DNA of 33,713 bases from Sedimentisphaerales bacterium (GTDB taxonomy: Bacteria; Planctomycetota; Phycisphaerae; Sedimentisphaerales; Anaerobacaceae), in assembly GCA_016936275.1 (NCBI GenBank), contig JAFGPJ010000238.1:1-33713 (forward strand), given 5' to 3'. The notes below the pieces were generated by a model. That model was not told where the DNA came from, did no database searches, and saw only the letters and a list, made by a program, of their open reading frames with translations. Numbering within the stretch: position 1 is the first letter of the stretch; every line of letters begins with the position of its first letter. Position numbers and translations under genes: made by a program. Of this stretch, positions 1-33,713 are shown piece after piece.

Positions 1-91
1 CACAGCCGGTCAGACACTTTATCAATGCCGTCTTGCCATGATCTATATGGCCGGCCGTACCGAGTGTGATGTTCTTTTGTGTCGTCGCCAT
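1..91 (-). CDS. selB: SelB, selenocysteine-specific elongation factor (5' end only)
   Basis: Only the first 30 codons are inside the window; the gene continues past its left edge. The reverse complement starts with ATG at 91 and encodes an N-terminal translation-GTPase G1 region, with [15 protein letters not shown] followed by LTG, which is the SelB form of the P-loop. SelB is an EF-Tu-like GTPase that carries Sec-tRNA to UGA codons marked by a SECIS hairpin. It starts 5 nt after the selA stop, so the two genes form a selA-selB operon. The identification rests on the short P-loop plus the adjacency to selA; another translational GTPase is very unlikely here. Confidence 0.9.
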
Positions 92-96
92 AGAGA

Positions 97-1512
97 TTAA
101 CTTTTTGTATTGAAAATCTTAATCAACGCATCGACCACTATTTTATCATCCCCGCTCAGAAGCGTCCGGGGGTCGATAAGTACCTGGTCGTTTTGGATTC
201 GCGTAAAAATCGGCTTGTCATTCTTGCGAAGCTTTTGTGCCAGCGATTCAGCATTAATTTTTTCGGAACGCAAAGCCACGAGAGTCGTCGCCAGGTTCTG
301 CGTTGGCAGTGAGCCGCTGCCCATTTGTGAAAAGCCGCTGGCCATGGTGACGGTAACGCCGGAAACGTTTTTATTCAATTGCTCTGCAATATCTTCAGCC
401 TGCTTCGCTATTTCGGATGAATCACGTCTGAGCATTTTCAGTGTCGGCAATTCGCGAAGAGCAACAGTTTCATCGAGAAATAACTTCAGTGTAGCTTCCA
501 GTGCAGCGAGGGTGAGTTTTCCAACGCGGACGATTCTGGCAAACTGATTTTTCCTCACGGCTTCGATCAATTTCTTTTTGCCGAGGATGATACCACCCTG
601 CGAAGCACCAATCAGCTTATCGGCGCTCGAAGTGACAATATCCGCCCCTTTGGCCACCGATTCTCTCAGGATCGGCTCAGGCTCGAATCCGAACTGCGAA
701 AAATCAATAAGCGCACCAGCGCCGACATCGTCGATCATAACCAGCTCATGTTTGTGAGCTATTTCTACAAGCTCATCGAGCGAGACTTCCGACGAGAATC
801 CCTGAATTTTGTAATTGCTCGGATGAACGCGGAGTATTGCAGCGGTGTTTTCGGTTATGGCATTGATGTAGTCTCGCGGGTGCGTTTTATTCGTGGTCCC
901 GACCTCGACAAGCTTTGCCCCGCTGAAAGCCATCACATCGGGCAGACGGAACGCCCCGCCAATTTCAACAAGCTGGCCGCGGGAGACGATGACTTCCCTG
1001 CCGGCCGCGACGGTATTAAGTACGATGCTGGTAGCCGCAGCATTGTTATTAACCACAGTGGCAGCCTCGGCGCCGGTTAGCTGCTGCAAAAGCTGCTCGA
1101 TATAACTATCTCGTTTTGATCGTTTGCCGGATTCGATATCGGCCTGAAGCAGAGAATAGCCTGACAGTTCATCCTGAATCTGGCGCAGCGCCTGAGCGGA
1201 AAGAACCGCCCGACCAAGAGCGGTGTGCAAAATAATACCTGTTGCGTTGACGACTTTTCGATAGTGCGGCCCGGAAATGGTTTTAAGACTGCTTTTGACA
1301 TCAGCAATTATTTGTTGACGAATTACATCTCCATCCGTCTCTACAAGGTTTTGGGCTAAAATACGCTCTCGGAAATCATCAATCGCCCGGCGAATGGAAT
1401 TAACAACAACCTGTCTGCCAAGATCGGCGGCACAATTTTGAAGATCAGGATCGTTCAGGAGGGCATCGACCGAAGGCAGATTCCGTAAAATTTGCTGGTT
1501 TGATAATGTCAT
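97..1512 (-). CDS. selA: L-seryl-tRNA(Sec) selenium transferase SelA
   Basis: A 471-residue PLP enzyme that converts Ser-tRNA(Sec) to Sec-tRNA(Sec) using selenophosphate; it acts in the cytoplasm as a decamer in characterised homologues. Visible family marks are the N-terminal helical part, the [16 protein letters not shown] block at about 88-102, the NNNAAAT block at about 155-161, [10 protein letters not shown] at 261-270, and the probable PLP lysine K299 in [13 protein letters not shown]. Length is normal for bacterial SelA. The ATG at 1512 has a good AGGAG ribosome site 7 nt upstream. It reads leftwards into selB with a 5-nt gap. Divergent from the selenoprotein gene region to its right. 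Confidence 0.97.
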
Positions 1513-1611
1513 GACAAGCTCCTATTAGCTTCCATGTTTCTAAGCTTTAGAACATCACTTTGGGATTATTTCTCGAACCAAATACGTAATTATGCACATT
1601 TATATCTTTGA

Positions 1612-1782
1612 AATCAAGTTCTACTTGATTGGGAAAGTAAGACCAGAGGTAAATTCGAGTATGGTTGAGGTTCTATGTGCAAGTACTCGTGGCGATTGCC
1701 GAGCGGTTTCAAAGGCAGGTTTCAGGTCAAAGTAGCTGCTAACCTGTGACCATTTGAAGCAAAACAAGAGGAAATCTGGCAC
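1612..1782 (+). pseudogene. Decayed 3' copy of the YGUGG selenoprotein (copy 1)
   Basis: This part of the 466-bp gap upstream of selA contains a remnant of the gene at 1979-2629. Read in the frame of 1612, it gives GKFEYG, then UGA (1666-1668), then GSMCKYSWRLPSGFKGRF, matching GKFKYG-U-GGTC...YLWQVPNDFNGKY of the intact gene. No N-terminal part, start codon or ribosome site is present. A SECIS-like hairpin is retained (1683-1689 with 1693-1699, UGG loop, one mismatch). A second in-frame UGA at 1747 replaces a Gly codon of the intact gene. The 36 nt from 1747 to 1782 are nearly the same as in the copy at 2773-2943. The rest of the 1513-1978 gap holds no other gene that I can see. Confidence 0.6.
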
Positions 1783-1978
1783 TCAATAGGCTGAAAATAG
1801 GCCTTATAAACGATTGTAAATAAAAGCAGTTAGTTTCTTCGAATATTCAATGCATTCCAGCGCAAAATTGAAGAAATTTTGTCCTTTCTACAGTAAATTT
1901 CAAAAAAAGAACGTAACAAAACCATTATTTCTGCGTCTGAATAAATAAATAACAAAACTACCCAGAGCCAGCGGTAAT

Positions 1979-2629
1979 ATGAAGAAAAAGGATATTTGGA
2001 TATCTTTAGCCATTATAGCGTGTTCAGGTTTGTCAGTCCTCTACTACACGCAAAGAAAAGGATATGTTAGTATTGATGCGGGCGGAACAGATGCCGTGTT
2101 GCAGCTTAACAGTATTTGGTTTATTAATACCACGATTCGTTCAGGTACAAAGCCGTCTGCCATCGGTGCACGAATCTACAGGCCGCAGCTTCTGAGCCTT
2201 TCAATGAAACAAGATGGGTACACATGGCGGATAGAAAGCCGCGGCTCCTGGGGCGACATATCAAAAATCAAGGTTAAAAACAACGAGGCAACGGCCCTCA
2301 AACTCGGACCGCCATTTCTGATTAAACCGAAAATTAAAAAAAATAGATCACATCTCTCGATAGATTTTACCATTACCGGGCAAGCTGGCGAGCAATACCA
2401 GAACTTCATAACAAAAAACAACCGGGCCGTCAATGGAGCGAAAATCAAAATCGTAGATGAAAAAGGAAACGTGCTTGAGTCCGGCAAATTCAAGTACGGC
2501 TGAGGCGGCACCTGCTATGAGTACTTGTGGCAAGTACCGAATGATTTTAACGGCAAATACCGGGTGGTTGTTGATATTGACCTTGGGCCGTTCGAGACCA
2601 TACAGTGTGAAACACGGTATTCGATATAA
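1979..2629 (+). CDS. Putative membrane-anchored selenoprotein with Sec-Gly-Gly-Thr-Cys motif
   Basis: The reading frame runs from ATG 1979 to a UGA at 2501-2503 and continues in frame for 41 more codons to TAA at 2627-2629. Reading UGA as selenocysteine gives 216 residues with Sec at 175: FKYG-U-GGTCYEYLWQVPNDF. The Sec and the Cys four residues later form a UxxxC pair. Residues 8-24 are hydrophobic and look like an uncleaved signal anchor, so the rest should lie outside the cytoplasm. The part around Sec (VDEKGNVLESGKF... GKYRVVV) looks like the edge strands of a beta-sandwich. Downstream of UGA lies a perfect 7-bp hairpin with UGG loop (2521-2537). Two decayed copies keep the UGA, the Cys and the hairpin. 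selA, selB, selC and selD are all nearby. I do not recognise the family. No strong ribosome site precedes ATG 1979. Confidence 0.75.
2521..2537 (+). promoter_or_regulatory. SECIS-like hairpin for UGA 2501
   Basis: GTACTTG (2521-2527) pairs perfectly with CAAGTAC (2531-2537) around a UGG triloop, which begins 25 nt after the UGA. Bacterial SECIS elements sit in this position, inside the coding region, and usually have a G early in the apical loop. The corresponding hairpin in the copy at 2773-2943 has a different stem sequence that still pairs, which supports selection on structure at some time in the past. Confidence 0.65.
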
Positions 2630-2772
2630 TATGAAAAATAGTCGCGCTAATTGTGGTGGGTGGCGGCACAGAATGCGTTTTGCTTTTTGCTTGGTTTTTG
2701 GAGAAAGTATTTGTACAATTTAGCAGGTTTTCAGAAGGTTTATTGTGTTAATCTTTGGTTAGGGAATTATCA

Positions 2773-2943
2773 GTGAAGGAGCCATTCGGATTAATTGTTG
2801 CCGTAGGTAATTTTGAGTACGGCTGAGGTGGCGTTTGCCGGTACTCGTGGCGAGTGCCAGAGTGTTTCAACAGCAGGTGCCATGTGCAGACAGACACGGC
2901 TTGTGACTGTTTGAAGCAGAACAAGAGGAGACCTGGCACATGA
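2773..2943 (+). pseudogene. Decayed 3' copy of the YGUGG selenoprotein (copy 3)
   Basis: Another remnant of the selenoprotein family, in the gap after the intact gene. From GTG 2773 the frame reads NFEYG, UGA (2824-2826), GGVCRYSWRVPECF, then diverges. Comparison with copy 1 shows a one-base deletion between about 2865 and 2903, after which the family sequence continues in another frame (UGA 2904, then a block ending at 2939). The SECIS-like hairpin is the best of the three: 2840-2847 pairs with 2851-2858 over 8 bp around UGG. GTG 2773 has a passable AGGGA ribosome site 7 nt upstream, so a 56-residue Cys-rich selenopeptide is possible, but I think decay is more likely. I see no other gene between 2630 and 3052. 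Confidence 0.55.
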
Positions 2944-2973
2944 TTTAAAAAGCCAAATCGAGCCGTGAGTATC

Positions 2974-3011
2974 GGCGGGTAAAGAGACATCTTCTCTTTC
3001 CCGCCTTTTTT
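2974..3011 (+). terminator. Strong rho-independent terminator
   Basis: GGCGGG-T-AAAGAGA (2974-2987) pairs with TCTCTTT-CCCGCC (2993-3005), 13 bp with one bulged T and a CATCT loop, followed by a run of T (3006-3011). It separates transcription of the selenoprotein region from the porin-transporter-selD run. Confidence 0.85.
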
Positions 3012-3052
3012 ATTGGGACAATGGGAACGATGGCAAAAGAAAGGATATGACA

Positions 3053-3919
3053 ATGAATATGAAGATGATTCTTATTACTTTGGCATTTGTGGCCACCTTC
3101 GCTCTTATAGCAAAGTGTGCAGAGACAACTCAAGGAAGTCCTGCCGGACAGGGTAAACAGTTGCATCCGTGGTGCGGCAAGTATTGTATGAGCTTTTTCA
3201 CTAAAACAAGAAGTGCCAAAACGGTCGGTAAGGATCATTTATCCGTATCGCTCAAGTATCAGTACTATGACTGGGACCAGGTATTGGGAGCCGATGACGA
3301 TTATCATGGCCGGACATCGGGTCAACATAAGCAAAGATCAGTGTTTGTGCTCTGCTCAAAATATGGCTGGGCGGAGGACCATCATATCGCGCTCGGAGTT
3401 CCATATTGGATGAACGATTTCGATATCCCCGGCAAAGAAAATGACAGCGATGGTCTTGCAAACATCTATGTGTTTGAGAAATGGAACTTTATTAAGGAAA
3501 CGAATAATTTCCCCGGGATTGCCGTCGATTTTTGGTACTACTTTCCTTCGGGAGATACGGATAAGTCGCTGGGGAATGACGACGGAGCCTACAAGATATC
3601 GACTGAGATTTCAAAAGCGTGGAAGGATTTCTCGCTGCACTTCAATCCGAACTATTTATGGAGCGAGAATGATGATGCAGAGGTTGGGGAAATAAATGGG
3701 GCTGTTCTTTTTAACCTCGATCCGGGCTTTTGGCCGGCGGTCGAATACAACTACCTTGACAAAGAAGGTAAGGGTCATAGTCACGACCTTGTGCCGGGTT
3801 TTATTTGGAAATTCAAAAAGGGATGGTCGTTTAAGGCCGGTCTTCCCATTAGTCTCGATTCTACTTTTACTGATAGAGACAGGATTGGACTTGTTCTCAA
3901 GCTCTTTCATTTGTGGTAG
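3053..3919 (+). CDS. Outer-membrane beta-barrel protein, phenol-degradation MetA/transporter-like
   Basis: About 288 residues with an N-terminal signal peptide (hydrophobic residues about 4-18) and then alternating aromatic-rich strands such as LSVSLKYQYYDWDQV, GIAVDFWYYFPSG and WSFKAGLPISL, ending in a short C-terminal strand LVLKLFHLW, as expected for a Gram-negative outer-membrane barrel. The overall pattern recalls the Phenol_MetA_deg family of putative outer-membrane transporters; this is from memory of the pattern. A WCGKYC pair of cysteines lies just after the signal peptide. I prefer ATG 3053 because AAGGA lies 7 nt upstream; ATG 3047 is only 1 nt from it. It is followed after 62 nt by a periplasmic binding lipoprotein and ABC transporter, so it may be the outer-membrane entry for the same substrate. 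Confidence 0.65.
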   Translation: MNMKMILITLAFVATFALIAKCAETTQGSPAGQGKQLHPWCGKYCMSFFTKTRSAKTVGKDHLSVSLKYQYYDWDQVLGADDDYHGRTSGQHKQRSVFVLCSKYGWAEDHHIALGVPYWMNDFDIPGKENDSDGLANIYVFEKWNFIKETNNFPGIAVDFWYYFPSGDTDKSLGNDDGAYKISTEISKAWKDFSLHFNPNYLWSENDDAEVGEINGAVLFNLDPGFWPAVEYNYLDKEGKGHSHDLVPGFIWKFKKGWSFKAGLPISLDSTFTDRDRIGLVLKLFHLW

Positions 3920-3981
3920 CTAAGGATTTGATGTCTTGGAAAATGTAAAGCAAAAGACATAGGTTCTGAAAGGAATCAATT

Positions 3982-5136
3982 ATGAAAAAGGTGACGTTCA
4001 TATTTGGTGCATTGCTGATCTTCACAGTTTTTCTGACAAGCTGTAAACAGAAGGATAAAACCGGAAAATCGACAGGAACAACAACCCTGAAAATCGGGCA
4101 TGTCGGTCACGACCACCATACAGCTTTATTTATTGCTCTGGATAATGCTTCTGAATATGCCAGTCAAAGCGGAATTAGCTTGAAGATTATCGAAGATCGT
4201 AAGTTTTACGAACTTTTGGATCAGGGTAAGAAGGTTGCAGACCTTGAAATAATGAAAGTTGGGGGCGCATCCAAGATGCCGACAGCTCTTGCACAAGATG
4301 TCATTGAAGTAGGCTTCGGTGGCGTCGCCCCTGTGCTTGCTTCAGCGGATAGCGGAGCTCCAGTTAAGCTTATAGCACCGCTTCACTATAAAGGGGATAT
4401 GTTTGTTGTTAAGCATGATTTTCCTGCAAAGACGTGGAAAGAATTTGTTGCTATAGCCAAAGCCACAGACAAGCCGATACGCATTGGATATAAGAATCCG
4501 GTGGCTGTGGCAAAGCTGGTGTTCGAGGAAGCGCTGAAGCACGAAGGAATCAAATTCGGGGGCGACCCGGCACAAACTGATCTGAAGGTGCAAATGGTAA
4601 ACGTAAAAGGTGGAAACAAACTCAACATTTCTCTTGGAAGCGGATTGATAGACGGTTACGCCGGAAACAATCCGTTCCCGGCAATTGCGGTCGAAAAGGG
4701 CATTGGGCGTATTGTCTGTGACCTTGAGGACTTACCGCCGGGAACATTTCAAGATCATCCATGCTGTTGTATCGCTGCCAATACAAGGGCCATAGAAGAG
4801 AAATCCAATGCCCTTGTGGCGTTACTCATATTGCTAATCCAGGGTACTGAAACAGTAAATTCAGATATGGACAAGGCTGTGGCAGCGGCAGTGCGATGGA
4901 TAGGAACAAGCGAATCCGTCGAACGAATAAGTATTCCCACAAGTGGTTATTCCATGGAGCCTTCCGAGCAATGGCATAAAACCATGAGCAAATGGATTGA
5001 GGCTATGGACGGACTTGGTATATTCAAAGATAAGCTAAAAGGCCTGAAACCGAACGATATACAGCAAGCTGCATATGACTTGTCGTTATTAGAGAAAGCG
5101 AGGAACAAACTTGCCCAGAGGCGTACAGGAACATAA
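3982..5136 (+). CDS. ABC transporter substrate-binding lipoprotein, SsuA/TauA/NMT1-like
   Basis: A 384-residue periplasmic binding protein with a lipoprotein signal (lipobox FLTSC, Cys21). The body shows the two-lobed NMT1/SsuA style: LKIGH...A at 36-54, an AQDVIEVGFGGVAPVLA lobe at 104-120, and a KAT..KPIRIGYKNPVA second lobe at 160-175. These proteins bind nitrate, sulfonates, taurine, thiamine precursors or similar small ligands and pass them to an inner-membrane permease. Oddities are a His cluster near the start (GHVGHDHHTA, H40, H43, H45, H46) and a Cys triplet C261-C263 in FQDHPCCCIAA. AAAGGA precedes ATG 3982 by 7 nt. The end overlaps the permease gene by 26 nt. Substrate cannot be told from sequence; location between sel genes suggests a selenium compound. 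Confidence 0.85.
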   Translation: MKKVTFIFGALLIFTVFLTSCKQKDKTGKSTGTTTLKIGHVGHDHHTALFIALDNASEYASQSGISLKIIEDRKFYELLDQGKKVADLEIMKVGGASKMPTALAQDVIEVGFGGVAPVLASADSGAPVKLIAPLHYKGDMFVVKHDFPAKTWKEFVAIAKATDKPIRIGYKNPVAVAKLVFEEALKHEGIKFGGDPAQTDLKVQMVNVKGGNKLNISLGSGLIDGYAGNNPFPAIAVEKGIGRIVCDLEDLPPGTFQDHPCCCIAANTRAIEEKSNALVALLILLIQGTETVNSDMDKAVAAAVRWIGTSESVERISIPTSGYSMEPSEQWHKTMSKWIEAMDGLGIFKDKLKGLKPNDIQQAAYDLSLLEKARNKLAQRRTGT

Positions 5137-6028
5137 AAAACTATGGCGTTTATCCCGGTGGCTGGGATGTCCGTCTGGGGGGTATTTCAGTGAATTACGT
5201 GCCTCACAAACCGGCTCGTATTTAGGCTGGATTATTATGCCTGTTATATTGCTTGTCGTCTGGCAGTTTGCAGCGGTGTGGCTGAACCAGCCGTGGATTT
5301 TTCCGCCGGTGACTCTTGTGATTGACCAGCTTGTACATCCGCTTCGGGAGCACTACGCATCAGGTTCGATTTTGAGTAATACATTTATAAGCTTGCTGCG
5401 TGTGTTGCTGGGTTTTCTTTTGGCCGCATTGACGGGGGTAAGCCTGGGAATTGCTATGGGTTCTATCCGCTTTGTCCGTGGCGGCCTTGAACCGATTGTA
5501 GAAGTTTTGAGACCATTGTGCCCGATTGCATGGTTGCCCTTTGCTATAGCTGTTTTCAAAAGAGGAACGCTGCCGCAATTGTTCGGCTTAGGATACACCC
5601 GAACCGTTTTTGACCAGGTCCAATTGGGAATGGTTTTCGTGATCTTCGTAGGAGGTTTCTTTCCCATTCTGACTAACACGCTCGACGGTGTCACAGGAGT
5701 CAGGCGTAACTATTTACTGCTGGCACAAGCGCTGGGCGCAAAGCGAAGGCGGGTTTTTTGGCATGTGTATTTGCCCGCGTCGATGCCAATGATTCTGACG
5801 GGTCTGAGACAGGGGCTTGGATTATGCTGGTTTGTCATCATCGCTGCGGAAATGTTACCGGGCGCCGAGAGCGGTATTGGGTATCTGCTCATATACGCTT
5901 CGGACAATGCCGCAATGGATATCGTGATTGCAGCTATGTTGATTGTCGGCAGCATCGGAGCCCTTTTGAGTCTAATGATGCGCAGGATTATGTCCGGTCT
6001 TGTCCGGTGGCACGGAAAGGAAATCTGA
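5111..6028 (+). CDS. ABC transporter permease, SsuC/TauC-like
   Basis: About 305 residues with roughly six membrane segments, starting near WIIMPVILLVVWQFAAVWL (about 41-58). The binding-protein-dependent permease (EAA) loop is visible as LLAQALGAKRRRVFWHVYLPASMP, which docks on the ATPase. This is the inner-membrane channel of the transporter. The start is a TTG at 5111, inside the end of the binding-protein gene, with AGGA 6 nt upstream. The first in-frame ATG is 5237, which would cut into the first membrane segment, and the ATG at 5143 is in another frame and leads to a 16-codon dead end. The next gene starts 4 nt after its stop, so the three ABC genes are one operon. Confidence 0.85.
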   Translation: MPRGVQEHKKLWRLSRWLGCPSGGYFSELRASQTGSYLGWIIMPVILLVVWQFAAVWLNQPWIFPPVTLVIDQLVHPLREHYASGSILSNTFISLLRVLLGFLLAALTGVSLGIAMGSIRFVRGGLEPIVEVLRPLCPIAWLPFAIAVFKRGTLPQLFGLGYTRTVFDQVQLGMVFVIFVGGFFPILTNTLDGVTGVRRNYLLLAQALGAKRRRVFWHVYLPASMPMILTGLRQGLGLCWFVIIAAEMLPGAESGIGYLLIYASDNAAMDIVIAAMLIVGSIGALLSLMMRRIMSGLVRWHGKEI

Positions 6029-6032
6029 AATT

Positions 6033-6821
6033 ATGTCACATGGTGGAATCGACAGTTCATCGAAAGAAAAAGTCATGGCCCTGGAGGTTTACAAGGTCGG
6101 CAAGACTTTCCGATCAGACACGGGTACCAGTGTCAAGGCATTAAGGGATGTAAATCTTCTTGTTCGCCAGGGAGAGCTCGTTACTCTCGTTGGTGCGACA
6201 GGGTGCGGCAAAACTACTTTGCTCAATCTTATTGCAGGATTGGATACGCCTGATGAGGGATATTTACGTTTGGGGCAGGATTTGCGCTTTGGGGGCAACA
6301 TCGCTCACGTGTTCCAGCATTATACGTTGTTTCCGTGGCGAACGGCGATTTCCAACGTATCGTTCGGCCTTCAGATGCGAGGTGTCCGACGAACGGAAAG
6401 ACTATGCCGGGCTGCTGCCCTGCTCGCCAAAGTCGGACTCAAGGGCTTTGAAAATGCTTATCCACATGAGTTGTCCGGCGGGATGCGACAACGGGCGGCA
6501 ATCGCCCAGGCACTGGCAATAGAACCGAAGCTTTTGCTTATGGACGAACCGTTCGGGGCCGTTGATGATTCAACCAGGACTGAGCTTCAACAGATGTTGA
6601 CCGATTTGTGGCAGGAAAATCAGACAACCATCATCTTCGTTACACATAATATTGATGAAGCCATCGTCCTGGGCAGCAAAGTTATAGTCTTCAGTGAACG
6701 TCCCGGCAAAATTGCCTGCGAATTCAAGATAGAACTGCCCCGCCCAAGAGACCGGATGAACAATGAATTTACCAAGTTATTTATTCAGATTCGGACGATG
6801 CTATCGGGGCAACTGGATTAG
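6033..6821 (+). CDS. ABC transporter ATP-binding protein, SsuB/TauB-like
   Basis: A 262-residue nucleotide-binding subunit. Walker A is GATGCGKTTLLN, the Q-loop is HVFQHYTLFPWRTAISNV, the signature is LSGGMRQRAAIAQAL, Walker B is LLLMDEPFGAVD, and the switch histidine is in VTHNIDEAI. The FPWRT stretch and overall length fit the nitrate/sulfonate/taurine subfamily. ATG 6033 lies 4 nt after the permease stop with AAGGA about 12 nt upstream; ATG 6075 (MALEVYKVGK) is an alternative start nearer to the conserved domain. Partner of the two genes upstream. Confidence 0.9.
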   Translation: MSHGGIDSSSKEKVMALEVYKVGKTFRSDTGTSVKALRDVNLLVRQGELVTLVGATGCGKTTLLNLIAGLDTPDEGYLRLGQDLRFGGNIAHVFQHYTLFPWRTAISNVSFGLQMRGVRRTERLCRAAALLAKVGLKGFENAYPHELSGGMRQRAAIAQALAIEPKLLLMDEPFGAVDDSTRTELQQMLTDLWQENQTTIIFVTHNIDEAIVLGSKVIVFSERPGKIACEFKIELPRPRDRMNNEFTKLFIQIRTMLSGQLD

Positions 6822-6868
6822 AAAAAGCGATAGATAAAAGAATAAACTTAGTAAAGGGGTGTTATAAA

Positions 6869-7277
6869 ATGCAAATACCACATGATGCAAAAGAGCTTAT
6901 GGAACAGAAGAAGGTCATTGCTCTGGCGACAGCCATCGAAAAAGGCTATTCCAAACGTCGTTTACATGCTGCAATACTGGTGGTACCAGCCTGACGTCCT
7001 GGTCATCGGAGATCTTTTTATGAACGCTACATGTCGAAATATTCAGGAAAATGGGTATGCTTCATTCTGTGTCTGGGACGAAGAGACAGACAAATCTTAT
7101 AAATTTATCGCGATGGCAACATACGAGACATCGGGCGAAGCTTACGAATTCGCCAACGCCAATCTTCACAAGAAAAAACCTGATAACAATTTCAAAGGTG
7201 TGGTTGTTATCACAGTGACCGAAGTGTTTGACGCCTCTCGCGGCGAAAACGCAGGAAAACTCATCGCCAAGGCATAG
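6869..7277 (+). pseudogene. Pyridoxamine 5'-phosphate oxidase-like flavin protein, frameshifted
   Basis: ATG 6869, preceded by AAGGGGT, opens a frame that reads MQIPHDAKELMEQKKVIALATA and then leaves the family pattern and stops after 41 codons. The frame one base over continues with the family sequence IPNVVYMLQYWWYQPDVLVIGD to TAG 7275-7277. Removing one base between about 6935 and 6945 (five A residues at 6939-6943) restores a single protein of 135 residues with the PNPOx pattern (L-ATA-xxx-PNVV near the start, split-barrel FMN fold). Such small proteins bind FMN or related cofactors; the real reaction is unknown. It lies between the ABC transporter and selD. The shift may be a sequencing error in a homopolymer or a true inactivation; the remainder of the frame shows no other damage, which favours error or a recent event. 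Confidence 0.7.
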
Positions 7278-7283
7278 ATAGTC

Positions 7284-7318
7284 CACTTTGATAGGCGTTC
7301 AGGTTTGCCTGTAAAGTG
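7284..7318 (+). terminator. Hairpin between the flavin-protein gene and selD
   Basis: CACTTT (7284-7289) pairs with AAAGTG (7313-7318), and inside it AGGC pairs with GCCT. It is followed by a T-rich but not pure T stretch. It may be a weak terminator or attenuator that sets the level of selD relative to the transporter genes. Confidence 0.35.
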
Positions 7319-7359
7319 AATCTTTATGTATTTTAATAATCATGTTAGAGGATAATCAA

Positions 7360-8991
7360 ATGATAAACATGGAAAGACGAAAACGAGTCATGCAGCGTTC
7401 GATACGGTTGGGCCACTGCATTTGCGATCACAGGCTGCCGTGTCCTTGTGATGTTTTCAAGGAAAAGAACATCTGTACGTGTGCCGGAGAGCGGCCTGAA
7501 GCCCCTACTGGCCCGGTGCAATTGACAAAACTTGTGGAAAAGGCTGGTTGCGCTTCGAAGATCGACCAGGCGTTTCTAAAGCAGGTGCTGAAGAATTTGC
7601 CCACCGTAGATGATCCCCGTGTCCTGGTCGGTGTGCCGGCGGGAGACGATGCCGGCGTGTACGACATGGGCAATGGCACGGCCCTTGTGCAGACCGTTGA
7701 TGTTTTTACGCCGTCCGTTGATGATCCATACACGTTCGGGCAGGTTGCGGCGGCAAATTCGGTCAGTGACATTTACGCTATGGGCGGAACGCCGATGACC
7801 GCGGTATCCGTACTCGGTTTTCCCGTCCGCAAGGTCCCCGATGAAACTATGGGCCAGGTTCTTTCCGGCGGTATCGACAAGATGAACGAAGCCGGAGTGG
7901 CTATCATCGGCGGTCACAGCATCAATGACAGCGAGATTAAAGCAGGTTTCGCTGTCACCGGCACAATAAAAACGGACAAAATCGTAACCAATGCCGCTGC
8001 CAGGCCCGGCGACGTGCTCATCCTGACCAAGCCCCTCGGCACGGGAATCGTAGCTTTTGCAGCACAAATCGGCAGGGCTAAAGCAGAGAGCGTCACAGCA
8101 ACCGCCGAATCGATGACCACACTCAACAAAACAGCCTCACAGCTCATGGTCAAATTTGGGGCCCATGCCTGCACTGATGTGACAGGCTTCAGCCTGATGG
8201 GGCACCTTGCCGAGATGGCCCTCTCAAGCGGTGTGGACGTCGAAATCATCTGGGACGATATTCCGTTGTTTCCCGGCGTGCTCGAATACGCCGCTGCGGG
8301 AATTCTGCCCGGAGCGATCGAGCGAAACAAGGAATCGTGCGGCGACCGCATTGTTGCCGACGAATCTCTGCCGCAGGAGATGGTCGATATGTGCTATGAT
8401 GCGCAAACATCAGGCGGCCTTCTAATTGCCATCGCAGAAAATGACGCCGTTGCTTTCCTGAAAGCTCTTCATAAAGATGGAATTTCCGCCGCCGCTATTG
8501 TCGGCAGAGTTCTCAAAAAAGGCTCAGGACTCGTTCACATTAAAACTACCGGCAGTCGGAAAATACCAACACCAAGCCCCAGCCAACCGATAGCAAAAGC
8601 AGCACCTACAATAAAGAAATCATCACAGGCTCCCGCAGAGGTTGCCAGCGAAGATGTAGCATGTTGTGCTGATGATGTATCCTCGACCGCGGGAACGAAA
8701 GAAGTCTCTGAGATCGACGAAATTAAGGCTAAATTCACGGATTTTCTCGGCGCCGCAAGCTCACCTCATGGCCTGGACGCCTACACCAAGCAGGCGATGG
8801 CTCTTGCGTTGTCGGTAGCGACGCGGTGTGAGCCGTGCCTGAAGATGCACCTGAAAAAGGCTAAAGAGAAAGGCTTCACCCAGGACGAAATCGACGAGGC
8901 CGCATGGATGGGCATAAGCTTCGCCGGAAGCCCCGCGATGGTCTTTTACGAGCAGCTTAAGAATTCGTTGCCCAGTTGCCAGGATCGATAA
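7360..8991 (+). CDS. selD: Selenophosphate synthetase fused to Cys-rich N-terminus and AhpD-like C-terminal domain
   Basis: A 543-residue three-part protein. Residues 18-42 form a Cys-rich segment (C20, C22, C28, C30, C39, C41, as GHCICDHRLPCPCDVF). About 53-390 is SelD, which makes selenophosphate from selenide and ATP: active-site GCASK (C64, K67), PAGDDAGVYD, TVDVFTPSVDDPYTFGQVAA, and GGHSINDSEIKAGFAVTG. After an Ala/Pro-rich linker (about 400-447), the last 85 residues are a carboxymuconolactone decarboxylase/AhpD-like domain with CEPCLKMH (C490, C493, H497), a redox-type CxxCxxxH. Typical SelD is about 340-350 residues. AGAGG 8 nt before ATG 7360 favours this start over ATG 7342. No Sec codon is used in its active site. 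The added redox modules may hold or reduce the selenium donor; this is inference. Confidence 0.93.
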   Translation: MINMERRKRVMQRSIRLGHCICDHRLPCPCDVFKEKNICTCAGERPEAPTGPVQLTKLVEKAGCASKIDQAFLKQVLKNLPTVDDPRVLVGVPAGDDAGVYDMGNGTALVQTVDVFTPSVDDPYTFGQVAAANSVSDIYAMGGTPMTAVSVLGFPVRKVPDETMGQVLSGGIDKMNEAGVAIIGGHSINDSEIKAGFAVTGTIKTDKIVTNAAARPGDVLILTKPLGTGIVAFAAQIGRAKAESVTATAESMTTLNKTASQLMVKFGAHACTDVTGFSLMGHLAEMALSSGVDVEIIWDDIPLFPGVLEYAAAGILPGAIERNKESCGDRIVADESLPQEMVDMCYDAQTSGGLLIAIAENDAVAFLKALHKDGISAAAIVGRVLKKGSGLVHIKTTGSRKIPTPSPSQPIAKAAPTIKKSSQAPAEVASEDVACCADDVSSTAGTKEVSEIDEIKAKFTDFLGAASSPHGLDAYTKQAMALALSVATRCEPCLKMHLKKAKEKGFTQDEIDEAAWMGISFAGSPAMVFYEQLKNSLPSCQDR

Positions 8992-9139
8992 ATCCGACGG
9001 TAACAAGGAAACCGGGCCCAAGAAAGCTGAAGAGTGTCTTGAGAGGAAATCCTTTTTTGGCTGCCGCCATTGTGCTCATTTCTCTATTCCCGGCAGTGCT
9101 TTACAAAAAGCAATCACCAACCATAATATGTTCTCCGCT

Positions 9140-10363
9140 TCAGCGGCTTTTTGCCACCTCGACCTCGTAGATGTGCGTCGGGCCGAACATGTTGGAACGA
9201 AAGACGATCCACTTACCGTCGGGCGTGAACTGGCAGTTCGGCTCCAGCGAATAATTGTTCTTTGCGAGGTTGACGAGCTTCTCTGTTTCGAAATACCCGC
9301 TGCGTATCAATTTCTCCGGATCGCTGGCGCCGCCGGTCACCGGCGGGATCACGTGCGGCTTGTAGAGGTAAATCCACTGGCCGTTATCCGGTGCGGCCAC
9401 GCTATGCGGTCCGCCGCCGTCGCCGCAATAGAGCGTCTGGTCGGGTGAGATGTTGAAATGCACAGACCACTCATTCTTCTGAAGGTGGTACCAGGTCCGC
9501 CTCTTTGTCTCGATTTCGTAACAACCAACCCAGAAGACGTGACTGCGAGGCGTCTGCAGGTCGTAGATAATACTCTTTCCGTCCGGGCTGAAGAATTCGT
9601 GGCCGTTAATTTGAAAGTTCATGAAACGCGGCTGGACATTGGTTAGCCCGGTGCCGTCGGTGCGGATGATCCAGGTACGGTCCATGAGCTCCCACGTTCC
9701 CTCGTGGCAAAAGAGCATCTGGTTCGGGTCGGTCGGAGAGAACTGAACGTGGTTCAACCATGCACGGCTTTCATTGAATTTGCTGACTTCGCCGGTCTTT
9801 AAATTGAGTGTGAATAATTGCATATCACGATCCGTGTTCGGAGTGCCGAAACCCGGGCGCTGCCCGCTGCGCCTGCCGGTACGAAAGTCGCCGAACCTTT
9901 GCGGCGGCTTCAGGTCGAATGTCCCACCCGCAAGGGTCTCGTCACAATTGATATTAGCAATCATCAGGCCTCGTGGGACATCGATGACTTTCAGGTCCTC
10001 TTTGGTGGCCGAGTCCACGGCCCATAGGGCGAACCCATCTTCGCCTCGCGAAAAGTAAAAGGCCCGGCCCGTCTTGCGACCAACACAGATTAGCCACGTT
10101 CGTCCTTCTCGAATCCGTTCAATCTCGCGGGTCTCCAAGTCAACTGTGTAAAGCCCGCTTGGCGAGGTAAAAACCAGCTTCCTGCCGTCGGGGGTGAATT
10201 CGTTTTGGTGGAAATATGAACTCTGACTGCCATCCTCGCGCGACAGCCGGATGATTCGATGTCCGGTATCCGGGTCGATCCAGTCGGTTGGAATATCGGT
10301 CTGGGCGTGAACATAGACACTCACCATGAGCAGGATCGGGAAAACACTCGTCATAATACGCAT
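9140..10363 (-). CDS. Secreted oligogalacturonate-lyase-like beta-propeller (PL22 family)
   Basis: A 407-residue protein with a signal peptide (MRIMTSVFPILLMVSVYVHA) and a beta-propeller made of repeated FTPDG/SPDG blades. The pattern of HRIIRLS near the start, SSYFHQNEFTPDGRKLVF, LFCHEGTWELMDRTW, GHEFFSPDGKSIIYDL and FTPDGKWIVFRSNMFGPTH matches the oligogalacturonide lyase/PL22 (Pectate_lyase22) family, which splits unsaturated pectin fragments. The annotated length normally allowed by the family is close to this. AAGGAG lies 6 nt before ATG 10363; the frame is open 28 codons further upstream but without a signal peptide. It stands alone on the minus strand inside the selenium island and has no obvious role in it; an exported propeller with another substrate is possible. 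The 148-bp gap to selD holds nothing I recognise. Confidence 0.75.
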   Translation of the reverse strand: MRIMTSVFPILLMVSVYVHAQTDIPTDWIDPDTGHRIIRLSREDGSQSSYFHQNEFTPDGRKLVFTSPSGLYTVDLETREIERIREGRTWLICVGRKTGRAFYFSRGEDGFALWAVDSATKEDLKVIDVPRGLMIANINCDETLAGGTFDLKPPQRFGDFRTGRRSGQRPGFGTPNTDRDMQLFTLNLKTGEVSKFNESRAWLNHVQFSPTDPNQMLFCHEGTWELMDRTWIIRTDGTGLTNVQPRFMNFQINGHEFFSPDGKSIIYDLQTPRSHVFWVGCYEIETKRRTWYHLQKNEWSVHFNISPDQTLYCGDGGGPHSVAAPDNGQWIYLYKPHVIPPVTGGASDPEKLIRSGYFETEKLVNLAKNNYSLEPNCQFTPDGKWIVFRSNMFGPTHIYEVEVAKSR

Positions 10364-10521
10364 GATACACTCCTTAGCAGTCAATTGAAAATACGGTTTG
10401 ATTGTATTATATCTATTTACGGGGTGTATGCTACCCTCGATTCCCATGGCATCTTCTCTTGCTCACGTTCATGGAGGATATTACTCCAAAACAGGTAGAA
10501 TAAAAGTTTAATGTGAACTTA

Positions 10522-10550
10522 TTGACTCATTGATGCGGATTCGTTATGAT
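10522..10550 (+). promoter_or_regulatory. Sigma-70 promoter of tRNA-Sec
   Basis: TTGACT (10522-10527) and TATGAT (10545-10550) are 17 nt apart, close to the sigma-70 consensus. The tRNA begins 33 nt after the -10 box, so transcription would start about 25 nt upstream of the mature 5' end. Confidence 0.7.
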
Positions 10551-10582
10551 AGTATCCGATAGAACTAAAGGTGAATCACTGT

Positions 10583-10677
10583 GGAGGTGACTGGTGCCTG
10601 GTGGTGCCCCTGGTCTTCAAAACCAGCGTGGGGCTGAGAAGGTCCCGGGTGGGTTCGATTCCCATTCGCCTCCGCCA
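10583..10677 (+). tRNA. selC: tRNA-Sec (UCA anticodon)
   Basis: A 95-nt tRNA with encoded CCA. The acceptor stem has 8 bp (GGAGGUGA with UCGCCUCC), the T stem 5 bp around UUCGAUU, giving the 13-bp stack typical of bacterial tRNA-Sec. The D stem has 6 bp (GGUGCC with GGUGCC through two G-U pairs) with a four-base loop. The anticodon loop is CUUCAAA with anticodon UCA at 10617-10619, and there is a long variable arm (about 10628-10648). The discriminator base is G. It delivers Sec at UGA with SelB. The next gene, also a selenoprotein, starts 74 nt downstream without an obvious terminator, so they may be co-transcribed. Confidence 0.97.
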
Positions 10678-10751
10678 TTTTTGGGTCGCCGGAAAAAAGG
10701 CAGCTAATTGAATATCGCCGGTCGATAAAATAAGTAAAAAGGAATGCATTT

Positions 10752-11015
10752 ATGATAAATAAGAATACGAAAATCCTCATCTTTGGCCTGCTCGTGCTGC
10801 TCGGGGCGGCCCTGCTGACATACGGGGCATTCTTCCATTCGACGAACGTCTCGGCCCAGCAGGACGGCCAGCCTGTCCTGCTCGCCAAGTCGGAATCCGC
10901 TCTTATCAAGGACGCGTCCGTCAGCGGCGTCAAGCGAGATGAAACGGGTAAAATCAAGCAGACATACGAAATAGGCGAGAAGGCACCCGAAACTTGCTCG
11001 ACCTGAGGCAGTTAA
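10752..11015 (+). CDS. Small membrane-anchored selenoprotein ending Cys-Ser-Thr-Sec-Gly-Ser
   Basis: ATG 10752 with AAAAAGGA about 8 nt upstream opens a frame of 84 codons to UGA 11004-11006; the next codons are Gly, Ser and TAA (11013-11015). Read with Sec the product has 87 residues. Residues 8-27 are a membrane anchor; the rest would face the periplasm and ends ETCST-U-GS, a CxxU redox pair (C82, U85). An 8-bp hairpin with UGG loop (11021-11039) starts 15 nt after UGA, as in the selenoprotein at 1979. It sits between tRNA-Sec and a NapH-like polyferredoxin gene whose ATG lies within the hairpin. I do not recognise the family. If UGA were a plain stop, the product would be 84 residues and lose the CxxU pair. 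Confidence 0.75.
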
Positions 11016-11020
11016 AGGCA

Positions 11021-11039
11021 GATCATGGTGGCCATGGTC
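11021..11039 (+). promoter_or_regulatory. SECIS-like hairpin for UGA 11004, overlapping next start codon
   Basis: GATCATGG (11021-11028) pairs with CCATGGTC (11032-11039) over 8 bp, one of them U-G, around a UGG triloop. The loop begins 23 nt after UGA. The element lies beyond the TAA stop and contains both candidate ATG starts (11025 and 11034) of the next gene. Confidence 0.65.
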
Positions 11040-11867
11040 GATAAAAACAAAACAGGCGGTTTCACTTCCATACTAATCGACTGGCGAATGTGGATTCAGG
11101 CGGCGTTTCTTATGGTCTGGCTAGATCCGGCCGGACTGCGTTTACACACTATGTGCTCTCCGGTCTTTCACTGCTACGCGTGTCCGCTGGCGACGTTTGC
11201 CTGTCCTATCGGCGTAATAGCTCAATTCGGCGCACTGCATGTTTTTCCCTTTGTTGCAGTCGGATTGCTTATTGCAGTGGGCGCATTGTTCGGCACGCTT
11301 ATATGCGGTTGGGCCTGTCCCTTTGGTTTTTTGCAGGACCTGGCGGCCAAGGTCCCAACGCCGAAATTCGACCTGCCCAAATTTACCGGATACTTCCGTT
11401 ATGTAATGCTGATCGGGACTGTGCTGGCTGTGCCCTACTTCTTCGGCGAAGAGCATCCGCTTTTTGTCTGCCGGATCTGTCCGGCCGGGGCGCTCGAGGC
11501 AGCGGTCCCGACAATGGCCGGCCAGGTGATTGCCGGAGAGGATATTGTCTGGCCGAGCATTTTGAAGCTGACGATTCTCATTCTGTTTCTCATAGCGATT
11601 TTCTTTATAAGAAGGCCCTGGTGCAGATTGTTATGTCCGCTCGGTGCGATTTTCTCGCTGTTCAATCGCGTCTCGGCGTTCTTTCTGCGATTCAACGCCG
11701 ATGAATGCACACACTGCGAGCAATGTCACAAGTTGTGCGAATACGGTATCGAACCTGAAAAGACGCCGAACGACCTGCGATGTATTCGTTGCCTCGAATG
11801 CACTAAATGTAGCCCGGATGCGCTAAACCTGAGTAGCATCTTCAGTAGAGCACAAGAGCAAGAATGA
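11025..11867 (+). CDS. NapH/YccM-like membrane polyferredoxin (4Fe-4S)
   Basis: A 280-residue integral membrane iron-sulfur protein. It has four or five membrane segments and the paired cysteine motifs of the NapH/NosR/CcoG type: YACPLATFACPIG at about 45-60, CGWACPFGF at about 90, CRICPAGAL at about 145 and CRLLCPLGAIF at about 195. The C-terminal tail carries two 4Fe-4S ferredoxin motifs, CTHCEQCHKLC and CIRCLECTKC. Such proteins pass electrons from the quinone pool or cytoplasm across the membrane. ATG 11025 has AAAGG 6 nt upstream; ATG 11034 is the alternative. It begins 9 nt after the stop of the CSTU selenoprotein, so the two are likely translated together and may be redox partners. True electron donor and acceptor are unknown. 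Confidence 0.85.
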   Translation: MVAMVDKNKTGGFTSILIDWRMWIQAAFLMVWLDPAGLRLHTMCSPVFHCYACPLATFACPIGVIAQFGALHVFPFVAVGLLIAVGALFGTLICGWACPFGFLQDLAAKVPTPKFDLPKFTGYFRYVMLIGTVLAVPYFFGEEHPLFVCRICPAGALEAAVPTMAGQVIAGEDIVWPSILKLTILILFLIAIFFIRRPWCRLLCPLGAIFSLFNRVSAFFLRFNADECTHCEQCHKLCEYGIEPEKTPNDLRCIRCLECTKCSPDALNLSSIFSRAQEQE

Positions 11868-12008
11868 TAATTCCAGCGTCACATAATCAATCGCCCTGAG
11901 AATCGGCAAAATTATACAATAACCAATACGAATTTCTTATTGTCTTTTGAACCGGCACTTGACTACAATAAACTATTAATTCACCGCTTTTTTAAGGTAT
12001 TATCACTA

Positions 12009-12790
12009 ATGGGGAAAAGCACTAATGAAACCAAACTCGTCCTTTCTTTAGGACCGATATTTTTGTTAACTTTCGCTCTGATAGTTTTTATGAGCGTAAG
12101 AAAGACCAGCCTCAACAGGCCCAACAGGCCGTTAAATATCAGAAGACCGAAACGTCAGATAAGATTGGCCTGCATATAATGGATGCCGGCCTGCCGAATA
12201 CGGATCGTGCTAAGGGCTTCATGCATTTTCTCACAAAGCATTTCCGGCAGGTGGAAACTATGGACTACAATACCTTCACGGGCAGCCAAACGGCTGATTT
12301 CGATGTCGTTATTATTGACCACGACGGCGCGAACACCAGGGCGCCACGACCAAACATAAGCCGCCAATACGCACGTGCTACTGTTACCGTAGGAGTTCCT
12401 GGCGCATTCTTATGCAGCCAGCTTTCTCTCAAAACCGGATACTTGTGAAACTGCATGGCAGATGCGGCCCATGCTGGGTCGCTTGAGCATGAGATATTTG
12501 CCAAACCTTTCAAGGTCGAGCCACAGTTTGAATATCGCGAAACAGAAACCCTCAAACGGCTGATTTATCTTTTAGAGGATGAAAAACACGCCGATACCGC
12601 TCAGAGTCTATTAGCACGATATACTAATGAGTCATTTCAGGTTGCAGAGCAATGGCAATCATGGTTTAAAGGTAATAATGACAGAATTTTCTTCAGCTAC
12701 GTAGGCGGTTTCAAGTTCTTTGAGGTTCCCAAAGGGTATATAGAAAGCAATACACCAACGACAGTAATAGAAAAAAGGGACAACGGTTAA
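12009..12790 (+). pseudogene. Third selenoprotein candidate (Sec-Asn-Cys), with an upstream frameshift
   Basis: ATG 12009 (AAGGT about 10 nt upstream) encodes a membrane anchor, LGPIFLLTFALIVFM, reading MSVRK at 12090-12104. The frame must then shift to continue as DQPQQAQQAVKYQKTE; one added A near 12101-12103 joins them. In the second frame the sequence runs to UGA 12446-12448 and on for 113 codons to TAA 12788-12790, without a break. With Sec the whole would be about 260 residues with Sec near 147: SLKTGYL-U-NCMADAAHAG, a UxC pair. The first half (DVVIIDHDGA ... VTVGVPGAFLC) looks like a Rossmann-type domain but I cannot name it. Two overlapping hairpins follow the UGA (12453-12474 and 12464-12482). 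The frameshift may be a homopolymer error; if real, the gene is broken. Alternative: two separate ORFs, which the shared frame and composition make unlikely. Confidence 0.6.
12453..12482 (+). promoter_or_regulatory. Possible SECIS region for UGA 12446
   Basis: Two mutually exclusive stems are visible. GCATGG (12453-12458) pairs with CCATGC (12469-12474) around a 10-nt loop rich in G. Alternatively GCGGCCC (12464-12470) pairs with GGGTCGC (12476-12482), 7 bp with one G-U, around ATGCT; its loop is about 23-27 nt after UGA. Neither has the UGG triloop seen at the other two selenoprotein genes. Confidence 0.4.
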
Positions 12791-12836
12791 GACATATCTC
12801 TATTTGTCCATCGTCCAGTCTAAATATTATTGTCTG

Positions 12837-14225
12837 CTAATTATCGAACGGCAGCTTGACGCCCCCCGTTTTGGTTCTAATGACGTCCGGTTTCATTCCG
12901 ACGTCAAGGTCTCTCTTTTCCTTTCGGATTCGGCAAATTGAACCCATGGTAACTTTTGATCCATCGCCTGCCACTATTTTGGCCACAGACAAGGTGTGCG
13001 CGATACTCTGAATTTCTACAGTAGCAACATGGCTTTCTATCGTTCCAAGTGACTCGCCGGTATCGTTATCGAAGATTTCCCTGCCCATTGTAAAGACGTC
13101 GAGCAGCATGCCGGTTTTCATTCTCTGGCCGCCCTGGTTCAGGATTATTTGGCCGTCCTGCTGTATTGCAGCGACTGTGACAGGATACACGCGATCGATA
13201 ATCGCCGCTATAACATCGTTGGCCACGAGCGAAAGAAAAGCATCACGAACCTGTGCCGGATCCCATTCGAGAGGATTCTGTTCGTCAGCGAGTTTTCTGA
13301 CTTGCTCATCCTCAAGATATTTTTGCGCATTTGACGCCAGGACTACCTGCTTTGTGGCGCTGTCAACGAGCCGGTAATCGAAATTGAACCGTGCTTTGAA
13401 TTTCCTCGTAGTATAATTGGCGGCCGGAAGATACCTCTCGATTTTCTCGATTTGGGCCTGATTGATAGTTCCTGCGAGCAGATAATCGGCGCCAATAGTC
13501 TCAGCGAGCTTCGCCTGTTCTCCAAGAGGTGCGTCAAAGGAAAAGAGCATCTCTTTTTCTCTGACGAAGTCAGCGATGCTTTCACGATCAAGGACGGCGA
13601 ATTTGTTAGTTTGGGTCAGTCCCGCAACGAGCCGCTGGGAAAACAGCGACGAAAGTGTGTCGCCGGAAATAGTTTGGTTCAGAAAACCATATTTATTCTG
13701 CTGTGTTTTCGCAGGCATCAAAGCGATCTTGACACGCCCGGTCTGACCCCGCGCGCCATAGTCATAAACGGAGACCTGGAGCGTGACTTCATAAGTATCC
13801 GGATCGATTTGCTTTTCATCGAGAACATTGTAGCTTCTTATCAGGCCACCGATTTCGGTGGTATAGACGGTGCCGTTGGTAGCAACGTTTACAGAATCGA
13901 ATTCTATCCTCCTTCGGCCGGGCCCATCGTCACCTACTCCTACACCTGAACTGCGGAAGCCGAATTCGTATCTGCTGGAATCGACTTTGACGCCTCTTAC
14001 CTGCTCGACTGCCCTATATAGACCGTTCTTGACAGCTTCGTCCCTGTTTCGGCCACGGCCGATGACTTCCTTGATTACTGCGTTGTTTGGCTCGGTCTTT
14101 GAAAGAAGGGACGATGTGCTGCGGTTGTCGCCGGCCGGATTTTGTTGCGCCGCCGACGCTTCATTAGCATTCACAACTGCCGTTATTAGCAGGCAGATCG
14201 AAATAATACTTGCTATTTTTTTCAT
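12837..14225 (-). CDS. CsgG/FlgT-like secreted envelope protein
   Basis: A 462-residue protein with a signal peptide (hydrophobic residues about 4-20, cut near NANEASA). The middle (about 165-330) resembles the CsgG/LpoB-type fold: RVKIALMPA, SLFSQRLVAGLTQTNKFAVLDRESI, ETIGADYLLAGTI. The N-terminal part GRGRNRDEAVKNGLYRAVEQVRGVKV resembles the FlgT N-terminal region, and the C-terminal part (QIILNQGGQRMKTGMLLDVFTMG) resembles its beta-barrel end. Its role is probably in an outer-membrane or peptidoglycan-linked assembly. Last gene of a four-gene minus-strand operon; starts 33 nt after the LpoB-like gene with GGTGG just ahead of the ATG. Confidence 0.65.
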   Translation of the reverse strand: MKKIASIISICLLITAVVNANEASAAQQNPAGDNRSTSSLLSKTEPNNAVIKEVIGRGRNRDEAVKNGLYRAVEQVRGVKVDSSRYEFGFRSSGVGVGDDGPGRRRIEFDSVNVATNGTVYTTEIGGLIRSYNVLDEKQIDPDTYEVTLQVSVYDYGARGQTGRVKIALMPAKTQQNKYGFLNQTISGDTLSSLFSQRLVAGLTQTNKFAVLDRESIADFVREKEMLFSFDAPLGEQAKLAETIGADYLLAGTINQAQIEKIERYLPAANYTTRKFKARFNFDYRLVDSATKQVVLASNAQKYLEDEQVRKLADEQNPLEWDPAQVRDAFLSLVANDVIAAIIDRVYPVTVAAIQQDGQIILNQGGQRMKTGMLLDVFTMGREIFDNDTGESLGTIESHVATVEIQSIAHTLSVAKIVAGDGSKVTMGSICRIRKEKRDLDVGMKPDVIRTKTGGVKLPFDN

Positions 14226-14258
14226 TTTTCCACCCTTTGAAAAACTTTCGATTAAACT

Positions 14259-14864
14259 CTATTGCCAGGAAACAGATCTATTGCTGCCCCTTTTGCCGAT
14301 AAGAGTTTCATCCTGCCAAAACCTTAGTCCGCTCTTAACATCGCTCAGCTTTAGTTGGAAATAGTACTCAATCTGCTGAGTATTTCGGTCATAGCGGATA
14401 CTCCTCTGAAAGATTTTGCCGGATATGGTCAGTTCAGGTGCGATAAGGGTTTGTCTTTTGGCCGCCGTGTTAGGATCAAACTCTTCGGAATCTCTCAGTT
14501 CCCTTGTCTCATGGAGCAGCTCGTCGGAACCACTGCCGATCGCGGATGTCATAACTGCCTGTCCACTGTTCAATATCTCCGTCTCGATTTTTACCATTAG
14601 CTGGTCGGTGTCGATTCTCTGCGTCGTATCGTTGACGATTCTGCCGGTAGCAACAACATACCTGCCGCCGTCGGCTTTTTTAAGGGCTCCCGAAGCGAGC
14701 ATCGACTGTACCATTTTACTCGCAGCCATATCGAAATCCCTATAGTCTAGAGCCATGACGGCCTTTCCCTCGTCATGCATGGTATCGATCATTGTTGTTT
14801 CCTGGGCACATCCTGCCGCTAAAATACATACCATCGTTATTAGATATAATACTTTCGCTTTCAT
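14259..14864 (-). CDS. LpoB-like lipoprotein (penicillin-binding protein activator family)
   Basis: A 201-residue lipoprotein (lipobox ILAAGC, Cys19). The body has the LpoB pattern: a DYRDFDMAASKMVQSML helix, YVVATGRIVNDTTQRIDTDQL, ELTISGKIFQRSIRYDRNTQQIEYYFQLKLSD, and a final W-x-DE-x2-I-GKRG. In enterobacteria LpoB is an outer-membrane lipoprotein that activates PBP1b; in other phyla the target is not known. ATG 14864 has GGGAG 7 nt upstream. Only 3 nt separate it from the YcfL-like gene upstream. Confidence 0.8.
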   Translation of the reverse strand: MKAKVLYLITMVCILAAGCAQETTMIDTMHDEGKAVMALDYRDFDMAASKMVQSMLASGALKKADGGRYVVATGRIVNDTTQRIDTDQLMVKIETEILNSGQAVMTSAIGSGSDELLHETRELRDSEEFDPNTAAKRQTLIAPELTISGKIFQRSIRYDRNTQQIEYYFQLKLSDVKSGLRFWQDETLIGKRGSNRSVSWQ

Positions 14865-14867
14865 AAT

Positions 14868-15299
14868 TTACTCCCATTTTCTCGTATCCATTCTGAAATC
14901 TACGGCTTGCGGTCTCGGCGCAACAGCTTTAATGGTAAAGGGTGATTTACCCATTGCCGACATCGGCAGCCACACACTTGTTTTCGTTTCAATCACAATT
15001 CCATCCGCATCCAGCCATTCGATTCTGTATCTGAAGCGTCTGGTGTTATACGATTCGTTCCGTCCATTAACATAAAGCTCAAGAAAGCCGGCGTCATTTC
15101 TTCTGGTAACGGCTTGGTTAACCTCGATTCCTTCGCCGATCAGCGCACTGAAAGCATGTGTGACCGGCCTGGTGACAATATTGCTTCCGGCCGTATCACT
15201 TCCAACTTCTTCTCTGAGATGGACTTTCGGTTCATCGTGTTTATAACAACCGGAAGCGAAGACAATCAATCCAACCAATATTATTTCTAACTTTTTCAT
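14868..15299 (-). CDS. YcfL-like lipoprotein (DUF1425)
   Basis: A 143-residue lipoprotein (lipobox FASGC, Cys18) with a beta-sandwich pattern: NQAVTRRNDAGFLELYVNGRN and FRYRIEWLDADGIVIET...W. The pattern and its place next to an lpoB-like gene fit the YcfL/DUF1425 family, which neighbours lpoB in enterobacteria. Function unknown; thought to be part of an envelope assembly. GGAG lies 7 nt before the ATG. Second gene of the operon, 28 nt after the COG3014-like gene. Confidence 0.7.
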   Translation of the reverse strand: MKKLEIILVGLIVFASGCYKHDEPKVHLREEVGSDTAGSNIVTRPVTHAFSALIGEGIEVNQAVTRRNDAGFLELYVNGRNESYNTRRFRYRIEWLDADGIVIETKTSVWLPMSAMGKSPFTIKAVAPRPQAVDFRMDTRKWE

Positions 15300-15327
15300 G
15301 ACAAATCTCCATTAACATTAATATTAA

Positions 15328-16719
15328 CTAATATGTTATCAGGTCGAGGACCTGTTTTGACTGCTTCAGCGGTATTCTAACATAGACAATCGCATTCCTG
15401 CAAGCGGGTATTTCCACCGGGAAAGATTCACCACCCGGTGGTTCTATTGTTATTTTCCTGTCGGGCGGTATTGGCAATCTTGCGACCTGGAAATTCTTCG
15501 GCAACGTAGTCCAGATTCTGACGTCAGCGGCGGTTGTGGCCATTGAATAGACAGTAGCAAGCAGGGATACAATCTTCGGTGAGGAGCTGTCTTTTTTGTC
15601 CAGGGCGTATTGAGCCACCGCCTTTGCCGTCGCGGAGATTATGGCTCTGGTCAAAATCCCCTTAAAATCTTTGCTGAACTCCGTCTGCACGACTCGGTCC
15701 ATATTTGCAACCATCTGCGTATTATAATTTTTACCGTCAGCCCCGATCGACAAGTAAGGATAAACCTGCTCCCTGAATTTGAGCATTGGCAGAGCGATCC
15801 CGAAGTATTTCACCTGGTCCGATGCGATAAACAGAGGTATATCGATTCTAAATTCTTCCTTAACAGGCCCCAGGCCGTTTTCGAATACTACCCAGACGGT
15901 ATCTTTCAACTCCGCTTGACCGTCGAGAACCTTTTCAGTAACAGCCAGGTCCCGCGCAATGTATTCGTTATCTTTGACCATTCCACAAGATTCTTTGAGG
16001 AAAGTTACGGCTTTTGAATGGTCGCCAATAAGATTGAAAAATACTCCGGCAATGTATGTCGTGAGGGGATTGACGAAGTCGGGATACGCTTCGAACTCGT
16101 ACAGGCCGGGATATTTGTCATCTATTAACTTATTGATTTGGGGATTATCGACGTTTTTCTTGACCTGCGATCCTTCTTTTTCCTGTTCCTTGTCCAATTC
16201 ATTTTGAAGCTTCTTTATTTCTCCGGCGAATATCTCCTTTGCCCTTCTTTGCCGGTCGAGGGCCCTGTTGAATTCTACCCGCGCCTGATCGTTTTCACCG
16301 AGGGCCATAAAATTCAAGGCTTTGTAAGTATTGACCATTATGCCGTCGTATTCCTCACCCAGGTAAGGGATGATATTCTCATTAACGGCAATTGCAGCTA
16401 CAGAATCGGCTGCTGCATTTTGATAATCGAAATAGTTTAGCATCTCTTCCGATCTATCAAAATTATTGTTACTTTCCTGGTAATTTTGTCTCAATCTTTC
16501 AAGCGTGCCGAGCTGTAATGTCCATAATAGATCTTCTTTTTTAGGATTTTTACTTTTGCTGACTTTAGACCGGGCGAATTCTATTGATTTTTCATAATCG
16601 GAATTTTTGAAATATTCGCCAAAGGTGCTGAGCTGGCTTTTAGGTGCGTTGCACCCGGCAAAAAAAGAAAAAAGCAAGACGAATAGAAATAAACGATTTT
16701 TAACAGGGTCTCTGTTCAT
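15328..16719 (-). CDS. COG3014-like lipoprotein with TPR-like repeats
   Basis: About 463 residues from ATG 16719, chosen because the lipoprotein signal MNRDPVKNRLFLFVLLFSFF then AGC (Cys23) follows directly; the open frame extends 16 codons further upstream to 16767 without a ribosome site. The first half is helical with TPR-like pairs (SDYEKSIEFARSKV, ALGENDQARVEFNRALDRQR), and a charged coiled-coil stretch at about 165-200. The second half is rich in beta strands. It matches my memory of the COG3014 family, found with lpoB and ycfL homologues. First gene of the four-gene operon, divergent from 16943; the 223 bp between have no clear promoter that I can mark. Confidence 0.6.
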   Translation of the reverse strand: MNRDPVKNRLFLFVLLFSFFAGCNAPKSQLSTFGEYFKNSDYEKSIEFARSKVSKSKNPKKEDLLWTLQLGTLERLRQNYQESNNNFDRSEEMLNYFDYQNAAADSVAAIAVNENIIPYLGEEYDGIMVNTYKALNFMALGENDQARVEFNRALDRQRRAKEIFAGEIKKLQNELDKEQEKEGSQVKKNVDNPQINKLIDDKYPGLYEFEAYPDFVNPLTTYIAGVFFNLIGDHSKAVTFLKESCGMVKDNEYIARDLAVTEKVLDGQAELKDTVWVVFENGLGPVKEEFRIDIPLFIASDQVKYFGIALPMLKFREQVYPYLSIGADGKNYNTQMVANMDRVVQTEFSKDFKGILTRAIISATAKAVAQYALDKKDSSSPKIVSLLATVYSMATTAADVRIWTTLPKNFQVARLPIPPDRKITIEPPGGESFPVEIPACRNAIVYVRIPLKQSKQVLDLITY

Positions 16720-16942
16720 ATCAATACTTTTCGTTGTAAACCGACAAAATAAAAGATAATTTGCCATAAATTAACGCTGGTTCTACGACAAATCAAGGAT
16801 AATTTGGCTTATTACCAATATGCATATCACACCTTTTTCAAATCGCGTATTTGATTGAGACCCTTCCAATCTTCCGATCCGTTCTGCAATTGTTGGATTT
16901 TTCTTTGACGTCTATTCTGTATTTGATTATTTTTATCAGGTT

Positions 16943-17305
16943 ATGAAACGAGTTAAACACAATAATTCCGGTACCGCAGCGGTAACTTTGATTTTTCTCG
17001 TAATTATCGCGGCTGTTACCTTATCGATTGTCAGGCATTTCTGGGCCGACTCAACAAATGAGTATTTCGACGGACTTATCTCAGTTTACATTATGGAAAA
17101 GGAAGACCTCAACGAGGATGATCACGACAGGCTAAGAAAACAACTGCTCGAAGACGGCCTCTTTATAAAGATGCAAAGATGGAATAAAGAAAGTTTCGTC
17201 AAGGATAGAGAGCTTTATAATGAGATGATAATTGTCCGTGACCGGCGCCAGATGAAAAAAGAGGAAGCTGAAAGTACAGTCATTGAAACTATGATTAATC
17301 TTTAA
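16943..17305 (+). CDS. Small protein with one N-terminal membrane segment, unknown function
   Basis: A 120-residue protein with a single membrane segment at about 12-28 (AVTLIFLVIIAAVTLSI) and a charged, mostly helical tail with many Asp, Glu and Arg. The N-terminus (RVKHNNSGTAAVTLIF) is slightly like a class III pilin-type or TadE-like leader but lacks a recognisable cleavage motif. No strong ribosome site. I do not recognise the family. Confidence 0.5.
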   Translation: MKRVKHNNSGTAAVTLIFLVIIAAVTLSIVRHFWADSTNEYFDGLISVYIMEKEDLNEDDHDRLRKQLLEDGLFIKMQRWNKESFVKDRELYNEMIIVRDRRQMKKEEAESTVIETMINL

Positions 17306-17552
17306 TAATTCCCACGCTACTCATCGATGAATATCTTGCCCGTACCTCATAGAGCAGTCATAATTCTATGCTTTTTACATAGGTAGATTTACAATCGAAG
17401 AATTATCCTTATGTACCATATTAACCGCGATAAATTAAATTTATAACAACTTTAGGAATCCTGATATTCACAGTTTAAAGGTTATTTCTTATTTCATGTG
17501 CTTATGAGGTCGTAATTTTATGTCTACATGTAAATTAACAGCAACTAAAATA

Positions 17553-17580
17553 TTTGATTTGTCGTCTAATATAGTATAAT
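17553..17580 (+). promoter_or_regulatory. Possible promoter of the ECF sigma gene
   Basis: TTTGAT (17553-17558) and a perfect TATAAT (17575-17580) are 16 nt apart, 38 nt before the sigma-factor ATG. The rest of the 312-bp gap 17306-17617 is A+T-rich and holds no gene that I can see. Confidence 0.4.
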
Positions 17581-17617
17581 AGTAGTGATTCCATTATTCT
17601 TAACTGTTGCTTGAGTT

Positions 17618-18229
17618 ATGGCCGAAAAATATGCAAAACTAAGTGATGCTGAACTTCTCGCCCGTTATTCAGCCGGCGAAGAAGCCGCATTTCGAGAGAT
17701 TGTAAGTCGTTACAAAAACAGTCTTTACGCATTTCTGAGGCAATTTCTAAACCGGCATGATCTTGTCGAGGACGTCTTTCAGGAGACGTTTTTACAGTTG
17801 TTTGCCAGCAGGGACAGCTTCGATACAAATCGGCCTTTACGTCCGTGGCTTTTCACAATAGCCGCAAATAAGGCAAAAGATGCCCTGAGAAAATGGCAAC
17901 GAACTTCCGCTGTATCGATAGGCACTATGGCGGATTCGCAGGATTTGTCATTTGATGATATGCTAAATACCGTTACTTCTGATAATACAATGCCTTACGA
18001 TGAGCTTCAAAAGGGCGAAACATCAAATAGGGTTGGACAGATTATAGCGGATATGCCGGAAAATCTGCGAGAAATATTGATTTTGGCATATTTTCAGAGA
18101 TTTTCTTACAAACAAATGGCAGATATTTTAAGTATACCTATCGGAACGGTTAAAAGTAGGTTGCATACAGCCGTCGGACGTTTTGCGAAAGAGTGGAAAA
18201 CATCAGTTGGGAGCAAAGAATTCAAATGA
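17618..18229 (+). CDS. ECF-type RNA polymerase sigma factor
   Basis: A 203-residue sigma-70 family protein with region 2 at about 22-95 (FREIVSRYKNSLYAFLRQF, LVEDVFQETFLQLF, PWLFTIAANKAKDALRK) and region 4 at about 138-192 (MPENLREILILAYFQRFSYKQMADILSIPIGTVKSRLH). It has the size of ECF factors, which direct transcription of cell-envelope or stress genes. The stop TGA overlaps the ATG of the next gene by the ATGA arrangement, so the two are translationally coupled; the neighbour is the likely anti-sigma partner. Confidence 0.95.
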   Translation: MAEKYAKLSDAELLARYSAGEEAAFREIVSRYKNSLYAFLRQFLNRHDLVEDVFQETFLQLFASRDSFDTNRPLRPWLFTIAANKAKDALRKWQRTSAVSIGTMADSQDLSFDDMLNTVTSDNTMPYDELQKGETSNRVGQIIADMPENLREILILAYFQRFSYKQMADILSIPIGTVKSRLHTAVGRFAKEWKTSVGSKEFK

Positions 18230-19263
18230 CCCCGCTTAATAGCGATCAGAAAGAGATTATATTTGATTATTGTTTAGGCTTAACATCTCCTGAACAAACG
18301 ATTGAAGCAGAAACGTTGATCTCCACTAACAAACAAGCCGCAGAAATTCATTCCAGAATCAAAGCCACACTCAATCCGCTAAACAGCATAGAACCTGAAT
18401 TCTGTCCGGATTCTCTGGTGGATCGTACAGTTTGGCGGCTAAACAGCATGGCAAATTCAAGTCAGGATCAGCTACAGAAACTGCTTGCCAGCGAACAAAA
18501 CCGGGAATTTACAGCAATAAATCGACTCGGAACGGGCTTATGGAGACGATTAGCAACAGCAGCGGTATTGATGATTGTAGGCAGTCTTCTGGTCACAACC
18601 TTTAGAGTCGTAACTGGCTATGCCCGTTATCATTCTTTGCTTCAGCAATGCCAGATGCAGCAGAGCAACATTTTCCAGGGTTTGTATAATTATATCAACG
18701 ACCATGATGGTCAACACCCGGCAGTTGCAACCTCGACAGGCGATTTCTGGTGGAAGGTGGGTGACCAGGGCGATGCGAACCAATCCAATACACGCCGTAT
18801 CTATCTTCTGGTAAAAGAAGGCTATACTAAGCCGGCCCTTTTTGTATGTCCGGCATGTGAACGCGGCGAAAAACTTGATTTGAATCAATCACAGCTTAGT
18901 AAACTAAAGGATTTTCCCGGCAGAAGGTATGTTACATACAGTTTCCAGATTAATTGCCAGCGGACCAGCAATGTTAAGTTGCTTTGTAGAAGAACTCTAA
19001 TGGCAGATTGGAATCCACTTTTTGAAAAATTGCCCGATGACTACTCTAAGCAATTGAATCTTCGACTTAATAAGCAGTTGTTAAGTCTTAACAGCAACAA
19101 TCACAAACGTCGCGGACAAAACGTTTTATTTGGTGATGGACGCGTTGAGTATCTAAAAACACGCTTCATCGATACAGATGATATTTACACATTACGGGAC
19201 ACGGACATCTATCAGGGCTGTGAGTTGCCTTCCTGCGAAACGGACTTCTTCCTTGCTCCATAA
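18226..19263 (+). CDS. Membrane anti-sigma-like protein with DUF1559-like C-terminal domain
   Basis: A 345-residue protein. The first 90 residues are soluble and acidic (SDQKEIIFDYCLGLTSPEQ), as in anti-sigma domains; a membrane segment lies at about 101-122 (RLATAAVLMIVGSLLVTTF). The outer part has QSNIFQGLYNYINDHDGQHPA, a CPAC pair and, near the end, QNVLFGDGRVEYLKT followed by DTDIYQGCELPS, which are typical of the prepilin-type DUF1559 proteins of planctomycetes. No zinc-binding HxxxCxxC is visible, so it is not a ZAS anti-sigma. I infer regulation of the upstream sigma factor from overlap and topology. ATG 18226 chosen for the ATGA overlap; an in-frame ATG at 18193 is possible. Confidence 0.65.
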   Translation: MTPLNSDQKEIIFDYCLGLTSPEQTIEAETLISTNKQAAEIHSRIKATLNPLNSIEPEFCPDSLVDRTVWRLNSMANSSQDQLQKLLASEQNREFTAINRLGTGLWRRLATAAVLMIVGSLLVTTFRVVTGYARYHSLLQQCQMQQSNIFQGLYNYINDHDGQHPAVATSTGDFWWKVGDQGDANQSNTRRIYLLVKEGYTKPALFVCPACERGEKLDLNQSQLSKLKDFPGRRYVTYSFQINCQRTSNVKLLCRRTLMADWNPLFEKLPDDYSKQLNLRLNKQLLSLNSNNHKRRGQNVLFGDGRVEYLKTRFIDTDDIYTLRDTDIYQGCELPSCETDFFLAP

Positions 19264-19305
19264 GTTCAATTAGCACACAATTTATCTTGATTGTCAATGC
19301 GTGAT

Positions 19306-20178
19306 TCAATTCAAGAGCCCGTAGTCGGTCAATGTCTGCTTTAGAATGCTTTTTTTGTCTTCCAACAGCGGCGTCATAGGCAATCGCAATTCTTCCGATG
19401 ACATATTCAGCATGGCCATCGCAGCCTTGATAGGTATGGGATTTGTTGCTAAGGTAAGCATCCCCTTGCTGAGTGCAAACAGCTTTTTATGCCATTTAAG
19501 GGCCGAGACAAAATCTCCTTCCAGGATCAAATCGGTCATTGCCTTGACGTCGGCCGGCACAATATTCGCCACTACACTTATCACGCCCTTGCCGCCGATC
19601 GATGCTAACGGCAATGTTAGAGAATCATCGCCGGAGATAATGGTTATATCGCATTGAGTCGCAATTTCGCTGGCCTGGTCGAGGCTTCCGCTGGCTTCTT
19701 TAATCGCAACGATGTTATCAAGCTCAGCCAGCCGCGTAATTGTCTCCGGTGTCATTCCTGCCCCGCAACGGCCCGGTATATTGTACAGCACGACCGGCAA
19801 ATCAACCTCTTCTGCTATCGCCTTAAAATGCTCGTAAAAGCCTTCCTGCATAGGCTTGTTGTAATACGGCCCGACCTGCAAGGTCGCATCAGCGCCGACT
19901 TTCTTTGCAAACGCCGTCATCTCAATCGCCTCAGCGGTGCTGTTGGCCCCGGCTCCTGCGATTACGGGGACTTGTCCGCCCACGGTCTTTACGACTCTTT
20001 CGATCACCTTTTTATGCTCATCATAACTTAATGTAGGCGATTCACCAGTAGTTCCAACCGGCACTATACCATCTATGCCGCCTTCCAACTGAAATTCGAT
20101 CAGCTCATCGAGCGTTTCAAAATCTATCGCACCATCTTGAAAGGGTGTTATCAGCGCCACCATTGCTCCTGAAAACAT
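19306..20178 (-). CDS. dapA: 4-hydroxy-tetrahydrodipicolinate synthase DapA
   Basis: A 290-residue TIM-barrel aldolase that condenses pyruvate with aspartate semialdehyde in the lysine/diaminopimelate pathway. Visible are GTTGESPTL (43-50), the catalytic tyrosine Y132 in VLYNIPGRCG, and the Schiff-base lysine K160 in IVAIKEASG. Length is normal. ATG 20178 has AAGGAG 7 nt upstream; the frame is open 9 codons further but without a ribosome site. It follows pdxJ by 44 nt on the same strand. Confidence 0.96.
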   Translation of the reverse strand: MFSGAMVALITPFQDGAIDFETLDELIEFQLEGGIDGIVPVGTTGESPTLSYDEHKKVIERVVKTVGGQVPVIAGAGANSTAEAIEMTAFAKKVGADATLQVGPYYNKPMQEGFYEHFKAIAEEVDLPVVLYNIPGRCGAGMTPETITRLAELDNIVAIKEASGSLDQASEIATQCDITIISGDDSLTLPLASIGGKGVISVVANIVPADVKAMTDLILEGDFVSALKWHKKLFALSKGMLTLATNPIPIKAAMAMLNMSSEELRLPMTPLLEDKKSILKQTLTDYGLLN

Positions 20179-20222
20179 TCTTAATCTCCTTAGTTTACAG
20201 GCCATAAACCATGAAACTATCG

Positions 20223-20948
20223 TTACTTGCTGAATTTATCTATCAGTCTTATCATTTCAGCAGTTGCCTGCCCGATCCCGGCAAAGACCGCCCTTGCTAT
20301 AATACTATGACCAATATTGAACTCGCAAAATCCATTGATGCGCGCCACACCGGCAATATTTCGATATGTCAAGCCGTGCCCCGCATGGACTGTAAGCTTA
20401 TTTTCCATCGCGAGTGCCTTGCCGGCTTCGAGCTCGGTGATTCTCTTATTGACTGCTCGTTTGCCCCTGGCGTTTGCGTACATACCGGTATGTAATTCAA
20501 CGGCATCACAGCCGGTCTCGGCCGAAGCAATAATTTGCTCCTCGTCCGGTGTTATAAAAGTGCTCACCAGAATGCGATTTTTGTGCATTCTTTTAACAAC
20601 ATCGGCAAGACGTTTCTTATATCGAACGCAATCCAGACCCCCTTCTGTCGTCAATTCAGCCCTTTTCTCGGGAACCAATGTAACCTGATCCGGCTTAATA
20701 TCCTCTGCAATTTTTACAATGGATTCGGCCATACACATTTCGAGATTCAGCTTACACGCAACGGTTTCTTTTAGCAGACGAACATCCCGGTCACATATAT
20801 GACGTCTGTCCTGGCGCAGGTGAACGGTAATTCCGTTTGCCCCGGCCAGCTCGCACTGGGACGCCGCCCAAACCGGATCCGGCTCATCGGTCAAACGGGC
20901 CTGCCTGATTGTTGCAACATGGTCGATATTTACATTTAGTACAGCCAT
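20223..20948 (-). CDS. pdxJ: Pyridoxine 5'-phosphate synthase PdxJ
   Basis: A 241-residue TIM-barrel enzyme that makes pyridoxine 5'-phosphate from 1-deoxyxylulose 5-phosphate and 3-amino-1-hydroxyacetone phosphate. The motifs NVNIDHVATIRQAR, DPVWAASQCELAGANGITVH, HLRQDRRHI, ELHTGMYA and VHAGHGLTYRNI are all present. First gene of a pdxJ-dapA pair. Vitamin B6 is the cofactor of SelA, but there is no sign that this link is more than general metabolism. Confidence 0.97.
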   Translation of the reverse strand: MAVLNVNIDHVATIRQARLTDEPDPVWAASQCELAGANGITVHLRQDRRHICDRDVRLLKETVACKLNLEMCMAESIVKIAEDIKPDQVTLVPEKRAELTTEGGLDCVRYKKRLADVVKRMHKNRILVSTFITPDEEQIIASAETGCDAVELHTGMYANARGKRAVNKRITELEAGKALAMENKLTVHAGHGLTYRNIAGVARINGFCEFNIGHSIIARAVFAGIGQATAEMIRLIDKFSK

Positions 20949-21123
20949 TTTCTTGCCCTCGATTTACTTGCTGGATTATATCACTGTATAGTTTCAAGAC
21001 AAGCAAATAAAGGCGGTAAAAATTTCCGGTATTTCTGTTGTGAGATGCCAATAAACCAGGATAATAGAAAAAATACAAAGACAAAGATATAGAAGAGCGG
21101 TTATTAGTTCACGGTAGCAATCT

Positions 21124-21768
21124 ATGAAAGTAAAACTAAACTGGGCCACCCGGATTACGATTTTTCGGATACTGCTGATTATTCCATTTGTAATTTTTAT
21201 GCTCAAGATAAATGATTCGGACCTCAGCGACTTTACCCGGAACGTGATGCGGTACATATCGATTCTCCTGTTTCTGGCGATGGCAGTCAGTGACGGCATT
21301 GACGGCTATCTGGCTCGCAGTAAAAATCAGATTACGAAACTCGGCGCGTTTCTTGACCCGATTGCGGACAAACTGCTCATTACCTGCGCATGCCTTCTCC
21401 TGGCCTCACCAAGAGGCCAGGTAGAGAATTTTCCCCTTCCCCCGACCGTTGTAGTGCTTATAATCGGAAAAGACCTGTTTTTGCTGATAGGTTTTGTGAT
21501 TGTCTATTTGATTACGTCAAAAATCCATATCGCCCCTGTTTTTATAGGCAAACTCGCTACGACATTGCAGTTGTCGATGGTAGCGGGAATTCTGATCGGC
21601 CCCGAAGTTACCATGTTTCTGCCGGGCTGGATTTGGTTCCTGCGGATTCTCTGGTGGTCGGCCGCGGGTACCGCCATTTTAGTAACTCTTATTTACATTC
21701 GCGACGGAAGTCGCTATATTGAAGCCTATGAGCAGAACCTTGTGAACAAAAATGAGATTTCAGAGTAA
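21124..21768 (+). CDS. pgsA: CDP-diacylglycerol-glycerol-3-phosphate 3-phosphatidyltransferase PgsA
   Basis: A 214-residue membrane enzyme that makes phosphatidylglycerophosphate. The CDP-alcohol phosphotransferase motif is complete: D57, D60, G61, A64, R65, G74, D78, D82 (DGIDGYLARSK...LGAFLDPIADK). Several membrane segments follow. It is divergent from pdxJ (175 bp apart) and 54 nt ahead of ribBA. Confidence 0.93.
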   Translation: MKVKLNWATRITIFRILLIIPFVIFMLKINDSDLSDFTRNVMRYISILLFLAMAVSDGIDGYLARSKNQITKLGAFLDPIADKLLITCACLLLASPRGQVENFPLPPTVVVLIIGKDLFLLIGFVIVYLITSKIHIAPVFIGKLATTLQLSMVAGILIGPEVTMFLPGWIWFLRILWWSAAGTAILVTLIYIRDGSRYIEAYEQNLVNKNEISE

Positions 21769-21822
21769 CAACAGAAAGTTACTTTAAATCTTCATTTTGA
21801 TCTCTTAAATTAGGATATACAT

Positions 21823-23064
21823 GTGACAATACAATTTAGCGAAATTCCGGCAGTTCTGGAGGAGCTTCGCCGCGGCAACATGATTGTGCTTGTCGATGCC
21901 GAAGATCGCGAGAACGAGGGCGACCTGGTATGTGCCGCCGAGAAGGTAACTCCCGAGATTATCAACTTCATGGCCAGATTCGGCCGAGGTCTTATTTGCC
22001 TGCCGCTTCTACCCGAGAAATGTGATATGCTTGGCCTGTATCCACAAACCGTAGATAATACGGCACGTTTCGGCACGGCTTTTACGGTAAGTATAGATGC
22101 TGCTGAAGGCATTAAGACAGGTATCAGCACTTCGGACAGGGCACGAACTATTCGAGCGGCGATTGCCGACAATGCAAAGCCAAGCGATCTTGCTCGCCCC
22201 GGCCATATATTCCCGCTGCGTGCCCGCGAAGGCGGTGTGCTGGTACGAGCTGGACAGACCGAAGGAGCGACCGACCTGATGCGCCTGGCGGGCATGAAAC
22301 CTGCCGCTGTTATATGCGAAATTATGAATGATGACGGCTCGATGGCGAGAGTGCCTGAATTGCTTAAATTCTGCGAACAGCACAAACTTAAAATCGTTTC
22401 AATCGCAAAACTGATAGAATATCGCCTGCAGCATGAGAGCCAGATAAAACGCCTTGAGAGCGTTAGATTGCCTACAGATTATGGGGACTTTATGCTAATC
22501 GCATACGACAGCGTTACTTCGCCCGAACCGCATTTGGCTTTATGCAAAGGTGACGTTGGCCGGCTTGACGATAATGGCAGACCCATTGAGCATAACGAGC
22601 CGCTGCTGGTGCGAGTACATTCGGAATGTATGACTGGAGACTTGTTTCATTCACAACGCTGCGAATGTGGTTACCAGTTAGTCACCGCGATGAAAATGAT
22701 CGAACAGGCCGGCAAAGGCGCATTGATTTATTTACGTCAGGAAGGCAGAGGAATCGGCCTGACGAATAAACTGCGGGCTTATAAGCTTCAAGAACAGGGT
22801 TTCGATACTGTTGATGCAAACTTGCAGTTAGGCTTAGGAGTTGACAGGCGTGACTATGGGATTGGCGCACAAATCTGTCGCGACCTGGGACTGAAGGAAA
22901 TTAAAATACTGACCAACAATCCCAAAAAAATTAGCCGTCTTGAGGTTTACGGCATAAAGATTGTTGAGCAAATTCCTCTAAAAGCCAAACCCGGTGAACA
23001 TAACATTAACTATCTGAGAACGAAAAAATACCGCCTTGGTCATTTACTTGATGAGGATTTATAA
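21823..23064 (+). CDS. ribBA: Bifunctional 3,4-dihydroxy-2-butanone-4-phosphate synthase/GTP cyclohydrolase II
   Basis: A 413-residue fusion enzyme for both entry branches of riboflavin synthesis. The N-terminal domain (1-205) has DAEDRENEGDLVCAAEKV and RPGHIFPLRAREGGVLVRAG. The C-terminal domain (about 210-413) has the zinc cysteines of HSECMTGDLFHSQRCECG and the RQEGRGIGL loop. The usual GHTE of the first domain reads GQTE here (Q145). The start is GTG 21823, with TAGGA about 8 nt upstream; no usable ATG lies before codon 19. Confidence 0.96.
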   Translation: MTIQFSEIPAVLEELRRGNMIVLVDAEDRENEGDLVCAAEKVTPEIINFMARFGRGLICLPLLPEKCDMLGLYPQTVDNTARFGTAFTVSIDAAEGIKTGISTSDRARTIRAAIADNAKPSDLARPGHIFPLRAREGGVLVRAGQTEGATDLMRLAGMKPAAVICEIMNDDGSMARVPELLKFCEQHKLKIVSIAKLIEYRLQHESQIKRLESVRLPTDYGDFMLIAYDSVTSPEPHLALCKGDVGRLDDNGRPIEHNEPLLVRVHSECMTGDLFHSQRCECGYQLVTAMKMIEQAGKGALIYLRQEGRGIGLTNKLRAYKLQEQGFDTVDANLQLGLGVDRRDYGIGAQICRDLGLKEIKILTNNPKKISRLEVYGIKIVEQIPLKAKPGEHNINYLRTKKYRLGHLLDEDL

Positions 23065-23127
23065 CCTGTTGGGATTTTACGCCTAATTGCTGGCGGCACA
23101 TGGAAATTTCAATTTAGATTATCAAAA

Positions 23128-23655
23128 ATGAGAATGAAACAATCACGTATTATATCCCGGTTATTATTACTTATACTTTTCTCGGTTAACACTGGTTGCG
23201 AGCAGCCGAAAACGCCTCCGGACATACCTGTTATGAACGATATTAGCCTTGATATGCTCTCCATTTACACAAGTTATGTTCCTGTGAAAATTGACATTAT
23301 GCCGTTGACGGAATTTGTCAGCTCCGGCAGTCCGCAGCTTAAAATTAATATTTATGTTAGTTTAATCGATCCATTCGGCTCCCAGATAAAATCGCCGGGC
23401 ATGTTTCGTTTCGAATTATACGAGTATTTACCGAGATCGTCTGAGCCGAAGGGAAAAAGGGCCATTATTTGGCCTGACATCGATTTAACAGATCCGATTA
23501 CCAATAATAACTACTGGCAGGACTTTTTAAGGGCTTATGAATTCAGTTTGCCTTGCGAGCAGACTAACAGCCAGGATTACATCCTACAGGTAACATGTAT
23601 TTGTCCAAACGGCAAACGTCTTTCATCCGAATTCTCACTTAAAAAACCACAATAG
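23128..23655 (+). CDS. Lipoprotein of unknown function
   Basis: A 175-residue protein with a lipoprotein signal (LLLLILFSVNTGC, Cys24 from ATG 23128). The mature part is a likely beta-sandwich (LKINIYVSLIDPFGSQIK, FRFELYEYLP, DYILQVTCICPNGKRLSSEF). It lacks recognisable catalytic motifs. ATG 23134 is an alternative start; neither has a strong ribosome site. It follows ribBA by 63 nt but a functional link is not evident. Confidence 0.7.
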   Translation: MRMKQSRIISRLLLLILFSVNTGCEQPKTPPDIPVMNDISLDMLSIYTSYVPVKIDIMPLTEFVSSGSPQLKINIYVSLIDPFGSQIKSPGMFRFELYEYLPRSSEPKGKRAIIWPDIDLTDPITNNNYWQDFLRAYEFSLPCEQTNSQDYILQVTCICPNGKRLSSEFSLKKPQ

Positions 23656-23948
23656 TTCCATAAGTCCGGTAAAAAACACCAAAAGTCCCTAATTATCGGC
23701 CATTTTTTATTTGACAAAAGGACAGCTATTTTGATATAAGAAATCATATACAATGTGCAAGGAGCCGGGCTTTCCGGATGCAAGAAGCCTGTACTGTAAT
23801 CTTGTATTTGAATGAATTATGTGGTTTTATAAAGGAAGCAGGTGATGTCAATTCGTGAGGAATCATCATTAGCAAATATAGGCTCAGCATTATCAAGATG
23901 AAATTATTATCGGCTGTCTTTCATGTATGTTTTCGAAGGAGAATCTTT

Positions 23949-23972
23949 ATGTATAAAAAAGGTTTTACTTGA
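23949..23972 (+). other. Short leader ORF MYKKGFT
   Basis: AAGGAG lies 7 nt before ATG 23949; the ORF ends at TGA after seven codons. The same arrangement recurs at 30357-30383 (MLKKGLPD). The peptide looks like the start of a type IV prepilin (KKGFT), but no pilin body follows in either place. Confidence 0.35.
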
Positions 23973-23988
23973 TTTATTGTGCTATGTA

Positions 23989-24019
23989 ATTGGCCGAAAT
24001 AACTGACATTGTGGCCAAT
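23989..24019 (+). repeat. Inverted repeat ATTGGCC-N17-GGCCAAT
   Basis: ATTGGCC (23989-23995) and GGCCAAT (24013-24019) form a perfect 7-bp inverted repeat with a 17-nt interval. The same arms and the same interval length occur at 30397-30427. It may act as an operator or as an RNA hairpin about 55 nt before the start codon. Confidence 0.6.
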
Positions 24020-24074
24020 AGTATAAGTAATTTTGTTAAGTCCCTTAGGGGCTGAATAGTAAGGAGAAAGTATT

Positions 24075-27000
24075 ATGAGAAATCGAGTAGTTTGGTTGAC
24101 AACATTTTTATTGACAGGACTTATTGGACTGAGTCCGAGCCGCGCACAGGAAGTAGTGAATCTACTTCCCAACGGCGGGTTTGAGACCGGTGCTGTAGCT
24201 CCATACGGCCACTATGGCGCCGGGACCGTCGAAGTCGTTACGAATTGCGATGGTGCAGCGGTTCCCGATGGACCGGTTGAGGGAGACTACTGCCTGCACG
24301 TCGTGATTCCGGCAGGAGCAACAAACAGTTGGGATAGCGGCATGACAGATGGAAGTTTTACCTTTGAAGCAGGCAAGAAATACACTTTTTGTGCCTTTGT
24401 CAAGACCAAGGAAGGCGAACTGGAAATCCGCTTAAAGCCTGAACGTGGAGCAGATCCCTGGGAAGGTTATGGCGAGCAGGTTTTCACTATGACCGAAGAA
24501 TGGCAGGAAATTTATGTAACTACCCCGATATTCACTGCGGACGTAACTCCAGCCAGCCCTACATTCCACTACTCATTTACTGCCGAGGATTTTTGGATAG
24601 ACGCTGTCAGATTTTACGAAGGCGATTATGTCGAACCTGCCTTCAGCAGTTTTACAGCCCGCGATCCGAATCCTGAGAATGGCGCTACACTCCCGCAGGC
24701 ATGGGCCAGCCTTTCTTGGACGCCGGGCAAAGCAGCAACCTCGCATGATGTGTATTTTGGCGAAAATTATGACGATGTCCTGGCAGGAACCGGAGATACC
24801 TTCCGGGGTAATCAAGACCTGACCTTTTTGCTTGTCGGTTTTGTTGGGAATCCCTATCCGGACGGCCTTGTCTATGGCACTACCTATTACTGGCGTATAG
24901 ATGAGGTCAATGATCTTAATCCTGATAGTCCATGGGTAGGCGAGGTCTGGAGCTTTCTGGTTCCGCCCAAAAAAGCCTATAATCCGGTCCCGGCAAACGG
25001 CGCAAAATTTTTAGAGCCGGATATAAAACTCAGCTGGTCTGCCGGTTTCGAAACGAAAGTTCATAATGTTTACTTCGGCGATAATTTTGACGATGTCGAT
25101 GCCGGTACGGGCGGCACAGCAAAAGGCCAGGCGGGCGTACCATCCTTTAATCTTCGTGCTCTTGAGCCCGGTATAACTTATTACTGGAGAATCGACGAAA
25201 ATGATGGCTTTACAATACATAAGGGTGATATTTGGAGCTTCACCACAGCAGGCCCCGGCGGCGGAGTGCGTGCGGATTACTATAAAGGCATGAATTTCGA
25301 GAACCTCGTTTTGACTCGTACAGATCCTCAAATCAACTTTAACTGGGGTGATCCCGGCGGACCGGATCCATCTGTCGGCGACGATAATTTCTCAGTCCGA
25401 TGGACCGGTGAAGTAGAAGCGGTGTTCACTGAAACCTACACTTTCTATCCCAGAACCGACGATGGTGTGCGTTTATATGTGGATGGTCAACTGCTTGTCG
25501 ATCGCTGGGTTGACCGCTCGGCCACCGAAAACAGAGGAACAATTGACCTTATCGCTGGTAATACTTACAGCCTGGTTATGGAGTATTACGAGAATACCGG
25601 TGGTGCAGTGGCAGAGCTTAGCTGGTCGAGCCCCCGGACGCCGAAACAGATCATTCCACAGGCCGCTCTGGCATTGCCGGTCAAGGCAAGCAGTCCTACT
25701 CCACGCAGTGGATCGATCGATGTCAGGCAGACCGTCAAGCTTAGCTGGGGTCCGGGAGATTCCGCAACTTCACACGAGCTGTACTTCGGCACTGATGAAG
25801 ATGCCGTAAGAAACGCCACTAAAGCTTCGCCGGAATTCAAGGGCACTAAAGCGCTCGGTGACGAGACCTATGATCCCGGGAAATTAGAGTGGGCTACTAC
25901 GTACTATTGGCGAGTTGATGAGATTAATCCGACACATCCGGACAGCCCGTGGGTAGGTAACGTATGGCGCTTTACAACAGCAAACTTCCTTATCATTGAC
26001 GATTTCGAGAGCTACAATGCCACCGATAAACAGATATGGTTTAGCTGGCACGATGGTCTTGGCGCCGGTGCACCCGGCTCACCTGACTACCTCCCCGGTA
26101 ATGGTACCGGCTCGGCGGTTGGTGATGAAAGCACACCTTCATTCACCGAAGAAACCATCGTTCACGGCGGCAGCCAGTCGATGCCGTTGGTTTACGATAA
26201 CAATAAGACGGGTTACTCGAAGTATTCGGAAACGGAGATGACGCTAACCGACGTACGCGACTGGACAGAAGGCGATGTTGCGAACCTAACGCTGTGGTTC
26301 AGAGGTATGCCTGGCTCTGTCGGCAGCTTTGTTGAAGGCCCGACCGGCACATTCACAATGACCGGTTCCGGAGCAGATATCTGGACGGTCAACAACATCG
26401 AAGCCGATGAGTTCCACTTTGCATACAAGATGCTAAACGGCGCCGGCTCGATAGTCGCAAAGGTTGTGAGCATGGACAACACGAACGACTGGGCCAAGGC
26501 CGGTGTGATGATTCGCGAGACACTTGATCCGGCCTCGTCGCATGCGATGATGTGCGTGACGCCTGCTAATGGTGTTTCGTTCCAGCGTCGTCCCGGCACG
26601 GCCGCTACAAGCGTAAGCGATAACTCAACGACTCTCACCGAAGTTGCTCCGCACTGGGTCAAGATAGAGCGTACTATATCCGGCACTTTCACAGCATCTC
26701 ATTCGACTAATGGTACTACATGGCAAGTGCTGGGAACTTCCCAGAACATCCAGATGAGTGCTAATGTCTACATCGGTCTGGCCTTGACATCACACGATGC
26801 GGCTCTAACGTGCCAGGCTGTATTCTCAAACGTCACAACCACCGGTCAGGTCACCGGGCAATGGACGAACACGGACGTAGGCATCGAGAGCAACGATGCA
26901 GAGCCGTTATATGTTGCTGTGTCCAACAGCACCGGCCAGCCGGCGGTGATTGCCCAAGACAATCCTAACGCCTCACAGCTCGCTTCCTGGACCAAATGGG

Positions 27001-27635
27001 TTATTCCGCTGCAGGACATTGCCGACCAGGGCATCAACCTGACGAACGTTGACAGGATTGCCATCGGCCTTGGTACCAGGGGCAATACGACGGTTCCGGG
27101 CGGTGCAGGCAAGATATACATCGACGACATCCGGCTCGAACGTGCTGCCGGACCTATCGTTAATATGCTGACTAATGGCGGCTTCGAGGATGGCGTCCCT
27201 GATCCGTGGAGAATATATGACAATACTGGTGGTGGTGCTACAATAGAAGTGGTCGGAGACGATTCAGTCGAAGGCAACTCAAGTTTACATATTGTGGTTC
27301 CTACAGCAGGTGCTAATTTCTGGGATGTTGGATTAAGCCAGGATGGATATGTTTTTGAAGCAGGAAAGAATTATACGCTTTCAGCTTTTATGAAGTGTAA
27401 AGAAGGCACCCTGGATGTCAATTTCAAGCCGGAACACGCTGCGGATCCCTGGGAGGGTTATGGCGATCAAGTCATCAACATATCTGACCAGTGGTTGGAA
27501 TACAGCGTAACAACTCCTGTTATTAATGCGGATGTCGATCCGGCAACCATTACATTCCACATAGGTTTTGCACCTGGTGAAATTTGGCTGGACAATGTGA
27601 GATTCTATGAAGGTGACTATACTCCGCCTGAATAA
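24075..27635 (+). CDS. Giant secreted modular protein with two CBM4/9-like ends, FnIII-like and PA14 modules
   Basis: A 1186-residue exported protein (signal MRNRVVWLTTFLLTGLIGL). In order: a CBM_4_9-like module (about 28-188, LLPNGGFETG to WIDAVRFYEGDY); two FnIII-like modules (about 195-295 and 298-392), each ending in TYYWRIDE and WSF; a PA14 module (about 395-530, YTFYPRTDDGVRLYVDGQLL); a third FnIII-like module (about 537-635); a large jelly-roll region (about 637-1030) with an inserted DUF1349-like part (WAKAGVMIRETLD); and a second CBM-like module (about 1040-1186) that is a paralogue of the first. No catalytic site is recognisable. It probably binds carbohydrate at the cell surface alongside the neighbouring hydrolase. 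AAGGAG precedes the ATG. Confidence 0.85.
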   Translation: MRNRVVWLTTFLLTGLIGLSPSRAQEVVNLLPNGGFETGAVAPYGHYGAGTVEVVTNCDGAAVPDGPVEGDYCLHVVIPAGATNSWDSGMTDGSFTFEAGKKYTFCAFVKTKEGELEIRLKPERGADPWEGYGEQVFTMTEEWQEIYVTTPIFTADVTPASPTFHYSFTAEDFWIDAVRFYEGDYVEPAFSSFTARDPNPENGATLPQAWASLSWTPGKAATSHDVYFGENYDDVLAGTGDTFRGNQDLTFLLVGFVGNPYPDGLVYGTTYYWRIDEVNDLNPDSPWVGEVWSFLVPPKKAYNPVPANGAKFLEPDIKLSWSAGFETKVHNVYFGDNFDDVDAGTGGTAKGQAGVPSFNLRALEPGITYYWRIDENDGFTIHKGDIWSFTTAGPGGGVRADYYKGMNFENLVLTRTDPQINFNWGDPGGPDPSVGDDNFSVRWTGEVEAVFTETYTFYPRTDDGVRLYVDGQLLVDRWVDRSATENRGTIDLIAGNTYSLVMEYYENTGGAVAELSWSSPRTPKQIIPQAALALPVKASSPTPRSGSIDVRQTVKLSWGPGDSATSHELYFGTDEDAVRNATKASPEFKGTKALGDETYDPGKLEWATTYYWRVDEINPTHPDSPWVGNVWRFTTANFLIIDDFESYNATDKQIWFSWHDGLGAGAPGSPDYLPGNGTGSAVGDESTPSFTEETIVHGGSQSMPLVYDNNKTGYSKYSETEMTLTDVRDWTEGDVANLTLWFRGMPGSVGSFVEGPTGTFTMTGSGADIWTVNNIEADEFHFAYKMLNGAGSIVAKVVSMDNTNDWAKAGVMIRETLDPASSHAMMCVTPANGVSFQRRPGTAATSVSDNSTTLTEVAPHWVKIERTISGTFTASHSTNGTTWQVLGTSQNIQMSANVYIGLALTSHDAALTCQAVFSNVTTTGQVTGQWTNTDVGIESNDAEPLYVAVSNSTGQPAVIAQDNPNASQLASWTKWVIPLQDIADQGINLTNVDRIAIGLGTRGNTTVPGGAGKIYIDDIRLERAAGPIVNMLTNGGFEDGVPDPWRIYDNTGGGATIEVVGDDSVEGNSSLHIVVPTAGANFWDVGLSQDGYVFEAGKNYTLSAFMKCKEGTLDVNFKPEHAADPWEGYGDQVINISDQWLEYSVTTPVINADVDPATITFHIGFAPGEIWLDNVRFYEGDYTPPE

Positions 27636-27665
27636 GGTAATTTAATCAGAACTTGAATAACAATA

Positions 27666-27706
27666 GGGCCTATGCCGGATTGACCGGCATAGGCCCCTGT
27701 TGTTTT
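27666..27706 (+). terminator. Rho-independent terminator after the first giant gene
   Basis: GGGCCTATGCCGG (27666-27678) pairs perfectly with CCGGCATAGGCCC (27684-27696) over 13 bp around a 5-nt loop, and an outer AACAA/TTGTT pair adds to it, ending in TTTT. The hydrolase gene downstream therefore needs its own promoter. Confidence 0.85.
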
Positions 27707-27820
27707 ATAGAATCGTTATTGTTCTAATAGAATTTTATTGGATATCTTTATATCCGGCTTGGGAAACTGTTATTCCCGGCTCTAAGATTTATAAGATCTT
27801 ACGTAATTGGGAGGATAGGC

Positions 27821-30049
27821 ATGCTTAGGCATTTGTTCTATCTGTCGATTGGGACAGTTTGTATCCTGTCCGCTATCGCCGCTGGCCAAACCGAAATAAC
27901 GTACCTCTCACAGAATAAGCAAACAGTTGGAATGTACGAAAAATTCGAGCTGAGCTTCACACTGTCGGAGGTTTATAACAATCCTTTCGATCCTGATATT
28001 GTGGATATCTCAGTTACGATCACCGCCCCCGACACGAGCACAAGTGTTGCTTTTGCTTTCTTCTACATGGACTATGACATAGTCGATGAAAAATATGTCA
28101 ATGGGTGTAATCCCTGCTGGAAAGTGCGTTTTGCACCATCCCAATTGGGTAAGTATGCGGTCTCACAGATTACCGTAAGTGACAAAAATGGGACGACTTG
28201 CGTCGATCCGCATGTGAGTTTCGACTGTGTCCCGGGCGAGCGAAAAGGCATCATTCGAATAGACCAGCGTGACCCGTACTGCCTGTGTTACGATGACGGC
28301 TCCGCCTATTTGCCGATCGGGCATAATGTAGCATGGGACCAGGCCGTGTACGGCACTGAGGCCATAACCTGGTGGGAGCAGTATTTTACCTCCATGCACG
28401 CCGCGGGGGAGAACTGGACTCGCATCTGGATGACCCATTTTTATGAAGGCTATACTCTGGAATGGACAAGCAACGAATGGCCGGATTACTGGGAAGGTGT
28501 GGGGTGGCTTAGCCTGCAAATGGCCGGTAAAATCGACCGAATGGTAGAATTGGCCGAACAGAACGGCATCGCTATCCAGCTTGTCTTTCAGCATCACGGG
28601 CAGTTCAGCACCACGGTAAATTCCAATTGGAGTGAGAATCCTTATAATATTGCTAACAAACAAGATGACGGAGGTTTCCTCGAAAACCCGGAGGATTTCT
28701 TCACGGACGCCGAAGCCATCCGGCTCACCAAATACAAGTACCGTTACATTGTGGCACGCTGGGGCTATTCAGACGCTATTCTCGCGTGGGAACTATGGAA
28801 CGAGGTCCAGTACACCGACGCCTGGAGAAACGGCCGTCGATCAGACGTTGTGAGTTGGCACGAAGAAATGACTGATTACCTGCGCTTGATTGATCCTTTT
28901 GACCACCTGATAACTACCAGCGATGACACATCCGGGTTTGAAGCCGTTTGGAATCTGCCAAATATAGATCTTGTTCAGGTCCACTACTATGGACTTGGAA
29001 CGGCAGGTTTCATAACGCAAGCCGTTGCTTCGCTGTCCCGGCACGAAAAGCCGGTTATAATGGGTGAATTCGGCCGTTTCTACGAAGAAAACGTTGCCGA
29101 AGCGGCTTTGGTTCTGCACAACGGCATCTGGAGCGCATTTCACCTCAAATCCGGCGGACATTTCTGGTGGTGGGATTATATCCACAGCCATAATCTTTAT
29201 GACGAATTTGTTCCTCTGTCGGTCTATGCAGAGGGTGAAGACCTGGCGGCTCACAACCTCTCTAAAGCAGACATTGACGTTCCGGGAGCAGGGCTATACG
29301 CAAATGTCGTTCCCGGTTTGAATGGATTTTGGGATGAATCCACTCAAACTGATTTTATTATTCAAGGAGATGGAAAGGTCGAGGGCTTAGAGAACCTCTC
29401 GCAATGGCTGCACGGTTCTTCAAAATTCGAATTTCGCTCCGATCCGAACTTTGCTATTGAATTTGCTAACAGCGGCGTGCTCAAAATCCACGTCGACGAA
29501 GTCTCAAGCTGGGGGCGAAACAGCCTTCGCATTTTGCTTAACGGACTCCAGGTTTTTTCCGAGTCTTATCCGAATGGCCTGACCAATTTTGTAATCGAGC
29601 TTCCGCTGCCGGGCGGGCAACAGGTTGTCAAGATAGAGAACACGGGTCAGGACTGGTTCTGCATATCGAGTTATGAATTTCAAGAGACTACAGATACCAA
29701 TATCGGCTATCTGCAGTTCATCGGGCTTTCAGGGGACAATCATGCCTATGTTTGGATTCATGACATTGGAAGCCAGAAGGGACGTACCGACCATGGTGTC
29801 TTCTCCGATGTCAACTGTGTCCTGTATGGGCTTGCCGATGGGGACTATGTTGTGGACTTTTACGAAACCCGCGGAGAAGGTGGAGTGTTTAGGAGTAATC
29901 ACGCCCATTCTGAAAACGGCGGGCTGGTGATTGCGATACCTGAGTTCACCATGGACATTGCCTTTAAGGTCAAGCCTCTTGAAGTTACTGCTGTAGTGGA
30001 TTTTGAAACAGGGACTTGGATTGATGATATGGTCTTTCCTGTTGAATGA
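27821..30049 (+). CDS. Secreted glycoside hydrolase, DUF5060 plus GH5-like TIM barrel
   Basis: A 742-residue exported protein (signal peptide 1-21). Residues about 25-140 form a beta-sandwich of the DUF5060 kind (EKFELSFTLSEVYNNPFDP). About 145-480 is a clan GH-A-like TIM barrel: YLPIGHNVAWD, the likely acid/base E328 in LAWELWNE, VQVHYYG, and the likely nucleophile E416 in PVIMGEFG. The rest (about 500-742) holds beta-sandwich modules that may bind carbohydrate. The exact GH family and substrate cannot be told. GGGAGG lies 6 nt before ATG 27821. It has its own transcript after the terminator at 27666. Confidence 0.8.
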   Translation: MLRHLFYLSIGTVCILSAIAAGQTEITYLSQNKQTVGMYEKFELSFTLSEVYNNPFDPDIVDISVTITAPDTSTSVAFAFFYMDYDIVDEKYVNGCNPCWKVRFAPSQLGKYAVSQITVSDKNGTTCVDPHVSFDCVPGERKGIIRIDQRDPYCLCYDDGSAYLPIGHNVAWDQAVYGTEAITWWEQYFTSMHAAGENWTRIWMTHFYEGYTLEWTSNEWPDYWEGVGWLSLQMAGKIDRMVELAEQNGIAIQLVFQHHGQFSTTVNSNWSENPYNIANKQDDGGFLENPEDFFTDAEAIRLTKYKYRYIVARWGYSDAILAWELWNEVQYTDAWRNGRRSDVVSWHEEMTDYLRLIDPFDHLITTSDDTSGFEAVWNLPNIDLVQVHYYGLGTAGFITQAVASLSRHEKPVIMGEFGRFYEENVAEAALVLHNGIWSAFHLKSGGHFWWWDYIHSHNLYDEFVPLSVYAEGEDLAAHNLSKADIDVPGAGLYANVVPGLNGFWDESTQTDFIIQGDGKVEGLENLSQWLHGSSKFEFRSDPNFAIEFANSGVLKIHVDEVSSWGRNSLRILLNGLQVFSESYPNGLTNFVIELPLPGGQQVVKIENTGQDWFCISSYEFQETTDTNIGYLQFIGLSGDNHAYVWIHDIGSQKGRTDHGVFSDVNCVLYGLADGDYVVDFYETRGEGGVFRSNHAHSENGGLVIAIPEFTMDIAFKVKPLEVTAVVDFETGTWIDDMVFPVE

Positions 30050-30356
30050 ATTTTCCGGCTCCATCAGCAGAAAATGAGCTTTGCGGCTTATACTGCCATT
30101 TTTTATTTGACAAAAAAGTGGAGATTTATTATAAAAATAAATATAGTACACAAATAGCTGGGTTTGCCGATACTCAGAAGCTGGTGCTATTGTGGCCGGA
30201 AGTTTCGTATAGATGAATGATTGGTAGTTGAGCTTTTAAGGGAAGCAGGTGATGTCAATTCTCGGGGCAGCCATTTATAACACAGGCAGGAATAATATCG
30301 TCAAAGTAAAAATGTTATAGGCCGTTTTTCATAAATGCTTTTAAGGGAGGACATTC

Positions 30357-30383
30357 ATGCTTAAAAAGGGTTTACCTGACTGA
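30357..30383 (+). other. Short leader ORF MLKKGLPD
   Basis: GGGAGG lies 6 nt before ATG 30357, and the ORF ends at TGA after eight codons. It is the counterpart of MYKKGFT in the first leader. Confidence 0.35.
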
Positions 30384-30396
30384 TTTGTGTCGTTTA

Positions 30397-30427
30397 ATTG
30401 GCCGAAATAACTGCAATTAAGGCCAAT
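30397..30427 (+). repeat. Inverted repeat ATTGGCC-N17-GGCCAAT (second copy)
   Basis: ATTGGCC (30397-30403) and GGCCAAT (30421-30427), 17 nt apart. The arms are identical to those at 23989-24019; the interval starts with the same GAAATAACTG and then differs. Confidence 0.6.
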
Positions 30428-30482
30428 GATATATTTCAATTGAGTTAAATCTTAGAGGGATTGATTGTAAGGAGAAATTATT

Positions 30483-33400
30483 ATGAAAAAACGAGTAGTT
30501 TGGTTGACCGTTATGTTGCTGGTTTTATGCATCTGCACAGATGCAGTTCTGGCTGAATTAATTGCCTATTGGCCGTTTGAGGAAGGCCAGGGAACCACAA
30601 CCGCTGACATTACGGGAAACGGGAATGATGGGACATTCAACGGCAGTATAGAATGGGTGCCCGGCTATATCGGCAAGGCTGTGAGTTTCGATACGGCCGG
30701 CGAGAGAATTGTGGTCGGCCCCCTCGATCCCACGGAAGAAACCAATGCCATGACACTGGCCGCCTGGATCTTATGGGAAGGCCAGGGTCATAGTATCGAA
30801 CAGCAGGGTATCATCGGCAAACGTCAGGGCTGGGACCCGGGTACCGCTGTCAAGTGGTTCTGGCAGACCAACCCAGCCGGCGATCTCCTGTTTCGAGCCG
30901 ATAGTGCCGAAGGCGGTGATAGTATGGGGTGGGGCAACGGCTTACTTGTCGATTATGCGAATGAGTGGGTGCACGTGGCCATGACCTGGGAGGATGGCGC
31001 TGTTATACAGTATATCAACGCCGAGGAGGTTTCAACAGGCAATGTCAATTTTATAGACACCGCGGATGACACTCCCATGACAATCGGGTGTGTGCAAAGT
31101 GACTGGAACGAAACATTTGTCGGCACCATCGATGAGGTGCGGATATTCAATCATGCGTTGTCTCTTGATGAAATTCAGACTACTATGATAGGCGAATTTC
31201 CAACCGCCTATAAGCCCAATCCGGCTGACGGCGCTTTTCTTCCGCAAACATGGGCGAGTCTTTCATGGGAGCCGGGATCGGCAGCCGCTTCTCATAATGT
31301 GTATTTTGGCGATAATTTCGACGACGTGAATGATGGCACTGGTGATACTTTCCAGGGCAATCAAACTTCTGACTTTTTATTCGTTGGCTTTACCGGATAT
31401 CCCTACCCGGACGGCCTTGTCTTCGGAACGACATATTACTGGCGAATAGACGAGGTCAATGAAGCCCATCCTGACAGCCCATGGAAAGGGGAAGTCTGGA
31501 GTTTTACGGTTCCACCCAAAAAAGCTTACAATCCGGTTCCGGCCGATGGTGCAAAATTCTTGGATCCGGATATGAATCTTATCTGGTCCGGTGGTTACAG
31601 CGCAAAAGTCCATATTGTTTACTTTGGCGAAAATTACGACGACGTCGATGCCGGTACAGGCGGTACTGCAAAAGGATCAGCAGGTACTACATCCTTCAAT
31701 CCCGGAACTCTTGAACCGGGCAAGACTTATTACTGGCGAATCGATGAGAATGACGGGTTTGAGATCCACAAAGGTGATGTCTGGAGCTTAACCATTGCCG
31801 GCATTGGTGGAGGTATTCGTGCAGATTACTATACAGGGATGAATTTTGAAACTCTCGCTCTGACCCGCACTGATTCTCAGATTAACTTCGACTGGGGTGA
31901 TCCCGGTGGACCGGATCCGGCGGTTGGCAATGACAATTTCTCGGTTCGATGGTCTGGTGAAGTGGAAGCGGCTTTCACAGAAACCTATACTTTCTATCCC
32001 AGGACTGACGACGGCGTACGTTTATATGTGGATGGTCAATTGCTTGTCGATCGCTGGATCGACCGCTCATCTGTCGAGGATAAGGCAACAATTGACCTTA
32101 TCGCAGGCAATACCTACAGCCTGGTTATGGAATATTATGAGAATAGCGGTGGTGCAGTAGCAGAACTTCGTTGGTCGAGCCCAAGGACACCGAAACAATT
32201 AATTCCACAGGCGGCACTCTCGCTGCCTCTCAAGGCGAGCAGTGCAAGTCCGCGTAACGGCTCAGTCGATGTCAAACAGACAACGGATATTAGCTGGGGC
32301 GCAGGAGATGAGGCCGCTTCTCATGAGGTGTACTTTGGCACTGACGAAGAGGCGGTGAGAAATGCTACGACGGCATCGCCTGAATTCAAGGGAACTAAAG
32401 CGCTCGGTGACGAGAATTACTATCCCGGCAAGCTGGAATGGGCCACTACGTACTATTGGCGAATTGACGAAATTAATCCGGCAAATCCGGACAGCCCATG
32501 GGTTGGTAACGTCTGGAGCTTCACAACTGCCGATTTCCTTAACATTGATAATTTCGAGGGTTATAACGCCGCAGAAAACCAGATATGGTATTCGTGGCAT
32601 GATGGCCTTGGCTATGGTTCAATAGGCACCGATCCTTACTTCGCCGGTAACGGAACCGGCTCTGCTGTGGGCGATGAAACCACTCCTTCATTTACCGAGG
32701 AAACCATCGTTCATGGCGGCAGGCAGTCAATGCCGTTGGTTTATGACAATAACAAACAAGGTTATTCGAAGTATTCGGAGGCGGAACTGACGTTGAGCGA
32801 AGTGCGTGACTGGACCGAAGGTGACGTTGCGAATTTAACGCTGTGGTTCAGAGGCATTCCTGGCTCAGTCGGCAGCTTCGTCGAAGGCCCTGCCGGCACA
32901 TTCACGATGACCGGCTCCGGAGCTGATATCTGGGCGGTCAACGGCGTGGAAGCCGATGAATTCCACTTTGCATACAAGATGCTCAACGGCGCCGGCTCGA
33001 TAGTTGCAAGGGTTCAGAGCGTACAGAACACGAATACCTGGGCCAAGGCCGGTGTTATGATTCGCGAGACGCTCGATCCTTCTTCGATACATGCGATGAC
33101 CGTTGTAACGCCCGGCGAGGGTGTGGCGTTCCAGCGTCGTCCCGAAACGGCCGGTACAAGTGTCGGCGATACCGTTACCGGCGTAACTGCCCCACAGTGG
33201 GTAAAAATAGAACGTACTATATCCGGTATGTTCACAGGATCATATTCTGCTAATGGTACTACATGGACACCAATAGGGACACCGCAGAGTATTCAGATGA
33301 ATGCAAATGTTTATATCGGCCTTGCTTTGACTGCGCATGATGCGGCTCTAACGTGCCAGGCGGTATTCTCCAACGTCACAGCTACCGGTAATGTTACCGG

Positions 33401-33698
33401 TCAATGGACGAATCAGGACATCGGTATCGCCAGCAACGATGCTGAGCCGTTATATGTGGCTGTGTCTAACAAGACAGGCCAACCGGTAGTGGTTGTCCAT
33501 GATAATCCCGACGCTGCACAGATAGACGTCTGGACCAGGTGGATTATTCCACTGCTGGACCTGGCCGATCAGGGCATTATCTTGACTGATGTTGACAGGA
33601 TTGCTCTCGGCCTTGGCAGCAGGGGCAATACGACGGTCCCAGGCGGTTCCGGCAAGATGTTCTTCGACGACATCAGGCTCGAACGTGAAGCTAATTAA
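30483..33698 (+). CDS. Giant secreted modular protein with LamG-like N-terminus, FnIII-like and PA14 modules
   Basis: A 1071-residue exported paralogue of the protein at 24075. The signal (MKKRVVWLTVMLLVLCICT) shares KRVVWLT with it. The N-terminal module is different: a LamG/concanavalin-like domain (about 26-230; YWPFEEGQGTTTADITGNGN, ALSLDEIQ). From about 235 on it follows the paralogue: two FnIII-like modules, PA14 (about 440-575), a third FnIII-like module and the jelly-roll region with WAKAGVMIRETLD, ending at FFDDIRLEREAN. The extra C-terminal CBM is missing. Some DNA tracts are nearly identical to the paralogue, for example in PA14. Likely carbohydrate binding at the cell surface; no catalytic site seen. 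Confidence 0.85.
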   Translation: MKKRVVWLTVMLLVLCICTDAVLAELIAYWPFEEGQGTTTADITGNGNDGTFNGSIEWVPGYIGKAVSFDTAGERIVVGPLDPTEETNAMTLAAWILWEGQGHSIEQQGIIGKRQGWDPGTAVKWFWQTNPAGDLLFRADSAEGGDSMGWGNGLLVDYANEWVHVAMTWEDGAVIQYINAEEVSTGNVNFIDTADDTPMTIGCVQSDWNETFVGTIDEVRIFNHALSLDEIQTTMIGEFPTAYKPNPADGAFLPQTWASLSWEPGSAAASHNVYFGDNFDDVNDGTGDTFQGNQTSDFLFVGFTGYPYPDGLVFGTTYYWRIDEVNEAHPDSPWKGEVWSFTVPPKKAYNPVPADGAKFLDPDMNLIWSGGYSAKVHIVYFGENYDDVDAGTGGTAKGSAGTTSFNPGTLEPGKTYYWRIDENDGFEIHKGDVWSLTIAGIGGGIRADYYTGMNFETLALTRTDSQINFDWGDPGGPDPAVGNDNFSVRWSGEVEAAFTETYTFYPRTDDGVRLYVDGQLLVDRWIDRSSVEDKATIDLIAGNTYSLVMEYYENSGGAVAELRWSSPRTPKQLIPQAALSLPLKASSASPRNGSVDVKQTTDISWGAGDEAASHEVYFGTDEEAVRNATTASPEFKGTKALGDENYYPGKLEWATTYYWRIDEINPANPDSPWVGNVWSFTTADFLNIDNFEGYNAAENQIWYSWHDGLGYGSIGTDPYFAGNGTGSAVGDETTPSFTEETIVHGGRQSMPLVYDNNKQGYSKYSEAELTLSEVRDWTEGDVANLTLWFRGIPGSVGSFVEGPAGTFTMTGSGADIWAVNGVEADEFHFAYKMLNGAGSIVARVQSVQNTNTWAKAGVMIRETLDPSSIHAMTVVTPGEGVAFQRRPETAGTSVGDTVTGVTAPQWVKIERTISGMFTGSYSANGTTWTPIGTPQSIQMNANVYIGLALTAHDAALTCQAVFSNVTATGNVTGQWTNQDIGIASNDAEPLYVAVSNKTGQPVVVVHDNPDAAQIDVWTRWIIPLLDLADQGIILTDVDRIALGLGSRGNTTVPGGSGKMFFDDIRLEREAN

Positions 33699-33713
33699 AT
33701 TCCCGCTCGAACG

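Follow-up and report, generated by a model that had tools for sequence, protein, structure and literature searches.

A gene on a contig of a Sedimentisphaerales bacterium (Planctomycetota; GenBank assembly GCA_016936275.1, contig JAFGPJ010000238.1) carries an in-frame UGA, and the question that this locus raises is whether this codon ends the protein or is read as selenocysteine (Sec). The window, by which we mean the whole stretch of DNA analysed (33,713 nucleotides), presents the following situation:

1979..2629, + strand: inferred selenoprotein gene; product of 216 aa, Sec at residue 175 (ORF, homologues and AlphaFold model)
2501..2503, + strand: in-frame UGA read as Sec (U175), with Cys at U+4 (homologues and pattern scan)

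The open reading frame 1979–2503 encodes 174 aa, and past the UGA a further 41 sense codons lead to a TAA at 2627–2629. When read with Sec, the product exhibits a membrane helix at its N-terminus followed by two beta-sandwich domains, and the sequence around the site is ...FKYG-U-GGTC-YEYLWQVP..., with Cys179 at U+4 completing a UxxxC pair. A preliminary description, made from the sequence alone, had reported the in-frame UGA at 2501, the 41 codons and the Cys residue four positions on, the membrane anchoring, the UxxxC pair and the premature stop that annotation would place at 2503: all of these held, the last according to a mechanical ORF caller, which does end the gene there. Taken as one claim, it is very likely that the UGA is decoded as Sec in an envelope protein, although this rests on calculation only, without selenium labelling or mass spectrometry. 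Reassignment of the genetic code was considered and rejected, because UGA ends other genes of the window normally (such as those for NapH, dapA and a sigma factor).

Three outcomes would have refuted the selenocysteine reading: homologues that all end before the UGA, a lack of conservation past 2503, or the absence of sel genes from other genomes that carry the family. The first two did not materialise. Within the GTDB family of the window, 40 of the 89 genomes contained matches, often several each and almost all with exactly one internal TGA; in the class sample 65 of 397 genomes matched and in the phylum sample 78 of 392, some of the weak hits in the latter covering the N-terminal part only and ending before the Sec site. 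Hundreds of homologues keep the sequence downstream of the UGA, nearly all of them with UGA at the same site, and the downstream part is the most conserved, with conservation peaking at and past the UGA in residues G174, U175, G176, C179, S183, W184, R185, V186 and P187. The Cys residue at U+4 was present at 41 of the 46 sites found by protein search without a DNA pattern. The pattern UGA-x9-TGY-hairpin was present in 39 of the 89 GTDB-family genomes, with the reversed-pattern control giving 0 everywhere. A pattern scan of genome contigs returned at least 117 stretches, and the carriers listed there are nearly all Planctomycetota (Phycisphaerae/Sedimentisphaerales, Pirellulales and Brocadiia), together with a few Verrucomicrobiota and Lentisphaerae bins, and all named carriers listed are metagenome assemblies. 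Family genes were also noted in L099 (JABMRB010000324.1), labelled Candidatus Nealsonbacteria, where a binning error is possible.

The preliminary description had proposed a search for homologues with Cys or UGA at the site: both forms were found, with Cys being rare. Homologues carrying Cys in place of Sec were seen in G015, G163, G180 and G388, genomes without SelB over cut-off or tRNA-Sec, whilst in the G417 homologue U and the +4 Cys were lost together. One long member (G071:C22:6490-7074, L039) exhibits Arg (AGA) in place of Sec, with the +4 Cys kept and the stem of the hairpin described below broken. The family comprises short anchored, ~470 aa, multi-TM and lipoprotein-like architectures, with up to nine UGA-hairpin sites per genome and many paralogues distant from sel genes; an upstream hydrophobic segment is present in 151 of 202 distinct ORFs when these are judged by a simple hydropathy rule.

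Decoding of UGA as Sec in bacteria would be directed by a bSECIS hairpin, and the candidate lies 3' of the Cys codon:

2521..2537, + strand: bSECIS hairpin GUACUUG-UGG-CAAGUAC, 24 nt after the UGA (covariation and folding energy)

This hairpin of 7 bp with a UGG loop, the loop lying 24 nt past the UGA, is encoded by the Y-(S)-W-(R)-V-P codons of the family. The published bSECIS model describes a loop of 3–9 nt with G in the first two loop positions, 16–37 nt after the UGA (PMC13188914), and this geometry is met by the window hairpin (G second in the loop, 24 nt), with family-wide support. The isolated hairpin has an energy of -6.4 kcal/mol (-2.7 for shuffled sequences), with 5 of 200 shuffles equally good; the 45 nt of 2501–2545 reach a minimum-energy fold of -12.7 kcal/mol, but with a different pairing. 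Against a bSECIS threshold of <= -7.5 kcal/mol, the isolated hairpin falls short, and the 45 nt satisfy it only with that other pairing; a strict bSECIS energy rule is failed by the window copy and passed by 30 of the 1162 TGAs of the window. There is no Rfam model for the hairpin. The perfect SECIS-like hairpin at the right distance claimed in the preliminary description held, as did its geometry when 2501–2545 was checked as had been suggested, but the energy alone is modest and it is the comparative evidence that decides.

This evidence stems from 44 distinct sequence windows, taken from loci identified by protein similarity or neighbourhood; none came from the DNA pattern scan, whose sequences were left uncounted, since part of the stem is dictated by the pattern itself. 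Across these, 98.1% of pairs are standard, 5 of the 7 stem pairs have changed on both sides and 20 cells are doubly compensated. The covariation score was 0.279 versus 0.120 for shuffled alignments, a value reached by 0 of 500 shuffles, and the signal was destroyed when the partner strand was slid. At the Ser/Arg positions, Ser-TCG/Arg-CGA changes together to Ala-GCG/CGC or Thr-ACG/CGT such that the stem is kept, Leu-TTG/Gln-CAA takes its place in the window copy with pairing kept, and a joint change of Tyr-TAC/Val-GTA to Leu-CTC/Glu-GAG also preserves the stem: this is a clear case of residue covariation (Y/V to L/E, S/R to L/Q) that is explained by an encoded RNA hairpin. The Ser codon is TCG in 37/37 instances, the codon preceding Tyr ends in G in 44/44, and the stem is broken in homologues without the UGA. 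A synonymous-codon energy test over the 54 nt after the UGA gave only a faint signal (mean z -0.58, with 75% of values below 0), the stem being short and in competition with other folds, and covariation was used instead.

The third refuting outcome concerns the machinery for Sec insertion, of which the window contains:

1..91, - strand: start of selB, truncated at the contig edge, with the remainder on G000:C372 (read from sequence)
97..1512, - strand: selA, divergent neighbour of the family gene (PF03841, E 6e-142)
7342..8991, + strand: selD fused to a C-terminal CMD/AhpD domain (profile matches)
10583..10677, + strand: tRNA-Sec (UCA)

The claim of a full sel set in the window was therefore only partly upheld: selA, selD and tRNA-Sec are complete, with selB represented by its first 91 bases only. 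The SelD protein (7342–8991, +) also has an extra Cys-rich N-terminus (CICDHRLPCPCD). Across the GTDB family, SelA was found in 29 genomes, SelB in 31 and a high-scoring tRNA-Sec in 25 (union 35); tRNA-Sec was counted only above about 55 bits, and by E-value alone all genomes match. The exact UGA-hairpin pattern was present in 35/35 genomes with SelA, SelB or tRNA-Sec compared with 4/54 of the others (Fisher 1.2e-20, 89 genomes, kinship ignored), where the p value overstates independence because the genomes are related. No GTDB-family genome with Sec machinery was without the pattern, and with 35 of the 39 pattern-bearing genomes having such machinery, this outcome too can be ruled out. In the remaining four (G021, G030, G032 and G070) no SelA, SelB or tRNA-Sec was found: the G030 copy has an extra TAA and a decayed look, the G070 assembly is only 70% complete, and in case of G021, G032 and G070, with UGA and hairpin intact, missing assembly or a recent loss of the Sec trait are possible explanations.

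The AlphaFold (AF2) model of the product (pLDDT 90.8) predicts a membrane anchor and two Ig/macroglobulin-like beta-sandwiches, with U175 placed in a lower-confidence loop (171–181) and four strands following it; a family member of ~450 aa is also almost all beta. A thioredoxin-like selenoprotein was rejected, given the all-beta Ig-like model and the UxxxC spacing, which is neither UxxC nor CxxU. Searches of Pfam, NCBIfam and PDB sequences did not give a confident family for the window protein or its relatives, there was no match to named selenoprotein families (NCBIfam 20.0; the 119 prokaryotic families/subfamilies in Table 1 of a 2026 review, PMC13188914), and no paper naming the family was found in the literature searched. 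The family had been described as unrecognised, which held with respect to Pfam, NCBIfam and the PMC13188914 list. We consider it very likely that this is a previously uncatalogued bacterial selenoprotein family with an unusual Ig-like fold, with the provisos that the fold is a model prediction and that the statement extends to the databases searched only. The decoding signal, conservation, co-occurrence with sel genes, gene neighbourhood and fold prediction are the calculated support, and the selenoprotein and envelope parts of the reading are very likely. Overall, the preliminary observation was confirmed and had been understated, and its interpretation is supported with the exception of the "redox" end, which is not established: an Ig-like beta-sandwich is not a usual redox fold and there are no activity data.

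Two decayed copies had also been reported beside the gene, and both were confirmed:

1645..1785, + strand: decayed copy 1, 3' end only, UGA at 1666–1668 and another UGA further on (read as a relic of gene 1 in the G039 array)
2764..2913, + strand: decayed copy 2, UGA at 2824–2826, frameshifted, hairpin intact

The neighbouring species G039 (L034) has three full copies at the same place. Fragment 1645–1785 best matches copy 1 of these, with copies 1 and 3 scoring nearly equally, and fragment 2764–2913 best matches copy 3; the arrangement in the window could have arisen if an array of three genes had contracted. The window's own genome holds a further family member (G000:C123), with an N-terminus that resembles a lipobox and an ACG/CGT compensation of its own.

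Two other candidate selenoproteins were noted in the window. The first (10752–11015, +) is a small membrane protein ending ...APETCSTUGS-stop, with CxxU near the C-terminus, encoded directly before a NapH-like gene; similar endings are found in L069, L070 and L217. The second (12179–12790, +) displays an in-frame UGA in ...KTGYL-U-NC-MADAAH (a UxC motif) that is kept in L044, L059 and L176; a relative had no Pfam match.

As to the role of the family, coordinate comparison places a family gene <=2 kb from selA in 21 of the 29 genomes with selA, usually in divergent orientation. There it stands at the head of either of two types of operon: one comprises a methyltransferase, HGD-D proteins, a BadF ATPase and SelD, whilst the other, found in the window, contains a MetA-type barrel, a substrate-binding protein, a permease, an ATPase, a PNPOx-like protein and SelD:

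3047..3919, + strand: Phenol_MetA_deg-like protein, conserved neighbour
3982..5136, + strand: NMT1/SaoX-like substrate-binding protein
5111..6028, + strand: ABC permease, closest NCBIfam model SaoP, below cut-off
6000..6821, + strand: ABC ATPase, closest NCBIfam model SaoA, below cut-off
6882..7277, + strand: PNPOx-like small protein, conserved neighbour

Short selA-adjacent members usually lie beside SelD/HGD-D or ABC genes, and the recurrent neighbours of long multi-TM members are NapH, a small CxxU-COOH protein and carboxypeptidase-repeat proteins with an AhpC/TSA-like end. In other systems, a link to methyl-selenium metabolism has been drawn for methyltransferases and double-cubane proteins encoded close to sel genes (PMC10418091). 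In the mechanism that we propose, SelA, SelB, SelD and tRNA-Sec would decode UGA 2501–2503 as Sec under direction of the hairpin, yielding an envelope protein with a membrane anchor and tandem Ig/macroglobulin-like domains in which Sec and Cys are predicted to share one loop of the C-terminal domain; the 174-aa product stopped at the UGA would lose the last four strands of this domain. The Sec/Cys pair may then provide a selenol/thiol site at the envelope where selenium (or soft-metal) compounds are bound or reduced; from there they would pass either to the importer encoded alongside or to the methyltransferase and double-cubane (HGD-D/BadF) enzymes in the cytoplasm, which would feed SelD. Gene neighbourhood favours such handling at the envelope, of selenium in particular, but it is the only basis of the inference, without activity data, and we would place this role on the doubtful side, with the caveat that different members sit in different operons. 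A bolder reading, which is possible, is that the main family beside sel genes in these Planctomycetota constitutes a selenium-dependent selenium-acquisition system: an extracytoplasmic Sec would capture selenium compounds, or convert them, so that the cell can make its own selenoproteins, with the Ig-like modules deployed in many architectures.

Two rival explanations of function remain close and possible. In the first, the task of the Sec/Cys site is to detoxify mercury or other soft metals at the envelope, as in SAO organometal systems, rather than to handle selenium: SaoP and SaoA are the nearest models to the window's ABC permease and ATPase, but the Sao matches lie far below the curated cut-offs and the operons carry selD together with HGD-D/BadF, linked to selenium metabolism (PMC10418091). 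In the second, the protein is a redox carrier in the envelope, working by selenol/disulfide exchange or by reducing peroxides, and draws its electrons from two products of the same islands, the NapH-like ferredoxin protein and the small protein with CxxU. In its favour, NapH, CxxU-COOH and AhpC/TSA-like-ended proteins recur near long multi-TM members and UxxxC could form a selenenylsulfide; against it, the fold is Ig-like and not that of a thioredoxin or peroxiredoxin, and the short selA-adjacent members usually have SelD/HGD-D or ABC genes as neighbours instead. It is very unlikely that the UGA is a selenium-sensing switch, with truncated (selenium-scarce) and full (replete) products tuning the adjacent sel operon: the divergent position beside selA-selB in most genomes would fit, but numerous paralogues lie well away from sel genes, truncation would leave a broken domain in the AF2 model and no regulatory domain was found. 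That the UGA is a true stop followed by a pseudogene tail or chance similarity is all but excluded, since in spite of the adjoining decayed fragments and the unexceptional energy of the window hairpin alone, UGA and downstream region are kept in hundreds of members (Planctomycetota and a few Verrucomicrobiota/Lentisphaerae bins), the RNA shows compensatory changes and the C-terminal domain would lose four strands in the AF2 model.

On the preferred reading, that of an envelope selenoprotein, the findings would add a large multi-copy family from Planctomycetota and a few Verrucomicrobiota/Lentisphaerae bins, groups in which selenoproteins seem little studied, with an Ig-like fold in place of the usual redox folds. 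As standard gene calling ends these genes too early, the C-terminal domain would be lost from annotation, and because Cys forms are rare the family may escape pipelines built on Cys/UGA pairs; according to the deep-Sep authors, families without Cys homologues may be missed by their own pipeline (PMC12013277). The tight link to selA/selB suggests that the family possibly helps to keep the Sec trait in these bacteria.

Comparison with catalogued prokaryotic selenoproteins reveals common features, namely the in-frame UGA, bSECIS, Sec machinery and some Cys homologues, whilst none of the catalogued proteins has an Ig-like UxxxC domain and Cys forms are rare in the window family. The beta-sandwich fold is shared with MG2/macroglobulin, FN3 and bacterial Ig-like domains (PF01835 and relatives; PDB complement C3/C5, TIE protein), although PF01835 matched weakly in only 11 of 76 members (best E 7e-6), TM-scores were low, PDB and viral fold searches gave generic Ig, FN3 and macroglobulin matches only, and no Sec-bearing example of such domains was found in the searches made. 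The SAO system resembles the window in having ABC importer genes within a selenoprotein neighbourhood; however, the SaoX/SaoP/SaoA scores of 33/144/235 bits compare with NCBIfam cut-offs of 300/295/360, and SaoL, SaoC and SaoT had no match among the window proteins scanned. Type I mlp clusters (PMC10418091) differ in that the methyltransferase of the family operons matches SAM-type models, best PF08241 (Methyltransf_11), with no coenzyme-M-type methyltransferase detected by Pfam at this position (gene cluster only, not whole genomes), but both systems combine a methyltransferase with HGD-D/BadF-type proteins near sel genes.
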